DNA of 64,000 nucleotides from a bacterium HR21. Lineage in GTDB: Bacteria; Bacteroidota; Ignavibacteria; Kapaibacteriales; HRBIN21. Both the position numbers and the translations under genes were made by a program. Of the stretch, positions 1-64,000 are shown piece by piece (positions within the stretch are counted from its first letter, which is position 1; every line of letters begins with the position of its first letter). The notes beneath the pieces were generated by a model. It ran no database searches, was not told the DNA's origin, and saw only the letters and a program-made list of their open reading frames with translations. The stretch spans positions 1 to 64,000 of the forward strand of contig BEHX01000011.1 in the NCBI GenBank assembly GCA_002898295.1, in the 5' to 3' direction.

Positions 1-129
1 GTAGTAAACATCCACTTCCTGCAGCTGGGGGTCAGCACTGGCGTGGAAGACAGAGAATCCCGCGCTCTGTGCGTGGCTTTCAGCGCAGGTGAGGAGCAAC
101 ACCGTGCAGAGGACAAACACTGCCTGCAT
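1..129 (-). CDS. Secreted DUF4397-like protein, 5' end only
   Basis: This reading frame is missing from the ORF track because it leaves the window. Reading the minus strand from the ATG at 129 gives 43 open codons. The first ~20 residues are a signal peptide (MQAVFVLCTVLLLTCAESHA), followed by FSVFHASADPQLQEVDVYY. The 'HASADP...VDVYY' pattern resembles the N-terminus of DUF4397 domains (usually R-V-V-H-A-S-P-D-A-P-A-V-D-V-Y), beta-sandwich domains of secreted bacterial proteins with unknown function. An AT-richer stretch with TAATTTGTTTG on the minus strand (161-171) may be its promoter. The rest of the protein lies outside the window. Confidence 0.6.
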   Translation of the reverse strand, partial: MQAVFVLCTVLLLTCAESHAQSAGFSVFHASADPQLQEVDVYY

Positions 130-224
130 GGCAAGGCTCTGTAGCTGTAGCACGTATGGGCAAACAAATTACGAAGTTCACTGCAGCTTTCGGCTGCCCA
201 GTGACACGCGGGCGGGGGTGGGAG

Positions 225-842
225 TTACGATTCTGCCGGGGGCTGTGGTGGGCGCAGGAGCAGCTCCTTGATCACCTCCAGATTCGGGGAGAGGGATGAG
301 GATTCTGCCTGATAGCGGCGCAGGACTTCATCGGGTCGGACGCTGGGACGCTCCTCTCCCGGTTGAGGAGGTTCCGGCGGTGGTGATGGCAGGGGTTCTT
401 CCACTTCAGTTCGTTGCCGCAAGCGGAGCAGAGCCAGTGCCTGGACGAGCTCGCTACCGAGAATTTCCTGGAGCTTTTCCTGGATGAGCGACCGGGTAAA
501 AGGCTTGCGGATGAAGCCTATTGCGCCTTCCTTGAGGGCGAGTCCGAGGTTTTCCGTGTCCGACATTGCGGTGATCATCAGCACGGGGATATTCCGTGTG
601 GCTTTCAGCCGCTTGAGCAGTTTCAGAGTCTGATGCCCACTCAGTTCGGGCATGATGATGTCCAGGAAGATCACGGCGGGCTTGCGCTCGAGGGCGAGCG
701 CGATGGCTTCGTAACCATCGGCAGCCACGAGGGGCTCAAACCCCATGCTCTCCACGATCCGGGAGAGGATGCGCTGCATCCAGATATCGTCATCCACGAT
801 CAGGACTGGCAGCGCCTGGACAGGAAGCTCACTCTCGCCCAT
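225..842 (-). CDS. Single-domain response regulator with Pro-rich C-terminal tail
   Basis: 205 aa from the ATG at 842. Residues ~12-130 form a CheY-like receiver: the acidic cluster VDDD (17-19), phospho-acceptor Asp61 in IFLDIIMPELSG, the Thr/Ser switch in MITAMS, and Lys113 in FIRKPF. There is no DNA-binding or enzymatic output domain; the last ~70 residues are Pro/Glu-rich and low-complexity. The longer track ORF (from 1109) is only the csrA region read in another frame; starting at 842 gives a 14-nt overlap with csrA. As the last gene of motB-fliW-csrA-RR, it plausibly acts in motility or chemotaxis signalling, but no partner kinase is in the window. Confidence 0.85.
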   Translation of the reverse strand: MGESELPVQALPVLIVDDDIWMQRILSRIVESMGFEPLVAADGYEAIALALERKPAVIFLDIIMPELSGHQTLKLLKRLKATRNIPVLMITAMSDTENLGLALKEGAIGFIRKPFTRSLIQEKLQEILGSELVQALALLRLRQRTEVEEPLPSPPPEPPQPGEERPSVRPDEVLRRYQAESSSLSPNLEVIKELLLRPPQPPAES

Positions 843-1134
843 CGGTTTCCAGAGGTTGGGAGTGTTCGGGGAAGACGGTAGGCAGCACTGTCTGCAGCGG
901 CAGTGGATAGAGCCGTGTTCTGCGGAGCGCTGCCACAAGCGGTGGGAGTTCTGCCGTGGTAGCATTCCGGTTGAGCTGTTCCACCGCCCGGTAGAGCTCC
1001 CGCCGGTAGATGGCAACGCCGCGGGGCGCTTCAATCCCGAGCCGCACCACGCCCCGCTCCACGGAGAGAACACGGATGGTAATGACGCCGTCGATAGCGA
1101 TTTCCTCACCTGCCTTGCGAGAGAGAACGAGCAT
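829..1134 (-). CDS. csrA: Carbon storage / flagellar translational regulator CsrA with C-terminal extension
   Basis: 101 aa. The N-terminus MLVLSRKAGEEIAIDGVITI and the segment VRLGIEAPRGVAIYRRELY are diagnostic of CsrA, an RNA-binding dimer that blocks ribosome binding at GGA motifs. I start at the ATG at 1134, which has GTGAGG 6-8 nt upstream, rather than the GTG at 1146 used by the ORF track. CsrA proteins are usually 60-80 residues; here ~40 extra residues follow the core (PPLVAALRRTRLYPLPLQT...). The gene lies directly after fliW, its protein antagonist, and overlaps the response regulator by 14 nt, so all three are translationally coupled. Expected target: flagellin or other flagellar mRNAs. 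Confidence 0.93.
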   Translation of the reverse strand: MLVLSRKAGEEIAIDGVITIRVLSVERGVVRLGIEAPRGVAIYRRELYRAVEQLNRNATTAELPPLVAALRRTRLYPLPLQTVLPTVFPEHSQPLETDGRE

Positions 1135-1142
1135 GGGAAACC

Positions 1143-1577
1143 TCACAGTGATGCGACATCTGCGGACAGCATCAGCGGATGGGTTGCTGAGTAACGGTCG
1201 CCAGGCAGAATCAGCTGCTGCCCTTGGCGGGAACGGATGTTGAGCACGATTGGAGCTTTGAGGTTGACGGTAATCTGGGTGGCTTGCGCTGCCAAGGTGA
1301 CGACAACCAGCGGGACATACGTCGTCACGTCGGTGTATGCTGCCGGCAGTTCATAGTGCGGCAGCACGTACCAAGGCAGTAAGACGGGCAAGCCAACGGT
1401 AGGGTCTTCAACAGCGATGAGCCATCGCAGTGGCTCCATGTCTGGGGAGCCAACCAGGATGTAGTCTTTGAGTTGCTCAAAGCCGATCAGTCCAGCGGGA
1501 AAGTGGAAGATATCTCGGCGGCTGAGCCGGACGGTGCCCAGACGGGGGATGATGAGTGTCTGCTTCTGCTTCGGCAT
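1143..1577 (-). CDS. fliW: Flagellar assembly factor FliW
   Basis: 144 aa, the normal size. FliW features visible: the early IFHFPAGLIGFEQLKDYIL segment, PLRWLIAVEDPTVGLPVL, and the terminal part with VNLKAPIVLNIRSRQGQQLIL. FliW binds CsrA allosterically and is displaced by flagellin, coupling flagellin secretion to flagellin translation. The ATG at 1577 lies 3 nt after the motB stop, and the csrA start follows within 10 nt, so motB-fliW-csrA-RR form one transcript. Adjacency to csrA strongly supports both calls. Confidence 0.93.
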   Translation of the reverse strand: MPKQKQTLIIPRLGTVRLSRRDIFHFPAGLIGFEQLKDYILVGSPDMEPLRWLIAVEDPTVGLPVLLPWYVLPHYELPAAYTDVTTYVPLVVVTLAAQATQITVNLKAPIVLNIRSRQGQQLILPGDRYSATHPLMLSADVASL

Positions 1578-1580
1578 GGT

Positions 1581-2378
1581 CTACGGTTGCTGTGCGGTGT
1601 TAGACTTCGGAAGAACAACAGGCTGTCCGGGTTTCCAGTAGCCATACGCAGCTCCGTTCCGCTGCTCGATCAGCAGGAGCTCGACGCGGCGGTTTCGGGC
1701 ACGCCCTTCCGGGGTGCTGTTGGAGGCGATGGGACGCTGCGGACCGAAACCGCGGACGACGATGTGTGTCTCCGGAACGCCGTGCTGGATGAGGTAGTAA
1801 GCTACCGCAAGCGCCCGGGCAGTAGAGAGATGCCAGTTGGATTCGTACCGCAGTGTCCGAATGGGGATGCTGTCCGTGTGACCATCGACACTGATGAGAT
1901 AGGGCACGTTTTGGAGGATGTGCGCCAGAGTGTCCAGTACTGGGAGTGCCTGGGGCTGCAGCTCGGCTTTGCCGGATTCGAAGAGGAGTGCTTCGGCGAC
2001 GCGGACGATGGCGCCTTCGGCAGTGCGTTCTACCGTAAGCAAGCCTTGCTCGTGGTATGGTCGGAAGAGGCGCTCGGCAGTTTGAACCCACTCGTCAACG
2101 CTGCCGAAGGCAGAGCGGGGCAGAATCGGCTGCGGGATTCCCTCCTCGCCTGACAGTACGGCGTGTCCCTGCTGCTCTAACGGCATCGGAGCAGTGCCGG
2201 GATTGAAGTACTGCACCAGTGCCTGGGCAACTTCCCGATACTTGCCCAGATCAACCTGGGAGGCAGCGTAGAGAATGACAAACAAGCCCAGAAGGAGCGT
2301 GATGAGGTCGGCGTACGTGATGATGTACCGCTCCGTACTTGCATGCTGCTCCTCTGCTATGGGAGGGCGCCGTCTCAT
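1581..2378 (-). CDS. motB: Flagellar motor stator protein MotB (OmpA-like peptidoglycan anchor)
   Basis: 265 aa. A single N-terminal membrane segment (TYADLITLLLGLFVILYAAS) carries the invariant proton-channel aspartate (Asp24). The C-terminal half is an OmpA-like peptidoglycan-binding domain: ISVDGHTDSIPI, the NWHLSTARA helix and RARNRRVELLL. MotB needs MotA, which is not in the window; the upstream neighbour is instead a secreted VPS10 protein. First gene of motB-fliW-csrA-RR. A weak -7-like TACACTTTGC (about 2408-2417, minus strand) lies between the VPS10 stop and the motB start. Confidence 0.9.
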   Translation of the reverse strand: MRRRPPIAEEQHASTERYIITYADLITLLLGLFVILYAASQVDLGKYREVAQALVQYFNPGTAPMPLEQQGHAVLSGEEGIPQPILPRSAFGSVDEWVQTAERLFRPYHEQGLLTVERTAEGAIVRVAEALLFESGKAELQPQALPVLDTLAHILQNVPYLISVDGHTDSIPIRTLRYESNWHLSTARALAVAYYLIQHGVPETHIVVRGFGPQRPIASNSTPEGRARNRRVELLLIEQRNGAAYGYWKPGQPVVLPKSNTAQQP

Positions 2379-2421
2379 AGCATCGGACTATATCGGCATT
2401 TCGTCGGCAAAGTGTAGGGCG

Positions 2422-5400
2422 CTACGGCAGGTAGAGCAGCGGATGGACTTCGCGGACTGTCCCACCGATGGAGAGGACACACCAGTACGTTCCCGGCGTC
2501 AGAGATGCCAGCCCGATCGTCCATGATTGTCCACAGAGGGAGGCAGCGTTGCCTTCAGCGAATGTCGTGCGGTGTTGTCCGAGCAGGTCATAGAGGGCAA
2601 TGCGGACCGGAGCAGCTGGCAGCTCACCGCAGCGGAACCAGAGATGGAGCTGCTCCCGCACCGGCTGCGGTGCCAGGAACAAGTGCTGTCCGACCAGCGG
2701 CGGTGGTGGAGCAACAGAGACCGGCGAACGGAACCCAGCGATTTTGTAGATGTTGCCTTCAAAATCTGTCACCCAGAAGCTCTTGTCGCTCGGGTCGTAT
2801 TCTATGCCCCGGGCGTTCAGCGAGGTACCACGCTGGGAGGACAGCACAAGGGAATCCCGGAGACTTGTCGGGGTAGGCAGAGAAATCTGAAGGAGGTACG
2901 CGGCGGTGAGCGAGTTGCCGCTGAAGTCGGTGGAGATGTGGTAGAGAGCGTCTTCAGCCTCATCGGCAGTCAAGCCGCGCGGTCCGAGCGGGACCCGGAA
3001 GGGGTTCTCGTAGCGGTCCTCTACCGCTCCTGTCTGCGGGTCGAGCACGTAGAGGAACTGTTGTCCATCGCGCTCGGCAACGAGGAGCTTCCCTCGGTAG
3101 AAGGCAAGCCCTGTCGGGTACCGAGCCGGACTCGGGTATTGTCCGAGGAGACGTCCAGTAGTGTCCAGCACGAGGATGATGCCCGAGGCATTCGAGGCAG
3201 TGCTGTTGAGCTTATGCACGTAGAGGATACTCCGGGCACGGTCCATCGTGAGGTCCGTGTAGAGGCTGTCTCCGCCGGGGATGCGAACTTCTTTCTCCAA
3301 CTGCAGCGTTGTGGCGTTGAGTTTGTAGAGGTAGGGCGTGGAAAAGCTCGTCGTCCAGAGCCCCCCACGGTCGTCGCGGACAATACCGTAGGGGATGTGA
3401 ACAACAGCAGCAGACTGCAGAATTGCCCCGCGCTTCCGTTCCAGCAGCGTAAAGGTCGGGGTGATGCGGACTTGCTGGGGATCCGCCTGTGAACTGACCC
3501 GAATTCGTGCCCACAGCGTAGGACGGTTCGGGGTCGTCCAGCGCAGGGTGGTGGAGGTGACGTTCTCTGCGATGAGCTCCCAACTTTGTCCATCATCGGC
3601 GGAGAACTCCACGCGAACTGGGGCGGTGAAGCCGTGCCAAGCAATGACAACCGGGGCACCAACGACGAAGACTTCTCCTCCTGCCGGTGCCGTAATTGCT
3701 GGCTCTGTGATGAGCTCTGTCGGCAGGGGAACTTCCCACATCGAGCGCCCATGCGTGGCAGCGCGGAGCACCCGACGCTGGAAGTGGATAGCAAGATCGA
3801 CAACTGGCGCCCGAGGAAGCCCAACACCGTAAGGAAGCCAGGTAGCACCACCGTCGAGCGAGGCAAATACGCCAATATCGGTCCCGACGAAGATGTGCTG
3901 TTCATTGAGTGGACTCAGCACGATGGCATTGACTGGGATATCCGGCAAGCCGACGCTGATATCCTGCCACGTACGCCCGGTGTCCGTGCTGCGCCAGACG
4001 TGTCCAGCGCCGAAGCCAGAGAGCGTGACGTAGACCGTTCCCGGATCACTTTCGGAGAGGGCAAAATCCGTCACGAAGCGGTTCGGAAGCCCGTTTTTGC
4101 CAACGTTTTCCCAGGTCTGTCCAGCGTCACTGGTGCGCCAGACCTCGCCCCGTGCTGTGCCGATGTAAATGATATTGGGGTCAGCAGCCGAGACCCCAAT
4201 GGCGGTGATGGAGGCGGTCATCGGTGGGCTGATGGCTTGCCAGAGAGCGCCTCCGTTGTATGTCGCGTAGAGGCGGCGGCGTCCATGGTAGAGGGTCTGC
4301 GAATTCGTGGGGTCCATCACCAACGGTGCGGACCAGTATCCGGGGTCGTTCGGATCAATCCCGGTGGTGATGCGCTGGAAAGACCCTGTTGCCAGATTGC
4401 GCTTCCAGAGGTCCCCATTGGGGAATTCGCCGTAGATGACGTCGGGGTTGTCCGGGTCAACGACGACGAAGAAACCGTCTCCCCCGGCGATGGCGCCCCA
4501 GTTACTGCCGCGATTCCCGAGGGTCCCGTTGTCTTGTGTCCCGCCGTAGTTGACGTTGTCCTTTGACTGATCGATTGCCATGGCGTAGAACTGGGTCACC
4601 GCCAGCCCGTTATTGATCGGCGTCCAGGTAAGCCCGGCGTCCGTACTCCGGTACATACCGCCGTCATTTGCAGCGTATACGATCGAGGGGTTGAGCGGGT
4701 TGAAAGCGGCGGCGTGCTGGTCAACGTGGACGTTCCCGCCGGAGTAGCCGTAGGTGACGTTTGTCCATGTCTGCCCGCCGTTGTCGGTGCGGTAGATGTC
4801 GATGCCGCCGGCCAACACGAGGTTGGGATTGGTTGGGTGAATGACGATGTAGGCATTGTACCAGCCCTGTCCGTTGAAGAAGGTGGATTGTCCCTGGTAG
4901 GACAGCTGCCAGCTCTGACCGCGATTGGTGGATTTGTAAATTGCCCCGGTGCCACCCGAACCACCCTGCTCGACGAGGGCATAGAGGATGTTCGGGTCAG
5001 AGGGAGCCTGCTGGACGCAGACGCGCCCGAGTGGGGAGGGAAGCCCGGTGGAGCGCAGTTCCCACGTCCGCCCTCCGTCGCTGGAGCGGTAGACGCCGCG
5101 TCCGGCAACGCCGATGAAGAACTCGGTGGTGTCCCGGGGATTGAGGCTGATATCGGTCACGCTGCCGACGAAGGTGCGTTCCCAGGTTTGCCCCCCATCG
5201 GAGGAGCGCCAGAAGCCGGCGGCGCTCTTCGTTGCACCGGCAACGATGAGGTTGGAGTTGAGCGGATGGACTTCGATTTTCGAGAATGCCCCCACGTGCG
5301 TCAGCCCGAGAGGAGTCCAGCTTTGACCGCCATCGGTGGATTTGAAGATGCCGGCGCCGAGGTAGGAGTCGATGTTATTGCTCATCTCGCCGGTGGCAGC

Positions 5401-5859
5401 GTAGAGAATATCCGGGTTGTTCGGGTCAATGGCTAAGGCGCCGAAGGAAAGGGAGTTGCCGTCATCGAAGAGCGGAATCCAGCTCTGCCCGCCATCGGTC
5501 GTGCGCCAGATACCGCCCGCAGCGGCGCCGATGTAGACCCACCCGTCCTTGCGGGGATGATGGACCACTGTGCGGATGCGCCCACCGACGGTAAACGGAC
5601 CGATGGGCTGCCACCGGGGTTGAGCAGCCTGGAGAGCGACTTTGCCCATCTTGACCTCGAGTGCGCGAGCGTGCTCCAGTGCCCGCAGGCGAGCACCCTC
5701 CGGGATACGTTCAAAGGGGTAGGCACGCGGGAAACGAAATGCTTCGTCGCGCTGGGCAGGGTCCTCCTTGCCCTGAGGGATACCAGAGGTGTCCTGTCCA
5801 TACCCGAGGCTCGGCAGCAGAAGAACCACCGTCAGACAGAGACGCCACAGACTCCGCAT
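2422..5859 (-). CDS. Secreted VPS10/sortilin-like beta-propeller protein, T9SS cargo
   Basis: 1145 aa. Signal peptide at 1-22 (ends SLGYGQ). Residues ~55-720 contain more than ten BNR/sortilin-type blades with recurring STDGGQSW, SSDGGRTW and RTSDAGQTW motifs between 'P.NP.I.YA' strands, as in VPS10/photosynthesis-system-II-assembly-like propellers. Then a segment (~730-820) with a Ser-rich FSADDGQSWELIA sandwich, an NHL-like second propeller (~830-1050), and a C-terminal ~80 residues ending LTPGTYWCVLSIGG...VHPLLYLP typical of a T9SS type A sorting domain. Start ATG 5859 follows GGAGTG and a clear TAACTTTG promoter motif. Probably cell-surface or secreted; ligand unknown. No link to motility visible beyond position. 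Confidence 0.85.
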   Translation of the reverse strand: MRSLWRLCLTVVLLLPSLGYGQDTSGIPQGKEDPAQRDEAFRFPRAYPFERIPEGARLRALEHARALEVKMGKVALQAAQPRWQPIGPFTVGGRIRTVVHHPRKDGWVYIGAAAGGIWRTTDGGQSWIPLFDDGNSLSFGALAIDPNNPDILYAATGEMSNNIDSYLGAGIFKSTDGGQSWTPLGLTHVGAFSKIEVHPLNSNLIVAGATKSAAGFWRSSDGGQTWERTFVGSVTDISLNPRDTTEFFIGVAGRGVYRSSDGGRTWELRSTGLPSPLGRVCVQQAPSDPNILYALVEQGGSGGTGAIYKSTNRGQSWQLSYQGQSTFFNGQGWYNAYIVIHPTNPNLVLAGGIDIYRTDNGGQTWTNVTYGYSGGNVHVDQHAAAFNPLNPSIVYAANDGGMYRSTDAGLTWTPINNGLAVTQFYAMAIDQSKDNVNYGGTQDNGTLGNRGSNWGAIAGGDGFFVVVDPDNPDVIYGEFPNGDLWKRNLATGSFQRITTGIDPNDPGYWSAPLVMDPTNSQTLYHGRRRLYATYNGGALWQAISPPMTASITAIGVSAADPNIIYIGTARGEVWRTSDAGQTWENVGKNGLPNRFVTDFALSESDPGTVYVTLSGFGAGHVWRSTDTGRTWQDISVGLPDIPVNAIVLSPLNEQHIFVGTDIGVFASLDGGATWLPYGVGLPRAPVVDLAIHFQRRVLRAATHGRSMWEVPLPTELITEPAITAPAGGEVFVVGAPVVIAWHGFTAPVRVEFSADDGQSWELIAENVTSTTLRWTTPNRPTLWARIRVSSQADPQQVRITPTFTLLERKRGAILQSAAVVHIPYGIVRDDRGGLWTTSFSTPYLYKLNATTLQLEKEVRIPGGDSLYTDLTMDRARSILYVHKLNSTASNASGIILVLDTTGRLLGQYPSPARYPTGLAFYRGKLLVAERDGQQFLYVLDPQTGAVEDRYENPFRVPLGPRGLTADEAEDALYHISTDFSGNSLTAAYLLQISLPTPTSLRDSLVLSSQRGTSLNARGIEYDPSDKSFWVTDFEGNIYKIAGFRSPVSVAPPPPLVGQHLFLAPQPVREQLHLWFRCGELPAAPVRIALYDLLGQHRTTFAEGNAASLCGQSWTIGLASLTPGTYWCVLSIGGTVREVHPLLYLP

Positions 5860-5887
5860 GGGACACTCCGCGATGTTGGGCTTGCTA

Positions 5888-5895
5888 CAAAGTTA
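5888..5895 (-). promoter_or_regulatory. -7 promoter element TAACTTTG for the VPS10 gene
   Basis: On the minus strand the bases read TAACTTTGTAG, matching the Bacteroidota-type TAnnTTTG -7 consensus. Its 3' end is 28 nt upstream of the ATG at 5859, giving a short leader with GGAGTG as ribosome-binding site. The -33 element is not obvious. Confidence 0.6.
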
Positions 5896-5915
5896 GTCGG
5901 TGGCAGCAAAAGAGC

Positions 5916-6107
5916 CTACAGCCGGATGAGCCGCTCGTAGATCAGCTTGATGGCAGCGTAGATGAAGGCAGCAAAGAGCAGCACCCCAGCCCACCAGCCG
6001 TACTCCTGCCCGATGACCACGGTTGTAATGGAGAACAGGAAGACGACCACAGCGGTCAACACGAAGATGAGGGTAGCGCGTACCAGTTGTCCGAGTCCGT
6101 CAGGCAT
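5916..6107 (-). CDS. Small two-helix membrane protein, unknown
   Basis: 63 aa from the ATG at 6107 (MPDGLGQLVRA...), which overlaps the hflX stop by 8 nt; the upstream part of the longer track ORF is hflX read out of frame. Two hydrophobic helices (~9-31 and ~36-55) are separated by a short GQEYGWW turn, and the C-terminus is basic (IYERLIRL). Not recognised as a known family. The overlap with hflX indicates co-translation. Function unknown; an inner-membrane location is inferred. Confidence 0.6.
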   Translation of the reverse strand: MPDGLGQLVRATLIFVLTAVVVFLFSITTVVIGQEYGWWAGVLLFAAFIYAAIKLIYERLIRL

Positions 6108-7398
6108 TGAGCATTCCGGCAGGGTAGACATACGACGCGTATTGCCCGCGCAGGCGTTGCCCGATGGCAAGTGGACACCGGAGGCGAACCAACAATCCAT
6201 CGGGGAGTGCTTCCTGCTGGAGGATCTGTCCAGAGGTGCGCAGATGCCGCAGGAGGCGCAGCTCTGTATAGGGCAGCACGAAGGCAAGCTCTTCGCTTTG
6301 CCCTTCGTACACCCTCTGGAGGGTAGCAAGCAGCTTGCGTATGTTGATGCCCCGTTCGGCGGAAATGAACACTGCCTCGGGGTATTCGCTGCGCAGTTCC
6401 CGCAGTACGGGTGAGTCGGCAGGCAGACGATCGATCTTGTTGAAGACCAGCACGGTAGGCTTTGTTGCGATATTGAGGGTGCGTAGTGTTTCCGTCACCA
6501 CCTGCATGTGCTGGCGGAAGCTCGGATGGGAGACGTCCACAACGTGCACGAGCACATCCGCCTCTATAGCCTCTGCCAGTGTGCTATGGAAGGAGGCGAT
6601 CAGCTGGGGGGGCAGCTTCCGCAGGAAGCCCACAGTATCGGAGAGCAGTGCGGGTTGTCCGCCGGGCAAGCGGAAACGGCGCACGGTCGTGTCCAGTGTA
6701 GCAAAAAGCCGGTCCTCAACGAGGACGGAAGCGGCAGTCAGAGCGCGCATCAGGGTGGATTTCCCGGCATTGGTATAGCCGACCAAGGCGAAGCGGGGGA
6801 GCTCCTCGCGCCGGCGGCGGCGTTGTGCTCGCTGGGCTACAATTTCCTCGAGTTTGCGCTGCAAGTGCTGGATGCGCCGTCGGATGAGGCGGCGGTCTGT
6901 CTCCAGCTGTGTCTCGCCGGGTCCTCGGGTACCGATGCCGCCGACTTGCTTTGACAGGTGTGTCCACAGGCGGCTCAGGCGCGGGAGCATATACTGGAGC
7001 TGCGCCAGCTCCACTTGGACTTTCGCCTCCTGTGTGCGGGCGCGTTCGGCGAAGATGTGGAGGATAATCCCCGCACGGTCGAGCACTTTCACGTTCCAGG
7101 CTCGCTCTAGATTCCGAACCTGGGCGGGGGTAAGTCCCTCATCGAAGACCACCAGCGTGATGCCTTTCTGCTCGATGAGCGCGCGCAGCTCCTCGACCTT
7201 TCCCCGCCCGATAAAGGTTGCCACATCCGGTGTTGGGCGCTGCTGCCAGGAGATGGCAAGCACTTCCGCACCGGCACTGCGGACCAGGGTTTCCAGCTCT
7301 TGCAAGTGGTCTTCTAGCTCTTCCCGTGTCGTGTGCTGGTGAAGGAGTCCAACCAACAAGGCACGCTCCGGCACACTGGGATGCTTCACCGTTGGCAC
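6100..7398 (-). CDS. hflX: Ribosome-associated GTPase HflX
   Basis: 432 aa, normal length. The N-terminal HflX domain includes FIGRGKVEEL and VVFDEGLTPAQVRNLE; a linker carries GGIGTRGPGETQLETDRR, the family signature. The G domain (~residues 200-370) has G1 GYTNAGKST, G3 DTVGF and G4 NKIDRL. HflX splits stalled ribosomes after stress. The start is GTG at 7398 (another GTG at 7389 is possible; GGGAAGA lies just upstream of the first). Downstream it overlaps a small membrane gene. A promoter is not evident in the 51-nt gap to glgP, so it is probably read from the glgP promoter. Confidence 0.94.
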   Translation of the reverse strand: MPTVKHPSVPERALLVGLLHQHTTREELEDHLQELETLVRSAGAEVLAISWQQRPTPDVATFIGRGKVEELRALIEQKGITLVVFDEGLTPAQVRNLERAWNVKVLDRAGIILHIFAERARTQEAKVQVELAQLQYMLPRLSRLWTHLSKQVGGIGTRGPGETQLETDRRLIRRRIQHLQRKLEEIVAQRAQRRRRREELPRFALVGYTNAGKSTLMRALTAASVLVEDRLFATLDTTVRRFRLPGGQPALLSDTVGFLRKLPPQLIASFHSTLAEAIEADVLVHVVDVSHPSFRQHMQVVTETLRTLNIATKPTVLVFNKIDRLPADSPVLRELRSEYPEAVFISAERGINIRKLLATLQRVYEGQSEELAFVLPYTELRLLRHLRTSGQILQQEALPDGLLVRLRCPLAIGQRLRGQYASYVYPAGMLNA

Positions 7399-7449
7399 TC
7401 TTCCCGGCTGTGATTCCGCGCAGGTGTGACGAAGGCAGGAGGGCTTCTA

Positions 7450-9990
7450 TTACGTCTGCGACGTCGTCCACGACTCTGCCCAGTGGCAGAGGCGGAGCTC
7501 CGTCGGGGTGGGGAGCGCAGGATGCCAGGGGACGATGCGGACGGTGAAGCCAAACTGCCCGCTTTCTTCGAGCACCAGACCTCCCTGGAACCAGTGGCGT
7601 CCGGAGCTCTCGGTATGGACGTGCTCCAGAACGGCGGTACGAATTTCTTCAAGAGCCCCCGAAGGGTGGAGCCGTCCCAGGTAGAGCTCGACGCGCACAT
7701 CCTCTGGGGAGAGTTCTCCGAGCTCGGCTTCAACGCGGACGTGCAGGGAGCTCCCGGCGCTGAGCTCGGGTTCGGCGTCGGTGAGGACGTGGAGGATACG
7801 GACTCGGTCCCATGCTGCTTCGAGGCGCTGTCTCCACTGTGCCAGAGCCCGGGCCTGAGCGGCGTTGTTTTCCGCCAAAGACATGCGCCACTGCTGGGCA
7901 GGCAAGTAGCACTCGTCGATGTACTGCTGGAGCATGCGACGGCAGGAGAACGCCGTTCCAACGGTCTGGATCGCGTTCTTCATCATCTGGACCCATCGGT
8001 CGGGAATGCCGTCGGCATTGCGCTCGTAGAAGAGCGGGACAATGTGCTGTTCCAGCAGCGTGTAGAGGGATTCCGCATCGGCGGCGTCCTGTTCTTCGGG
8101 ATTGGCGTACTCCTCAGGGGTACCGATGGCGAAGCCATTTGTGCCCGTGTACGCTTCGTCCCACCAGCCGTCGAGTGTACTGCAGTGCACAACGCCGTTG
8201 AGCGAGGCTTTCATCCCGCTGGTACCACATGCTTCTTGAGGACGGCTTGGGGTATTGAGCCAGAGGTCGCATCCCTGGACGAGGAGCCGTGTCAGTTCCA
8301 GGGAGTAGTTTTCCAGGAAGACCACATGGTGTTCCAGTCCTGCCTCAACGATGGTGCGGATCAGCTGCTGGATGAGGTTCTTGGCGGGGATATCTTGCGG
8401 GTGTGCTTTCCCTGCCAGCACGAGCTGGACGGGACGCTCGGGATGACAGAGGATGCGGCGTAGTCGCTCCACATCTCGGAAGAGCAGCCCCGGGCGCTTG
8501 TAGAGAGCGATGCGGCGGGCAAAGCCGATGGTCAGTGCTGCCGGATTCAGGCGCGCCGGTCCCGGAAATGTCCGGCAGCGTTCCCGGAGAGTGCTCACCA
8601 GGCGGGAGCGGAGCAGCTCGTGAGCACGCCAGAGTTCAGCCGCCGGGATTGCCTGAACGCGTTCCCAGAGGGCTGGGGTGGTGCCGCTGCGGGTGCGCCA
8701 TTCCGTTCCCAGGTAGCGGTCCAGAAGAGCAGCGATCTCCGGTGCAACCCAGCTAGGGAGATGGACCCCGTTCGTGATGGAACCGATCGGGACTTCCTCC
8801 TCGGGGAAGTCGCGCCAGAGCTCGCGCCACATCCGCCGAGCTGTCCGACCATGGAGCCGGCTGACTCCACGCCGGTGCCAGGCAACGTTGAGTCCGAACA
8901 CGGTCGTCCCAAATCCACCCCCTTCCCCGTTGATGTGCCCCAGGGAGAGCAGGTCTGTACACGGGATACCAATTTCCGTGGCATACGGCTCCAGGTATCG
9001 CCGCAGGAGCTCCGGGTCAAAGATTTCGTTACCGGCGGGCACAGGCGTGTGGGTGACGAAGACGGTAGAAGCGCGGACCAGCTCCAATGCGGTGGCGTGG
9101 TCAACCCCGTAGTCTTCCATCATCTGGTGGAGCCATTCGAGTGCGGCAAAGACCGTGTGCCCTTCGTTGAGATGGAGTATCGTCGGGCGGATTCCCAAAG
9201 CCCGCAGAGCCCGCATCCCGCCGATGCCTAGAACGAGCTCTTGCTGGATACGGGTTTCGAGCGTTCCACCGTAGAGCCGGTCGGTGATGTCGCGGTACTC
9301 CACCAGCGGATTATGCTCGTGGTTGGTGTCCAAAAGGTAGAGTGGGACACGCCCGACGAGCATTCGCCAGATGCGCACTGTGACCGGACCTTTCGGGAAA
9401 GGCAGCGAGACCAGCAGGGGGCGACCGGTTTCCTCGCGCATCAGTGTCAGCGGAAGCCGGGAGATGTCGTTGGTGGGGTAAAGCTCGTACTGCCAGCCGC
9501 TCTCGCTGAGCCGTTGTTGGAAGTAGCCTTGCTGGTAGAGCAGTCCGACGGCAACCAGCGGAACCCCCATGTCGCTGGCGGTTTTGAGGTAATCGCCGGA
9601 GAGCACGCCCAGACCGCCGGAGTAGTTCGGGAAACTCTCGTGGATCCCGTACTCGGCGCAGAAGTAGGCAATGGTGCCTAGGGAGGTTCCCGGCGGGGTG
9701 GTGTACTGGACGGGGGCTTGGAGGGCGCTCTGGAAGCGCTGGTGGACGTAGGTCAGGAAGGCGCGGAAGTCGCTGTCGCGGGCGAGCGCTTCCAGGCGTG
9801 CCTGCGAGATGTGTTGGAGCAATGCCAGCGGGTTGTGGTGGACACGCTCCCAGAGCTCGGGATCGGTCCGGGCAAAGAGGGCTTGTGCCTCTTCGTCCCA
9901 GCACCACCAGTAGTTGTAAGCAATTTCCCGCAGCGGCTCAAGCGATGGAGGCAGCGTCGGGGTGACAACGAGAACCCGCAGTGGATGCAT
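7450..9990 (-). CDS. glgP: Alpha-glucan (glycogen/maltodextrin) phosphorylase, GT35
   Basis: 846 aa. It matches the short-type alpha-glucan phosphorylases with an N-terminal DUF3417-like region (REIAYNYWWCWDEEAQALF). Visible signatures: AYFCAEYGIHESFPNYSGGLGVLSGD, HLNEGHT, THTPVPAGNE, and the pyridoxal-phosphate site region ACGTSGMKASLNG near 690. Reaction: phosphorolysis of alpha-1,4-glucan ends to glucose-1-phosphate. I use the ATG at 9990: the track's TTG start (10020) lies inside the region following the -7 promoter element at 10022-10030. The partner branching enzyme (GH57) is 38 kb away, so glycogen genes are dispersed. Confidence 0.93.
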   Translation of the reverse strand: MHPLRVLVVTPTLPPSLEPLREIAYNYWWCWDEEAQALFARTDPELWERVHHNPLALLQHISQARLEALARDSDFRAFLTYVHQRFQSALQAPVQYTTPPGTSLGTIAYFCAEYGIHESFPNYSGGLGVLSGDYLKTASDMGVPLVAVGLLYQQGYFQQRLSESGWQYELYPTNDISRLPLTLMREETGRPLLVSLPFPKGPVTVRIWRMLVGRVPLYLLDTNHEHNPLVEYRDITDRLYGGTLETRIQQELVLGIGGMRALRALGIRPTILHLNEGHTVFAALEWLHQMMEDYGVDHATALELVRASTVFVTHTPVPAGNEIFDPELLRRYLEPYATEIGIPCTDLLSLGHINGEGGGFGTTVFGLNVAWHRRGVSRLHGRTARRMWRELWRDFPEEEVPIGSITNGVHLPSWVAPEIAALLDRYLGTEWRTRSGTTPALWERVQAIPAAELWRAHELLRSRLVSTLRERCRTFPGPARLNPAALTIGFARRIALYKRPGLLFRDVERLRRILCHPERPVQLVLAGKAHPQDIPAKNLIQQLIRTIVEAGLEHHVVFLENYSLELTRLLVQGCDLWLNTPSRPQEACGTSGMKASLNGVVHCSTLDGWWDEAYTGTNGFAIGTPEEYANPEEQDAADAESLYTLLEQHIVPLFYERNADGIPDRWVQMMKNAIQTVGTAFSCRRMLQQYIDECYLPAQQWRMSLAENNAAQARALAQWRQRLEAAWDRVRILHVLTDAEPELSAGSSLHVRVEAELGELSPEDVRVELYLGRLHPSGALEEIRTAVLEHVHTESSGRHWFQGGLVLEESGQFGFTVRIVPWHPALPTPTELRLCHWAESWTTSQT

Positions 9991-10021
9991 GGAGCAGGTC
10001 GCAGGATACACAACCGGCAAC

Positions 10022-10030
10022 GCAAAGTTA
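10022..10030 (-). promoter_or_regulatory. -7 promoter element TAACTTTGC for glgP-hflX
   Basis: The minus strand reads TAACTTTGC, an exact TAnnTTTGC match, with a TTGA about 23 nt further upstream as a possible -33 element. It lies 31 nt upstream of the glgP ATG at 9990 and decides that start. It separates the glgP-hflX transcript from the flagellar operon upstream. Confidence 0.65.
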
Positions 10031-10047
10031 GGGGTGGGAGGCTGCTC

Positions 10048-10620
10048 TCAAGGGGAAGGGGGCGGCGCTGGGGAATTCAGAGCTGCCGCGGCGTACTCGG
10101 GCGGTAAAGCGGTGATGACTCGCGCCGCCTGCCGACGGTTCATCGCCTTGAGGATGCGAGCAGCTTCCTGCGGGGGGAGCTGTTCCAGAATTCGAGCTAC
10201 CTCCTCCGGCGGAGCATTGTTATAGATTTTGGCAAATGCTTCGTAGTGCTGCCACCGCAGGGTATCGCTCTGCTGGCTCCAGCGCTGCTGCCAGAGGAGG
10301 AGCTCGCTGCGGAGGCGCTGCAGTTCTGTCCGCAGGCTGTCAGTATGGTGGCGCAGTCGGTTCAGAGAGTCAAGCAGCGCAGCTTCACGGGCAGCAGAGT
10401 ACCGGAGCTGTTCGTGGAGGTCTTCCCATGGGGAGGGCAATGGGAGGGAATCCAGCGTCTCGGGCAGAGCGTGGGGGTCAGAGGCAAGGGAATCCGCCGC
10501 CGGCAGGCGTAGCCCCAGCCAGTCCGGACGCAGTATGAGGAAGACACCCACGACCAGCACAGCTGTGCTGGAGAGCAGGACCAGCAGGAGAGCCATGCCG
10601 GCAGAGACGCGCCGACTCAC
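10048..10620 (-). CDS. MotE-like protein (MgtE N-domain) of the flagellar operon
   Basis: 190 aa. One N-terminal membrane helix (GMALLLVLLSSTAVLVVGVFLIL), a periplasmic coiled coil (~60-125, heptads rich in L, R, E), then a C-terminal MgtE-N/FliG-like repeat: YNNAPPEEVARILEQLPPQEAARILKAMNRRQAARVITALPP. This architecture matches MotE-type proteins, which act as flagellar motor chaperones in other bacteria. The GTG start at 10620 overlaps the fliJ stop in a GTGA overlap. Family assignment is by architecture, so the exact role is inferred. Confidence 0.72.
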   Translation of the reverse strand: MSRRVSAGMALLLVLLSSTAVLVVGVFLILRPDWLGLRLPAADSLASDPHALPETLDSLPLPSPWEDLHEQLRYSAAREAALLDSLNRLRHHTDSLRTELQRLRSELLLWQQRWSQQSDTLRWQHYEAFAKIYNNAPPEEVARILEQLPPQEAARILKAMNRRQAARVITALPPEYAAAALNSPAPPPSP

Positions 10621-11048
10621 CGTTGACGCCGCCGTTGGGAGACTTCATCGAGGAGGCGTTGTTCCTGGGAGGCTTCTGCCCTGCGGAAAGCTTCCCAGCG
10701 GTGCTCTCGGAGGCGCTCCAGGACATCTTTCGCTTTGAGGGCTTCGCGGACGTGATGCTGTTGGGCAGCCTCCAGCTGGCGCAGGCGAGCGTGTTCGTGG
10801 TGTTGCCGTTCCAGTTGCTGCTGGAGGTGTTGGGCGTATGCCCAGAGGTCATGGAAGTGCTGGGCTAGGACCGTCCCTGGTTGAGCAGCCTGGGTCTGAG
10901 CGGTTTCGTGCTCATGGCGGAGCTGCTCAAGGCGTGCCTCGAGAGCCAGGCGGGAAGCGGTCAGGGACTGCAGAATAGACTGTGCCTGGTGCACCTGTTG
11001 GGTGCGCAGCCGCAGAAGCCGTTCCAGTGAGAAGCGGAAGCGTCCCAT
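10617..11048 (-). CDS. fliJ: Flagellar export protein FliJ
   Basis: 143 aa from the ATG at 11048 (MGRFRFSLERLLRLRTQQ). Typical FliJ: a short basic start 'F.FSLERLLRLR' followed by one long all-helical coiled coil rich in Q, R, E and A and no globular domain. FliJ is the export-ATPase central stalk/chaperone escort. It follows fliI by 34 nt and overlaps the MotE-like gene. Sequence conservation is low in this family, so context carries much of the assignment. Confidence 0.85.
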   Translation of the reverse strand: MGRFRFSLERLLRLRTQQVHQAQSILQSLTASRLALEARLEQLRHEHETAQTQAAQPGTVLAQHFHDLWAYAQHLQQQLERQHHEHARLRQLEAAQQHHVREALKAKDVLERLREHRWEAFRRAEASQEQRLLDEVSQRRRQR

Positions 11049-11082
11049 AGCGACGAGAGTATCGGCAGAATGTGCGACCTCT

Positions 11083-12417
11083 TTAGCTCCGTTCAGCTTC
11101 TCGTGCCAGCTGCAGGAGCCTGGCAACGGTGTCCTCGAAGAGGGTACTTTCCTGCATATCTTGCCGCAGGAAGCTCATCAGCGCGTCGCGGAGAGCAATA
11201 GCCCGGTCCAATCGGGGATTTGTCCCAGGCTGGTAGGCGCCGACGGTAATGAGCTCCTCGGCTTCCCGGTAGGTTGCCAGCAGCCCCTTCAGGGTGTGGG
11301 CTGCCTTCAAGTGCTCGGGCGTGACAATATCGGGCATGACACGGCTGACGCTCTCCAGGATGTCTACGGCGGGGTAGTGTGCCTGGGCAGCCAACCGACG
11401 GGAGAGCACGATGTGCCCATCGAGAATGCCCCGGACGGCGTCGGCGATGGGCTCGGTCAGGTCATCCCCTTCGACCAGCACGGTGTAGAGCCCGGTAATT
11501 GTGCCATTGACGCCGGTGCCTGCGCGCTCCATGACACGGTGCAGCAGGGCGAAGACCGACGGGGTATATCCTTTCGTGGTGGGCGGCTCTCCGATGGCAA
11601 TACCAATTTCGCGCTGCGCCATCGCAAGCCGGGTAGCGGAATCCATCATCAGGAACACGTCGAAACCGTGGTCGCGGAAATACTCCGCAATTGTTGTTGC
11701 CACCAACGCTGCTTTGACGCGGACCAGCGGGGGCATATCGCTGGTTGCAACCACCAAGACGGAACGGCGGAGCCCTTCGGCTTGGAGGTCTTTCTCGATG
11801 AAGTCTCGGACTTCCCGCCCGCGTTCTCCAACGAGGGCAATGACATTGACGTCGGCACTGGTATTGCGGGCGATCATCCCGAGCAGGACGGATTTCCCGA
11901 CGCCCGAACCGGCGAAAATGCCGACACGTTGCCCCTTGCCAAGTGTTACGAACGCGTCGATGGCACGGATGCCTGTGCCCACAGGCTGGTGGACGCGCTG
12001 GCGCACCAGCGGATTCGGCGGCGTGCTATAGACGGGGCGTTCCTCCAGTCCTGCCGGCAGAGGTTTCCCGTCCAGAGGGTGTCCTAAGCCATCGAGCACG
12101 CGTCCGAGCAGTGCGCTGCCGACGCGGACGGTGAGTGTCTTGCCCAAGGCGACAATATCCATGCCGGGGGCAAGCGCTATAGGCTCTCCCAGCACCATGG
12201 AGAGCATGGTAGTTTCCCGGAACCCTACCACTTCGGCGCGGCAGAGCTCCTGACCAGTCCGAGTGCGGACACTACAGAGTTCCCCGATGGGGACGTACGG
12301 ACCTTGGCTCTCTAGCAGAGGACCGACCACGTTGCGGATGTGCCCGCGCAGGCGCAGCGGACGGGTTGTGCGGATGCGCTCTGCCCAACGGGCAACGATC
12401 TCCTCAGCCGTCAGCAT
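11083..12417 (-). CDS. fliI: Flagellum-specific export ATPase FliI
   Basis: 444 aa, family length. F1-ATPase-beta-like: Walker A GIFAGSGVGKS (~165), catalytic region ALVGERGREVRDFIE, Walker B VFLMMDSATRLAMAQREI, and the FliI/YscN-typical GEPPTTKGYTPSVFALL. It powers substrate delivery to the flagellar type III export gate together with FliH and FliJ. The ATG at 12417 overlaps the fliH stop by 7 nt. Part of the flgB...fliJ operon. Confidence 0.97.
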   Translation of the reverse strand: MLTAEEIVARWAERIRTTRPLRLRGHIRNVVGPLLESQGPYVPIGELCSVRTRTGQELCRAEVVGFRETTMLSMVLGEPIALAPGMDIVALGKTLTVRVGSALLGRVLDGLGHPLDGKPLPAGLEERPVYSTPPNPLVRQRVHQPVGTGIRAIDAFVTLGKGQRVGIFAGSGVGKSVLLGMIARNTSADVNVIALVGERGREVRDFIEKDLQAEGLRRSVLVVATSDMPPLVRVKAALVATTIAEYFRDHGFDVFLMMDSATRLAMAQREIGIAIGEPPTTKGYTPSVFALLHRVMERAGTGVNGTITGLYTVLVEGDDLTEPIADAVRGILDGHIVLSRRLAAQAHYPAVDILESVSRVMPDIVTPEHLKAAHTLKGLLATYREAEELITVGAYQPGTNPRLDRAIALRDALMSFLRQDMQESTLFEDTVARLLQLAREAERS

Positions 12418-13145
12418 TGGAGCTGCTCACGCAGGTTTTGCAGCTGTTCTCGGAGCTGGGCATCAACGCTGCCCCAGGGACTTTCGAGGATACAGCCGGC
12501 AGGCTCAACCGAGGGGTCGGCAACCACGGTAATGCCTTCTTCCTGTCCTGCCACGATCCGGCTGCCGGCGCGTTGGAGGGCTTCGAGCGTATCGGGATGG
12601 AGGCGGATGCGGATTGCCCGTGTTTCGTCCGGGAGGGCGTCGAGCGCACGGCGCAGGAGCTGTTCGAGCTGCTCGGGGTGGTGTCGGAGCTCGTTCCCGA
12701 GGATGTGCTCTGCCAGGATGAATGCCAGGCGGACGGCTGCGCGCTCCATTTCCTGGGAGAGTTCGTGGAGCTGGGCTCGCAGCGTCCGCGCCAGTTCATC
12801 GAAGCGCTGGAGCCACTGGTGGTAGCGGCGGAATTCTGCCTGGTGCAGTGCCCCGGCGGCGGTTTTCCCATCCTCAAAGCCGCGCTCGTAGGCTGCCTGG
12901 AGTTCGCGTTCCCACGCCGGTGGGTCCTGGGGCGTGCTTTCCCAGGCTGCCGAGGGCTGGTCGTCAGCGGGGGAGAGCGGGAGCGGTGGGGTATCTGTGC
13001 TCTCGGCGGCAGGGACAGGCGCGGCAGGCTCCGCGGCAGGTTCTGTCTCCGGGATGGGGTGGCGGGCGAAGTCTTCGAAGACGGCAGGTTTGACCCGGAG
13101 CCGTTCCTGTGGTGCGAGCAGCCCTGTCTTCGGATGCGGAGCCAT
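12411..13145 (-). CDS. fliH: Flagellar assembly protein FliH
   Basis: 244 aa from the ATG at 13145 (MAPHPKTGLLAPQERL), one base after the fliG stop; the track's extra 20 residues would lie inside fliG. The N-terminal half is Pro/Glu-rich and variable; ~90-240 resembles the FliH/YscL/V-ATPase E family: YERGFEDGKTAAG, a long amphipathic helix (LHELSQEMERAAVRLAFILAEHIL), and WGSVDAQLREQLQNLREQL at the end. It regulates FliI. Assignment rests on this C-terminal pattern plus its place between fliG and fliI. Confidence 0.88.
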   Translation of the reverse strand: MAPHPKTGLLAPQERLRVKPAVFEDFARHPIPETEPAAEPAAPVPAAESTDTPPLPLSPADDQPSAAWESTPQDPPAWERELQAAYERGFEDGKTAAGALHQAEFRRYHQWLQRFDELARTLRAQLHELSQEMERAAVRLAFILAEHILGNELRHHPEQLEQLLRRALDALPDETRAIRIRLHPDTLEALQRAGSRIVAGQEEGITVVADPSVEPAGCILESPWGSVDAQLREQLQNLREQLQC

Positions 13146-13146
13146 C

Positions 13147-14172
13147 TCAGACGTAGACCTCTTCCTTGCCACGTCCGGCAATGACGATTTCTTCCTGTTC
13201 AGCAAGACGGCGGATGACCTCGATGATCCGGGCTTGGGCTGCCTCGACTTCTTTCAAGCGTACCGGACCCATGAACTCGAGCTCTTCCTTGATGACGGCA
13301 GCGGCGCGCTCGGACATGTTCTTGAAGATTTTCTGCCGCACTTTCTCATCGGCGACTTTGAGCGCCAGGGCAAGGTCGCGCTTGTCTACCTCACGGAGGA
13401 TGCGCTGTACACCACGGTCGTCGATGAGGACGATGTCCTCAAAGAGGAACATCTGCCGCTTGATATCGTCGGCAAGCGCGGGGTCGCGTGCTTCGATAGC
13501 CTCCAGCAGAGACTTTGCCAGGGCGGAGCTGCTTTTGTTCAAGATTGCCGCCACGAGCTGGCTACCGCCCCGCATTGTCGTGCCAGGACGCAGCGTGGAT
13601 TCGGCAATCTGCTCCATGACGCTTTCGATTTCCTTGACCAGCTCTGGGGAGACTTTCCCCAGAGTGGCAATGCGGGTGATGACCTCAACGCGGAGACCCT
13701 GCTCGAAGTGCGTCAGGATATCGGCTATTTGGTCGGGTGGCAGGTACGAGAGGATGAAGGCGATGGTCTGCGGGTGTTCTTTGGCAAGGAAGCTGGCAAT
13801 TTGTGCGGGGTCTGCCTTCTTGAGGATGTCAAAGCCGCGGATGCTTGTCAGCAGCTTGATGCGCTCGATGATGTCCCGTGCGTGGTCCAGCCCGAGCGAT
13901 TTCTCCAGCAACAGCGTGGCGTACTCCAGTCCCCCTTCGACCACATAGGAGTGTGCGGTGACAAGCTGGTAGTACTCGTGCAGCACGGCTTGGGTAACCT
14001 CCAGCGGAACCTGGCGCAGGTTGGCGATTTCCATGACGATGGCTTCTACTTCTTTCGGCTCCAGCTCCTTGAGGATGTGGCTGGCGGTGTCCACATCGAG
14101 CGAGAGCAGCAGGACAGCTGCTTTCTGCCGTCCGGTCAACTGCTCGTAGCGGATGGGCTGTGGTGCCGTCAT
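13147..14172 (-). CDS. fliG: Flagellar motor switch protein FliG
   Basis: 341 aa, family length. FliG features: TGRQKAAVLLLSLD near the N-terminus, GGLEYATLLLEKSLG, the EHPQTIAFILSYLPP armadillo segment, and the C-terminal torque domain with FLFEDIVLIDDRGVQRILREVDKRDLALALK and MSERAAAVIKEELEFMGPVR. It binds FliF through its N-terminal domain and the stator through the charged C-terminal helix. ATG overlaps the fliF stop (ATGA). Confidence 0.97.
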   Translation of the reverse strand: MTAPQPIRYEQLTGRQKAAVLLLSLDVDTASHILKELEPKEVEAIVMEIANLRQVPLEVTQAVLHEYYQLVTAHSYVVEGGLEYATLLLEKSLGLDHARDIIERIKLLTSIRGFDILKKADPAQIASFLAKEHPQTIAFILSYLPPDQIADILTHFEQGLRVEVITRIATLGKVSPELVKEIESVMEQIAESTLRPGTTMRGGSQLVAAILNKSSSALAKSLLEAIEARDPALADDIKRQMFLFEDIVLIDDRGVQRILREVDKRDLALALKVADEKVRQKIFKNMSERAAAVIKEELEFMGPVRLKEVEAAQARIIEVIRRLAEQEEIVIAGRGKEEVYV

Positions 14173-15800
14173 GATTCCTCACTCAGCAGGAGACGCACTA
14201 GGCGTGCGGCATCTTGTGGTTTCTGCTGGATATACTCCCGAATTCGGGAGCGGAGCTCTTCGACCATGAGCGTGCTTTCTGTCGGCAGGGCAGTTGTTTC
14301 CAGGCGCTGGCGGACTCGTTCCTCCAGGGCAAACCGCTCTTCCTCTGGCGGGAGCATGCCTTCGGCAACCTCGCCGGGCAGTGAGGGGAGAGACTCAGCT
14401 GCCGGGGGTAGCGGGGTGATTGCGGGCATACCCAGCGCTGGAACGACCGGTTCGGGGACGAGCTCAATGTGCGGGCGCACAAGGGGAGAACGCAGGATAT
14501 TGCGCAGGGACCACGCTCCGACCAAGAGCGCTAGCACTACCAAGAGCACGCGCAGCCAGTGCTCTGGAGGAAGCTCGTACCACGCCCGTGGGGGCTGCGG
14601 CTCTTCGCCTGTGTCAAACTGCACGTTGACCACCGAGACCTGATCGTTCCGCGCAGGATTGTAGCCCACGGCGTTCTTGATGATCTCGGTCAGCTTCTCC
14701 ATTTCCTCCTGCGTCCGGGGGATGTAGACCTGCTTCCACTGCCCGTTTTCCTGCACCAGGCGCGTCGTCCCATTGATGAGAGCAGCGACGGTGAGACGTT
14801 TGATGACCCCGGGAGCGGTGGTGACGCGTTCGATGGTGCGAGGAATTTCGTAGTTGACGATGGTGTTGGTGCGCTGGGTGGTAGCAGCTGCGGCGGTATC
14901 CCCGCCTCGGCTCTGCTCGCTGATGCTCTGTTCGCTGCGGGTTGCCTGCCGTTCGGGATCGTAGTCTTCACGGGTGCGCTCCAGCTGGGTGAAGTCGAGC
15001 TCGGTGGTGACCCGGACCACCGAGTTACCTACGCCGAGCACGCCGTCCAGGAGCGATTGCACCTTGGCGGTCAGGTACTGATCGACGCGTTGTTGCAGTT
15101 CGTACTGGGCTTGCGTCATCCCAGCCAGGCTGCCTGGGGTGGGCGTCAGCTCGGAGAGGAGCCGTCCCCGCTGGTCTACGATGGTAACGGCGGAGGGATC
15201 CAGTCCTTCCACGCTGCTTGCGACCAGGTGCTGAATACCTTCGATGTTGAGTCGGCTCAGACTGCGCCCATCCTTGAGCCGGAGGATAACCGAGGCGGTA
15301 GGCTTTGTCTGCTGTGTCTCGAAGAGGGCGCGTTCGGGCAGCACGATATGGACCCGGGCGTGCTCAACTTCTTCCAAAGTGCTGATGGTGCGGGCAAGTT
15401 CGCCTTCGAGTGCCCGCCGGTAGTTGAGCTTCTGCACGAAGTCGCTCATGCCGAAGGTGGTTTTGTCGAAGAGTTCGTAGCCAACGGTACTCTTCTGTGG
15501 CAGCCCTTGGGCGGCGAGCTGCAACCGGAGGTCGTACAGCTGTGCCTGAGGGACTTTGATGGTTTGTCCTTGGTCGGCGAGCTCGTAGGGGATGCCGCGC
15601 TCTTTGAGCTTTTCCACAATTGCGGCGGCATCGGAGGGGTCCAATCCGCTGAAGAGGACACCCATATCGGGACGCAGCGCCACAGAGAGCAGCCAGATCC
15701 CTGCAGCCAGAGCGGCAAGTACACCGACCAGCAGCCCGAGCCGCTGTCCTCTGCTGCGCTGCTGCCAGAAGTTCCGGAGCTGTTGCCACAGAGGAGGCAT
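14169..15800 (-). CDS. fliF: Flagellar MS-ring protein FliF
   Basis: 543 aa. Two transmembrane segments (~21-42 and ~437-455) flank the periplasmic ring-building domains: MGVLFSGLDPSDAAAIVEKL, IPYELADQGQTIKVP, LNYRRALEGELARTI and ARVHIVLPERALFE are classical YscJ/FliF motifs. The C-terminal cytosolic tail (EELRSRIREYIQQKPQDAARLVRLLL) is the FliG-binding helix. ATG 15800 is preceded by GAGGATGCC and follows the fliE stop. Confidence 0.97.
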   Translation of the reverse strand: MPPLWQQLRNFWQQRSRGQRLGLLVGVLAALAAGIWLLSVALRPDMGVLFSGLDPSDAAAIVEKLKERGIPYELADQGQTIKVPQAQLYDLRLQLAAQGLPQKSTVGYELFDKTTFGMSDFVQKLNYRRALEGELARTISTLEEVEHARVHIVLPERALFETQQTKPTASVILRLKDGRSLSRLNIEGIQHLVASSVEGLDPSAVTIVDQRGRLLSELTPTPGSLAGMTQAQYELQQRVDQYLTAKVQSLLDGVLGVGNSVVRVTTELDFTQLERTREDYDPERQATRSEQSISEQSRGGDTAAAATTQRTNTIVNYEIPRTIERVTTAPGVIKRLTVAALINGTTRLVQENGQWKQVYIPRTQEEMEKLTEIIKNAVGYNPARNDQVSVVNVQFDTGEEPQPPRAWYELPPEHWLRVLLVVLALLVGAWSLRNILRSPLVRPHIELVPEPVVPALGMPAITPLPPAAESLPSLPGEVAEGMLPPEEERFALEERVRQRLETTALPTESTLMVEELRSRIREYIQQKPQDAARLVRLLLSEES

Positions 15801-15802
15801 CC

Positions 15803-16105
15803 TCAGACTTGCATGCGGAGGACTTCACGGTAGAGGTCCAGTGCCTTGTTGCGCAACTCCAGCAGCAGCTGGAAGCTCGTACGCGCTTTCTCAGCAGCGA
15901 TCATGACATCGTGGAGCTCGACCGGCTCGCCTTTGAGCAGGCGCTCGGTGTAATCTGCTGCTTCGGCTTGCAGGGAGTTGACCTCTTCGATGAAAGAGCG
16001 CAGGGTCTCCACGAAGCTGGTCCCGGGTGTCGGTGCTGCTGCCTGTAGACGCTGCTGCTGGAGCGGGTCTGAGAGTCGGTTCTGGAGTGCCTCAGGGACT
16101 ACCAT
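15803..16105 (-). CDS. fliE: Flagellar hook-basal body complex protein FliE
   Basis: 100 aa from the ATG at 16105 (the GTG at 16114 is a less likely start). FliE-typical: SFVETLRSFIEEVNSLQAEA, then VELHDVMIAAEKARTSFQLLLELRNKALDLYREVLRMQV, ending in the usual 'M.V' form. It links the MS ring to the rod. Located between orf87 and fliF in the standard order. Confidence 0.94.
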   Translation of the reverse strand: MVVPEALQNRLSDPLQQQRLQAAAPTPGTSFVETLRSFIEEVNSLQAEAADYTERLLKGEPVELHDVMIAAEKARTSFQLLLELRNKALDLYREVLRMQV

Positions 16106-16123
16106 GGTGCACACGGCTGCTGG

Positions 16124-16387
16124 TTAGACACGAATATCCACGAGTGTGCCCTTGTAGATATCGGGTTCCCGCAGACGTCCATCGGCGGTAAAGAGCACGT
16201 GGCGGGCAATGTAGGGAGCGCTTTCGGGGAAGAGCCGGATGAAGAGTTCACGCTCTGCCGGGGTCAATTGTGGAGACGACGGTGGGGCGGAGGAAGCGGC
16301 TGCCTGTTCCGCCGGTGGGCGGACCGCCGCCGGGGACGGTGCCGAAACTCCGTAGACGCTCACCAGCGAGACGGGCGCAACCTTCAT
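16124..16387 (-). CDS. Hypothetical 87-residue protein between flgC and fliE
   Basis: 87 aa; no recognised family. The N-terminal third is Ala/Pro-rich (SAPSPAAVRPPAEQAAASSAPP), the rest compact: LTPAERELFIRLFPESAPYIARHV, then GTLVDIRV at the C-terminus. ATG 16387 lies 11 nt after flgC, and fliE starts 18 nt downstream, so it is embedded in the operon. Because the gap is otherwise small and the frame keeps normal composition, I regard it as a real gene, possibly a lineage-specific rod or export component; function unknown. Confidence 0.65.
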   Translation of the reverse strand: MKVAPVSLVSVYGVSAPSPAAVRPPAEQAAASSAPPSSPQLTPAERELFIRLFPESAPYIARHVLFTADGRLREPDIYKGTLVDIRV

Positions 16388-16398
16388 GGCTTTGTGTG

Positions 16399-16884
16399 CT
16401 AAATCTCCAACGAATCCCGGGCAATGCTCTTGACCGCGTTGATCACAGCAGTGTTTGCTTCAAAGGCTCGCTGCGCACTGATGAGCTCGACCATTTCCGT
16501 GACGACATTGACGTTCGGGTAGCGGACATACCCTCGGGCGTCTGCATCCGGGTGCGATGGATCGTAGACGAGGCGGAAGGGCGAGGGATCCTGCACCACG
16601 GTGCTGGAGACCACTCGAGGAGGAGTCCACCGGTGGGGAGGTTCGATGGTCGGAGCATGACCGGTGCTGGTCTGCTGGAGCCGGAGTTGGGCACCCAGAG
16701 CTTGCTCGAAGGCATCGGCAGGATGGGCTCGCAGGAGCACAATTTCCCGCCGGTATGGTTCCCCATTGGGTCCACGGGTTGCGTCCGCATTTGCCAGATT
16801 TTTCGCCACGCTGGTCAGACGCTGCCGTTGCACGGCAAGCCCTTGGGCGCTAATTGCCAGGCTTGTGAAGATGTTCCCTGCCAT
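16399..16884 (-). CDS. flgC: Flagellar proximal rod protein FlgC
   Basis: 161 aa. The N-terminal rod motif SLAISAQGLAVQRQRLTSVAKNLANADATRGPNGEPYRR and C-terminal DPSHPDADARGYVRYPNVNVVTEMVELISAQRAFEANTAVINAVKSIARDSLEI are FlgC signatures. Length is slightly above the usual ~140 because of an insertion near 60-90. It follows flgB by 12 nt. Confidence 0.96.
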   Translation of the reverse strand: MAGNIFTSLAISAQGLAVQRQRLTSVAKNLANADATRGPNGEPYRREIVLLRAHPADAFEQALGAQLRLQQTSTGHAPTIEPPHRWTPPRVVSSTVVQDPSPFRLVYDPSHPDADARGYVRYPNVNVVTEMVELISAQRAFEANTAVINAVKSIARDSLEI

Positions 16885-16896
16885 GGTTCCCTGACC

Positions 16897-17322
16897 TTAC
16901 TGCAACGTGCCCCGAATGACAGTCTGCAGGTTTTGAAAGTACCGGGCGACCATCCGTGCCGCGAAGCGGAAGCGGATTTGGGTTTCCAGGAGCTGGCTCA
17001 TCTCCTGGTCCAGGTTCACGTGGGAGATACCAGCGGCATACCGTTCCGGCACCGGCAGAGCTGCGTCGGCGCGCTCGCCTGCCACGGCAGCCGGGTCCGG
17101 GGGACCAATCGGAATATGGCGGGGGTCGCTGCGCACCCCGCGGTTGACTACCCCGTCTTGCTGCTGGAAGAACTCTTCGAAGCGGACACGGTACGGGCGG
17201 TAGTCCGGGGTGGTCGCATTGGCGATATTTTCCGCAATGATCCGCTGCCGGAGTGCGTAGGCATCGAGCGCTCGGTTCAGCAGCGGCAAGCGTTCCCGAA
17301 AGAGCCAGGCACGGATCTTCAT
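16897..17322 (-). CDS. flgB: Flagellar basal-body rod protein FlgB
   Basis: 141 aa from the ATG at 17322 (MKIRAWLFRERLPLLNRALDAYALRQRIIAENIANATTPDYR); the track ORF extends 43 residues into the promoter region and lacks rod similarity there. The 'RQ..IAENIANA.TP.Y' motif and the final NLDQEMSQLLETQIRFRF helix identify the rod protein. It is the first gene of the flgBC-orf87-fliEFGHIJ-motE operon, preceded by a sigma-54-like site. Confidence 0.93.
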   Translation of the reverse strand: MKIRAWLFRERLPLLNRALDAYALRQRIIAENIANATTPDYRPYRVRFEEFFQQQDGVVNRGVRSDPRHIPIGPPDPAAVAGERADAALPVPERYAAGISHVNLDQEMSQLLETQIRFRFAARMVARYFQNLQTVIRGTLQ

Positions 17323-17360
17323 CGCCACACTCGTTCTGGGAGAGGCACCGCACAGTTTCT

Positions 17361-17377
17361 TGCGAATCTCGTGCCAA
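17361..17377 (-). promoter_or_regulatory. Candidate sigma-54 (-24/-12) promoter of the flgB operon
   Basis: On the minus strand the bases read TTGGCACGAGATTCGCA. This has the invariant GG-N10-GC spacing and matches YTGGCACGRNNNTTGCW at all informative positions except one (TC for TT in the -12 box). The predicted start is ~28 nt upstream of the flgB ATG, a sensible leader. RpoN control of flagellar rod genes is known in several phyla; its presence here is inferred. No bacterial enhancer-binding protein gene is in the window. Confidence 0.6.
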
Positions 17378-17426
17378 CTGCGTTCCCGCCTCGGCACTCG
17401 GGGGAGACGGTGCTGCGGCATTCCGG

Positions 17427-17434
17427 TATTTTTG
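17427..17434 (+). promoter_or_regulatory. -7 promoter element TATTTTTG for merR-like gene
   Basis: TATTTTTG fits TAnnTTTG and lies 30 nt upstream of the ATG at 17465. It is in the divergent region shared with the flgB operon, about 50 bp from the sigma-54-like site on the other strand. Confidence 0.5.
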
Positions 17435-17464
17435 TATCGGCGCTCAGGCACGGGACTGAAACAG

Positions 17465-17770
17465 ATGAGGCTCTTCCGGATCGGGGAAGTTGCCCGGCAG
17501 TTGGGGGAACAGCCGCATACGCTGCGGCACTGGGAGCGGCACTTCGGCTGCCCACACCCGCGGCGGGGAAGCTTCGGTGAGCGGCTCTATAGCGAGGACG
17601 ACATCGCCCTCCTGCGGCGTATCCAGCATCTGCTCCGAGTGGAGCGCTTGACACTGGAGCAGGCAAAGCGTCTGTTTGTTCCCCGAACCTCTCCAGAGCG
17701 TGTGAGGCAGGTGCAGCGTGTGCTGCGTGCCCTGCAGCTCCTGGTCGAGCCCACAACGGAAGGCTCTTGA
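17465..17770 (+). CDS. MerR-family transcriptional regulator (DNA-binding domain only)
   Basis: 101 aa from the ATG at 17465; the upstream extension in the track covers promoter sequence. A winged helix of MerR type: FRIGEVARQLGEQPHTLRHWERHFG, RLYSEDDIALLRRIQHLL and RLTLEQAKRLF. No C-terminal effector domain or metal-binding cysteines follow, so it resembles the short 'MerR-like' regulators paired with other FCB genes. It is divergent to flgB and 64 nt upstream of ssb; targets unknown. Confidence 0.85.
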   Translation: MRLFRIGEVARQLGEQPHTLRHWERHFGCPHPRRGSFGERLYSEDDIALLRRIQHLLRVERLTLEQAKRLFVPRTSPERVRQVQRVLRALQLLVEPTTEGS

Positions 17771-17783
17771 GGGCGAAAGTGTG

Positions 17784-17791
17784 TATTTTCG
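17784..17791 (+). promoter_or_regulatory. Possible -7 element TATTTTCG upstream of ssb
   Basis: TATTTTCG differs from TAnnTTTG by one base and sits 44 nt upstream of the ssb ATG. The same octamer occurs upstream of the aldehyde dehydrogenase gene (34684-34691). Weak evidence. Confidence 0.35.
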
Positions 17792-17834
17792 AGGACGCGC
17801 AGTCTTCAGTCACAGGTGCACGGAGGATGGAGCG

Positions 17835-18275
17835 ATGCGGCATTCGTTGAACAAGGTTATGCTCATCGGCAATGTTGGGCGGGAGCCCGAGCTGCGCTAT
17901 ACCGCCGAAGGAGTGCCCGTGGTCACTTTCCGCATGGCAATGACGGAAACCTGGCGTGACCGCGACGGGGCTCTCCGCGAACACACCGAATGGCACACCA
18001 TCGTGGCATGGCGGGAGCTCGCTGAGGTTGTCCACCGCATTGTCCAGAAAGGCGCACGGGTCTATGTCGAAGGGCGGCTTCGGACGCGCGAATTTGAAGA
18101 CCGCAACGGGAATCGCCGCCGGGAGGTGGAAATTCTAGCCGATACCCTGCTGCTGCTCGATCGGCGCCCGCGCGAGGCGCAAGGCACGGCGGCAGAGAGC
18201 AGCTCGGCACCGGATGTCCCGGATGACTACTCGGCTGGTTCGGCGCTCCCACCGGATGACGAAGTCCCATTCTGA
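17835..18275 (+). CDS. ssb: Single-stranded DNA-binding protein
   Basis: 146 aa from the ATG at 17835, preceded by GGAGGATGGAGCG. OB fold: LNKVMLIGNVGREPELRYTAEGVPVVTFRMAMTE, EWHTIVAWRELAEVV, KGARVYVEGRLRTREFEDRNG. The disordered tail ends in the acidic tip DDEVPF, the docking site for replication and repair partners. The long track ORF's first 39 residues overlap merR and are not plausible. Followed 12 nt later by mlaD. Confidence 0.96.
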   Translation: MRHSLNKVMLIGNVGREPELRYTAEGVPVVTFRMAMTETWRDRDGALREHTEWHTIVAWRELAEVVHRIVQKGARVYVEGRLRTREFEDRNGNRRREVEILADTLLLLDRRPREAQGTAAESSSAPDVPDDYSAGSALPPDDEVPF

Positions 18276-18287
18276 ACAGGTTCGGCT

Positions 18288-19235
18288 GTGGAGGAGACGC
18301 GACGGCAGGAATACCGCGTGGGGCTCATCACGCTCGTAGCGCTGGCTCTCTTCCTCCTGGGAGTGACGTGGGGTCGGGGAGTACGGATCGGACCGGGAAC
18401 AGGCGAGCTGCTGCGCCTTCGCTTCCCCGAGGTAGCAGGGCTGGAGCCAGGTGCGCCCGTCTTCGTTGCCGGTGTCCGGCGCGGGAGCGTGGTGGCGCTG
18501 GAGCCGGACAGCACCTCTGTAGTGGTTGTCGTGCAGCTTGAGCGTGGTATTGCGCTGCGGCGCGATGCATTTGCTCGCATCGGCTTGCAAGAGCTCACAG
18601 GGGGACGGAAGGTAGATCTCTTCCCTGGGACCGCTGCCGAACCACTCCCGGAAGGCAGGGAAATTCCCGGCAGAACAACCCCGGACGTTGCTGAGCTGCT
18701 GGGAAGGCTCGGGGAGCTCTCCGGGCAGATTCAGCAGGCGATCTCCCGGCTCGATACGGCAGCCGCAGCCCTGACTGCGATCCTGACTCCGGAGTCCCGC
18801 CGTGCTCTCCAGCAGAGCATCCAGAATGTGAGCGTGCTGAGCCAGCGCTTGCGGGAATTTACCGAGCAGCATCAGGCTGCGCTGGGACAGACAGCCGAGA
18901 ATGTGGCGATGCTCAGCGCAGAGCTCCGCCAGCTGCTCACAACACAACGCCCTGTGGTGGAGTCCACACTGCAGCGCCTGCAGTACACCTCCGTCGCAGC
19001 CGAGCAGACGCTCGGACGCGCCGATAGCCTTGTGCTCGAGCTGCGGGGAGCAACCCAGCGCCTGGTGCCGATTCTCCAAGAGCTGCAAACCGGCAAGAGC
19101 CTGGCAGCTCGCCTGCTAACGGATGACACCTTGGCGCACCAGGTGGATTCCACCCTCGTCCTGCTGCGGGAGTTTGTCGAGCAGGTTCGGCGCTATGGGA
19201 TCAATGTCAATGTCCGCTTGGGGACCCGCCCGTGA
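18288..19235 (+). CDS. MlaD/Mce-family lipid-transport substrate-binding protein
   Basis: 315 aa, GTG start. One N-terminal membrane anchor (YRVGLITLVALALFLLGVTWG), then an MCE domain (~38-120): RFPEVAGLEPGAPVFVAGVRRGSVVAL and ARIGLQELTGGRKVDLFPGT. The remainder is a long helical coiled coil (~140-300). MCE proteins form periplasmic hexamers for phospholipid transport between membranes. The cognate permease and ATPase (mlaE, mlaF) are not here, which is common in this group. Stop overlaps the next start (GTGATG). Confidence 0.87.
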   Translation: MEETRRQEYRVGLITLVALALFLLGVTWGRGVRIGPGTGELLRLRFPEVAGLEPGAPVFVAGVRRGSVVALEPDSTSVVVVVQLERGIALRRDAFARIGLQELTGGRKVDLFPGTAAEPLPEGREIPGRTTPDVAELLGRLGELSGQIQQAISRLDTAAAALTAILTPESRRALQQSIQNVSVLSQRLREFTEQHQAALGQTAENVAMLSAELRQLLTTQRPVVESTLQRLQYTSVAAEQTLGRADSLVLELRGATQRLVPILQELQTGKSLAARLLTDDTLAHQVDSTLVLLREFVEQVRRYGINVNVRLGTRP

Positions 19236-19894
19236 TGGCGACGCAGTCGCGCTCGACACCGACCACGCCGGAGCTTCTCGCTTACATTCAGCGCTACTTC
19301 TCCGCGGAAGATGAGTTCCTGGCTGCGGTGCGGCAGGAGGCTCTCGAAGCGGGCTTTCCCGAAATCTGGATTGCTCCCGAGCAAGGAGCCTTTCTCCAAG
19401 TGCTGCTCCGGGCAATGGGAGCCCGCTTCGTCCTGGAGATTGGAACTTTGGCGGGATACTCGGCAATCATGATGGCGCGGGCGCTGCCGGAGGATGGACA
19501 TCTGATCACTGTGGAGCGAGATCCAGAACGGGCTGCCTTTGCCCGACGGGCTATTGAACGAGCCCGACTGCAACAGAAAATCACCGTCGAGTGCGCCGAT
19601 GCCCGGCAGTGGCTGCGGAGTTTCCATCCGCCCGTCCCGCTGGACTTCGTCTTCCTCGACGCCGATAAACCCAGCTACGGCTTCTACCTCGAACACTGCC
19701 TCCCGCTGCTGCGCATCGGGGGCATTCTCTGCGCTGACAACGCCTTGGCGTGGGGAGAGATTGCTTCGGAGTCGAACGATCCAGACGTCCAGGCGTTACA
19801 GGACTTCAACCGTCGTATGGCAACCCATCCGCAGCTGCAATGTTGTCTGGTGCCCTTAGGCGATGGTATGCTCCTGGGGCTGCGGCGCTGGTAG
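19235..19894 (+). CDS. SAM-dependent O-methyltransferase (family 3, catechol-type)
   Basis: 219 aa. Matches small class I O-methyltransferases: the SAM motif LEIGTLAGYSAIMMARALPEDGHLITVE (~70-95), VFLDADKPSYGFYLE (metal-binding Asp), GGILCADNALAWGEIAS and LGDGMLLGLRR at the end. Family members use Mg2+ to methylate catechol-like hydroxyls; substrate here is unknown. ATG 19235 overlaps the mlaD stop; the gene's 3' end overlaps the next coding region by 55 nt. Confidence 0.9.
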   Translation: MATQSRSTPTTPELLAYIQRYFSAEDEFLAAVRQEALEAGFPEIWIAPEQGAFLQVLLRAMGARFVLEIGTLAGYSAIMMARALPEDGHLITVERDPERAAFARRAIERARLQQKITVECADARQWLRSFHPPVPLDFVFLDADKPSYGFYLEHCLPLLRIGGILCADNALAWGEIASESNDPDVQALQDFNRRMATHPQLQCCLVPLGDGMLLGLRRW

Positions 19895-21201
19895 GAGGGT
19901 TCCTTGTGGCCACTGTGTCTGCCTCCGGGCAAGGCTCCTGGAGCCGCCCTGCGTCGAGCCTCCGTCCAGGCGAACCACTCTTTGCTGATATCTGGCGCAT
20001 CGATACCCGTGCCTATCCGGAAGAGGTGCGACTGTTTGTCCGCATCCGCGACAACACAGGCACCCCGATCACTCACTTGGCACCGCCTTATGCGCCGGAG
20101 GTGTGGCGCCAGTACTGGACACAGCTCCGCGAGCAGCTCGGGCTCTCCCACGTGCCCATCGACAGCTTCACGGTACGGGAGTACAACGAGTGGGACACCA
20201 CTGCCTACGCACTGGTGTTGCTGCTCGACTGCAGCGGGTCGATCACGCCAGTGCTCTCGCTCGTGCACTCTGCCGCGGAGGCGTTCTTTCGCCTCAAGAA
20301 GCCCAGCGATCTCCTGGCGCTGGCTACGTTTAGCGAGCGCTTCGAGCTGATCAGTCCGCTGGAGCGGGACCTCGGGGTACTGAGCGCGCGCTTCCGGGAA
20401 GGGCGGTATCGTGGAATCGGCGTCTATACGGCGGTCTACGATGCGTTGCTCGCCGCTATCGAGCTGCTGCGGCAGGCAGAAACCCCCTTGCGGGCGCTGA
20501 TTCTCTTCTCCGACGGGGATGATAACGCTTCGACCACATCGGCGCTGCAGGTCTATGAGGCTGCCCGTGCTGCCGATGTCAAGCTCTTCACCGTTGGCTT
20601 TGGCTATGCGCAGGATTCCCTCCTGGCAGCGCTCGCGGTCTATACGGGAGGACGCTACTACCCTCTCAGCCGTCCGGAGGAGCTCAATGCCGTCTTGAGC
20701 GAGATTTATCGGAGCCTGCGCAATTTCTACCTGGTACGCTACCGTCCGCCGCTCTACGCGGGGATACACCGTGTCAGGCTCCAGCTCCAACTCTCCGGCG
20801 ATACCCTCATCGCCGAGGGCGAGTATGACACCGCACCCATCACCCCTTTTGACACCGTGAGCAAGCAGTTCGAACGGATTATCCTCTTCGACTTCGACAA
20901 AGCCACACTCCGCCCGGAGGCTATCCCGATCATCGACGAGATTGCCGAGCTCCTCCGGCGTTATCCCCGGATTCGACTCGAGGTGCAGGGGCATACGGAT
21001 AACATTGGGACGCCGGAGTACAATCAGCGCCTCTCCGAAGCACGAGCACAGGCGGTGGTGGATGCCTTGGTTGAGCGAGGGATTGACCGGCGGCGGCTCC
21101 GCCCGCGGGGCTTCGGCATGACCATGCCTGTTGCACCCAACGACACAGAGGAGAACCGCCAGAAGAACCGCCGGACGGTCTTCAAGATTCTGGCGAAGTG
21201 A
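19840..21201 (+). CDS. Secreted VWA-OmpA fusion protein
   Basis: 453 aa from the ATG at 19840, which provides a good signal peptide (MLSGALRRWYAPGAAALVGGFLVATVSASGQ); the track start lies well inside the methyltransferase. Residues ~125-300 are a von Willebrand A domain with a MIDAS motif DCSGS plus LFSDGDDN. Residues ~340-453 are an OmpA-like domain: ILFDFDKATLRPEAIPIIDEIAELL, VQGHTDNIGTPEYNQRLSEARA, NRRTVFKI. It presumably binds peptidoglycan while presenting a metal-dependent adhesion domain. It overlaps its upstream neighbour by 55 nt and ends 3 nt from a convergent gene. Confidence 0.88.
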   Translation: MLSGALRRWYAPGAAALVGGFLVATVSASGQGSWSRPASSLRPGEPLFADIWRIDTRAYPEEVRLFVRIRDNTGTPITHLAPPYAPEVWRQYWTQLREQLGLSHVPIDSFTVREYNEWDTTAYALVLLLDCSGSITPVLSLVHSAAEAFFRLKKPSDLLALATFSERFELISPLERDLGVLSARFREGRYRGIGVYTAVYDALLAAIELLRQAETPLRALILFSDGDDNASTTSALQVYEAARAADVKLFTVGFGYAQDSLLAALAVYTGGRYYPLSRPEELNAVLSEIYRSLRNFYLVRYRPPLYAGIHRVRLQLQLSGDTLIAEGEYDTAPITPFDTVSKQFERIILFDFDKATLRPEAIPIIDEIAELLRRYPRIRLEVQGHTDNIGTPEYNQRLSEARAQAVVDALVERGIDRRRLRPRGFGMTMPVAPNDTEENRQKNRRTVFKILAK

Positions 21202-21204
21202 AGC

Positions 21205-22536
21205 CTAGAAGCCCAGCCGGAGGAGTTCCTCCAGGAGAGCCTCAGCGAACACGTTGCGGCTCTCCCCGTACCGCTGTCCTGGAGGAAGGAAGAGCAGCTC
21301 CGCGTAGGTGTCAACCTCCTCTGCCTGGAAGTCCGAAGAGGTGCATACCGTTGTGCCTTCCTCAGGGCGGAAGTCATTGTCAACGTCGAGGAGTTCTGCG
21401 GCGAAGGGGAGCCGAAGAGGGACGCTGCCGAGGCTATCGGGATGCTCCAGGAGGAGTGCAAGCGGAATCCGCAGCTTGGCGCTATAGCCATGAGGGCGGC
21501 GGGAGACAACGGCTTTCGCACGGCGCCAGAGCGACGAACGGGCGATTTCTTCCCACCGATGGCTGTGGAGAGTGAGCTGGGGAGCGCGCTCGGCAAAATC
21601 CCCAAGCCGGAGGCTGATACCGAGCCGCTCCCAAACTATCCGTGCGGACTTCCGCCGGGAGCGGTCCGACACAGTATCGGTTCGGGGGCGGGCAAACCAG
21701 AAGCGCAGCATGTCGGCAGGACAGGTGTCGCAGCGTCCCGTCACCACGGTCTCGTCTGTTACCCACAGAGCCAGATAGAGGAAACGCTCGTCGTAGGCTG
21801 CCCGCAGCCGGAACGAGGCATCTTCCGGACCGCTCCAGTAGTAGGCTCCGTGGGGAACGTAATCGACTGTGGCGCAGACGGCGTCGCGGGCGTATTCCTC
21901 AAAGCCCTGATGGCGGCGATGAAGGGCAGGCAGCACGATGGAGAAGCGCTGGAGCAGCTTCCCATCGGGGCGCCACCGCCGTTCGTGTTTCTGCAGCCAT
22001 TGGTAGCGGAAGACAACCTCAGAGCTTGTGCCAGCCAGTGTCTGCTCCTGCCATAGCACGAAATTGCCGAACCAGTAGCGGTATCCCCGGATGCTCCAAA
22101 CCCCGTTGCGGTGCTTCTGCGTCACAAAGCAGAGGGTATCGCGGATAGCGACTCCAACTTCCAGGGGCAGTTCCAGGTATGGGACCGGGAAGACCGCAAC
22201 GGCGAGCAAGAAGCCATCCTGGTCAATGAAGGCATAGACCCGCACACGCCGCTGGCGCTCCCGAGGGACCAGGACGGTGAGTGCCAGATCAGGGTATCCG
22301 TCGCCGGAGAAATCTCCCACAGCCCATCCCCAGATTTCGTACGGAGCCCCCAGGGGCAGCTGAGTGCGGACATCGGCAAGGAGCGAGGGGTCAAAGTAGG
22401 CTTCCAGCTTGGGGAGCAGCTCCTCGAAGCTCATCCCGCGCTGAGCAGCTGCCGGGATGGGAGCAGTGCTCCACAGCAGCAGCCCGGCTAACACCCAGGC
22501 GCTGTATCGAGCGCCATCTGCACGAGTCGCTCGCAT
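21205..22536 (-). CDS. Secreted protein with FG-GAP-like and CBM9-like regions
   Basis: 443 aa; not recognised as a named family. Signal peptide at ~1-32 (VLAGLLLWSTAPIPAAAQ). An early GDFSGDGYPDLALTV resembles a calcium-binding FG-GAP/VCBS loop. Around 245-265 LRAAYDERFLYLALWVTDE resembles the CBM9/DOMON carbohydrate-binding fold common in secreted sugar-active proteins, and SAKLRIPLALL is similar to its closing strands. No catalytic residues are evident. Its start overlaps the 3' end of ddl by 49 nt; expression may be coupled. Confidence 0.68.
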   Translation of the reverse strand: MRATRADGARYSAWVLAGLLLWSTAPIPAAAQRGMSFEELLPKLEAYFDPSLLADVRTQLPLGAPYEIWGWAVGDFSGDGYPDLALTVLVPRERQRRVRVYAFIDQDGFLLAVAVFPVPYLELPLEVGVAIRDTLCFVTQKHRNGVWSIRGYRYWFGNFVLWQEQTLAGTSSEVVFRYQWLQKHERRWRPDGKLLQRFSIVLPALHRRHQGFEEYARDAVCATVDYVPHGAYYWSGPEDASFRLRAAYDERFLYLALWVTDETVVTGRCDTCPADMLRFWFARPRTDTVSDRSRRKSARIVWERLGISLRLGDFAERAPQLTLHSHRWEEIARSSLWRRAKAVVSRRPHGYSAKLRIPLALLLEHPDSLGSVPLRLPFAAELLDVDNDFRPEEGTTVCTSSDFQAEEVDTYAELLFLPPGQRYGESRNVFAEALLEELLRLGF

Positions 22537-23534
22537 AGCTCAGGGAAGGGAATCCCTGCCACGTGTGCCGCTTTGGGCAGCAGGCTCAGGGGAGTCATGC
22601 CCGGGATGGTGTTGACTTCCAGGCAGAAGGGTTGTCCCTCATCGTCGAGCCGGAAGTCCACGCGGCTGAAGTGCCGGCAGCCCAGGATCCGGTGGGCGCT
22701 GAGGGCAAGCGTCTGGGTAAATTCCGCGATGTCTTCCGGCAACTCCGCCGGACAGAGGTACTGCGTCTTGCCCGGGGTGTACTTGTGCTCGTAGTCGTAG
22801 ACGCCGCCGTCAGGCACGATTTCCAGCACCGGGAGCGGTTCCTCGCCGAGGATACCGACGGTCAACTCCCGCCCGGCGATGTAGCGCTCTATGAGTACCA
22901 GCTCCGAATACCGAGCTGCTTCGGCAACGGCGGCAGCCAGCTCCTCCGGTGTGGGATCGTGGAGGAAGCTCATTCCAATGGTGGAACCCTGATCGTTGGG
23001 TTTGACGACCAGGTGTGTCCCGAGTTCGGCACAGACGTCTTCCAACACTGTCTCGTTGCGGAGGTGCTCCCGATCGAGCGCGATCCAGCGCGGGGTGGGA
23101 ATCCCCGCGGCAACGAAGAGGAGCTTCGCCACGTGCTTGTCCGTTGCCAGCGCGCTCGAGAGAGCTTGGCTGCCGACGTAGGGCAGACCGCGCAGCTCCA
23201 AGAGCGTCTGAATGCGCCCGTCCTCGCCATAGGGACCATGCAGGACCGGGAAGACAACCTCGACGCCCTCGAACAACGGCGAACCGATGCATTCTACCAG
23301 CGCCCAGGGGGAGAGAGAGCGGAGGAAATCCTCCGAGGGCGGATCACTCCCGAGAGTGGCAAGCTCTTCGTCAGCCAAGAGCCCTCCTGCCCCGCGGGCA
23401 GGGTCGATTGCCAGGACTTCGTGCCCGCGCTCGCGGAGAGCGGCAACAACGGCTCGCCCACTCAGAAGCGAGATGCTGCGCTCCGGGGAAATTCCCCCCA
23501 TGAGGACGGCGACACGCACGGCAGAGCAGCGCAC
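22488..23534 (-). CDS. ddl: D-alanine--D-alanine ligase
   Basis: 348 aa, GTG start at 23534 (a GTG at 23519 is also possible; the promoter motif sits close upstream). ATP-grasp motifs: MGGISPERSISLLSG, VFPVLHGPYGEDGRIQ, LVVKPNDQGSTIGM, VDFRLDDEGQPFCLEVNTIPGMT. It joins two D-alanines for peptidoglycan precursors. No other mur genes flank it. The 3' end overlaps the next gene (443 aa protein) by 49 nt. Confidence 0.96.
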   Translation of the reverse strand: MRCSAVRVAVLMGGISPERSISLLSGRAVVAALRERGHEVLAIDPARGAGGLLADEELATLGSDPPSEDFLRSLSPWALVECIGSPLFEGVEVVFPVLHGPYGEDGRIQTLLELRGLPYVGSQALSSALATDKHVAKLLFVAAGIPTPRWIALDREHLRNETVLEDVCAELGTHLVVKPNDQGSTIGMSFLHDPTPEELAAAVAEAARYSELVLIERYIAGRELTVGILGEEPLPVLEIVPDGGVYDYEHKYTPGKTQYLCPAELPEDIAEFTQTLALSAHRILGCRHFSRVDFRLDDEGQPFCLEVNTIPGMTPLSLLPKAAHVAGIPFPELCERLVQMALDTAPGC

Positions 23535-23546
23535 CGTGGAACCACT

Positions 23547-23555
23547 GCAAAAATA
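23547..23555 (-). promoter_or_regulatory. -7 promoter element TATTTTTGC for ddl
   Basis: The minus strand reads TATTTTTGC (TAnnTTTGC) directly after the stop of the BamA-like gene and 12 nt before the ddl GTG. A start site ~7 nt downstream would give a very short leader (near leaderless) for the GTG at 23534 and ~20 nt for the GTG at 23519. Confidence 0.55.
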
Positions 23556-23564
23556 CAGGCTCCC

Positions 23565-25742
23565 TCAGAAGGCGTATCCCAAGCCCAGGTGGAAGCTCCA
23601 CTGCCGGAGAGCCGCCGAGCGCTGGAAGATCCACGGTGCGGAGGCATTCAGCGGGTCATGGAGCCGGAGAGCAGCATCAACCCGAATCGGACCGACATCG
23701 GTGAGGTATCCAATGCCCAGCCCGGCGGAGAGAGCGAGGTTGCGGAAAATGTCCCCCACCGTTGCCGTCCCATAGAGTTGCGGGGTCAACCGATCGTACG
23801 CATTGCCCCAGTCGAGGAAGGTAACCAGCACGAGCTTCTCCACATACGGGCTCAATGGTCCCAAGCGCAGCGGGGGAAGGCGCCAGCGCAGCTCGCCGGA
23901 ACCCTCGATGAGAAGCGCACCGCCTATGTACGAAGCCAATGCGCTGCCTATCCCGGATTGGATGCCCCCGGAGGCAGGGTCCCAGAGGCTCCGAGAAGCC
24001 CAGCCACGGACGCTGTTCGCCCCGCCCGCGAAGAAGTGCCGGTCATAGGGGACGTAGGAGTTTTCCCGATTGCGCCACCAGATTCTGCCAATCCGGAGCT
24101 TGCCTGCCAGAACAGAGCCATGACGCAGCGGAAGGAAACCGAGCAGCAGCGTCTGCAGCCGGACGTACTGTGCCAGCCCGATGGCGCCGACCCCACCGAT
24201 GTCGAGAGTTGCCAGCACCGTGTGTCCGCTGTTCGGCGTGGCGGGATGGTCCCGGTGGTCGGCACCCAGAAGCAGGCTCATCGTGATGTCAGACGGTGGG
24301 AAGAGGCGAGTCCCGCGGTGCGTGTACGCATAGAGCCGCTCGTATTGCCGCAGGAACGGGGCAAGAGCCGGCACCGTGTCGACTGCAGCGGCAGCTCGGG
24401 GGTAGTCCACCGGGCGCTCGGCGCGGATGTCCACGGTGAGCTCCGTGGTAGTCATCCACGTCCACGGAGCGAATTCGACCGGGAGCCGGAGCTGAACAGC
24501 GAGCGCCTCCAGCCGGAGTGGCCAGACCAGCGCCCGGATGCCGTAGCTGAGCTGTGAGCTGAGCCCGACCCGGCGCAGCAAGTACGGGAAGGTCAGTCCT
24601 GCGCTGAGCTGGAATTCGTACTCCAGTTGTCCCCGCTCCAGTGAACCGAGTGGATCCCGCAGCCCGATCCGCCCAAGCAGTTGCCCTTTCTCTGCTCCAC
24701 CGAAGAGGTTGACGTTCGATAGCTGCAGCTCTACCCCGAGATTGGGTGCGCTTTCCAGCGCTGTCCGGTAGAGGCTGGCGCCGAGCAGCGTTTCCTGAAA
24801 GCGCCGGTAGCGTGTCGTTGCCAGAAGGTCAAGCGTGCCTGTTCCGGTGGAAGGGAGGGTATCGATGCGGACCATTTCGAAGACGCCGAGCCGCAGCAGG
24901 CGCAGGCGGGTGCGCTCCACCGCGCGGATGTCGTACCACTGCCCCGGCTGGAACTCGGTGCAGAAGCGGCGGATGCGCTCGGTCAAGGGCGGGGCATTGG
25001 TGGTCGTCTCCACGAAGTGGAGAGCCCCGAAGCGGAGACGAGGTCCAGGAGAGAACCGCACCAGGATGCTGTCGGCATTGCGTTCAGAGAGAATGTAGAT
25101 CTGCGGGCGCTCATACGTTGCATGGGCGTAGCCCCGTTCACGCAGGAGCCGGCGGAGCGCTTCGAGCTCTTCCAGCAAGGCGGACTCGCGGAAGCGCATA
25201 CCGGGGCGGAGGCGACGCAGCTGCTGCAGTTCGCGGCGGATCTCCGCGGGAACTTCCTCCAGCCCGAGGTAGAGAAGGGTATCAATCCGGGCTGCCGGAC
25301 CTTCTTCGATGAGGAAACGGAGCACGACCGCACGGTCCGGCTGCCGGACAAGCTGAGCCTGGATCTGTGCCCAGTGGAATCCCTGCTGCGTGTAGAAGCG
25401 CCGCAAGGTTTCAAGGTCACCTTCGAGAAGCCGGGGGTCGAACGACGGGAGTTCGGATTCGAGCTGGTTTTCCAGCCTCTGAAGATGCCCGAGTAGCGTC
25501 GCCGGCGTTGCCGGATTGGACGCAAGGGCACGGACGTAGGAGCGTACGAGCCGGTGAAAGAATCCCCGCTGTGCCGCTCGGAGTTGAAGGAGGGGAAGGA
25601 GTTCGTCGGAGGAGAAGGCGGTGTTGTCTACAAATTCAATGCGCTCAAGCACTTCTGCCTGACCATGCAGGGGCTGAGCAGTGGAAAGGGCGAGAGCAAC
25701 AAGCACGCACCCCGCCCTTGCCCACCGGCTCATTCCCGGCAT
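23565..25742 (-). CDS. BamA/TamA-like outer-membrane protein (POTRA + beta-barrel)
   Basis: 725 aa. The track ORF (836 aa) reads through from a different upstream frame; the true start is the ATG at 25742 (or 25733), giving a signal peptide that ends LHGQ. Residues ~30-290 form POTRA-like repeats (e.g. LETLRRFYTQQGFHWAQIQAQL; LLEELEALRRLLRERGYAHATYE). The C-terminal half is an Omp85 barrel: FFAGGANSVRGWASRSLWD (the conserved VRGY/W loop motif), VTFLDWGNAYD, GLGIGYLTDVGPIRVDAAL and the last strand ending in an aromatic residue (LGLGYAF). Role: outer-membrane protein insertion or translocation; TamA-like rather than essential BamA is likely. Confidence 0.88.
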   Translation of the reverse strand: MPGMSRWARAGCVLVALALSTAQPLHGQAEVLERIEFVDNTAFSSDELLPLLQLRAAQRGFFHRLVRSYVRALASNPATPATLLGHLQRLENQLESELPSFDPRLLEGDLETLRRFYTQQGFHWAQIQAQLVRQPDRAVVLRFLIEEGPAARIDTLLYLGLEEVPAEIRRELQQLRRLRPGMRFRESALLEELEALRRLLRERGYAHATYERPQIYILSERNADSILVRFSPGPRLRFGALHFVETTTNAPPLTERIRRFCTEFQPGQWYDIRAVERTRLRLLRLGVFEMVRIDTLPSTGTGTLDLLATTRYRRFQETLLGASLYRTALESAPNLGVELQLSNVNLFGGAEKGQLLGRIGLRDPLGSLERGQLEYEFQLSAGLTFPYLLRRVGLSSQLSYGIRALVWPLRLEALAVQLRLPVEFAPWTWMTTTELTVDIRAERPVDYPRAAAAVDTVPALAPFLRQYERLYAYTHRGTRLFPPSDITMSLLLGADHRDHPATPNSGHTVLATLDIGGVGAIGLAQYVRLQTLLLGFLPLRHGSVLAGKLRIGRIWWRNRENSYVPYDRHFFAGGANSVRGWASRSLWDPASGGIQSGIGSALASYIGGALLIEGSGELRWRLPPLRLGPLSPYVEKLVLVTFLDWGNAYDRLTPQLYGTATVGDIFRNLALSAGLGIGYLTDVGPIRVDAALRLHDPLNASAPWIFQRSAALRQWSFHLGLGYAF

Positions 25743-25764
25743 GAGAACTGTGCCTGATGGGGCA

Positions 25765-26004
25765 TCAGTATTCCTCCTGTTCCTCCTCGTCCTCGTCGAG
25801 GTAGTCCGGCAGCTGGAAGTCTGCCCACTCAGGCCAGATGTCTTCGATGCCCTCGTACTCCGTGTCGTCGTCCGGCAACTCCTTGAGGTTTTCGATAACC
25901 TGCAAAGGAGCGCCACTGCGCTCAGCGTAGTCGAGCAGCACTTCTTTCGTAGCTGGCCATGGGGCGTCTTCCAGCCATGCTGCCAGTTCCGGAGTCCAGA
26001 ACAT
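25765..26004 (-). CDS. DUF2795-like small acidic protein
   Basis: 79 aa from the ATG at 26004 (MFWTPELAAWLEDAPWPATKEVLLDYAERSGAPLQVIENLKELPDDD). The segment 'AWLEDAPWPATKEVLLDYAERSGAP..VIENLKELPD...Y' resembles DUF2795. The C-terminus is extremely acidic (DEDEEEQEEY). The track's extra 20 residues lie in the divergent promoter area. Function unknown; it precedes the Omp85 gene by 22 nt in the same direction. Confidence 0.75.
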   Translation of the reverse strand: MFWTPELAAWLEDAPWPATKEVLLDYAERSGAPLQVIENLKELPDDDTEYEGIEDIWPEWADFQLPDYLDEDEEEQEEY

Positions 26005-26080
26005 GGGAAGCCGTGTCTGCGCAGACCAACATACCTTCCAACGGCAAGGGCAGTAGTCGGACAATGCGTCGGCATTATTG

Positions 26081-26089
26081 TATCTTTGC
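26081..26089 (+). promoter_or_regulatory. -7 promoter element TATCTTTGC for the M16 peptidase operon
   Basis: TATCTTTGC is an exact TAnnTTTGC match, 27 nt upstream of the M16 ATG (26116), within the 111-bp divergent region facing the DUF2795 gene. No convincing motif is seen for the opposite direction. Confidence 0.65.
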
Positions 26090-26115
26090 GTTATTGCCTC
26101 AGCGGAGACACTGCG

Positions 26116-27378
26116 ATGGTGGGTTCTCTGGTCGAGTCCCGGCTCTCCAACGGGCTCTGCCTGGTCATACTGCCGCGCCCGCAGACGCCAGTGGTTGCTA
26201 TCGTGGTGCTCTACCGGGTAGGCTCACAGGACGAGCTCCCTGAACAGGCGGGGTTGGCTCACCTGGTTGAGCATCTGGCCTTCGGTACAACAGCCGAGCT
26301 TGCCCGCGAGGAGTTCGACCGCTATTGTACCGATGCCGGAGGCACGAACAATGCCATGACGACCTATAGCTACACGCTCTACTACATGGTGTTGCCGGCG
26401 TACCAAGTGGAGCTCGGATTATGGCTGGAAGCCAGTCGGATGCGGGGATTGCGCTTCAGCGATGAGGAATTCGCTACCCAGCAGCGGGTCATCTTGGAGG
26501 AACTCAAAGAGACGGTCTACAACCAGCCCTACGGGCGCTGGCGCGACGTGCAGGCAGCGCACGCCTTTGCACCGGGGTGCCCGTACCATTGGGAGGTGCA
26601 CGGTTCGCTTGAAAGTGTTGCAGCGCTGAGACCGGAACAGGCTCGTGCTTTTGTCCAGCAGTACTACCGCCCGGACAACGCCGTGGTTGTTGTCTGCGGC
26701 GGGGTGGATCCGCTCTCCGTTCGAGAGCTCGCTGAGCAGCTCTTCGGAGAGATTCCCCGGGGCAATAGCGGGTGTCCACGCCATACCTTCCGACCAGAGT
26801 GCCGCCGCGGGAAGGTCAGGGTAAGCGTGCCTGACCGTGTGCCGGTGGCGGCAGTTTTCCTCTCATTCCACAGTGGGGGCTACACTGCTCCGGAGTTCCT
26901 CGAGCTCCAGGCGCTTGCCGATATTCTCGGTCATGGGCGAAGTAGCCGGCTCTACCGAGAGCTGGTACTTCGGCGTGGTCAGGCTTCCCAGGTTGGGGCA
27001 TTCCTGGACGCACGGCAGTGGGCATCCTTGTTGACCTGCTACGCTTTTGCGGCAAGCCCTGAAGCTCAGGCGGAGGCACTCTGGGAGGCACTCTGGGATG
27101 AACTCCGGCAACTGCAGCGCGAGGGCATCCGTCAGGACGAGTGGCAGACTGCCTGTAATCGGCTCCGGACAGCGTACGTTGAGCTGCTCCAGCACCCGCT
27201 CGGGATTGCCCAGGAGGTTGCTTTCAGCACTGTCTTCTGGGGTGATCCCGAACGCCCCTTCCGAGTGGTGGAGGAGTATGCCCAGCTGCGGACCGACCAG
27301 CTGCAGGAACGTGCTCGTCAGCTGTTCTGTCCGGAGCACTCGGTTGCAACCCTTGTGGTCCCAGATTCTGCGGGATGA
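26116..27378 (+). CDS. M16 family zinc metallopeptidase (pitrilysin/PqqL-type)
   Basis: 420 aa from the ATG at 26116; the track ORF includes the divergent upstream region. The inverted zinc motif HLVEHLAF (HxxEH, residues ~53-57) and the downstream glutamate in VILEELKETVYN are intact, so the protein is probably active, unlike inactive M16 partners. Second half (~185-410) is the inactive M16 C-domain. Single-copy ~420-residue proteins of this type are common in Bacteria and often act on misfolded or signal peptides. First gene of M16-PASTA-Rieske-queG-trxB. Confidence 0.92.
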   Translation: MVGSLVESRLSNGLCLVILPRPQTPVVAIVVLYRVGSQDELPEQAGLAHLVEHLAFGTTAELAREEFDRYCTDAGGTNNAMTTYSYTLYYMVLPAYQVELGLWLEASRMRGLRFSDEEFATQQRVILEELKETVYNQPYGRWRDVQAAHAFAPGCPYHWEVHGSLESVAALRPEQARAFVQQYYRPDNAVVVVCGGVDPLSVRELAEQLFGEIPRGNSGCPRHTFRPECRRGKVRVSVPDRVPVAAVFLSFHSGGYTAPEFLELQALADILGHGRSSRLYRELVLRRGQASQVGAFLDARQWASLLTCYAFAASPEAQAEALWEALWDELRQLQREGIRQDEWQTACNRLRTAYVELLQHPLGIAQEVAFSTVFWGDPERPFRVVEEYAQLRTDQLQERARQLFCPEHSVATLVVPDSAG

Positions 27379-28112
27379 CGGCGGTCAGCCAGGCAATGCG
27401 GCGGTATCGAGTGTGGATAGGGCTTGCTGGCGTGGTGGTATTCCTCCTCGGGATTGTGCTGGCAGACCAGGTAGTGCTGCCGGCGCTGGTGCACTCGCGT
27501 CCGGTGGTCCGGATGCCTGCGTTGGTAGGGATGCCGCTGCCGCAAGCCATCGAGCTCCTCAGGGAGCAAGGCTTTGTGCTCCACGAGGTGCGCTACGAAG
27601 CAAGCCCGAGTATCCCGGAGGGGCACATTATCCGGCAGGTGCCGTATGCCGGTGCGGAGGTCCGAAAGGGACGGCGGGTCTACCTGACCGTCAGCACTGG
27701 GCTGCGGACGGTACGGATGCCTGCGCTGCAGGGGCTGTCCTACCGTGAGGCGCAGATTCGTCTGCTCAGTCAGGGACTCCGCATGGGACAAGTCTTCTAC
27801 GAGTACAGCGACAGCCTCCCTTCGGGAGTCGTGCTCTGGCAAAGCATTGCAGCGCAGAGTCCGGTCGCTGCGGGCACCAGCGTTGATCTGGTTGTTAGCC
27901 AAGGACCGCGCCCTTCGGTTGTTGTCCCGTCGGTGGTGTCGCTCTCGCTGGAGGAGGCTGAGCAGCTCCTGCAGGAAGCGGGACTGGCACTCGGGCAGGT
28001 CACGGCGGTGACGGATCCGACTTTCCTGCCCAACACGGTCATTGCCCAGGAGCCGGCTGCCGGTCAGCTCGTCCCGCCGGGGACGGTGGTCTCAGTCACG
28101 GTGACGCGATGA
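27375..28112 (+). CDS. Membrane-anchored triple-PASTA protein
   Basis: 245 aa. One N-terminal membrane helix (RVWIGLAGVVVFLLGIVLADQVVLPAL), then three PASTA domains (~45-107, ~111-178, ~180-245), each with the 'VRMPALVG...A...L...G' start and 'P..G..V..GT.V.L.VS' end (the last: VVVPSVVSLSLEEAEQLLQEAGLALGQV). PASTA domains bind muropeptides/beta-lactams, usually in Ser/Thr kinases or PBPs; here there is no kinase or transpeptidase domain. ATGA overlap with M16; overlaps Rieske gene in the same way. Confidence 0.9.
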   Translation: MTAVSQAMRRYRVWIGLAGVVVFLLGIVLADQVVLPALVHSRPVVRMPALVGMPLPQAIELLREQGFVLHEVRYEASPSIPEGHIIRQVPYAGAEVRKGRRVYLTVSTGLRTVRMPALQGLSYREAQIRLLSQGLRMGQVFYEYSDSLPSGVVLWQSIAAQSPVAAGTSVDLVVSQGPRPSVVVPSVVSLSLEEAEQLLQEAGLALGQVTAVTDPTFLPNTVIAQEPAAGQLVPPGTVVSVTVTR

Positions 28113-28492
28113 GCCTGCGCGCGTTCCGACCTGGGGATGAAGCGCCGGAGCTGGAAAGGCAGGGCAAGCGGCTGGTGCAGGTGTGCCCGCTGGAGGCGCT
28201 CCCGGTGGGCGCGGTTGCCGTTGTCCACTTCGATGGGGAGGATGTCGCGCTGGTGCACTGCCGCGAAGGGCTCTTTGCGCTCAGCAATCGCTGTGCTCAC
28301 CAGCATGTCTCCGTGCTGGCTGCAGGGAGCCTTGAGGGGCTTTCCCTCCGGTGCCCGCGCCATGGCTGGCGCTACGATCTGCGAACGGGGAAAGCGCTGG
28401 AGGGAAGCGGCTGCCTTCCTGTCTACGAGGTGCAATGCCACAAAGGCTGGATCTACGTTGAGCGACCCGCTGAGGGCAAGCCATGGGGGTGA
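28109..28492 (+). CDS. Rieske-type [2Fe-2S] ferredoxin
   Basis: 127 aa. The two cluster-binding motifs are present: CAHQH (NRCAHQHVSVL) and CPRHGW (LRCPRHGWRYDLRTGKAL), matching C-x-H...C-x2-H. No catalytic or membrane domain; likely an electron carrier like those paired with ring-hydroxylating or nitrite reductase systems. It starts at ATGA over the PASTA stop and ends 10 nt inside queG, so it could supply electrons to QueG, but that is inference. Confidence 0.9.
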   Translation: MSLRAFRPGDEAPELERQGKRLVQVCPLEALPVGAVAVVHFDGEDVALVHCREGLFALSNRCAHQHVSVLAAGSLEGLSLRCPRHGWRYDLRTGKALEGSGCLPVYEVQCHKGWIYVERPAEGKPWG

Positions 28493-29496
28493 GTGCCGAG
28501 GAACGCCGCCGGCGCACAGAGGCAGTCAAGGATGCCGCTCGCCACTTAGGCTTTTGCGAAGTTGGCATTGCCCGGGCTGAGCCGCTGCACGAGGAGTTCG
28601 GGCGCTACCTGGCGTGGCTCGAACGCGGCTACCACGGCGCCATGGCTTATTTGGAACGGAACCTGGACCGCCGTGCCGATGTCCGGGCAATCCTCCCTGG
28701 TGCCCAGAGTGTGGTGGTGGTCGCGTACAACTACTACGTTCCGGCGGGGTATGAGGCGTTCGAACGCGAACCGCATCGCTACGGCAAAATCTCCCGCTAC
28801 GCCTGGGGGGAGGACTACCACGAAGTGCTCCGCCCGAAGCTGGAAGCTCTGGCGTTAGTCATCAGCCGCATTGTGCCGGGGGCCGAGAGTCGTATTGCCG
28901 TTGACACCAGCCCCGTTTTGGAGAAAGCCTGGGCGGTTCGTGCAGGGATTGGCTGGCAGGGCAAACATACCAACATCATTTCCCGGCGCTATGGGTCGTG
29001 GCTCTTCCTGGGGGTGGTCATCACCACGGCAGAGCTTGAGCCTGATACGCCCATGAAGGATTACTGCGGCAGCTGTACTGCGTGCCTGCGTGCGTGTCCG
29101 ACGGGCGCGCTCGTCGAGCCCTACGTTCTCGATGCCCGCCGCTGCCTCTCGTACTGGACCATCGAGACGAAGCCCGAGATGCCTATTCCGACGGAAATTG
29201 CCGAGCGCATGGAAGGCTGGATCTTCGGCTGTGACATCTGCCAGGAGGTCTGCCCCTGGAATCGCTTCCAGAAGCCAAGCCAGGACTCTGCCTTTGCGCC
29301 TCGGCAGGGAGAGACATGCCTGGAGCTGGATACCCTGCTGGCAATGACACCGGAGGAATTCCGTCAGCGCTTCCGCCGGAGCCCACTCAAGCGCCCCAAG
29401 TACGCTGGGCTTCGGCGGAATGCCCATGCCTGGAAAAGGGTTGTCTCACAAGCCGTTGCCCATGACGACGATGAGCCAGAACGCTCAGCACCATGA
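28483..29496 (+). CDS. queG: Epoxyqueuosine reductase QueG
   Basis: 337 aa. Two [4Fe-4S] motifs CGSCTACLRACPTGAL and CDICQEVCPWN with an extra CLSYWTIE, plus the family N-terminus (AARHLGFCEVGIARAEPL) and cobalamin-binding region (AVRAGIGWQGKHTNIISRRYGSWLFLG). QueG makes queuosine from epoxyqueuosine, the last step of the tRNA wobble modification. ATG at 28483 lies inside the Rieske gene; its 3' end overlaps trxB. Confidence 0.95.
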   Translation: MGVSAEERRRRTEAVKDAARHLGFCEVGIARAEPLHEEFGRYLAWLERGYHGAMAYLERNLDRRADVRAILPGAQSVVVVAYNYYVPAGYEAFEREPHRYGKISRYAWGEDYHEVLRPKLEALALVISRIVPGAESRIAVDTSPVLEKAWAVRAGIGWQGKHTNIISRRYGSWLFLGVVITTAELEPDTPMKDYCGSCTACLRACPTGALVEPYVLDARRCLSYWTIETKPEMPIPTEIAERMEGWIFGCDICQEVCPWNRFQKPSQDSAFAPRQGETCLELDTLLAMTPEEFRQRFRRSPLKRPKYAGLRRNAHAWKRVVSQAVAHDDDEPERSAP

Positions 29497-30454
29497 GATT
29501 GCCATTATCGGGGCTGGACCTGCCGGCTTGACAGCAGCTCTCTACACAGCGCGGGCGCGTCTGGACACCGTGGTCTTCGAAGGACCCCAGCCCGGCGGAC
29601 AGTTGACAATTACGACCGAGGTAGAAAACTACCCCGGCTTCGAGCACGGCATCCAAGGACCGGAACTGATGGATATCTTCCGCCGACAGGCGCAGCGTTT
29701 CGGCGCGCGCTCCATCTACGAGACCATCGTTCGCGTGGACTTCCACCAGTACCCTTTCCTGCTCTGGTCGGATGCTGGTACCCTCTACAGTGCTGAGGCT
29801 GTCATCATTGCAACGGGTGCCTCAGCCAAGCGGCTCGGTGTTCCAGGCGAGGCGGAATACATGGGCTACGGTATCTCCGCCTGTGCGACGTGCGATGGGT
29901 TCTTCTTCCGGGACCAGCACGTCTACGTGGTCGGGGGCGGCGATACAGCGATGGAAGAGGCGCTCTTCCTGACTCGCTTTGCTCGACAGGTGACCATCAT
30001 TCACCGTCGGCAGGAGTTTCGGGCATCGAAGATCATGCAGGAGCGGGTGCGGAGCAACCCGAAAATTGATTTCCTGCTCGACACCGTCGTGGAGGAATTC
30101 CTCGGCGAGCAGCGCGATGGTGTCCGCCGCCTGACAGCAATCCGGGTCCGGAATGTCCGCACCGGGGAGCAGCGCGTAGTGCCTGCCGATGGGGTCTTCC
30201 TTGCCATTGGGCACCAGCCGAATACGGAGATTTTCCGGGGCTTCCTCGACATGGACGAGCAGGGCTATCTTGTGACCCAGCCGCGGAGCACCGCGACCAG
30301 CATTCCCGGCGTCTTTGCCTGTGGGGATGTGCAAGACAGGGTCTATCGGCAGGCGGTGACAGCCGCTGGCAGCGGCTGTATGGCAGCGCTGGATGCTGAA
30401 CGCTGGCTGGAAGCCCAGCGTCATGCTCGGGCACACATGGCACGCCTCGACTGA
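29462..30454 (+). CDS. trxB: Thioredoxin reductase
   Basis: 330 aa from the ATG at 29462 (29471 also possible; neither has a strong ribosome-binding site, and coupling to queG is likely). FAD motif IIGAGPAGLTAALYTARA, redox-active CATC (~141-144, SACATCDGFFF), NADPH site VVGGGDTAMEEALFL and the FAD-closing FACGDVQDRVYRQAVTAAGSGCMAAL. Flavoprotein disulfide reductase keeping thioredoxin reduced. Ends 6 nt before the convergent ROK gene. Confidence 0.96.
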   Translation: MTTMSQNAQHHEIAIIGAGPAGLTAALYTARARLDTVVFEGPQPGGQLTITTEVENYPGFEHGIQGPELMDIFRRQAQRFGARSIYETIVRVDFHQYPFLLWSDAGTLYSAEAVIIATGASAKRLGVPGEAEYMGYGISACATCDGFFFRDQHVYVVGGGDTAMEEALFLTRFARQVTIIHRRQEFRASKIMQERVRSNPKIDFLLDTVVEEFLGEQRDGVRRLTAIRVRNVRTGEQRVVPADGVFLAIGHQPNTEIFRGFLDMDEQGYLVTQPRSTATSIPGVFACGDVQDRVYRQAVTAAGSGCMAALDAERWLEAQRHARAHMARLD

Positions 30455-30460
30455 GACCGG

Positions 30461-31327
30461 CTACTGCCCATACCCCAGCGCCAGTGCCACGGCACCCCAG
30501 AGGGATGCCTCTGCACCGAAGACGCTCAGGCTCACCGCAGGCACTGGGACGAGCATGAGCTGCTCGTGTAAGCTTGCCACAACAATTGGCACGAGCCGTT
30601 CGGCAGCCGCGGCTGCTATGCTACCGCCGAGAACGATCCGCCGGGGAGCATAGAGCACGGCAATGTTCCGCAGTCCATGCCCCAAGATGCGCCCGATGCG
30701 CTCCCAGGTCTCTGCCGGGAGTTCTGCCGGAGAACATCCAAAGCGCTGCTGCAGAGCACGCCCGGAGATCAACGACTCCAGGCAGTTGGAAGCCCCGCAA
30801 GCGCAGCGCACAGGTTCGGAATCACCGAACTCGTTCGGCACAATTTGATGCCCCAACTCTGGATGCGCCCCTGAGGCTCCGCGGTAGAGTTGTCCGTCGA
30901 GCACCAGGGCTCCACCCACCCCAGTGCTGAGCGTGACGTAAACCAGCGGACTTTCCCGGACATTGCCCAAGTGCCACTCCCCGAGAGCAGCAGCGTCCGT
31001 ATCCACCTCAATGTGGCAGGGACAGCGGAAGCGTTCTTCCAGAAGCAGGCGGAGCGGGACATCCCGCCACTGTGGCTGATGCAGAGGGGAAACGGTTCCC
31101 CGACGGCGATCAATGGGTCCGCCGATGCTAACACCGATGGCGCGAATGTGAGCCCCTGCTGCCACTGTCTCGATGGCAGCCACAAGCTGCTGGAGCCCCT
31201 CTGAGAGCGCAGTCGGAGTTGGGAAGCGCTGGCGTTGCACCTCCCGTCCGGTCTCATCGCAGGCAACAACCAGGGTTTTCGTGCCCCCGATATCAGCACC
31301 GATGAAGACCTCTACTCCACCAGCCAT
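30461..31327 (-). CDS. ROK-family sugar kinase (glucokinase/N-acetylmannosamine kinase-like)
   Basis: 288 aa from the ATG at 31327 (MAGGVEVFIGADIGGTKTLV); the longer track start lies within feoB. ATP-binding DIGGTKT, ROK signature GASGAHPELGHQIV and zinc motif CACGASNCLE (CxCGxxxCLE) are intact. It phosphorylates a hexose, probably glucose. Overlaps the 3' end of feoB by 16 nt. A convergent neighbour (trxB) is 6 nt away. Confidence 0.9.
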   Translation of the reverse strand: MAGGVEVFIGADIGGTKTLVVACDETGREVQRQRFPTPTALSEGLQQLVAAIETVAAGAHIRAIGVSIGGPIDRRRGTVSPLHQPQWRDVPLRLLLEERFRCPCHIEVDTDAAALGEWHLGNVRESPLVYVTLSTGVGGALVLDGQLYRGASGAHPELGHQIVPNEFGDSEPVRCACGASNCLESLISGRALQQRFGCSPAELPAETWERIGRILGHGLRNIAVLYAPRRIVLGGSIAAAAAERLVPIVVASLHEQLMLVPVPAVSLSVFGAEASLWGAVALALGYGQ

Positions 31328-33189
31328 CGAGTGATGTGGAAGGCGAGGAAGCTGAGACCATAGGCCAGCGCAAACGTATACGCGAATGCCAGTCCCACCC
31401 AGCCCCATGAACCGCTTTCCCGGCGCAGCACTGCCATAGTCGAGATGCACTGCAGGGCGTAGACATAGAAGACCAGCACGCTGAGGGCAACCGGCAGCGG
31501 GAAAGTCTGTGCGAGAACCTCTCGCAGCGTGCTCTCCGCCGCTTCGACATCAATGGCGTAGAGCTGCCCCATGAAGGAGACGAACACCTCCCGGGCAGCA
31601 AAGCTCCCCAGGAGGGCAATGGTAGTTTTCCAGTCGAAGCCCAGCGGAGCGAAGAGAGGCTGTATGAGCCGCCCGAGCTGCCCTGCCAGCGAGCCTTCCA
31701 GCTGCAACCGCTGTGCCTCCAGCGGAGGAGTCCCCGGCGGAATCGCAACGGGAGGAAGCTCCGTCAATGCCCACAAGACAATGGAGAGAGCCAAGATGAT
31801 GGTGCCCGCTGTGCGGAGAAACTCCCGCCCACTACTCCAGGCTCGCCCGACTACATTCCGCCATGTGGGGAGCCGGTATGGAGGAAACTCCACCACGAAC
31901 GGCGTCTTCGCCCCGCGCAGGACAGTGTGGCGGAGAATCCACGCAACGCCGAGCCCAGTTACGGCTCCGAGCGCGTATAGACCCATCATCACGAGTGCTT
32001 GCAGCGAGAAGATGCCACCGATGTACACTGCCGGAACCGTTGCCGCAACCAGCAGTGTGTAGATAGGCAATCGCGCCGAGCAGGTCATCAGGGGAATGAT
32101 GAGCATTGTCGCTAGCCGCTCCTGCCGGGATGGGATGACGCGGGTGGAGAGAATTGCCGGAATAGCGCAGGCAAATCCGCCCAGAATGGGCAGGAATGCC
32201 CGTCCCTGCAGTCCAAAAGCACCCAGCAGGCGGTCTACCAAGAATGCCGCACGAGCAAGGTAGCCGGAATCTTCCAACACCGTCAGCACGACGTAGAGCA
32301 GCACGATTTGCGGCAGAAAGACCACAACGGAACCCACCCCTCCGAGAATGCCGTGGGTGAGGAAGTTCCGCCCTACCCCAGCAGGCAGCCACGCTTCCAG
32401 CGCGTGTTGCAGCCACCCAATGGCAGCCTCGATGGCATCCATAGCAGGCTGGGCAACGGTGAAGATGGTCTGGAAGAAGAGCAGCATCACGAGCCCAAAT
32501 ACGAGCAGCCCGGAGACCGGATGGAGCACAATGCGATCGATCCGCTCGGAGCGGTGGTCGGGTTCGGGAAAACGCAGGACGTGCGCGGCAAGCTCTGTTG
32601 CCCAGCGGTATCGCTCCTCCGGAGGAGCCCCCGGAGGCAACGACAGCAAAGGAATACCCCACGGTTCCCAGGAGAGGAGCGAGCGGCGTACCTCTTCTAC
32701 CCCGATGCCCCGGCGCCCGACAACGGTGAAGACGGGAATTCCGAGCCGGTGCTCTAGCCCCTCAGCATCGAGGACTCCGCCCCGGGCTTTCAGTTCGTCA
32801 ATCATCGTCACAACGAGCGCAGTAGGGCGCTGCAGCAGCGCAATCCACGAAATCAGCACCAGCCCTCGCTCAAGCTGTGTCCCATCGACAACCACAAGGA
32901 TGCGGTCGGCTTTCGGTGCTTTGGGGAGTTCGCCCTGGAGGAAGGACACAGCTAAGCGCTCGTCTTCGGTCTTCGGGGAGAGGCTGTAGATCCCAGGCAG
33001 GTCAACCAGCGTCACGCGGACTCCGTCTTGCTCGAGCGCTCCTAGGAAGGGCTCAATAGTCACCCCGGGATAGTTCGCTGTGCGCTGCCGCAGCCCCGTC
33101 AGAGCATTGAACAACGTGGATTTGCCACTGTTCGGCAATCCGACTAGGGCAACAGTACGCTGGGCTGCTTCAGTGGCTGCCGTTGCCAT
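31312..33189 (-). CDS. feoB: Ferrous iron transporter FeoB
   Basis: 625 aa from the ATG at 33189, which overlaps feoA by 20 nt. G domain: G1 VGLPNSGKST, G2 Thr in YPGVTIE, G3 DLPGIYSL, G4 region VTMIDELKA. The usual asparagine of the G4 NxxD motif is Thr here (TMID), which could weaken guanine specificity; other motifs are normal. About eight to ten membrane helices follow, including GGFACAIPAILSTRVI and LLGSFAAREVFVSFMG gate motifs. Imports Fe2+ with FeoA. Confidence 0.95.
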   Translation of the reverse strand: MATAATEAAQRTVALVGLPNSGKSTLFNALTGLRQRTANYPGVTIEPFLGALEQDGVRVTLVDLPGIYSLSPKTEDERLAVSFLQGELPKAPKADRILVVVDGTQLERGLVLISWIALLQRPTALVVTMIDELKARGGVLDAEGLEHRLGIPVFTVVGRRGIGVEEVRRSLLSWEPWGIPLLSLPPGAPPEERYRWATELAAHVLRFPEPDHRSERIDRIVLHPVSGLLVFGLVMLLFFQTIFTVAQPAMDAIEAAIGWLQHALEAWLPAGVGRNFLTHGILGGVGSVVVFLPQIVLLYVVLTVLEDSGYLARAAFLVDRLLGAFGLQGRAFLPILGGFACAIPAILSTRVIPSRQERLATMLIIPLMTCSARLPIYTLLVAATVPAVYIGGIFSLQALVMMGLYALGAVTGLGVAWILRHTVLRGAKTPFVVEFPPYRLPTWRNVVGRAWSSGREFLRTAGTIILALSIVLWALTELPPVAIPPGTPPLEAQRLQLEGSLAGQLGRLIQPLFAPLGFDWKTTIALLGSFAAREVFVSFMGQLYAIDVEAAESTLREVLAQTFPLPVALSVLVFYVYALQCISTMAVLRRESGSWGWVGLAFAYTFALAYGLSFLAFHITRWLVE

Positions 33190-33421
33190 TGGGGATGAGC
33201 ACGTAAATGGTGGCTGCTTCCTCAGCCCGGACCCCAATCCGGAGCCCGCGACACTCAACCTCGAAGCTCCCCCCGAGTGGAGCCCGCCGCCGCACAACCA
33301 GAACGGTCCCGAGCGTGAACCCTAACTCCCGGAAGCGCTCAATGGCAAAATCTTCCCCCGCATACCCGGCAACAATGACCGGGCGGTGCAGAGGAGCCTC
33401 AGAGAGCGGGATAGGTGCCAT
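33170..33421 (-). CDS. feoA: Ferrous iron transport protein FeoA
   Basis: 83 aa from the ATG at 33421. SH3-like FeoA fold: PLHRPVIVAGYAGEDFAIERFRELGFTLGTVLVVRRRAPLGGSFEVECRGLRIGVRAEEAATIYV. Small cytosolic partner of FeoB, with which it overlaps. A TAAATTTG promoter motif is 30 nt upstream. Confidence 0.93.
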   Translation of the reverse strand: MAPIPLSEAPLHRPVIVAGYAGEDFAIERFRELGFTLGTVLVVRRRAPLGGSFEVECRGLRIGVRAEEAATIYVLIPNGNGSH

Positions 33422-33450
33422 GGAGGAAACGGGCAACTTGGACCAGGTAC

Positions 33451-33458
33451 AAATTTAG
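33451..33458 (-). promoter_or_regulatory. -7 promoter element TAAATTTG for feoAB
   Basis: Minus-strand TAAATTTGTAC matches TAnnTTTG; start site expected ~33443, leader ~22 nt to the feoA ATG. The element abuts the interleaved inverted repeats at 33459-33520, which could be a regulator site. Confidence 0.6.
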
Positions 33459-33520
33459 CGCTTCCTTCGTGCTGCTGCCAACGACGAACGAGAGGAAGCG
33501 ACAGGTATGCGTGGCAGCAG
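33459..33520. repeat. Two interleaved inverted repeats between feoA and tRNA-Lys
   Basis: CGCTTCCT (33459-33466) pairs with AGGAAGCG (33493-33500), and CTGCTGCC (33472-33479) pairs with GGCAGCAG (33513-33520). The arms alternate (1-2-1'-2'). The block lies between two divergent promoters, so it is more likely a DNA operator than an RNA fold. Confidence 0.45.
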
Positions 33521-33525
33521 ATGTG

Positions 33526-33534
33526 TAATTTTGC
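33526..33534 (+). promoter_or_regulatory. -7 promoter element TAATTTTGC for tRNA-Lys
   Basis: TAATTTTGC matches TAnnTTTGC and ends 3 nt before the mature 5' end of the tRNA, so the transcript would start almost at the mature end. Confidence 0.6.
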
Positions 33535-33537
33535 ATT

Positions 33538-33610
33538 GCTCCCTTAGCTCAGCTGGAAGAGCAGCGGACTCTTAATCCGCGGGTCGGGGGTTCGAATCCC
33601 CCAGGGAGCA
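33538..33610 (+). tRNA. tRNA-Lys (anticodon CTT)
   Basis: 73-nt cloverleaf: acceptor GCTCCCT pairs with AGGGAGC, D arm TAGCTCAGCTGGAAGAGC, anticodon stem GCGGA/TCCGC enclosing loop CTCTTAA (anticodon CTT), T arm GGGGGTTCGAATCCCCC, discriminator A. The 3' CCA is not encoded (CCG follows). Confidence 0.97.
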
Positions 33611-33635
33611 CCGCAGAGGGAAGGAGGGAAGCCAC

Positions 33636-33905
33636 ATGGTACGGCAGACTGTCCCACGGGGCAGAGGCACCAAGTCGCCGATATGGACGTTCCCGCTGGG
33701 GAAGCGGAACTGGCGCATCATTGGGCTGGGGCTTGCTCTCTTGGTGGTAGGCTATGGCTTGATGAGCATTGGCATTTTTACCCGCTACGACAACCCGATT
33801 GCGATGGTCGTCGCGCCGCTGGTCCTGGTGGTAGCGTATTTGGTGATTGTCCCCGCCGGTATTCTCACGCGCTCGAAAGGCTCTTCGCCGGGCGCATCCC
33901 AATGA
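33636..33905 (+). CDS. DUF3098-like small membrane protein
   Basis: 89 aa. 'WTFPLGKRNWRIIGLGLALLVVGYGLMSIG' then 'PIAMVVAPLVLVVAYLVIVPAGIL' resembles the two-helix DUF3098 proteins of Bacteroidota, usually found near cell-division genes. Starts 26 nt after the tRNA, probably on the same transcript. Its 3' end overlaps the convergent pgeF gene by 41 nt. Confidence 0.78.
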   Translation: MVRQTVPRGRGTKSPIWTFPLGKRNWRIIGLGLALLVVGYGLMSIGIFTRYDNPIAMVVAPLVLVVAYLVIVPAGILTRSKGSSPGASQ

Positions 33906-34614
33906 AGGCGACCATTCGTCCGGCGGCAGAGCCATCGCGACGGAAGGAGTGGTAGCGCGGGTCGCCGATCGTACATCCGGGGGAGTGTTCGATAGCGCTC
34001 TCCGGGATGCCCAGCCGGAGGAGGCGACGGTGAAGTTCGCCGCGGAGGTCCAGGCGGAAGAATTCCCGATCGAGTCGGAAGGCACTCTCGGGGAAGAGTT
34101 GCGCGACGTCTTCCCGGACCACATAGCGTTCGACGGAGGCACAGGGCGACAGGTACACCCGTAGCCTGTCTGGGTTACAGCCATGACGGAGCAATTCTTC
34201 AACGCCGGTTTCCACAATCCCGGCAGCAATTCCCCGCCAGCCGGCGTGGAGAGCGGCAATCAGAGGAGGCTCCAGAGAGGCAAGCAGGACAGCACAGCAG
34301 TCCGCAATGCGGACGCAGAGGAAGAGCCCCGGGGTTGCGGTGATCATCCCGTCGCTCTCCTCTGGGGGACTTGTGGGTCCGACCCAGCGAACGCGGGTGC
34401 CGTGGACTTGGTACTGGAACTTGAGGGCATGCCATGGGACTCCCAGCATTGCCGCCAGCAGTTCCGTTTCAGCACTTGGCGAGGAGAATACATCGATGGA
34501 GAACCCGCGGGGCGGGAAACGTTCGGCTGCTCGCAGGGTAACCCCAGCGAGGATCCAGGGTGGGAAAATCCGGGGCAGCTCCAGGGGGAGAGAGGCTACC
34601 ATGGCTTTGAGCAT
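33865..34614 (-). CDS. pgeF: Laccase-domain purine nucleoside phosphorylase / peptidoglycan editing factor
   Basis: 249 aa. Multi-copper-oxidase-like DUF152 (YfiH) family: KFQYQVHGTRVRWV (His), ADCCAVLL (Cys), AALHAGWRGIAAGIVE (His) form the metal site. Family members have purine nucleoside phosphorylase/adenosine deaminase activity, or affect peptidoglycan composition. ATG at 34614 (34602 possible). Tail-to-tail overlap of 41 nt with the DUF3098 gene. Confidence 0.88.
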   Translation of the reverse strand: MLKAMVASLPLELPRIFPPWILAGVTLRAAERFPPRGFSIDVFSSPSAETELLAAMLGVPWHALKFQYQVHGTRVRWVGPTSPPEESDGMITATPGLFLCVRIADCCAVLLASLEPPLIAALHAGWRGIAAGIVETGVEELLRHGCNPDRLRVYLSPCASVERYVVREDVAQLFPESAFRLDREFFRLDLRGELHRRLLRLGIPESAIEHSPGCTIGDPRYHSFRRDGSAAGRMVAFIGMRPAKSLSSA

Positions 34615-34683
34615 CTATACCCCGGCGGTTGCTCCACCGAGGGAGAGAGACGTGGAGAGCGCAGAGGTTTTGTAGGGAAGCCC

Positions 34684-34691
34684 TATTTTCG
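34684..34691 (+). promoter_or_regulatory. Possible -7 element TATTTTCG for the aldehyde dehydrogenase operon
   Basis: TATTTTCG, one base from TAnnTTTG, lies 32 nt upstream of the ATG at 34723 in the 108-bp divergent gap to pgeF. Identical to the octamer before ssb. Confidence 0.4.
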
Positions 34692-34722
34692 CTCCGCTCG
34701 TATTGGGCTTGGAGGAGCCGGC

Positions 34723-36174
34723 ATGGAGCGCAGAGCAAATTTCATCGGCGGGAGTTTCTGTGAGCCGCTCGGAGGTCAGTATATGGAAAAGCGTGATCCA
34801 GCAACGGGGCAGAGCTTCGCGCTGGTCCCGGCATCCGATGAGCAGGATATTGCCGCAGCGGTGGAGGCAGCGCGGCAGGCATTCCCGCAGTGGGCGGCGT
34901 TGCCGTCGGAGGAGCGTGCCCGGCTCCTTTTGCGTCTTGCCGATATCGTGGAGCAGCATCTGGAGGAGTTGGCCTTGGCAGAGTCGCGCGATACGGGCAA
35001 GCCACTGTGGCTTGCCCGGCAGCTGGATATTCCGCGGGCGGTGCGCAATTTCCGCTTCTTCGCCACGGGACTTTTGCATCTGTCTTCGGAAGCATATCGG
35101 GGGGATGGGGACATTTTCAGCTATACGCTCCGGCAGCCCCTCGGGGTAGTAGGCTGTATTTCTCCATGGAATCTGCCGCTCTACCTGTTGACCTGGAAAG
35201 TCGCTCCGGCATTGGCGGCGGGCAATTGCGTGGTGGCGAAGCCCTCGGAGCTGACCCCGACCACTGCACAGATGCTGGCACAGCTGGCCTGCCAGGCGGG
35301 ATTGCCTGCCGGTGTCCTCAACGTCGTCCATGGGGATGGTCCTCGAGCGGGAGCAGCCCTCGTGGCGCATCCCGAAGTGCGCGCTCTTTCCTTTACTGGC
35401 GGAACCCGCACGGGCGCCGAAATTGCTCGGATTGCGGCGCCGATGTTCAAGAAGCTCACGCTCGAGCTGGGTGGGAAAAATCCCTTCATCCTCTTTGCCG
35501 ATTGCCATTTCGAGCGCGCTGTTGCAGAAGCTCTCCGCGCGGCGTTCTCCAACCAGGGGCAGATCTGCCTGTGTGGTTCCCGGATCCTGGTCCATCGTCC
35601 GCTCTACGAGCGTTTCCGGCAGGAGTTTGTTGCTCGTGTGCGGGCACTCCGCGTCGGCGATCCGCTGGAGCCCACAACCCAGCAGGGTGCCTTGATTTCG
35701 GAAGCCCATCTGCAGAAGGTGCTCGCCTACATTGAGCTGGCACAGCAGGAAGGCGGACGCATCCTCTGCGGAGGGGAGCGCCTCCGGCTGGAAGGACGCT
35801 GCCGCAATGGGTACTTCGTTGCTCCAACAGTCATCGAAGGGCTCGCCCCGGAATGCCGGGTCAATCAGGAGGAGATTTTCGGACCGGTCGTCACGCTCAT
35901 CCCATTCGACACAGAGGAGGAAGCGATCGCTTACGCGAACAGCGTCCCCTATGGGCTAGCTGCCAGCATCTGGACGGAGAATCTTGCCCGTGCGCACCGT
36001 GTCGCGGAAGCCCTGCAGGCGGGAGTTGTCTGGGTCAACTGCTGGATGGTGCGGGATTTGCGCACCCCTTTCGGGGGAGTCAAGCAGTCGGGATTGGGAC
36101 GAGAAGGTGGCTGGGAAGCGTTCCACTTCTTCACCGAACCGAAGAGTGTGACACTGGCTCTCTGGCGGGACTGA
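34723..36174 (+). CDS. Aldehyde dehydrogenase, 2-hydroxymuconate/2-aminomuconate semialdehyde DH-like
   Basis: 483 aa from the ATG at 34723 preceded by GGAGGAG; the track's longer start covers the pgeF region. NAD-dependent ALDH motifs: GVVGCISPWNLPLYLLTWK, LELGGKNP (catalytic Glu), FSNQGQICLCGSRILV (catalytic Cys) and EEIFGPVVTLIPF. The PLYLLTWKVAPALAAGNCVV region resembles the hydroxymuconic/aminomuconic semialdehyde subgroup (ALDH8-like). Directly followed (2 nt) by a RidA-family gene similar to 2-aminomuconate deaminase, which supports this substrate class; the preceding 3-hydroxyanthranilate steps are not in the window. Confidence 0.88.
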   Translation: MERRANFIGGSFCEPLGGQYMEKRDPATGQSFALVPASDEQDIAAAVEAARQAFPQWAALPSEERARLLLRLADIVEQHLEELALAESRDTGKPLWLARQLDIPRAVRNFRFFATGLLHLSSEAYRGDGDIFSYTLRQPLGVVGCISPWNLPLYLLTWKVAPALAAGNCVVAKPSELTPTTAQMLAQLACQAGLPAGVLNVVHGDGPRAGAALVAHPEVRALSFTGGTRTGAEIARIAAPMFKKLTLELGGKNPFILFADCHFERAVAEALRAAFSNQGQICLCGSRILVHRPLYERFRQEFVARVRALRVGDPLEPTTQQGALISEAHLQKVLAYIELAQQEGGRILCGGERLRLEGRCRNGYFVAPTVIEGLAPECRVNQEEIFGPVVTLIPFDTEEEAIAYANSVPYGLAASIWTENLARAHRVAEALQAGVVWVNCWMVRDLRTPFGGVKQSGLGREGGWEAFHFFTEPKSVTLALWRD

Positions 36175-36176
36175 CA

Positions 36177-36599
36177 ATGCGGCGTGTCATCATTGCGACG
36201 GATGCAGCTGAGCCGGTTGGACCATACCCGCACGCGGTGCAAGTGGGCAACTGGCTCTTTCTGTCCGGCATTGGACCGCGCCGGCGAGGGAGTACCGAGA
36301 TCCCCGGTGTGCTCCGCGACAGAGAGGGGCGCATCATCGGCTACGACTTCGAGACCCAGTGCCATGCTACCTTTGCCAATGTTGGGGCGATTCTCCGTGC
36401 TGCCGGTGCCCGGTGGGAAGATGTGGTAGATGTGACGGCATTCCTGACCAATCTGGAGCGGGATTTTGCGACCTTCAACCGCATCTATGCCCAGTACCTG
36501 GGACATGTGCAAGCATGCCGGACGACGGTAGAGGTGCAGCGTCTCCCGACCCCAATTGCCATCGAGCTGAAGTGCATCGCGTACGTGGAGGGGCAATGA
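36177..36599 (+). CDS. RidA-family deaminase, 2-aminomuconate deaminase-like
   Basis: 140 aa. RidA/YjgF fold: AVQVGNWLFLSGIGPRRRG, ATFANVGAILRAAGARWEDVVDVTAFLTNLERDFATFNRIYAQYL and RTTVEVQRLPTPIAIELKCIAYV. The 140-residue form with an insertion IPGVLRDREGRIIGYDFETQC is as in aminomuconate deaminases. Adjacent to the semialdehyde dehydrogenase. Stop overlaps the next ATG (ATGA). Confidence 0.85.
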   Translation: MRRVIIATDAAEPVGPYPHAVQVGNWLFLSGIGPRRRGSTEIPGVLRDREGRIIGYDFETQCHATFANVGAILRAAGARWEDVVDVTAFLTNLERDFATFNRIYAQYLGHVQACRTTVEVQRLPTPIAIELKCIAYVEGQ

Positions 36600-39500
36600 A
36601 ACGGTGCGTACTCTGGCTCTCTGCTGCCGTCGTCCTGCTGGGGCAGCCGCGGGCGGCGTATATCCTCCCCGATATCGGGGCTCCGGGCATGGCGGTTGCG
36701 GTAGACATCATCGCGTGGCACGATGCCCGGGGCACGTTTGGCAGCGATGGGCTCTATGCCAATGAGCCAGGCGATCCGGTGCGGGTTGAATGTGCTCGCC
36801 TGGAGGACACCGCACGCATCACGCTGGGACCGCTGGTGGTCAGTTGGGAGGGGCGGCTAATCAGCACGCACGTCTTCGTCCATCCCTGGGTACGACCGAA
36901 TAGCTGGCGCTGGACTGAGCTGCAGCCGGAATTCCGTATCCCGCTTCGGGTGGTCGTCGGAGGACAGAGCGTTGTGGTGGATACCTTCTACATCGTTGAG
37001 CCGACCCCCATCGGGGTATACACGGGCACTGAGCGGGTACTCGGGGAGGGGGCTCTCGGGATACGCTCTCGCCGGGGAGCGCTAGTAGTGGATAGCCTCA
37101 TCCTGCCGGCAGGGGCAACCTTCCGGGTCTCGACGGCCGACTGCGATCCATGGACACCGGGCAATCAGGGGTACTTACCCTGTGTGCTCATGGCACGGGG
37201 ACCTATTCGGGGCGGGGCAGGGACCACACTGAGTGTCAGTGCTGAAGGGATCAATGCGGGACCGGGCGGGGGTGGTGGCGGGGGCTCGTTTTGCGATGTG
37301 CTGACCGGCTCAGCGCGTGGCAGCAACGGTGGCAGTGGCTTTACCAGTGGCGGGCGGGGCGGCAAGAATGGGGTTGGGGTTGGTTCCAACGAGTACCGTG
37401 ACTACGGGCAAAGTACAGGGGCTGCGGGAGCCAGTCTCAACGGCGTTGCGCCGGGGACATCGCCGCAGTATGAATCTGCCGGTGGCGGGACGGGGCATCC
37501 GTTCGGGCTCTCCGGACAGGGATGCCGAGATGGGAACACGTGCACACCCGAGGGCGGCTACGGCGGCGGCAGCGGCTTCCAGCAGCGGCAAGCCGGGGGC
37601 GCTGGCGGGTATGCAACGCGTGGGCAGAGTTCTGGAGCGAACAACGGCGGCTACGAGCACGGCAACGCGTGTTTGGTCCCGCTGGCAGGCGGCTCCGGCG
37701 GGGCCAGCGGGAATCCGCAGGGAATCAATGTCTGCTCCGGTTCCGGAGGTGGTGGCGGGGGAGCACTCCAGATTGTGGCGCCAATCGTCCAGGGGCTGCG
37801 CCTCCTTGCCGAGGGAGCACCGGGGGAACTGCCGGGCACGTCCCAGGCAGGGGCAGGGGGCGGGGGCTCCGGAGGAGCGCTCCACATCTGCGCTCCCGGT
37901 GGGTATGAGTTGCCCCCATTGAGCGTTGCCGGCGGACGCGTAGCGGGAGCCCCCTCTGGAGGTGCAGGACGGGTTCGGCTCGATGGTCCGGAGAGAAGCC
38001 CGGCGTCGGTCCAGCCGCCGGAGGCTACACGCTTTGTCGGACCCAGCATTGCACTGTTGCCGCCGTTGCCCCGGCAACGTGCCGTGGTCAGCGGCACCGG
38101 CAATGGACAGCCAATTGTGCTCTATGGTAAGCCGTACGGCGGTCGGTGGCGTCCGCTCGATACCCTTTTCGGATACGGAGTCCGCTGGAGTACACTGGTT
38201 GCACTCCCGGAACCCGACACGCTCTTCTTCCTGGTTGCGCTGCAGCAGATTCCTAATCCGAGCTCGAGCCTCTATGCGGCAGAACCTCCCTGGGTGCTCT
38301 CGCCAGCGGCGGCACGGCTCCTTCTGGTTGCCCGAGTGCCCCGCCTTGTTGCCCCGGCGAGCCGACAGCTGGATACGGTGCTCTGTGCCGAGACCGAGCT
38401 TTGGGATACGGTGACGGTGCGGAATACCGGCGATGCTCCACTGGAGATTCTCTCTGCTGGCTTCCAGCGGGGCACGCAAGGATTCCGCCTGGTGACGCCC
38501 CCGGCTTCCCAGTTCCCGTTGAGTGTGCTGCCGGGTGATTCGCTCCGCCTGGTGGTGGCATTCCAGGCGCCGGCGTCCATGGGAGTCTTCCAGGATACGC
38601 TGCTGCTGGTACATACAGACACGCTCGATGCAGGCTCGCCCTGGTCCATTGCCTATCGTGCCATCAAGGACACGGTCGCGTTCCAACTCACGGATGGGAC
38701 TGCTCCGGTGCGATGGCTCGACTTCGGTACGCTCTGCCCTGGGGAGGAACGGGAGGGCAGAGTGGTGGTCTCCAATACGAGCGGGCGTCCGCTCCGGTTT
38801 GCCCCACCACGCCTGCTGGGTGGAGCAGTCTGGAGCGTAACGCCGGGGACGGCATTCTCGCTGCCGCCGGGAGGGAGCCAGGAGATACGGCTCCGCTGCC
38901 GGGCTGGTTTTGTCGGAAGCCTCCAAGGGAAGCTGGTCGTGAGTAGCGCCGAGTGCCCGATTGCCGATACAATTGCTCTGACGGTCGTTGGGCTGCAGAC
39001 TCACCTGCAGTGGTACGGGTCAGGACAGTTTGGATTCGTCCGCGTCGGGAGTAGGAGCGAGCTGAGTGTCAGTCTGCGGAATGTGGGGTACTCGACGGCG
39101 CAGGTCCTGGCGGTGTCCGGTATTGCGCCGCCGTTTGAGCTGGTGAATGTCTCTTCCCCATTGCCGGCTCTTCTGGCACCGCAGCAGGAATTGGAGTTCC
39201 GTTTCCGCTACACGCCCACGGCGGCACGGTTGGACGTGGCAGAAATTGTTGCCATCGCCGTCCGGGCTGATTCCGCATGCCCGGATACGGCACGGTTGCT
39301 GCTCAGCGGGACCGGCGTTCGGGTGGAGCTGCAGGTGCGTCCGAGTGCGCTCGATTTTGGGCTTGTCAGCCGGTGCGAGATGCCGCTCGATACCGTCTGG
39401 CTGGTCAATACCGGGACGGTGCCTCTGTCTCTGGTGCGTCCGGCACAGGTAGTCGGACCGCATGCGACCGAATTCATCGTCGTCGTTCAGCCGGCTGTTC

Positions 39501-41281
39501 CTGCCGCCATTCCGCCGGGGGATTCGGTCTTCTTCGTCGTCCAGCTCCGTTCACAGGGGCAGCTTGGGACTCGTTCAGCCCAGCTGGTAGTACAGACCTC
39601 CGACAGCCTGGAGCCGTTCATCACGGTTGGGCTGCGTGCAGAGGTAGTCTCGCCTTTCGTTGCCATGCCGGCAGCGCTCGACGTAGGAACCCTCCGCCGA
39701 GGGCAGAGTCGGCAGGCGATGGTGGAGGGGCGCAATCTGCTGTTGCGTCCGCTGACGGTCCAAGCCGTGCAGAGTTCGCATCCTGACGTGACTGTCATGC
39801 CGCAGGCGGTGACCATTCCCGCCTCGGGGACGCAGCTCTTCACCATTACGCTGACGCCGCAACGCTTGGGTCTGCTGCAGGCAGAGCTCCGCTTCTTGGT
39901 CAGCGAGCCGTGTCTGGATACGCATCGGGTGGTGGTGCGCGCAATGGTTACAGGCGAGGGCGTGACGTACACCTCCCTGCTGGATTTCGGGACGGTTGCC
40001 TTCTGTCAGGAGCGGTCAGACACGGTGGTCATTGCCAATGGGACAGCGGACACACTCTGGCTGCTGGCGGCGCAGCTCCGTGGAGCCGATGCGGCAGCAT
40101 TCGTCGTTGAGCTGCCCCCGTTACCCTTTGGGGTTGCGCCGGGGGAGGAGGCTCGCCTGGCGGTGTTCTTCCGCCCGCAGGGGCTCCCCGATGGGCTCAA
40201 GCAAGCTCAGTTGGAGCTGACCGCGCGGCAGGGACTGGAACCGATGGCACTCACGGTCCAGCTGGTCGGGCGTCGGGAGACCCCGTTGCTGGGCGCACCG
40301 CCGCAGATTTCCTTCGGCACCGTCCTGGTGGGTGCCTCGGCGCAGCAGCCTGTGACCCTGACCAACCGGGGGAACGTTGCAGTGCGCGTCGATGGGATTC
40401 AGCTGCAATCAGGGCAAGCCTTCGCCGTGCTCTCCCCGCCGGTCTTCCCAGTCATGCTGGCGCCTGGGGAATCGCTGGTGCTGGCTGTTGCGTTCCGTCC
40501 GGTACAGCCAGGCAGGGTTGCCGACACGCTGCGCTTGCTCATTGGGGACCCGTGCCGAGAGGAGCGTGTCCTGTTGCTTGAGGGCATCGGGGTGTTCCCG
40601 GTGACAGTCACGGTGTGGTTCCCTGAGCTGGAGGCACCGCCGTGGGCGCAGCAGTACCGCATCCCGCTCCGTCTGGAGAGCTCCGCGCCGGTGCCAGGAC
40701 AACGCTGGGCGGAGATGGAGCTTGCCTACGATGGGGATCTCTTCATACTGCGGGGTGTGAGTCGAGGGCGGATTGTGCGGCAGAGTAGGAGCGGCAGTCT
40801 TGTGCAGGTGGTGGTGCGTGTCGAAGGGCTCACGCTTCCAGGCGATAGTGTGGTGACTGAGCTTATCGGCGATGTCCTGCTGGGCAGTCAGGAGGAATCT
40901 CCGTTGCGTGTACTGAGCTTCCTCTGGGACGATGGACTCCTCAGCGGGCAGACACAGCGCCGGGATGGACGCCTGCGGCTGGTGGGAATCTGTCGTGAAG
41001 GTGGACCGCGCCTGCTGCGCCCAGTGGGGCAGACGCGACTGCTGGTGCACTCCGACGGGGACGAGCTTCAGCTCGTGACAGAGGCAGGGGAGCGGGGCAC
41101 GTATGTGCTCCAGATCTGCTCGCTCGAAGGGCGGTGTCTGCCGGTAGCACGGTGGCAAGAGCGGGAAGCCGGCATGCATCAGCGGCGGTGGGTGGTGCCA
41201 AACCTTCCGGCGGGAGTGTACGTGGTGCGTTTCCAGACGCCGACGGAAGAGCGCTCCGTTCTGCTTCCCGTGGTGCCGTGA
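36596..41281 (+). CDS. Giant secreted choice-of-anchor-D protein with Gly-rich domain and T9SS tail
   Basis: 1561 aa from the ATG at 36596 (MKRCVLWLSAAVVLLGQPRAAYIL, signal peptide); the track's 1640-aa start reads through ridA. ~30-215: beta-sandwich region. ~220-435: glycine-rich segment (GPGGGGGGGS, NGGSGFTSGGRGG, GGGGSGGALH). ~590-1390: several choice-of-anchor D / ASH-like Ig repeats, each 'LDFGTV....R.DTV...N.G..PL.L' (e.g. LDFGLVSRCEMPLDTVWLVNTG; ISFGTVLVGASAQQPVTLTNRG). The C-terminal ~80 residues (TYVLQICSLEGRC...LPAGVYVVRFQT) are a T9SS type A-like sorting domain. Surface adhesin or secreted structural protein; function unknown. Confidence 0.85.
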   Translation: MKRCVLWLSAAVVLLGQPRAAYILPDIGAPGMAVAVDIIAWHDARGTFGSDGLYANEPGDPVRVECARLEDTARITLGPLVVSWEGRLISTHVFVHPWVRPNSWRWTELQPEFRIPLRVVVGGQSVVVDTFYIVEPTPIGVYTGTERVLGEGALGIRSRRGALVVDSLILPAGATFRVSTADCDPWTPGNQGYLPCVLMARGPIRGGAGTTLSVSAEGINAGPGGGGGGGSFCDVLTGSARGSNGGSGFTSGGRGGKNGVGVGSNEYRDYGQSTGAAGASLNGVAPGTSPQYESAGGGTGHPFGLSGQGCRDGNTCTPEGGYGGGSGFQQRQAGGAGGYATRGQSSGANNGGYEHGNACLVPLAGGSGGASGNPQGINVCSGSGGGGGGALQIVAPIVQGLRLLAEGAPGELPGTSQAGAGGGGSGGALHICAPGGYELPPLSVAGGRVAGAPSGGAGRVRLDGPERSPASVQPPEATRFVGPSIALLPPLPRQRAVVSGTGNGQPIVLYGKPYGGRWRPLDTLFGYGVRWSTLVALPEPDTLFFLVALQQIPNPSSSLYAAEPPWVLSPAAARLLLVARVPRLVAPASRQLDTVLCAETELWDTVTVRNTGDAPLEILSAGFQRGTQGFRLVTPPASQFPLSVLPGDSLRLVVAFQAPASMGVFQDTLLLVHTDTLDAGSPWSIAYRAIKDTVAFQLTDGTAPVRWLDFGTLCPGEEREGRVVVSNTSGRPLRFAPPRLLGGAVWSVTPGTAFSLPPGGSQEIRLRCRAGFVGSLQGKLVVSSAECPIADTIALTVVGLQTHLQWYGSGQFGFVRVGSRSELSVSLRNVGYSTAQVLAVSGIAPPFELVNVSSPLPALLAPQQELEFRFRYTPTAARLDVAEIVAIAVRADSACPDTARLLLSGTGVRVELQVRPSALDFGLVSRCEMPLDTVWLVNTGTVPLSLVRPAQVVGPHATEFIVVVQPAVPAAIPPGDSVFFVVQLRSQGQLGTRSAQLVVQTSDSLEPFITVGLRAEVVSPFVAMPAALDVGTLRRGQSRQAMVEGRNLLLRPLTVQAVQSSHPDVTVMPQAVTIPASGTQLFTITLTPQRLGLLQAELRFLVSEPCLDTHRVVVRAMVTGEGVTYTSLLDFGTVAFCQERSDTVVIANGTADTLWLLAAQLRGADAAAFVVELPPLPFGVAPGEEARLAVFFRPQGLPDGLKQAQLELTARQGLEPMALTVQLVGRRETPLLGAPPQISFGTVLVGASAQQPVTLTNRGNVAVRVDGIQLQSGQAFAVLSPPVFPVMLAPGESLVLAVAFRPVQPGRVADTLRLLIGDPCREERVLLLEGIGVFPVTVTVWFPELEAPPWAQQYRIPLRLESSAPVPGQRWAEMELAYDGDLFILRGVSRGRIVRQSRSGSLVQVVVRVEGLTLPGDSVVTELIGDVLLGSQEESPLRVLSFLWDDGLLSGQTQRRDGRLRLVGICREGGPRLLRPVGQTRLLVHSDGDELQLVTEAGERGTYVLQICSLEGRCLPVARWQEREAGMHQRRWVVPNLPAGVYVVRFQTPTEERSVLLPVVP

Positions 41282-41283
41282 CG

Positions 41284-41970
41284 ATGTGGGAATTCTGGAT
41301 GCCTACAGAGGTCGTAGCCCATGCGCCGGACCTGTTCGCTGTGGAGTCGGGTCCGGCGGCAACGGTAGGGTATCTCTTGCTGGACCTGGCAGCAAGGGAA
41401 GCGTGCGTGATTGACGTGCCGATGGGGAGTGCGGAGCGCTTCAGAGAGCTAGCGCAGCAGCACGGGGTGCGGATTCGGCGGATTCTGCTAACGCACACGC
41501 ACTGGGATCACATTGCCGATGCGGCAGCCTTGCAGCGGGCAACGGGTGCTCCCATCGCGGTGCATCCTGCCGATGCATACCGGCTGCAGGATCCGGTGGA
41601 ATTGCGTCTCTGGCAGCTCCCGCTTCCTTTCGAGCCGGTGCAGGCGCAGGAGTTTCTCCAGCACGGGCAGCGGCTCCGGTGCGGGACAGTCTGGGAGCTG
41701 GAGGTACGCCATACGCCGGGACACACCGAGGGCGGAGTTTGCTTCGTAGACCAGCGCCGGCGCGTCGTCTTCAGCGGCGATACGCTCTTTGCCGGGAGTA
41801 TCGGGCGGACAGATTTGCCGGGTGGGGATCTCGGGCAGCTGCTCCGGTCCATTGCTGAGCAGCTCCTGGTGTTGCCGGAAGACTTCCGGGTCTATCCCGG
41901 ACACGGGGGTCCGACCACAATCGGGGCGGAACGGCGGGATAACCCCTTCCTCCAGACGGCGGGAAGATGA
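41284..41970 (+). CDS. Metallo-beta-lactamase-fold hydrolase (glyoxalase II-like)
   Basis: 228 aa. Zinc motif THTHWDH (~77-83), later His in RHTPGHTEGGV, Asp in FSGDTLF and His in YPGHGGPTTIG: the full di-metal set of glyoxalase II-type hydrolases. Likely a thioester hydrolase. ATG 41284 is right after the anchor-D protein's stop. Overlaps lptE. Confidence 0.88.
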   Translation: MWEFWMPTEVVAHAPDLFAVESGPAATVGYLLLDLAAREACVIDVPMGSAERFRELAQQHGVRIRRILLTHTHWDHIADAAALQRATGAPIAVHPADAYRLQDPVELRLWQLPLPFEPVQAQEFLQHGQRLRCGTVWELEVRHTPGHTEGGVCFVDQRRRVVFSGDTLFAGSIGRTDLPGGDLGQLLRSIAEQLLVLPEDFRVYPGHGGPTTIGAERRDNPFLQTAGR

Positions 41971-42476
41971 TGAGGCTGTCAGAAAGCACTCAGCATTTGC
42001 TCAGCCTCGTGTGCCTAAGTTGCATCCTGGCAAGCTGTTACTCCTTCACTGGCGGGCGCCTTCCGGCGCATCTGCGCACGGTCGCGCTGAGCCCTGTGGT
42101 GGACAATACAGGCTTTGGGGTGCCGATGTACCGGGAGTACCTCATGCAGCAGTTGGTACGGCGCCTTCCGCAGGAGACGCCGCTACAGCTGACCACTGGG
42201 CAGGCAGATTCCCGGCTCACCGTCTGGATGCAGCGTATCAGTGACCTGACGCAGGCGGTTCGCCCTGGGGAGGTCGAACGGGAGCGTCGGGCAGAAGTTG
42301 CCCTTGAGGTGGAATTCTACGATGCTGTCCAGCGGCGGACGCTGTGGCGGCGGACATTTGTCCGCTCGGAGGTCTACGACCTTGCTGGTGGGCAGGCAGC
42401 ACGGGAACGGACTCTCTTGCGTGTGCTGGATGCCCTCTGTGACGATATCGTGCTGGCAATTGTCTCGCTCTGGTAG
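41967..42476 (+). CDS. lptE: LptE-like LPS-assembly lipoprotein
   Basis: 169 aa, ATGATG start overlapping the previous stop. Lipoprotein signal with lipobox LASC (LSCILASCYSF), then the LptE-like 'SF.GG.LP.HL.TVALSPVVDNTGFG' and 'L...L...LP...PL.L...QADSRLTV' pattern. LptE plugs LptD in the outer membrane to place LPS; LptD is not here. Family conservation is low, so this is by pattern. Confidence 0.8.
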   Translation: MMRLSESTQHLLSLVCLSCILASCYSFTGGRLPAHLRTVALSPVVDNTGFGVPMYREYLMQQLVRRLPQETPLQLTTGQADSRLTVWMQRISDLTQAVRPGEVERERRAEVALEVEFYDAVQRRTLWRRTFVRSEVYDLAGGQAARERTLLRVLDALCDDIVLAIVSLW

Positions 42477-42537
42477 GGTCTGCCACGAGGTGATCATGGA
42501 GGGTGAGCAGTCTGTCCCACAGGGCGCAGGGTGGTGA

Positions 42538-43989
42538 ATGGAGCTGGTGACATTAGGACTGTACACGCTGGCACTGACGGTGCTCTTCCTCTTCGGGCTG
42601 CACAGCCTGGTGATGGTGTACTACCACTGGAAGACCAACAAGCTGCCGCTCCTCCAGCCGCCTCCGCTGGAGGAATTCCCGATGGTGACTGTGCAGCTGC
42701 CGATCTACAACGAGCAGTATGTCGTCGAACGGCTGCTGCGGGCAGTGTGTGCTCTGGACTATCCCCGCCAGCGGCTGGAAATCCAGGTCTTGGATGATTC
42801 CACCGATGAGACCACGGAGCTGCTGGCGCGGCTCTGTGCGGAGTACCGGGCACAGGGCTTTCTCATCGAGCATCTCCGCCGGGCAGACCGCGAGGGTTAC
42901 AAAGCTGGGGCGCTCCGCTATGGGCTGGAGAGGGCACGCGGGGAGTTCATCGCGATCTTCGATGCCGATTTCGTCCCACGCCCGGATTTCCTGAAAAAGA
43001 CGCTGCCCTACTTTGCCGATCCTCGTGTCGGGATGGTGCAGACCCGCTGGGAGCATCTCAACGAGGATTACTCTTTCCTGACCCGGGCGCAGGCACTGTC
43101 GCTCGATGGGCATTTCGCGATGGAGCAGATGGTGCGCTATCGGGCAGGCTTTTTCATCAACTTCAATGGGACTGCCGGGGTGTGGCGGCGGCGCTGCATT
43201 GAGGATGCCGGCAATTGGCAGGCTGATACGCTGGCAGAGGACCTGGATTTGAGCTATCGGGCGCAGCTCCGGGGCTGGCGCTTCGTCTTCCTGCCCGATG
43301 TGACAACGCCGGCAGAGCTTCCCGTTGACATCAATGCCCTCAAGCTCCAGCAGTATCGCTGGACCAAAGGTGCAATTGAGGTTGCCCGCAAGCTCCTGCC
43401 GGCTCTCTGGCGCTCTTCTTTGCCGCTGCGGATCAAGGCGGAGGCGACCGTTCACCTGACCAGCAACCTGGTCTTCCCGTTTATCCTGCTGACGGCACTG
43501 CTGAACGTGCCGGTCGTTATCCTGAAAAACACGCTCGAGGGCTACGACGGCTTCTTTACGGCGCTCTCTGTCTTTGTGCTCGCCGGCATCGGAACCTTCC
43601 TCTTCTACCTCTACGCACAGCGAGCGGTCCACTGGGATTGGCAGCGGCGGCTGTTGCTCTTCCCGGTCTTTCTGGCCGGCAGTATGGGGCTGGCAGTCAA
43701 CAATACGCGGGCGGTGTTCCATGCGCTGCTGGGCAAGAAGACGGAGTTTGTGCGCACGCCGAAGTACCACGTCGTCTCGCGCTCGGATCGCTGGCAGGAT
43801 AAAAAGTACGTGCCTCGCAGACTCCAGCCCGTGGTCATTGTGGAGCTCCTGCTGGGGCTATACTTCCTGGCAGGCATAGGCATTTCGCTGTACCATGCGG
43901 AGTTGGCGGCATTGCCTTTCCAGGCAATGTTCCTGGTTGGCTTTGGGGGGATCGGGCTACTGTCGCTGCGCCATGCCCTGCAGCGCTGA
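42538..43989 (+). CDS. Processive family 2 glycosyltransferase (cellulose/mannan synthase-like)
   Basis: 483 aa. GT-A domain: VTVQLPIYNEQYVVERLLRAVCALDYPRQRLEIQVLDDSTDET, DxD as FDADFVPRPDF, ED of LAEDLDLSYRAQLRGWRFVF and the QQYRW processivity motif (Q..RW). Several C-terminal membrane helices (~300-480). Looks like the CslA-like beta-glucan/glucomannan synthase group. Product unknown. 61 nt after lptE. Confidence 0.88.
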   Translation: MELVTLGLYTLALTVLFLFGLHSLVMVYYHWKTNKLPLLQPPPLEEFPMVTVQLPIYNEQYVVERLLRAVCALDYPRQRLEIQVLDDSTDETTELLARLCAEYRAQGFLIEHLRRADREGYKAGALRYGLERARGEFIAIFDADFVPRPDFLKKTLPYFADPRVGMVQTRWEHLNEDYSFLTRAQALSLDGHFAMEQMVRYRAGFFINFNGTAGVWRRRCIEDAGNWQADTLAEDLDLSYRAQLRGWRFVFLPDVTTPAELPVDINALKLQQYRWTKGAIEVARKLLPALWRSSLPLRIKAEATVHLTSNLVFPFILLTALLNVPVVILKNTLEGYDGFFTALSVFVLAGIGTFLFYLYAQRAVHWDWQRRLLLFPVFLAGSMGLAVNNTRAVFHALLGKKTEFVRTPKYHVVSRSDRWQDKKYVPRRLQPVVIVELLLGLYFLAGIGISLYHAELAALPFQAMFLVGFGGIGLLSLRHALQR

Positions 43990-44013
43990 TGGTCACACCA
44001 GCAGGGAACGACG

Positions 44014-45027
44014 ATGCGCCTTGCCTCGTACCGCCAGGGAGCCTGTGTGCGGGCAGCATTACTGAGCCAGGAGGAGTGGCTGGTGGATATTGCCGCGGCG
44101 TACGAGCTTGCCCGGCGGGATGGGATGCCGCAGCGGCTCTTCCAGCTCCCGTCCACCGTGCGACAGCTCCTGGAGCTTTGGGACGTTGCTCTCGAGGAAC
44201 TCCGCCGCCTGCAGGAATGGTGTGCTGGGCGGGAGGAGCTCCTCTGCGCTGAGGGAGCAGCACTCCGGCTTGCCGACGCCAGGCTGGAGGCGCCTTTGCA
44301 GCCACGCTCGCTCCGAGATGGATACGCCTTCCGGCAGCATGTCGAGGCGGCACGCCGCAGCCGCGGACTGCCGATGATTCCGGAGTACGACCAGTTCCCG
44401 GTCTTTTACTTCAGCAATCACGCTGCCGTGACGGGTCCGGGTCCGGTCTTCGTCCAACGGCGCCATCTGGAACGGCTCGACTTCGAGCTGGAATGTGCTA
44501 TCGTCATCGGGAAAGCGGGGAAGAATATCCCCGCCAGCGTTGCTGACCGCTTCATTGCCGGCTTTATGGTCATGAATGACTGGAGCGCCCGGGAGCTGCA
44601 GGCGCAGGAGATGAAGCTCAATCTCGGACCTGCCAAAGGGAAAGATTTCGCTACCTCGCTGGGTCCCTGGCTGGTTACCCCGGATGAGCTGGCAGATCGC
44701 ACCATTGCCACGCCGCAGGGGAACCAGTACGATCTGGAAATGACGGCTCGGCTCAATGGGGAACAGGTTTCCCGGGACCGACTCGGCACTATGACCTGGA
44801 CTTTTGCCCAGCTGCTGGAGCGCATCAGCTACGGCGTTTGGCTCTACCCCGGCGATGTGATCGGCTCGGGGACGTGCGGGACGGGATGCCTGCTTGAGCT
44901 CAACGGTACGGGAGCTTTCTCGCCTCCTCGCTGGCTGCAGCCCGGCGATACGGTGGAGCTCACCATCGAACGGCTGGGAACCCTGCAGAACACGGTGGTC
45001 CTGGTGGAAGACGAGCCTGTGCTCTGA
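44014..45027 (+). CDS. Fumarylacetoacetate hydrolase-family protein
   Basis: 337 aa. FAH domain: FYFSNHAAVTGPG, LDFELECAIVIGKAGKNIPASVADRFIAGFMVMNDWSARELQAQEM, GKDFATSLGPWLVTPDE, GDVIGSGTCGTGCLLEL. The metal ligands E-x-E and D are intact. Members cleave or hydrate diketo acids in aromatic-amino-acid catabolism (fumarylpyruvate or fumarylacetoacetate hydrolase). With the ALDH/RidA pair ~8 kb upstream it may belong to aromatic degradation, but they are not in one operon. Confidence 0.88.
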   Translation: MRLASYRQGACVRAALLSQEEWLVDIAAAYELARRDGMPQRLFQLPSTVRQLLELWDVALEELRRLQEWCAGREELLCAEGAALRLADARLEAPLQPRSLRDGYAFRQHVEAARRSRGLPMIPEYDQFPVFYFSNHAAVTGPGPVFVQRRHLERLDFELECAIVIGKAGKNIPASVADRFIAGFMVMNDWSARELQAQEMKLNLGPAKGKDFATSLGPWLVTPDELADRTIATPQGNQYDLEMTARLNGEQVSRDRLGTMTWTFAQLLERISYGVWLYPGDVIGSGTCGTGCLLELNGTGAFSPPRWLQPGDTVELTIERLGTLQNTVVLVEDEPVL

Positions 45028-45051
45028 CCCCACCGATATGGAGGCAGCTCC

Positions 45052-46314
45052 ATGGCACTCTGGTGGTTGCTCCCCTTCTTCGGGCTCGGATACCTCCTGA
45101 TCGCCTTCGAGCATCCCTTGCGACTCAACAAGAGCGCTGTGGCACTCCTGACGGGGGTTGGCTGCTGGAGCCTTCTCCTCCTGGCACAGCCGCACCGGCA
45201 CCAGGAGCTTTTGCAAGAGCTGACAGAGCACATAGCGGAGATTGCCGGGATTGTCTTCTTCCTGCTGTGTGCCATGGCGATTGTAGAGACGTTACAGGCG
45301 CATCGGAGCTTCCGGCTCCTTGCTCGATGGCTTCCTGTCCGGCATCCGAGTGCTCTCGTACTGGTGTTAGTTGGGGTGACCTTTTTCCTCTCCGCGGTCA
45401 TTGACAACATGACGACCACGCTGGTCATGCTGGCGCTCCTTCGGGAACTCCTCCCGGGGCAGCAGGCGGTGCGCCGGGTCCTTGCCGGAGTGATCATCGT
45501 TGCTGCAAACGCTGGCGGGGCGTGGTCGCCGATTGGGGATGTGACCACGACGATGCTCTGGATTGGAGGGCATGTGCACGCGGTGTCGCTGGTGCGGGAG
45601 CTTCTGGTACCGAGTATGGTGACAGTTGTCCCCCCGCTTGTGCTTGTGCTCCTCGCTGTTCGGCGAGAGTTGCGGGGAGCCACGCGGGCAGACGTTGCCG
45701 TCGAACCCCATGCCGGGGGATTGTTCGCCATCGGGATTGCTGGACTGCTGTTTATCCCGGTTTTCCATACGGTGACTGGTCTGCCGCCTGTGTTTGGGGC
45801 GTTTCTTGCCGTTGGCGTGGTCTGGGTCCTTACGGAGGTGCTCCACCGCGGCTATCCGGAGCGGGAGCATCTACGGGTCCACCAGGTTCTGCATGTGGTG
45901 GATGTCAGCAGTTTGCTCTTTTTTGTGGGCATCCTGTTGGCAGTCGACGCCTTGCAGAGTGCCCATCTGCTCGGAGAGCTTGCCCGGTGGCTGGACCGAG
46001 TGATTCCGGCAAAGGAGGTTACCATTTCCCTCCTGGGGCTGCTGTCGGCAGTTGTGGATAATGTCCCGTTGACGGCAGCGTGTATGAAGATGTACGCGAC
46101 CTACCCACCCGACCATGCGCTCTGGATGCTCATTGCCTATGCGGTTGGGACGGGAGGGAGCATTTTGGTCATCGGCTCGGCTGCTGGAGTGGTGGCGATG
46201 AACGCTGAGAAGCTGGAGTTCTTCTGGTACCTGCTGCGGGTCTCTCCGCTGGCGCTGCTCGGCTATGGCGTGGGCATTGCGACCTTCCTGGCACTCCAGG
46301 CGCTGGGCTGGTAG
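45052..46314 (+). CDS. nhaD: Na+/H+ antiporter NhaD-like
   Basis: 420 aa, about 10-12 membrane helices of the ion transporter (IT) superfamily. NhaD-like motifs: FLLCAMAIVETLQAH, VIDNMTTTLVMLALLRELLP, VIIVAANAGGAWSPIGDVTTTMLWI, LLSAVVDNVPLTAACMKM, VGTGGSILVIGSAAGVVAM. ATG has GGAGG 7 nt upstream. Exports Na+ in exchange for H+. Confidence 0.9.
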   Translation: MALWWLLPFFGLGYLLIAFEHPLRLNKSAVALLTGVGCWSLLLLAQPHRHQELLQELTEHIAEIAGIVFFLLCAMAIVETLQAHRSFRLLARWLPVRHPSALVLVLVGVTFFLSAVIDNMTTTLVMLALLRELLPGQQAVRRVLAGVIIVAANAGGAWSPIGDVTTTMLWIGGHVHAVSLVRELLVPSMVTVVPPLVLVLLAVRRELRGATRADVAVEPHAGGLFAIGIAGLLFIPVFHTVTGLPPVFGAFLAVGVVWVLTEVLHRGYPEREHLRVHQVLHVVDVSSLLFFVGILLAVDALQSAHLLGELARWLDRVIPAKEVTISLLGLLSAVVDNVPLTAACMKMYATYPPDHALWMLIAYAVGTGGSILVIGSAAGVVAMNAEKLEFFWYLLRVSPLALLGYGVGIATFLALQALGW

Positions 46315-46355
46315 ATGCCCGGCAGGCATTTTCCTGCTTCCCGAAGGCTTTTCCC

Positions 46356-46364
46356 TAACTTTGC
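46356..46364 (+). promoter_or_regulatory. -7 promoter element TAACTTTGC for the TPR-GH57-Dpr operon
   Basis: Exact TAnnTTTGC match 28 nt upstream of the ATG at 46392; the only recognisable promoter before the run TPR-DUF3467-GH57-UbiA/HAD-dprE1-dprE2. Confidence 0.6.
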
Positions 46365-46391
46365 GGCTGGTTCGACCATCCGGGAACAGTG

Positions 46392-47894
46392 ATGCGGCAA
46401 GGCGTACTGTGGGTTGTGGTCCTCTGCGGGGCAGGGCTCGGCTTCCACTGTGCCTCGCCGGAGTTTACCACGGCGAAAATCGCCCTCGGGCAGCGGGATT
46501 ACCCGAAGGCGCTCCGCAGTCTGGAGCTGGAGACGCAGAAGAACCCGGGCAACGTTGAGGCATGGATTCTCCTGGCTCAGCTCCGGCGGGAGCACTTCCG
46601 GGATTACACCGGGGCAGCGCAAGCCCTGCAGAATGCCCGTGCCAATGACAAGGCGGGACGCTGGACACAGCAGATTGCCGCCGAAGAACTCGCGCTCTGG
46701 GTTGCCGTCTATAACGAGGCAATCAGCCTCTACAATGCCCTTGCCGTTGCGGCGCAGCCTGACCCCGAACGTCTCGCCGTCGCGCAGCGGCTCATTGAGC
46801 TGGCGGTGCGCCTCAAGCCGGATGTCCCGGATGCCTATGGCATTCTCGGGACACTGCAGGAGCTATCTGGGGATACCACGGCAGCGTTGCAGACTTTTGC
46901 CCGGTACCGGGAGCTCTTGCAGCCTCTCCTGGAAGCGCACCGCCGGGTGGGGCTCGTGCTCGGAATGACCCGGGGGGAGCTCTTCCAGAAGCTCGGACAG
47001 CCCGCCGCAAGCCGCGCCTTCCCGACAGAGACCGACACGCTCTTCGTTGACCAGTGGCAGCTCGAAGGGGAACCGCTCTACGTCTTCTCCGCCGGAGCAG
47101 GTGCCCAAGCCCGAGTCGAAGGCTGGCGATATAGAGCACCGCAGCATTGGACGCAGACAGAACGGGAGCGCTACTCCCGTCTTGCCCTCCAGCCCTTAGT
47201 CAGCGCTGCCATCGCGCTGCTCGACCGCGGGCAGCTGGAAGAAGCCCTGGGCATTACCCGAGAAATCCTCGAATTCAAGCCCGATAACGAGCAAGGATTA
47301 GCGCTCCTGCTGGAAATCTACGAGCGTCAGGGACGGACCGAGGAGCTCGTCCAGCTGCTCCAGCAGCTCCGAGAGCGGTTCCCGGAGAAGACAACCTACA
47401 CGCTGCAGTACGCCATCCTGTTGACGAAGCTGGAGCGCTACAGCGATGCTGTCTCGCTCTACGAGGAGGTGCTGCGCCGAGAGCCGACCAACGAGCTGGC
47501 GCTCTACAACGCGGCGGTTGCGTATAAGAACTGGGCGGGGAAGCTCCAGCAGGAAGAGTTGGAGAAACGCCGGCAAAACCCGCGGTACCAGGAACAGCGC
47601 GAACGCTACGCACCCCTTCTGCGCCGTTCCGCAGAGCTCTTCGAGCAGTACCGAAGCCTGCCGGGCAAGCGCGAGGAGCTGTCCGTTCTCGACCAATTGG
47701 TCAACATTTACGAAGTTCTGCCCGATCCGGGAAAGCTCAACCGGCTGGTGGCGGAGCTCGAGGGCTTAGAGCCGCTGTTCCGTACGCAGGCACGGTACTA
47801 CGAGATTCTCGGCGGGATCTATGCCCGCCGTGGGCAGAAGGAGAAAGCTCAGCAGTACTACGACCGCGCTGATCAGTTGCGCAAACAGCAGTGA
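46392..47894 (+). CDS. TPR-repeat lipoprotein
   Basis: 500 aa. Lipoprotein-type signal (MRQGVLWVVVLCGAGLGFHCAS) with a cysteine at ~20. At least five TPR-like helix pairs: ALGQRDYPKALRSLELETQKNPGNVEAWI, PDVPDAYGILGTLQELSGDTTAALQTF, LEEALGITREILEFKPDNEQGLALLLEIYERQGR, LERYSDAVSLYEEVLRREPTNELALYNAAVAYKNW, GGIYARRGQKEKAQQYYDRADQLR. An insert (~190-240) resembles a small SmpA/BamE-like beta domain (GLVLGMTRGELFQKLGQP). Outer-membrane scaffold or assembly protein; partner unknown. Confidence 0.82.
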   Translation: MRQGVLWVVVLCGAGLGFHCASPEFTTAKIALGQRDYPKALRSLELETQKNPGNVEAWILLAQLRREHFRDYTGAAQALQNARANDKAGRWTQQIAAEELALWVAVYNEAISLYNALAVAAQPDPERLAVAQRLIELAVRLKPDVPDAYGILGTLQELSGDTTAALQTFARYRELLQPLLEAHRRVGLVLGMTRGELFQKLGQPAASRAFPTETDTLFVDQWQLEGEPLYVFSAGAGAQARVEGWRYRAPQHWTQTERERYSRLALQPLVSAAIALLDRGQLEEALGITREILEFKPDNEQGLALLLEIYERQGRTEELVQLLQQLRERFPEKTTYTLQYAILLTKLERYSDAVSLYEEVLRREPTNELALYNAAVAYKNWAGKLQQEELEKRRQNPRYQEQRERYAPLLRRSAELFEQYRSLPGKREELSVLDQLVNIYEVLPDPGKLNRLVAELEGLEPLFRTQARYYEILGGIYARRGQKEKAQQYYDRADQLRKQQ

Positions 47895-47903
47895 GGATTC
47901 CTC

Positions 47904-48224
47904 ATGGCAGCCGACAAGCTCCACCCGGACCAGCCTCCCGTTGAGCACCAGATCAACATCGAGCTGGGCGAGCAGGAGGCACAGGGCATTTACTCGAACC
48001 TGGTGATTATCTCGCACTCGATGGCGGAGTTCGTGCTGGATTTCACGCGGATTTTGCCTGGACTGCCGCGTGCGCGGGTGCACGCGCGCATTTTGATGAC
48101 CCCACAGCACGCGAAGCTCTTCTGGATGGCGCTCGGGGAGAACATCCGCAAGTACGAGCAGCAGTATGGGGAGATCCGCGTCGAGTCGCAGCCCTCACTA
48201 TCTGGCTCTTTCCGGGTCCATTGA
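47904..48224 (+). CDS. DUF3467 protein
   Basis: 106 aa. Matches DUF3467: INIELGEQEAQGIYSNLVIISHSMAEFVLDFTRILPGLPRARVHARILMTPQHAKLFWMALGENIRKYEQQYG. Function unknown; widespread in Bacteroidota. GAGG precedes the ATG. Confidence 0.9.
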   Translation: MAADKLHPDQPPVEHQINIELGEQEAQGIYSNLVIISHSMAEFVLDFTRILPGLPRARVHARILMTPQHAKLFWMALGENIRKYEQQYGEIRVESQPSLSGSFRVH

Positions 48225-48239
48225 CCCCGCGCTGTGCCG

Positions 48240-49901
48240 ATGGCAGTGGGAGCGCTCACGCTGGTGCTGCATTCCCATCTGCCGTATGTACTCCATCACG
48301 GACGCTTTCCCCACGGCAGCGAGTGGCTCTGCGAGGCGGTTGCCGAGTGCTACCTCCCGCTTCTGGGCGGGATTCGGCGGCTTGTGCGTCGGGGACTGCT
48401 CCCGCGATGGACGCTGGAGTTTTCGCCCGTCCTCTGCGAGCAGCTGGCTCAGCCTGCCTTTCGGGTGCTTTTCCAGCAGTACTGCCGGGACAAGATGGCA
48501 GCGGCTCGCGACGACGAGCTGCACTTCCTGCGCTACGGCTATGGCGAGCAGTGGGTACGCCTGGCACGCTTCTGGCAGAGTTGGTATGCTGCACGCTTGG
48601 AGGAGTTTCTGGAGGAGTACCGGGGGGAGATCCTTGGGGCATTTGCACGCCTCCAGGAGCTGGGCGTGCTCGAGCTAGCAGGCTCAGCCGCAACGCATGC
48701 GTACCTGCCGCTGTTGCCGAGTGAACAGGCGGTAGCCTTCCAGCTGCGGGTGGGGGTGGAAACGTACCGACGTCACTTCCGGCGCGCCCCTGACTCGTTC
48801 TGGCTACCGGAGTGCGGCTACTACCCGGCAGGTGATCGGACAGCGGTCCCGCTCTACGGGGAGATGGCTGCCCGGATGCGGGGAGTAGAAGAGTGGTTGG
48901 CACGGCTCGGGGTCGGAGGGTTTGTCGTCGAACAACAGCTGCTGGAACGGGCACAGGTGTGGACCGATGCAGAGGCACTCTCGCCCACGGTGCGGCTGCT
49001 GCAACCGCAGTGGTGTGTCTCTTCCCCGGATGCGGGATACGGCTGTACTGTGCTTGCTCGCTACCAGCTGCTGGCTGCCCGTATCTGGGATGCGCGCACG
49101 GGCTATCCCGGCGACGGGGATTACCTGGATTTCCACAAACGGCACTATACCTCGTGGCTGCGCTACTGGCGGGTCACCGATAACCGACTCGATATGCAGT
49201 ACAAGCTTCTCTACGTTCCCGAGTGGGCGGAAGGGAAAGCCCGGCAGCACGCGGAGCATTTTGCCGAGCTGGTGGTCACAACGCTGGCGCAGGTGCGGCA
49301 CAGTACAGCCCTCTTTCCCGTGGCGTGCCTCCCCTTTGATACCGAGCTTTTCGGGCACTGGTGGTTTGAGGGACCGATGTTCCTGGAGCATCTCGTCGAA
49401 CGCCTCACCGAAGCGCAGCAGGTAGAACTGTGGACTTTCCGGGAATGCCGGCAGCGAGTCGGACCAGCGGCACGCGTGCGTCTGCCTGCCGGTTCGTGGG
49501 GCAAAGATGCCGGGCATGAGCCCTGGGGGAATCCGCAGGTATGGTGGATGTGGCACGCTGTGGCACAGGCAGAGCGGCAGCTCAACGAGCTGCTGCGCCG
49601 CTTCCCGGCGCCACGGCGGACCCCGGTGCATGACCGCCTCTTCTGCCAAGCACTGCGAGAACTCCTCCTGATGCAGGCATCGGACTGGAGCTTCCTCGTT
49701 GTGACGGGCTCTGCACGGGACTACGCGGAGCAACGCTTCACTTTCCATGCTCAGGATTTCCAGCGCCTGCTCCAGCTTCTGGAGCAGCTCGACGAGCGTG
49801 GAGAACTCCGCCCTGACGGAGAGGCTTTCCTCCAAGCGCTCGAACAGCGGGATGCTCTCTTCCCTGAACTGAGGCTGCACTGGTGGGAGGAGCCTCTATG
49901 A
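48240..49901 (+). CDS. GH57 1,4-alpha-glucan branching enzyme
   Basis: 553 aa from the ATG at 48240 (track starts at a GTG two codons earlier). GH57 features: TLVLHSHLPYVLHHGRFPHGSEWL, nucleophile Glu in SFWLPECGYYP, acid/base Asp in LPFDTELFGHWWFEGP, and the DUF1957 C-terminal region (FCQALRELLLMQASDWSFLV..G.A.DYA..R...H). It branches alpha-1,4-glucan, complementing GlgP. ATGA overlap with the UbiA-HAD gene, so it shares a transcript with the Dpr-type genes. Confidence 0.92.
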   Translation: MAVGALTLVLHSHLPYVLHHGRFPHGSEWLCEAVAECYLPLLGGIRRLVRRGLLPRWTLEFSPVLCEQLAQPAFRVLFQQYCRDKMAAARDDELHFLRYGYGEQWVRLARFWQSWYAARLEEFLEEYRGEILGAFARLQELGVLELAGSAATHAYLPLLPSEQAVAFQLRVGVETYRRHFRRAPDSFWLPECGYYPAGDRTAVPLYGEMAARMRGVEEWLARLGVGGFVVEQQLLERAQVWTDAEALSPTVRLLQPQWCVSSPDAGYGCTVLARYQLLAARIWDARTGYPGDGDYLDFHKRHYTSWLRYWRVTDNRLDMQYKLLYVPEWAEGKARQHAEHFAELVVTTLAQVRHSTALFPVACLPFDTELFGHWWFEGPMFLEHLVERLTEAQQVELWTFRECRQRVGPAARVRLPAGSWGKDAGHEPWGNPQVWWMWHAVAQAERQLNELLRRFPAPRRTPVHDRLFCQALRELLLMQASDWSFLVVTGSARDYAEQRFTFHAQDFQRLLQLLEQLDERGELRPDGEAFLQALEQRDALFPELRLHWWEEPL

Positions 49902-51313
49902 GTCAGTCATTGCCCCCTCTTGTGGTGGATCTGGACGGCACGCTCCTGCGGACAGACACGCTCTGGGAGAGTTTCCTGGGGCTTCTCCGACGGCGTCCGT
50001 GGCGGATTCTCTGGATGCCGTTCTGGCTCCTGCAGGGACGGGCTGTTCTCAAGGTACGCCTCCTGGCGGAGGCTCTGCCCGATATTGAGTACTTGCCGCT
50101 GCGCGAGGAGGTGCTCCAGTGGCTGCAGGCGGAGCGTTGCCGAGGACGGCGGCTCATTTTGGCAACGGCGAGCCCTGCCTCCGTCGGTCAGGTGCTGGCC
50201 CAGCGGTTAGGACTCTTCGAGGCGGTGGTGGGAAGCTCCGACACGCTCAACGCGCGGGGAAAAGCAAAGCTGGCACTGGTCCGGCAGTACCTGGGTGAGC
50301 TTCCTTTTGAGTACCTCGGCAACTCGTGGGCAGATTTCCCCGTGTGGGCAGGAGCGGTGGAAGCGCACGTGGTCGGCACTCCGCGCTTTATCCGCCGGGT
50401 GCGGCGGCATTTCCCGCGCGGGCGTGACTTCCCTCAGCCGCTGCGGTGGAGCGCGCTGCTGGGGTTGTTGCGTCCGTACCAGTGGGTCAAGAACCTGCTG
50501 GTGTTCCTGCCCATGCTCTTAGCCCACCGGGTGTTGGAGGGAGCGCTCTGGGGAAAGGCGATAGCAGCCTTCGCTGCGCTGAGCTTGGTTGCTTCAGGGC
50601 TGTATGTGGTCAACGATCTGCTCGATGTGGAGGCAGATCGGCACCATCCGCGCAAGCGCTTCCGTCCCCTTGCTCGGGGTGATGTGCCGCTGTGGGTGGG
50701 GATGGTCATGGCACCACTGGTTTTCGGGATGGGCTTCGGGATTGCTGGGGCAGTGCTGCCTCCGCTCGGGGTCTTGGCTGTCGGGCTTTACGGAGGACTT
50801 TCGGCGGCGTACTCGCTGTGGCTCAAAACGCTCCCGCTGCTCGACGTGCTGGCGCTTGCCGGGCTCTACACCGTCCGTGTCCTTGCCGGTGGGTGGGCAA
50901 CGCAGGTACCGCTCTCGGGGTGGCTGTTGACCTTTGCCATTTTCTTCTTCCTGAGCTTGGCGTTTCTGAAGCGCTACGTTGAGCTTCGGGCGTTGGGCGG
51001 AGCAGAGCTCCCGCGACGGGGCTATACGAGCCAGGACGAAGCTCTGGTTCGTACCTTCGGCATCGCCAGCGGGTATTTGGCTGTGCTGGTCTTCGTGCTC
51101 TACTTGAATAGTCCGGCGGTGGTCACGCTCTATCGGGAGCCTCGCTGGCTGTGGTTGAGTGTGCCATTGTTGCTGTACTGGATTGCATACCTCTGGCTCA
51201 GTGCCCATCGTGGGCGCATGCCCGATGATCCGATTCTCTTCGTGCTCCGTGATCCGGTCAGCTACATTGTTGCCGCGGGCTTACTGGGGCTCTTCGTGCT
51301 GGGCAGCGCATGA
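49898..51313 (+). CDS. HAD phosphatase-UbiA prenyltransferase fusion (DPPR synthase-like)
   Basis: 471 aa. Residues 5-165: HAD domain with motif I VVDLDGTLLRTD (Asp10, Asp12), motif II ATASP and motif III/IV LGNSWADFP. Residues ~185-470: UbiA-type with about eight helices; NDLLDVEADRHHPRKRFRPLARG and SLWLKTLPLLDVLALAGLYTVRVLAGG match the decaprenyl-phosphate 5-phosphoribosyltransferase subgroup (Rv3806c-like). Predicted: transfer of 5-phosphoribose from PRPP to polyprenyl phosphate and removal of the 5-phosphate in one polypeptide. Followed by dprE1-dprE2, consistent with that pathway. Confidence 0.88.
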   Translation: MSQSLPPLVVDLDGTLLRTDTLWESFLGLLRRRPWRILWMPFWLLQGRAVLKVRLLAEALPDIEYLPLREEVLQWLQAERCRGRRLILATASPASVGQVLAQRLGLFEAVVGSSDTLNARGKAKLALVRQYLGELPFEYLGNSWADFPVWAGAVEAHVVGTPRFIRRVRRHFPRGRDFPQPLRWSALLGLLRPYQWVKNLLVFLPMLLAHRVLEGALWGKAIAAFAALSLVASGLYVVNDLLDVEADRHHPRKRFRPLARGDVPLWVGMVMAPLVFGMGFGIAGAVLPPLGVLAVGLYGGLSAAYSLWLKTLPLLDVLALAGLYTVRVLAGGWATQVPLSGWLLTFAIFFFLSLAFLKRYVELRALGGAELPRRGYTSQDEALVRTFGIASGYLAVLVFVLYLNSPAVVTLYREPRWLWLSVPLLLYWIAYLWLSAHRGRMPDDPILFVLRDPVSYIVAAGLLGLFVLGSA

Positions 51314-52632
51314 GAGTGCATGGCTACCTTTCGTGGGGACGATATCCTCGGCTGTATCCGGCGGCGGTGTGGCGGCTCCACTGGCGCGGCGAGGCGCTGC
51401 CGTCGGTGCCACCGGGGATGAGCCTCTTGCCCCGCGGGTATGGACGGAGCTACGGGGATTGTTGCCTCAACGAGGGTGGGCTGCTGCTCGATGTCACTGG
51501 GTTGGACCGGTTCCTCGCCTTCGATCCGGAGCAGGGGCTGCTCCGGTGCGAGGCGGGGATCAGCATGGCGGAGATTGTGTCTTTCGCGCTGCCTCGCGGC
51601 TACTTCGTACCAGTAACGCCGGGGACGAAGTGGGTCTCGCTCGGTGGGGCGATCGCCAACGATGTGCATGGGAAGAATCACCACCGCGCCGGGAGCTTCG
51701 GGTGTGCGGTGTGCGCCTTTGAACTGGTGCGCTCCTCCGGGGAGCGGCTACGGTGTACGCCGACGGAGAACGCCGAGCTTTTCCGGGCAACAATTGGTGG
51801 GCTGGGCTTGACTGGGCTGATAACGTGGGCAGAGATTCGGCTCCGACCAGTGGAGACAGCCTGGATGCGGGTGGAAGTGATCCCCTTCGGACATGTGCGG
51901 GAGTTCTTCCGCTTGAGCCGGGAATCAGATGCCGCCTTCGAGTACACGGTCGCCTGGGTGGATGTGACAGCTCGGGGAAAGCAGCTCGGGCGCGGGATTT
52001 TCTGGCGGGGCAACCATGCCCGGCGAGAGGAGGCACCCCGGGAGCTCCCGCGGAGGAGGCTCCGCCTGTCCCTGCCAGTGGATGCTCCGGAATGGCTGCT
52101 GAATCCGTGGAGTGCACGGCTGGCCAATGCGCTCTACTTCCGCCTCCATCGCCGGCGGGAAGGGATTGTGCCGTACGACGCCTTTTTCTACCCGCTGGAT
52201 GCGCTCGGGCAGTGGAATCGGCTTTACGGCGCTCGGGGCTTTGTGCAGTACCAGTGTGTTGTGCCGCCGGAGACAGCCGAAGGGGCCGTAGAGGAGCTGC
52301 TCGAGCGGATTGCCGCTGCGCGGGTGACGGCACTTCTGGGGGTGCTCAAAGTGTTCGGTGCACAGCGTTCGCCGGGTATGCTCTCGTTCCCACGTCCTGG
52401 AGTGACACTGGCGGTGGATTTTGCCCTCGAGGGGGAGAAGACCTGGCAAGTGTTGGCGCAGTTGGACGCGTGTGTCCGTGCGGCAGGGGGAGCGCTCTAT
52501 CCGGCAAAGGATGCCCGGATGCCGCCGGAGATGTTCGTCCATTCGTTCCCGCAGTGGCGGGAGTTTGCCCGATATCGGGACCCGCTCTTTTCGTCGAGCT
52601 TCTGGCGACGTGTCACACGGGGGTTGGACTGA
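51310..52632 (+). CDS. dprE1: DprE1-like FAD-dependent decaprenylphosphoryl-beta-D-ribose 2'-oxidase
   Basis: 440 aa. VAO-type FAD fold: LLPRGYGRSYGDCCLNEGG, GTKWVSLGGAIANDVHGKNHHRAGSFG (FAD-binding loop with His), LFRATIGGLGLTGLI, and C-terminal LYPAKDARM...F. It should oxidise C2' of polyprenyl-phosphoryl-ribose; the mycobacterial drug-target cysteine position cannot be aligned confidently here. ATGA overlap upstream, TGATG overlap with dprE2. Confidence 0.88.
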   Translation: MRVHGYLSWGRYPRLYPAAVWRLHWRGEALPSVPPGMSLLPRGYGRSYGDCCLNEGGLLLDVTGLDRFLAFDPEQGLLRCEAGISMAEIVSFALPRGYFVPVTPGTKWVSLGGAIANDVHGKNHHRAGSFGCAVCAFELVRSSGERLRCTPTENAELFRATIGGLGLTGLITWAEIRLRPVETAWMRVEVIPFGHVREFFRLSRESDAAFEYTVAWVDVTARGKQLGRGIFWRGNHARREEAPRELPRRRLRLSLPVDAPEWLLNPWSARLANALYFRLHRRREGIVPYDAFFYPLDALGQWNRLYGARGFVQYQCVVPPETAEGAVEELLERIAAARVTALLGVLKVFGAQRSPGMLSFPRPGVTLAVDFALEGEKTWQVLAQLDACVRAAGGALYPAKDARMPPEMFVHSFPQWREFARYRDPLFSSSFWRRVTRGLD

Positions 52633-53372
52633 TGCGGCGTGTCCTGCTCATCGGGGCAACTTCGGCAATTGCCCAGGAAGTCGGGCGCCTCTACGCGGAG
52701 CGGCAGGCGCAGGTGTTCCTCGTCGGGCGCACGGCAGAGAAGCTCGAAGCGGTGGCGGCAGACCTAACCGTGCGCGGAGCCAAGGTTGTCGGCACCGTGT
52801 GTTGGGATGCACGGGATTGGGCACAGGCAGCCGACATTGTTGCCCGCGCCCGGCACGCGCTGGGGGTGCTGGAAGTCGTGCTCATCGCTCACGGGAGCCT
52901 GCCTCGGCAGGAGGAACTCTGGCATCACCCGGAGCGAAGTGTGGAGCAGTTCCAGCTCAATGCTACCAGTGTGGTGGCGCTTCTCAGCGCGCTCGTGCCC
53001 GTGCTCCAGGCACAGCGTCGTGGCACTGTCGGAGTCATCAGTTCTGTGGCAGGTGAGCGTGGGCGGGCACGTATGGCTGTGTACGGGGCGGCAAAAGCCG
53101 CGGTGACGGCGTTCAGTGCCGGTGTTCGCGGCTACTTGTACCCGTACGGTGTGAAGCTCATCACGATCAAGCCTGGGGTTGTTGACACTCCCATGACCGC
53201 CCATCTGCCGAAGAACTTCCTGTTTGCCTCCGCCCGTGCTGTCGGGAGGCGCATCTACCGGGCGCTCGAGCGTGGGGCGCCGGATATTCTCTACGTGCCC
53301 TGGTGGTGGCGTCCAGTGATGGCGCTTGCCCGGCTCGTGCCGGAACGCCTCTTCAAACGGCTCCGGATCTAG
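52632..53372 (+). CDS. dprE2: DprE2-like short-chain dehydrogenase
   Basis: 246 aa. SDR fold: VLLIGATSAIAQEVGRLYAERQAQVFLVGR (NAD(P)-binding), VLIAHGSLP, SSVAGERGRARMAVYGAAKAAVTAF (Ser...Tyr-x3-Lys catalytic set), IKPGVVDTPMT. 'GATSAIAQE' is typical of DprE2. It would reduce the 2'-keto intermediate, completing epimerisation to arabinose. Last gene of the run; intergenic space of 327 nt follows. Confidence 0.85.
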   Translation: MRRVLLIGATSAIAQEVGRLYAERQAQVFLVGRTAEKLEAVAADLTVRGAKVVGTVCWDARDWAQAADIVARARHALGVLEVVLIAHGSLPRQEELWHHPERSVEQFQLNATSVVALLSALVPVLQAQRRGTVGVISSVAGERGRARMAVYGAAKAAVTAFSAGVRGYLYPYGVKLITIKPGVVDTPMTAHLPKNFLFASARAVGRRIYRALERGAPDILYVPWWWRPVMALARLVPERLFKRLRI

Positions 53373-53411
53373 CCGAGGCGGCGACCGCTTGCTATGTGAC
53401 TCGCGGTGTTG

Positions 53412-53420
53412 TAAATTTGC
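53412..53420 (+). promoter_or_regulatory. -7 promoter element TAAATTTGC
   Basis: Exact TAnnTTTGC match, 280 nt upstream of the giant gene's ATG. Transcripts from here would have a very long leader, or serve an unrecognised small RNA. Confidence 0.45.
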
Positions 53421-53553
53421 ACTGCCGCCGAGGAGTCGGGAAGGGTGGGGGAAAAGAATCAGTAGTGGAAAGAGGGACGGTGTGTATGGGTAGAAGACAC
53501 AACATCGGCGGTTTCCAGCGCTGCTTTTCTCACACGAGTCGAGGCGAATTCGC

Positions 53554-53561
53554 TAAGTTTG
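53554..53561 (+). promoter_or_regulatory. -7 promoter element TAAGTTTG for the first giant repeat gene
   Basis: Matches TAnnTTTG, about 139 nt upstream of the ATG at 53700; the likelier of the two promoters. Confidence 0.5.
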
Positions 53562-53699
53562 TGCCCAGCAACGTGACGCATGCGGGCGGTGTGCATGCCG
53601 GTGCGATGTCAGAGTACCTCCCTTGGTCTTCCCTGCCGTTCGGTACATGGACTGCACGTTTGCTGCACAGGAAGTCTCACTCTGCGCGCGAGGGTTCTC

Positions 53700-56600
53700 A
53701 TGCGGATGATGACGCTGGTTCTCGGTGTATTTCTCCTCTCGGTGTGGGCAGCACAGGGTGCGCAAGAGCAGCAAGTCCCCTATAGCGGGGTAGCCCTCTC
53801 TGCTGCGGGAGAGCCTGTGCCCGACGGGCTCCATCGGATGGAGTTCTGCCTGTTTGAGTCGGGAGGCACGCAGCCAATCTGGAGCGAAGTCCACCTGGTG
53901 GAGACGCGAGCAGGTGCCTATCAGGTGCTCTTGGGGAGCGCACGCCCTCTCCGACTCGCCGCGGGGAAGCAGTACTGGCTTGAGGTCTTCTGCGATGGGC
54001 ACTCACTGGGACGGTTCGCATTCCCTGTGGTGAGCTCGCAGGAGCAGAAGGGGGTTCCAGGATTCCGGATGGCGCCGATCCAAGACCGGACCGAGGCTGG
54101 CAAGACGGCCGTGATGGATGGACGTGGGCAGCTCCCGGTTCTCGGAGGGGTCTCCCCAGCAATGCCCCTGGTGGTCAATACGTGTGCTGAGTGCACCACA
54201 ACCTTTTGGTCGCTGACGGGGAATGCAGGTACTGATCCGGCGAATAACTTTTTGGGTACAACCGATAACCAGCCCCTCATCATCCGCACGAACAATGTCA
54301 ACCGTGTGCGGATCACCACCGGAGGACAGATTGAGGTTCTCAATAGCGGGCAGTCCGTTGCGCTCGGCGAGGCTGCTGGGACGGCAATGGACTTGACCTC
54401 GCCCCGACAGAATACTTTTGTCGGCTACCAAGCGGGGAGCCTGACAGAGACAGGGGAGAAGAACGTTGCCGTGGGAGCAACTGCGCTGTCGCAGAACATT
54501 GACGGCACGGGCAATACAGCGCTGGGCTCGAGCACGCTCACCAGTGTTACCAGTGGGAATTACAATACCGCGATCGGCTTCGGTGCCGATGTCAATGGAA
54601 ACCTTACGAATGCAACGGCAATAGGTGCCTATGCGTTTGCGGCTTCTGATAACAGTGTTGTCATCGGCTCCATTGCAGGAGTCAATGGTGCGCCGGCGTC
54701 AGCGAATGTGGGGATTGGCACAACGGCACCCACACATCGTCTCCACGTTGTGAGCACCGCTGACCCGCTCCGTATTCAGGGACTCCAGGTGGATAACACG
54801 CTGGACAATGCGTTGGTGATAGACCCCAGCGGCATTGTCAAGATCCGCTCGCTTGCCGGACTGGTTGGCTCAACTGCCTGGTTGTTGACGGGCAATACGC
54901 TCTCGGGAGGAGAGGTTCTGGGGTCGCTCAATGCGCAGCCGTTGGTTGTGGTAACTAATGGTACCGAGCGGCTGCGGGTGACAGCTACAGGAGGGGTGGG
55001 TATTGGGACCAATGCTCCCACGGCACAGGTGCACATTATGAGTCCAAGCGGTGGGGAGGTGTTGAAGCTACAGGCGGTGACTGGACAGAGTGGGTCGTTA
55101 TTGCGGTGGGAGGACGAGTTTGGGAATGCGTGGGGTGTAATTGACAACAGTGGGTTAGTGGGGATTGGGACGGCGACGCCGGTGCAGAAGCTGCACGTAG
55201 TTGGCAATGGGGCGGTATCGGCGGTGTTTGTCGAGGGCGGGGTAGGGGTAGGGACGGTCAATCCGCTGGCGACGCTACACGTGTACGACGAGGGGACGCT
55301 GACTCCGGGGACGACACAGGTATTGATTACGGCGGGGGCAAGTCAGGTCGGTAGTGGGGTCGCGTTACTGCGGTGGGAAGACAATGGGAGCAATGTGCTT
55401 GGGGTCATCGATGAGGTGGGGCAGGTGGGGATTGGGACAGCGGCACCGGCAAGGCGGTTGCACGTGGTGGGACCGGGAGGAGGGATTTCACCGGTGAGGC
55501 TGGAGCAGGTTCCGGTAGCGGCAGATGACGATGTACTGACGGTGAACAGCGGTGGGGATGTGCGCAAGCGGTCGTTGTCGGGGGCAATTAGCGGGATGGC
55601 CTGGTTGTTAGGTGGCAACACGTTGACAAGTGAGCAGGCGTTGGGGACCTTGAGTGGGCATGATTTGCCGATTTACACGGCGGGCAGCGAGCGGATGCGG
55701 ATTACGACCTCGGGCAACGTCGGCATCGGGACGGCAAGTCCGGGTGAGCGGTTGGATGTTGCAGGTAACGTACGTTTCAGCGGGGCATTGATGCCGGCGG
55801 GGATGCCAGGGGCAGGAGGGCAGGTGCTGGTCTCTCAGGGGGCGGGGACAGCCCCGGTGTGGAGCAATGACATGTACTGGGACCAAGGAACACAGCGGCT
55901 TGGGATCGGAACGGCAACGCCGACAGCGAAGCTGGACGTGCGAGGAGGTATCTACGCGCAGCATCCAACTGGTGGAGATGTATTGACACTCCAGGCGGTG
56001 GTGGGGCAGACTGGGGCGTTGTTGACATGGGTGGACGAGACGGGGACGCCCTGGGGTGTGATAGACAACGGTGGGCTTGTTGGGATTGGGACGACGACGC
56101 CGGTACAGAAGCTGCACGTAGTTGGCAATGGGGCGGTATCGGCGGTGTTTGTCGAGGGTGGGGTAGGGGTAGGGACGGTCAATCCGCTGGCGACGCTACA
56201 CGTGTACGACGAGGGGACGCTGACTCCGGGGACGACACAGGTATTGATTACGGCGGGGGCAAGTCAGGTCGGTAGTGGGGTCGCGTTACTGCGGTGGGAA
56301 GACAATGGGAGCAATGTGCTTGGGGTCATCGATGAGGTGGGGCAGGTGGGGATTGGGACAGCGGCACCGGCAAGGCGGTTGCACGTGGAGGGGGATGGGA
56401 CGGCGCCACCGGCACGGGTGACGAACCTGACGACGGGGGCAGCCACGGACAATGTGGTGGTGGTGGATGCCGCGGGGGATCTGAAGCAGATCGGGGCGGG
56501 GGCATTGATTGGGGCGCATGCCTGGTTGCTGACGGGCAACGGTGGGACGGACCCGGCAACGAACTTTTTGGGCACCACGGATGGGCAACCGTTGGTGATT

Positions 56601-59600
56601 CGGACGAACAACGTGGAGCGGGTGCGGGTGACGGCGACAGGGCAGGTGGGGATTGGGACGGCGACGCCGGGGGCGCTGCTGCATGTGGCGGGAGATGTGC
56701 GAGTGGATGGCAACACGACGTTGGGGGATGCGGCGACGGACCAGGTGACCTTTACGGCGCGGGTCAACTCGGCGGTGATACCGGCGGTGGACAATGCGTA
56801 TGATTTCGGGGAGAACCTCACGCCGTTGCGGTGGCGCAGTGGGTATTTTGGGACATCGGTGGTGGTGGGGTCGAGTGTGAGCTTGCTGGGGGCGACGAAC
56901 GAGTTGGCGTACAGTGGTGGGGATGGGCTGATACGGGTTGCGGGGGCGAATGCGTTGCAGGTGTGGACCAACGGGGCGGAGCGGGTGCGGGTGACCGGGG
57001 GTGGGGTGGTGCAGATACAGAATCAGGCAGGGGGGACACCGACGACGGAGCTGCAGGTGTTGGCAGGCAACAGTGGGGCGGGTGCGACGCGGCTGCTTTT
57101 GCGGGCAGGCTTGGGGCAATCGGGGACGAATCTGTTTGAGTGGCAGGATGCCACGGGGACGCCCCTTGGGGTGATAGATGCGTCGGGCTTTGTGGGGATT
57201 GGGACCACGACGCCGCAAGTGCCTTTGCATGTGAAGAGCACGCCGTTTACGGCGACGTTTGAGGATGGGACGGTGCGCATAGGGACCATTGGGATAAGTG
57301 GGAGCACGTCGGGACCGGACCTTGTGGTGTGGGATGAGCCTGGGGCGACGCAGGTGGTGTTGCAGTTAGGGACGTCCCAGGCTGGGGCGAACCTTTTGGA
57401 GTGGCAGGATGCTGTGGGGACGGTGTTCGGTGGGGTCGATGATGCGGGGAACTTCTTTGTGAACACGAACACGACGTTGGGGGATGCGGCGGCGGACCAG
57501 GTGACGATCACTGCTGGGACGGTTGTGGCGGCGAACATACCGGGGGGGAGCACGGCGACCGATGTGGTGGTGCGCGCAGGTGGTGGGGCGTTACAGTATC
57601 GGGATGCCGGTGGGTTGATAGGCGGGTATGCCTGGTTGCTGACGGGCAACAGTGGGACGAACCCGGCGACAAACTTTTTGGGCACCACGGATGGGCAACC
57701 GTTGGTGATTCGGACGAACAACGTGGAGCGGGTGCGGGTGACGGCGGCGGGGCAGGTGGGGATTGGGACGCCGACGCCGGGGGCGACGTTGGATGTGGCG
57801 GGGACAGCGAACGTGAGTGGGAACACCAGTGTTGGGGGGAATCTGACGGTTGGGGGCAACACGACGTTGGGGGATGCGACGAGTGACAACGTGACCTTTA
57901 CGGCGCGGGTCAACTCGGCGGTGATACCGGCGGTGGACAATGCGTATGATTTCGGGGAGAACCTCACGCCGTTGCGGTGGCGCAGTGGGTATTTTGGGAC
58001 ATCGGTGGTGGTGGGGTCGAGTGTGAGCTTGCTGGGGGCGACGAACGAGTTGGCGTACAGTGGTGGGGATGGGCTGATACGGGTTGCGGGGGCGAATGCG
58101 TTGCAGGTGTGGACCAACGGGGCGGAGCGGGTGCGGGTGACGGCGGCGGGGGTAGTGCAGGTGCAGAATCAGGCAGGGGGGACACCGACGACGGAGCTGC
58201 AGGTGTTGGCGGGCAACAGTGGGGCGGGTGCGACGCGGGTGGTTATCCAGGCGGGGAATGCTCAGTCGGGGGTGAACCTGTTGGAGTGGCAGGATAACAC
58301 GGGGCAGCTCATTGGGGTGATTGACAACTCGGGCTTTGTGGGCATTGGGGTGAACAATGCCGGCTTTGGTGGGATTGCAGGGTACTTGCACGTATACAGC
58401 AACGCAGCGCAGCCGGCAGCGATCTTCGAGAACGGGGCGGTCGGAATCGGGACGAATGCACCGGACTTCGCCTCGACACTGCATATCTACGATGCCCGAC
58501 CAGCGGGACCAGGGACAGGAGCCACGCGGGTGGTGCTGCAGATGGGGGCTAACCAGGCAGGGGTGAACCTGTTGGAGTGGCAGGATAACACGGGGCAGCT
58601 CATTGGGGTGATTGACAACTCGGGCTTTGTGGGCATTGGGGTGAACAATGCCGGCTTTGGTGGGATTGCAGGGTACTTGCACGTATACAGCAACGCAGCG
58701 CAGCCGGCAGCGATCTTCGAGAACGGGGCGGTCGGAATCGGGACGAATGCACCGGACTTCGCCTCGACACTGCATATCTACGATGCCCGACCAGCGGGAC
58801 CAGGGACAGGAGCCACGCGGGTGGTGCTGCAGATGGGGGCTAACCAGGCAGGGGTGAACCTGTTGGAGTGGCAGGATAACACGGGGCAGCTCATTGGGGT
58901 GATTGACAACTCGGGCTTTGTGGGCATTGGGGTGAACAATGCCGGCTTTGGTGGGATTGCGGGGTACTTGCACGTATACAGCAACGCAGCGCAGCCGGCA
59001 GCGATTTTCGAGAACGGGGCGGTCGGGATCGGGACGAATGCACCGGACTTCGCCTCGACACTGCATATCTACGATGCCCGACCGGCAGGAGCCACGCGGG
59101 TGATTTTGCAGGCGGGCGCTGGGCAAGGGACGACGAACCTATTGGAGTGGCAGAACAGTTCGGGCACAGTGCTCGGGGTCGTCGATGGGGCAGGACGGGT
59201 CGGGATCGGGACGAACACCCCAGGGGCGAAGCTGCACGTGAAGGAGACAGCTCCTGGGGTCTCTCCCGTACGGCTTGGAGGAGTCCCAGCAGCAGCGGCT
59301 ACCGATGAGGTCCTCCGGATTGACGCCAGCGGGAATGTTACCAAAAGCAGTGCTGCTGCCGTTGTCTCGGCAGGTATCATCAAGGGAAGCTTCCCGATTA
59401 CAACGTCCGGCTCTTCCTTCACAATCTCCGTAGCGCCGGCGGATATCCAGTCTGGTGCAATCGTGACGGTAACCTTGGTTGGTCCCAGCAGTGGTACAAT
59501 CTACCCGCTAATGGTGACCAACATCAATGCGGCAGCCGACCAAATCACGGTGGAATCTTCTGCCGTGATCCCTGGTGGTAGTGGCTACGCTATCCACTAC

Positions 59601-59618
59601 ATCATCATCAATCCGTGA
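53700..59618 (+). CDS. Giant repetitive fibre/adhesin-like secreted protein
   Basis: 1972 aa from the ATG at 53700, which begins a signal peptide (MRMMTLVLGVFLLSVWAAQGAQ); the 40 upstream residues in the track ORF carry no signal. ~25-130 is an N-terminal beta domain (VPYSGVALSAAGEPVPDGLHRMEFCLF); ~233-325 carries YadA-head-like repeats (GNTALGSSTLTSVTSGNYNT; NATAIGAYAFAASDNSVVIGS). From ~335 to ~1850 there are over a dozen VGIGTxxPxxxLHVxx modules, as in tail-fibre-like proteins of Bacteroidota. The C-terminus (~1880-1972, FPITTSGSSFTISVAPADIQSGAIV...) is a unique beta domain, without an obvious T9SS tail. Contains large near-identical DNA repeats. Confidence 0.85.
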   Translation: MRMMTLVLGVFLLSVWAAQGAQEQQVPYSGVALSAAGEPVPDGLHRMEFCLFESGGTQPIWSEVHLVETRAGAYQVLLGSARPLRLAAGKQYWLEVFCDGHSLGRFAFPVVSSQEQKGVPGFRMAPIQDRTEAGKTAVMDGRGQLPVLGGVSPAMPLVVNTCAECTTTFWSLTGNAGTDPANNFLGTTDNQPLIIRTNNVNRVRITTGGQIEVLNSGQSVALGEAAGTAMDLTSPRQNTFVGYQAGSLTETGEKNVAVGATALSQNIDGTGNTALGSSTLTSVTSGNYNTAIGFGADVNGNLTNATAIGAYAFAASDNSVVIGSIAGVNGAPASANVGIGTTAPTHRLHVVSTADPLRIQGLQVDNTLDNALVIDPSGIVKIRSLAGLVGSTAWLLTGNTLSGGEVLGSLNAQPLVVVTNGTERLRVTATGGVGIGTNAPTAQVHIMSPSGGEVLKLQAVTGQSGSLLRWEDEFGNAWGVIDNSGLVGIGTATPVQKLHVVGNGAVSAVFVEGGVGVGTVNPLATLHVYDEGTLTPGTTQVLITAGASQVGSGVALLRWEDNGSNVLGVIDEVGQVGIGTAAPARRLHVVGPGGGISPVRLEQVPVAADDDVLTVNSGGDVRKRSLSGAISGMAWLLGGNTLTSEQALGTLSGHDLPIYTAGSERMRITTSGNVGIGTASPGERLDVAGNVRFSGALMPAGMPGAGGQVLVSQGAGTAPVWSNDMYWDQGTQRLGIGTATPTAKLDVRGGIYAQHPTGGDVLTLQAVVGQTGALLTWVDETGTPWGVIDNGGLVGIGTTTPVQKLHVVGNGAVSAVFVEGGVGVGTVNPLATLHVYDEGTLTPGTTQVLITAGASQVGSGVALLRWEDNGSNVLGVIDEVGQVGIGTAAPARRLHVEGDGTAPPARVTNLTTGAATDNVVVVDAAGDLKQIGAGALIGAHAWLLTGNGGTDPATNFLGTTDGQPLVIRTNNVERVRVTATGQVGIGTATPGALLHVAGDVRVDGNTTLGDAATDQVTFTARVNSAVIPAVDNAYDFGENLTPLRWRSGYFGTSVVVGSSVSLLGATNELAYSGGDGLIRVAGANALQVWTNGAERVRVTGGGVVQIQNQAGGTPTTELQVLAGNSGAGATRLLLRAGLGQSGTNLFEWQDATGTPLGVIDASGFVGIGTTTPQVPLHVKSTPFTATFEDGTVRIGTIGISGSTSGPDLVVWDEPGATQVVLQLGTSQAGANLLEWQDAVGTVFGGVDDAGNFFVNTNTTLGDAAADQVTITAGTVVAANIPGGSTATDVVVRAGGGALQYRDAGGLIGGYAWLLTGNSGTNPATNFLGTTDGQPLVIRTNNVERVRVTAAGQVGIGTPTPGATLDVAGTANVSGNTSVGGNLTVGGNTTLGDATSDNVTFTARVNSAVIPAVDNAYDFGENLTPLRWRSGYFGTSVVVGSSVSLLGATNELAYSGGDGLIRVAGANALQVWTNGAERVRVTAAGVVQVQNQAGGTPTTELQVLAGNSGAGATRVVIQAGNAQSGVNLLEWQDNTGQLIGVIDNSGFVGIGVNNAGFGGIAGYLHVYSNAAQPAAIFENGAVGIGTNAPDFASTLHIYDARPAGPGTGATRVVLQMGANQAGVNLLEWQDNTGQLIGVIDNSGFVGIGVNNAGFGGIAGYLHVYSNAAQPAAIFENGAVGIGTNAPDFASTLHIYDARPAGPGTGATRVVLQMGANQAGVNLLEWQDNTGQLIGVIDNSGFVGIGVNNAGFGGIAGYLHVYSNAAQPAAIFENGAVGIGTNAPDFASTLHIYDARPAGATRVILQAGAGQGTTNLLEWQNSSGTVLGVVDGAGRVGIGTNTPGAKLHVKETAPGVSPVRLGGVPAAAATDEVLRIDASGNVTKSSAAAVVSAGIIKGSFPITTSGSSFTISVAPADIQSGAIVTVTLVGPSSGTIYPLMVTNINAAADQITVESSAVIPGGSGYAIHYIIINP
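55185..55467 (+). repeat. 283-bp direct repeat, copy 1
   Basis: Identical to 56106-56388 except one noticed base (gagggcgggg versus gagggtgggg). In frame; encodes the QKLHVVGNGAVSAVFVEGG...LHV module. Confidence 0.85.
56106..56388 (+). repeat. 283-bp direct repeat, copy 2
   Basis: Second copy, offset 921 bp (307 codons) from 55185-55467. Confidence 0.85.
56745..56995 (+). repeat. 251-bp direct repeat, copy 1
   Basis: Same as 57891-58141 by eye; module VTFTARVNSAVIPAVDNAYDFG through ERVRVT. Offset 1146 bp (382 codons). Confidence 0.8.
57891..58141 (+). repeat. 251-bp direct repeat, copy 2
   Basis: Second copy of 56745-56995; similarity continues downstream into QNQAGGTPTTELQVLAGNS with a few substitutions. 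Confidence 0.8.
58272..59132 (+). repeat. Three tandem 291-bp (97-aa) repeats
   Basis: Units 58272-58562 and 58563-58853 look identical; the third, 58854-59132, has a few substitutions and a 12-bp in-frame deletion (in the PAGPGTG segment). Each unit encodes one VGIGVNNAGFGGIAGYLHVYS and one VGIGTNAPDFASTLHIYDA module. The repeats are coding, not CRISPR or noncoding. Confidence 0.92.
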
Positions 59619-59652
59619 GCAAGTCCCACGAGGTTTCGGTGAGGGAGCAGAT

Positions 59653-62600
59653 ATGAAGCGGCTCGCGACGGTTCTGGTAGCAGTGCTCGCAACGCAGGTG
59701 GCACTCTACGCCCAAGGTTTGGGTGCCAGCCAGCTCATCCTAACGAATCCCAGCGGTGGGGGGATCATCCTCCAACCCGATCCGGCTGCGACCTCGCTCC
59801 GGCCGCTGGTGGTGACGCCACCGCCAGCTCCGGGATTCCAGCTGGTCTACACCCCCAGCGGGTGGCTGCAGAATCGGCTGGTAAAATGGACCAGTAGCTC
59901 CGTCCCCTCTCTTGGGAACTCCCTCATCTACGATGACGGGACGAATATCGGGATTGGGACGCCGACGCCGGGGGCGCTGCTGCATGTGGCGGGAGATGTG
60001 CGAGTGGATGGCAACACGACGTTGGGGGATGCGGCGACGGACCAGGTGACCTTTACGGCGCGGGTCAACTCGGCGGTGATACCGGCGGTGGACAATGCGT
60101 ACGACCTGGGCAGCAGCAGCCGGCGGTGGCGGGATGGGTGGTTCAGTGGGACGGTGACGGGGCAGAATGTGACGGTGACGGGGCTGACGGCGGGGTCGGT
60201 GGTGTTTGCCGGCAGCGGTGGGGCGTTGAGCCAGGACAATGCGAACTTGTTCTGGGATGATGGGAACAACCGGCTGGGCATTGGGACGAATGCGCCGGCG
60301 ACGACACTGCATGTGGCGGGGGCAGCGACGATCACGGGTGCGGCTTCCGTTGGCGGGAATCTGAGCGTTGTGGGGAGTGCGACGATTGGGACGGGGTTGA
60401 CTGTGTCCGGTGGCGGGGCAGCGATTACGGGGAATGTGTCGGTGACGGGCAACATAACGGCGACGGGGGATCTGACGGTGGAGGGGAACACGACGTTGGG
60501 GAATGCGGCGGCGGACCAGGTGACGATTGTAGCAGGGACGGTGACGGCGGCGAATTTGCCGGCGGTGTTGGCTGGGGATGACTTTGTGATACGGGATGGG
60601 GGGCAGTTGAAGGTACGCACGATTTCCAACATTGTGACTGGGACGGGGACGGCGAACCGGTTGGTACGGTGGACGGGTACGAGCACGATTGGGGATGGGA
60701 GCCTGGATGACAATGGGTCAGGGACGCTGAGCCGTGCGGGGAACATAGCGATCAATCCGGGGGCGGGTAACACATTGTCGACCAATGGGAACTTCAGTGC
60801 GGCGGGGACGGGGACGTTTGGCGGGCAGCTGACGGTTAGCAGTGGCGGGGCAGCGATTACGGGCAATAGCACGGTGAGCGGGACGCTTGGGGTCAGCAGT
60901 GATGTGAGCGTTGGGGGGAATTTGACGGCGACGGGCAACGGGAGCATAGGGGGGAGTTTGAGCGTGACAGGGACGGGTCAGTTTGGCAACACGCTGACGG
61001 TCAGCAGTGGCGGGGCAGCGATTACGGGGAATGTGTCGGTGACGGGCAACCTCTCGGCGACGGGCAACGGGAGCATAGGGGGGAGTTTGAGCGTGACAGG
61101 CAACGGGAGCATAGGGGGAGATTTGGCAGTCAACGGGAATACGACGTTGGGTGCTGGGGCAGGGAACAGTGTGACGATCACCGCTGGGACGGTGACGGCG
61201 GCGAATTTGCCGACGGGGACGAGCGATGACTTTATTGTGCGGGATGGGAGCAATGCGCTGCGGGTACGCACGATTTCCAACATTGTGACTGGGACGGGGA
61301 CGGCGAACCGGTTGGTACGGTGGACGAGTGCGAGCACGATTGGGGATGGGAGCCTGAGTGATGATGGGTCAGGGACGTTGAGCCGTGCGGGGAACATAGC
61401 GATCAATCCGGGGGCAGGCAACACATTGTCGACCAATGGGAACTTCAGGGTGGATGGGAATACGACGTTGGGGGATGCCGCAAGCGATAACGTGACGTTC
61501 ACGGCGCGGGTCAGCTCGGCGATTGTTCCTTCGACTGATGCGACCTACGACTTAGGGTCGAGCACGTTGCGGTGGGCGAACATTTACGGTGGGGATTTTC
61601 TTGGGGACAATTTGGTGCTGGGTGGCAATGCGAACATCAACACGAATGCCACGGTTGGGGAGGTGCTGCAGGTAGGCAATGGGACGAATCCGAGTGCGAT
61701 GGTGCAGGTGCTGGCGAACCGTACGGGGGCGGCGGTGACGATTTCGAATGTGAACGCAGGGGGCTGGGCGATTGATGCCGGAGGGCATGTGCTGCCGACG
61801 ACAGACAATGCGTACGACCTGGGCAGCAGCAGCCGGCGGTGGCGGGATGGGTGGTTCAGTGGGACGGTGACGGGGCAGAATGTGACGGTGACGGGGCTGA
61901 CGGCGGGGTCGGTGGTGTTTGCCGGCAGCGGTGGGGCGTTGAGCCAGGACAATGCGAACTTGTTCTGGGATGATGGGAACAACCGGCTGGGCATTGGGAC
62001 GAATGCGCCGGCGACGACACTGCATGTGGCGGGGGCAGCGACGATCACGGGTGCGGCTTCCGTTGGCGGGAATCTGAGCGTTGTGGGGAGTGCGACGATT
62101 GGGACGGGGTTGACTGTGTCCGGTGGCGGGGCAGCGATTACGGGGAATGTGTCGGTGACGGGCAACATAACGGCGACGGGGGATCTGACGGTGGAGGGGA
62201 ACACGACGTTGGGGAATGCGGCGGCGGACCAGGTGACGATTGTAGCAGGGACGGTGACGGCGGCGAATTTGCCGGCGGTGTTGGCTGGGGATGACTTTGT
62301 GATACGGGATGGGGGGCAGTTGAAGGTACGCACGATTTCCAACATTGTGACTGGGACGGGGACGGCGAACCGGTTGGTACGGTGGACGGGTACGAGCACG
62401 ATTGGGGATGGGAGCCTGGATGACAATGGGTCAGGGACGCTGAGCCGTGCGGGGAACATAGCGATCAATCCGGGGGCGGGTAACACATTGTCGACCAATG
62501 GGAACTTCAGTGCGGCGGGGACGGGGACGTTTGGCGGGCAGCTGACGGTTAGCAGTGGCGGGGCAGCGATTACGGGCAATAGCACGGTGAGCGGGACGCT

Positions 62601-64000
62601 TGGGGTCAGCAGTGATGTGAGCGTTGGGGGGAATTTGACGGCGACGGGCAACGGGAGCATAGGGGGGAGTTTGAGCGTGACAGGGACGGGTCAGTTTGGC
62701 AACACGCTGACGGTCAGCAGTGGCGGGGCAGCGATTACGGGGAATGTGTCGGTGACGGGCAACCTCTCGGCGACGGGCAACGGGAGCATAGGGGGGAGTT
62801 TGAGCGTGACAGGCAACGGGAGCATAGGGGGAGATTTGGCAGTCAACGGGAATACGACGTTGGGTGCTGGGGCAGGGAACAGTGTGACGATCACCGCTGG
62901 GACGGTGACGGCGGCGAATTTGCCGACGGGGACGAGCGATGACTTTATTGTGCGGGATGGGAGCAATGCGCTGCGGGTACGCACGATTTCCAACATTGTG
63001 ACTGGGACGGGGACGGCGAACCGGTTGGTACGGTGGACGAGTGCGAGCACGATTGGGGATGGGAGCCTGAGTGATGATGGGTCAGGGACGTTGAGCCGTG
63101 CGGGGAACATAGCGATCAATCCGGGGGCAGGCAACACATTGTCGACCAATGGGAACTTCAGGGTGGATGGGAATACGACGTTGGGGGATGCCGCAAGCGA
63201 TAACGTGACGTTCACGGCGCGGGTCAGCTCGGCGATTGTTCCTTCGACTGATGCGACCTACGACTTAGGGTCGAGCACGTTGCGGTGGGCGAACATTTAC
63301 GGTGGGGATTTTCTTGGGGACAATTTGGTGCTGGGTGGCAATGCGAACATCAACACGAATGCCACGGTTGGGGAGGTGCTGCAGGTAGGCAATGGGACGA
63401 ATCCGAGTGCGATGGTGCAGGTGCTGGCGAACCGTACGGGGGCGGCGGTGACGATTTCGAATGTGAACGCAGGGGGCTGGGCGATTGATGCCGGAGGGCA
63501 TGTGCTGCCGACGACAGACAATGCGTATGACTTAGGGTCGAGCACGTTGCGGTGGGCGAACATTTACGGTGGGGATTTTCTTGGGGACAATTTGGTGCTG
63601 GGTGGCAATGCGAACATCAACACGAGTGCCACGGTTGGGGAGGTGCTGCAGGTAGGCAATGGGACGAATGCGAATGCGACGGTACAGGTGCTGGCGAACC
63701 GTACGGGAGAAGCGGTCTTCGTGAGTAACTCGGGGAATGGACCGGGAATCGTCATTGATAACTCGGGGGCGACGACCCCAGGGCGTGCCCTGGAGGTGGC
63801 AAACGGAGGCGGCGGGGTGAAGTTCTCGTACGGTACGGTGAATGTCGTCACGGACGCAGCAACGATTCCAGACAACCTGACGGTGGTGCAGGTGAATGGC
63901 GATGCCAATACTACCAACGATGCGATCACCCTGCCTACCGGGGCAGTGAATGGGCAAATCCTCTACGTGCGGTATGTGAGTAATGGTGCTAATGCCGTGT
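59653..64000 (+). CDS. Second giant repetitive fibre-like protein, 3' end outside window
   Basis: At least 1449 codons open from the ATG at 59653 to the window end; it is absent from the ORF track because no stop occurs. Signal peptide MKRLATVLVAVLATQVALYAQG; a unique ~75-residue start (GASQLILTNPSGGGIILQPDP); then NIGIGTPTPGALLHVAGDV and many 'GNxxVTGxxSVTGN' and 'DNAYDLGSSSRRWRDGWF' modules. The last ~90 residues (VVTDAATIPDNLTVVQVNGDANTTNDAITLP) become unique, perhaps the start of the C-terminal domain. 34 nt after the first giant gene, so co-transcribed. Confidence 0.85.
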   Translation, partial: MKRLATVLVAVLATQVALYAQGLGASQLILTNPSGGGIILQPDPAATSLRPLVVTPPPAPGFQLVYTPSGWLQNRLVKWTSSSVPSLGNSLIYDDGTNIGIGTPTPGALLHVAGDVRVDGNTTLGDAATDQVTFTARVNSAVIPAVDNAYDLGSSSRRWRDGWFSGTVTGQNVTVTGLTAGSVVFAGSGGALSQDNANLFWDDGNNRLGIGTNAPATTLHVAGAATITGAASVGGNLSVVGSATIGTGLTVSGGGAAITGNVSVTGNITATGDLTVEGNTTLGNAAADQVTIVAGTVTAANLPAVLAGDDFVIRDGGQLKVRTISNIVTGTGTANRLVRWTGTSTIGDGSLDDNGSGTLSRAGNIAINPGAGNTLSTNGNFSAAGTGTFGGQLTVSSGGAAITGNSTVSGTLGVSSDVSVGGNLTATGNGSIGGSLSVTGTGQFGNTLTVSSGGAAITGNVSVTGNLSATGNGSIGGSLSVTGNGSIGGDLAVNGNTTLGAGAGNSVTITAGTVTAANLPTGTSDDFIVRDGSNALRVRTISNIVTGTGTANRLVRWTSASTIGDGSLSDDGSGTLSRAGNIAINPGAGNTLSTNGNFRVDGNTTLGDAASDNVTFTARVSSAIVPSTDATYDLGSSTLRWANIYGGDFLGDNLVLGGNANINTNATVGEVLQVGNGTNPSAMVQVLANRTGAAVTISNVNAGGWAIDAGGHVLPTTDNAYDLGSSSRRWRDGWFSGTVTGQNVTVTGLTAGSVVFAGSGGALSQDNANLFWDDGNNRLGIGTNAPATTLHVAGAATITGAASVGGNLSVVGSATIGTGLTVSGGGAAITGNVSVTGNITATGDLTVEGNTTLGNAAADQVTIVAGTVTAANLPAVLAGDDFVIRDGGQLKVRTISNIVTGTGTANRLVRWTGTSTIGDGSLDDNGSGTLSRAGNIAINPGAGNTLSTNGNFSAAGTGTFGGQLTVSSGGAAITGNSTVSGTLGVSSDVSVGGNLTATGNGSIGGSLSVTGTGQFGNTLTVSSGGAAITGNVSVTGNLSATGNGSIGGSLSVTGNGSIGGDLAVNGNTTLGAGAGNSVTITAGTVTAANLPTGTSDDFIVRDGSNALRVRTISNIVTGTGTANRLVRWTSASTIGDGSLSDDGSGTLSRAGNIAINPGAGNTLSTNGNFRVDGNTTLGDAASDNVTFTARVSSAIVPSTDATYDLGSSTLRWANIYGGDFLGDNLVLGGNANINTNATVGEVLQVGNGTNPSAMVQVLANRTGAAVTISNVNAGGWAIDAGGHVLPTTDNAYDLGSSTLRWANIYGGDFLGDNLVLGGNANINTSATVGEVLQVGNGTNANATVQVLANRTGEAVFVSNSGNGPGIVIDNSGATTPGRALEVANGGGGVKFSYGTVNVVTDAATIPDNLTVVQVNGDANTTNDAITLPTGAVNGQILYVRYVSNGANAV
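60091..61803 (+). repeat. 1713-bp tandem duplication, unit 1
   Basis: Unit 1 of a direct tandem duplication of 571 codons; no mismatch seen to unit 2 (61804-63516) by eye, including synonymous positions. Boundary at the GACAATGCGTA (DNAYDLG) module edge. Confidence 0.88.
61804..63516 (+). repeat. 1713-bp tandem duplication, unit 2
   Basis: Second unit, followed by a third DNAYDLGSS start at 63517 that instead continues with the shorter GSSTLRWANIYGG module. Confidence 0.88.
63529..63707 (+). repeat. Diverged third copy of the STLRWANIYGGDF module
   Basis: About 179 bp similar to 61549-61727 and 63262-63440 with several substitutions (AACACGAGTGCC; AATGCGAATGCGACGG), so this copy is older than the identical 1713-bp units. 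Confidence 0.75.

Follow-up and report, generated by a model that had tools for sequence, protein, structure and literature searches.

A predicted polyprenyl-phosphoryl-D-arabinofuranose pathway with a fused HAD-UbiA enzyme, and a candidate AftB-like transferase, in bacterium HR21

The window is the whole stretch of DNA analysed here, 64,000 nucleotides from one contig of bacterium HR21 (BEHX01000011.1). The host genome is made up of 17 contigs (1.83 Mb, 61.7% GC) and is 95% complete. It contains LpxB and KdsB relatives, which support the view of the host as an LPS-bearing diderm. The locus consists of a HAD-UbiA fusion gene followed by a DprE1-like and a DprE2-like gene. These genes, their domains, their neighbours, and one gene located outside the window are as follows.

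48234..49901, + strand: GH57 / 1,4-alpha-glucan branching-enzyme-like protein (PF03065, 1e-27; PF09210, 2e-22), the coupled upstream gene.
49898..51313, + strand: HAD-UbiA fusion (471 aa; NF006088), a predicted polyprenyl-phosphate phosphoribosyltransferase with a built-in 5'-phosphatase.
49919..50341, + strand: HAD phosphatase domain, fusion residues 8-148 (PF12710, 2e-8), with nucleophile D11, acid/base D13, K124, and D146.
50456..51277, + strand: UbiA phosphoribosyltransferase domain, fusion residues 187-460, with NDxxDxxxD at N239-D247.
51310..52632, + strand: DprE1-like FAD oxidase (440 aa), putatively oxidizing polyprenyl-P-ribose at C2.
52632..53372, + strand: DprE2-like short-chain reductase (246 aa), putatively reducing the 2-keto intermediate to the arabino form.
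53580..59618, + strand: giant repeat protein, a downstream neighbour conserved in the genus (homologues after dprE2 in L215, L217, and L218).
G000:C9:58407-60056, - strand, outside the window: AftB-like GT-C (549 aa), matched by a ten-sequence profile against the PDB.

The preliminary description placed three overlapping genes at 49898-53372, and the reading frames bear this out. ATGA (51310-51313) joins the fusion and the DprE1-like gene, and TGATG (52630-52634) joins the DprE1-like and DprE2-like genes. The GH57 gene overlaps the fusion gene by 4 bases, and thus at least four genes are coupled. The giant repeat gene begins at a separate start 207 bases downstream. The fusion is a single-copy gene in the host genome. 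Over the locus, Pfam detects UbiA (1.6e-20), HAD (2.1e-8), FAD_binding_4 (5e-20), and adh_short (2e-33); Pfam and NCBIfam give consistent domain assignments.

The fusion is a member of NCBIfam NF006088 (PRK08238, UbiA family prenyltransferase), which has the same architecture and whose model carries no specific function. The match runs from end to end (residues 3-469) and, at 548 bits, exceeds the cut-off of 351. By sequence, the best solved relative of residues 187-460 is Rv3806c (8j8j, E 1e-29), the decaprenyl-phosphate phosphoribosyltransferase of Mycobacterium tuberculosis (Mtb). The AlphaFold model of the fusion has a mean pLDDT of 92.6 and a pTM of 0.87. With this model, the best Foldseek matches are 8j8j and 8j8k, both Rv3806c, with TM scores of 0.82-0.84 on the target. 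Other UbiA proteins and HAD phosphatases rank lower.

Residues were called by aligning 29 full-length fusions, this one included, drawn from several phyla. The UbiA motif here is N239-D240-xx-D243-xxx-D247. The NDxxDxxxD loop, R22, K28, K87, R90, Y138, and K143 (the Rv3806c-type set) are invariant in 29 of 29 fusions. The HAD residues D11, D13, K124, and D146, i.e., the DxD nucleophile loop, the Lys, and the distal Asp, are invariant as well. The sites for PRPP, Mg, and pyrophosphate were taken from the Rv3806c structure (PMC10994848), and their residues are invariant across the 29 fusions except for Q135 and K208. Q135 contacts the ribose O3; it is replaced by S302 here and by Ser, Thr, Ala, or Asn across the fusion family. 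The alignment of the K208 counterpart is unsure in this family.

The oxidase has mycobacterial DprE1 as its best solved relative (M. smegmatis 4aut, 1e-76). The Mtb DprE1 residues H132, K134, Q336, K367, F369, and K418 are retained. H132 and K418, the FAD-site His and the catalytic Lys, are H120 and K400 here, and K122, Q315, and K347 are among the other counterparts. Mtb C387 is replaced by A368 and Y314 by Phe. The best solved relative of the reductase is mycobacterial DprE2 (21gq_C, 3e-27), which scores 99 bits where the next SDR reaches 59; the reductase also carries the SDR Ser-Tyr-Lys triad (S138, Y151, K155). Both proteins score below their NCBIfam equivalog cut-offs (NF053785, 364 bits versus 500; NF053786, 149 bits versus 250), and are therefore named DprE1-like and DprE2-like. 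The residues on which the preliminary description staked its assignment (the UbiA Asp motif, the HAD nucleophile loop with D11 and D13, and the DprE1 FAD-His, H120) are all present.

The three proteins are present or missing as a set across the order. UbiA was detected in 31 of the 41 genomes, against 30 for DprE1 and 29 for DprE2. Ten genomes (G009, G011, G014, G018, G019, G025, G026, G027, G032, and G037) are without all three. These absences fall in a few families and so do not count as ten separate losses. Both remaining gaps coincide with contig ends: in G005 the fusion match itself stops at the end of the locus examined, and in G017 the contig ends 670 bases after dprE1. In several genomes, G007, G010, G016, G021, and G030 among them, dprE2 is located on a separate contig yet co-occurs with the others.

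Related systems have been described in other bacteria. Kelly et al. (2024) expressed ORF15 of Citrobacter youngae O1, a PRP-PPPRS fusion in which an N-terminal HAD phosphatase and a UbiA phosphoribosyltransferase form one protein, as they do here (PMC11127046). From PRPP and farnesyl phosphate, the product of ORF15 is farnesyl-P-ribofuranose. When the HAD Asp is mutated, the product is mainly the phosphorylated form; residues of the UbiA loop were mutated too (PMC11127046). ORF15 and the present fusion share the nucleophile and the loop motif at nearly equal spacing (D18/N247 in ORF15; D11/N239 here). Here a DprE1/DprE2 pair follows the fusion and the candidate transferase, on another contig, is AftB-like; the Citrobacter system, in contrast, has a MATE flippase and GT136 and is without DprE1/DprE2. 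The candidate arabinofuranose-glycan systems of Kelly et al. (2024) do contain DprE1/E2 homologues (PMC11127046).

The mycobacterial DPA pathway, which supplies lipid-borne arabinose for the cell wall, is composed of Rv3806c, Rv3807c, DprE1, DprE2, and AftB. It has the same chemistry as the one proposed here, a homologous phosphoribosyltransferase, oxidase, and reductase, and an AftB to which the candidate transferase is remotely similar. It differs from the present system in three points: here the phosphatase is a HAD domain within the fusion and has no relation to Rv3807c, LPS genes are present in the host, and there is no match to the Rv3789-type GtrA-like flippase. Another Gram-negative bacterium, Pseudomonas paraeruginosa (PSPA7_6245-6251), likewise uses a UbiA-type enzyme to make D-arabinofuranose (PMC12369383), but it has a separate phosphatase (PMC11127046), its acceptor is the type IV pilin, and its transferase is TfpW.

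The novelty that the preliminary description implied for the fusion is not supported: proteins with an N-terminal HAD and a UbiA domain are a curated family (NF006088), of which one has been characterized biochemically (PMC11127046). The fusion and the pathway are therefore already known, and this locus is a further member. What is new here is a candidate acceptor enzyme, the AftB-like GT-C encoded in the same genome.

A generic GT-C search of the host genome with PF13231 gave no match. The genome was therefore read whole, in pieces, and GT-C candidates were chosen by membrane-helix count and motif. The preliminary description had proposed looking for a GT-C transferase elsewhere in the genome, and one candidate was found, on contig C9. 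The gene is not adjacent to the operon and lies beside an NDP-sugar epimerase gene. Pfam leaves the protein unnamed, NCBIfam gives a weak match below cut-off, and a single-sequence PDB search returned nothing useful. The link to AftB is based on a broader ten-sequence profile and a decoy-controlled comparison. With the ten-sequence profile, the only significant match in the PDB is AftB (9dlf, E 6e-11), over residues 13-276. The AftB substrate and catalytic residues D62 (catalytic), T91, E172, R221, and T274 (PMC12041299) correspond to D33, T63, E136, R179, and T243; the alignment ends ahead of AftB R372. A genus-only HMM with filters off scores AftB at 26.5 bits, versus 5.7 for the best among shuffles and other proteins of the host genome. 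Run with standard filters, the genus-only profile has no PDB match at E 1, AftB included. A profile built without genus sequences gives the C9 protein 106 bits, versus 6.5 for the next protein of the genome. The gene is present in 6 of 6 genus genomes, and its product resembles GT-Cs encoded inside dpr operons in two other bacteria, Prochlorococcus AG-424-P23 (L030) and a Gallionella (L036). The C9 protein is likely, though not certainly, an AftB-like arabinofuranosyltransferase, and its putative role as a transferase is drawn from remote homology.

A second GT-C (C1:94304-95803) has no PDB match and only weak similarity in the decoy-controlled comparison. As for a flippase, no GtrA-type (Rv3789-type) match was found, and nothing connects a Wzx-like protein (C8:4235-5575) with the pathway.

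Together, residues, folds, co-occurrence, and characterized relatives point to a four-step route. The UbiA domain would transfer ribose-5-phosphate from PRPP to polyprenyl phosphate, and the fused HAD domain would remove the 5'-phosphate. The DprE1-like flavoenzyme would then oxidize C2, and the DprE2-like SDR would reduce the product with inversion. A flippase would expose the lipid-linked arabinose on the periplasmic side, and there the AftB-like GT-C of contig C9 would probably pass arabinofuranose to an envelope glycan or protein. With a probability of about 0.85, the locus makes polyprenyl-phosphoryl-D-arabinofuranose, the lipid would be flipped, and the AftB-like GT-C is the probable transferase. 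The pathway assignment of the preliminary description, which corresponds to a route from PRPP through polyprenyl-P-ribose-5-P and polyprenyl-P-ribose to polyprenyl-P-arabinose, finds good support in the residues, the fold, the best solved relatives, and the co-occurrence.

Several observations were counted on the other side. For the pathway, these are the oxidase and reductase scores below the equivalog cut-offs, the change of Q135 to Ser, and the missing GtrA match. For the transferase part, they are the distance of the C9 gene from the operon and the genus-only profile that missed AftB.

The destination of the arabinose was approached through gene neighbourhoods. Within the genus, the order TPR, DUF3467, GH57, fusion, dprE1, dprE2, and giant repeat gene is kept with minor gaps. 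Three other genomes of the genus carry a giant-protein homologue after dprE2, and D-arabinofuranose is documented on the pilins of P. paraeruginosa (PMC12369383). One alternative is that arabinose production serves specifically to glycosylate the giant repeat protein or flagella. This is unlikely: the giant gene has a start of its own, no transferase adjoins it, and in other families of the order the module has different neighbours. GH57 adjoins the module in several of them. In L226, the module is located between KdsB-like and LpxB-like genes. In L224 and L225, which belong to one family, it is preceded by a Wzx-like gene and a gene for UDP-galactopyranose mutase (PF03275, 1e-70 and 6e-75), the latter directly adjoining the fusion gene; the mutase has no counterpart in the HR21 genome. 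The giant fibres or flagella named as possible acceptors in the preliminary description are backed by gene order alone, and the best transferase candidate is on another contig. The module neighbourhoods point more towards an envelope glycan than towards the fibre as the destination, without settling it.

The product itself could also differ. The fusion could make lipid-linked ribofuranose, with the redox pair yielding a non-arabino product, e.g., the C3 epimer xylofuranose, or acting on another sugar. Ribofuranose or xylofuranose is the sugar of some three-component systems (PMC11127046), and among full-length fusions from outside the order, most have no DprE1 gene in the flanking DNA examined. 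However, the xylofuranose system has one GalE-like SDR epimerase rather than a flavoenzyme and an SDR (PMC11127046). DprE1 and DprE2 are the best solved relatives here, and all three proteins co-occur, which makes a non-arabino product very unlikely. It is extremely improbable that the UbiA domain works as a common prenyltransferase for quinone, haem, or archaeal-type lipid and that its neighbours are unrelated. Prenyltransferases share the UbiA fold, and the fusion has weak matches to the models for heme o synthase and for 4-hydroxybenzoate prenyltransferase. These scores, however, fall far short of the cut-offs; K28 and the Lys/Arg cluster specific to Rv3806c are invariant; and UbiA co-occurs strictly with DprE1 and DprE2.

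Lipid-linked arabinofuranose synthesis is known above all as a drug target in tuberculosis. For the favoured arabinofuranose pathway, a near-complete candidate set, i.e., the donor enzymes and the AftB-like transferase, is found here in a small-genome LPS-bearing bacterium. With this set, and with the donor enzymes kept or lost together across the order, a surface sugar becomes directly testable in this lineage, which has been little studied. A wider proposal is doubtful: that most of this order of LPS-bearing bacteria builds a D-arabinofuranose envelope glycan, with an AftB-like transferase in this genus and, in the family with the mutase, an arabinogalactan-like glycan outside Actinobacteria. 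DprE1 Cys387 is the point of attack of benzothiazinones in mycobacteria. The oxidase has Ala at this position and could therefore serve as a comparison enzyme to mycobacterial DprE1.

Outside the order of the host, the HAD and UbiA parts occur beside DprE1-like and DprE2-like genes both fused and as separate genes, and UbiA is also found without a fused HAD domain. The following loci (L-numbers) are from other genomes and contigs.

L030:1989-8018, contig labelled Prochlorococcus AG-424-P23: HAD-UbiA fusion, GtrA-like flippase, DprE1-like, DprE2-like and AftB-like GT-C genes, consecutive
L036:2666-7823, Gallionella: HAD and UbiA as two adjoining genes, beside DprE1-like, DprE2-like and GT-C genes
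L027:7977-11005, SAR11 (Pelagibacter-type) contig: consecutive UbiA (no fused HAD), DprE1-like and DprE2-like genes
L033:7971-10976, SAR11 (Pelagibacter-type) contig: the same three genes
L037:8001-10947, SAR11 (Pelagibacter-type) contig: the same three genes

L030 is from a single-cell contig of 27% GC, and its gene row is a seemingly complete lipid-arabinose system. The Gallionella arrangement is the split form of the fusion. Within the order, the UbiA part lacks the HAD domain in genomes G015 (L234:9304-10182), G006, G012, G020, G022, and G039.

Putative envelope-glycan genes neighbor the fusion in relatives of the host.

L224:9631-13606, one family of the order: Wzx-like and UDP-galactopyranose mutase genes directly 5' of the fusion
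L225:7015-12277, same family: Wzx-like and UDP-galactopyranose mutase genes directly 5' of the fusion
L226:8817-13429, another relative: KdsB-like and LpxB-like genes flanking the fusion and dprE1

The genes of L224 and L225 are ordered as if galactofuranose and arabinofuranose entered a single glycan.

Cys387 of mycobacterial DprE1 is the residue targeted by benzothiazinones. The corresponding position in the DprE1-like oxidase of the window is Ala368 (codon 52413-52415). Because of this replacement, the oxidase would be expected, from its sequence, to be naturally insensitive to benzothiazinone-type covalent inhibitors.

The GH57/branching-enzyme-like gene (48234-49901 in the window) is retained beside the fusion in several families of the order. 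On the Omnitrophota contig L069, a GH57 gene also lies ~6 kb away from a dpr cluster.
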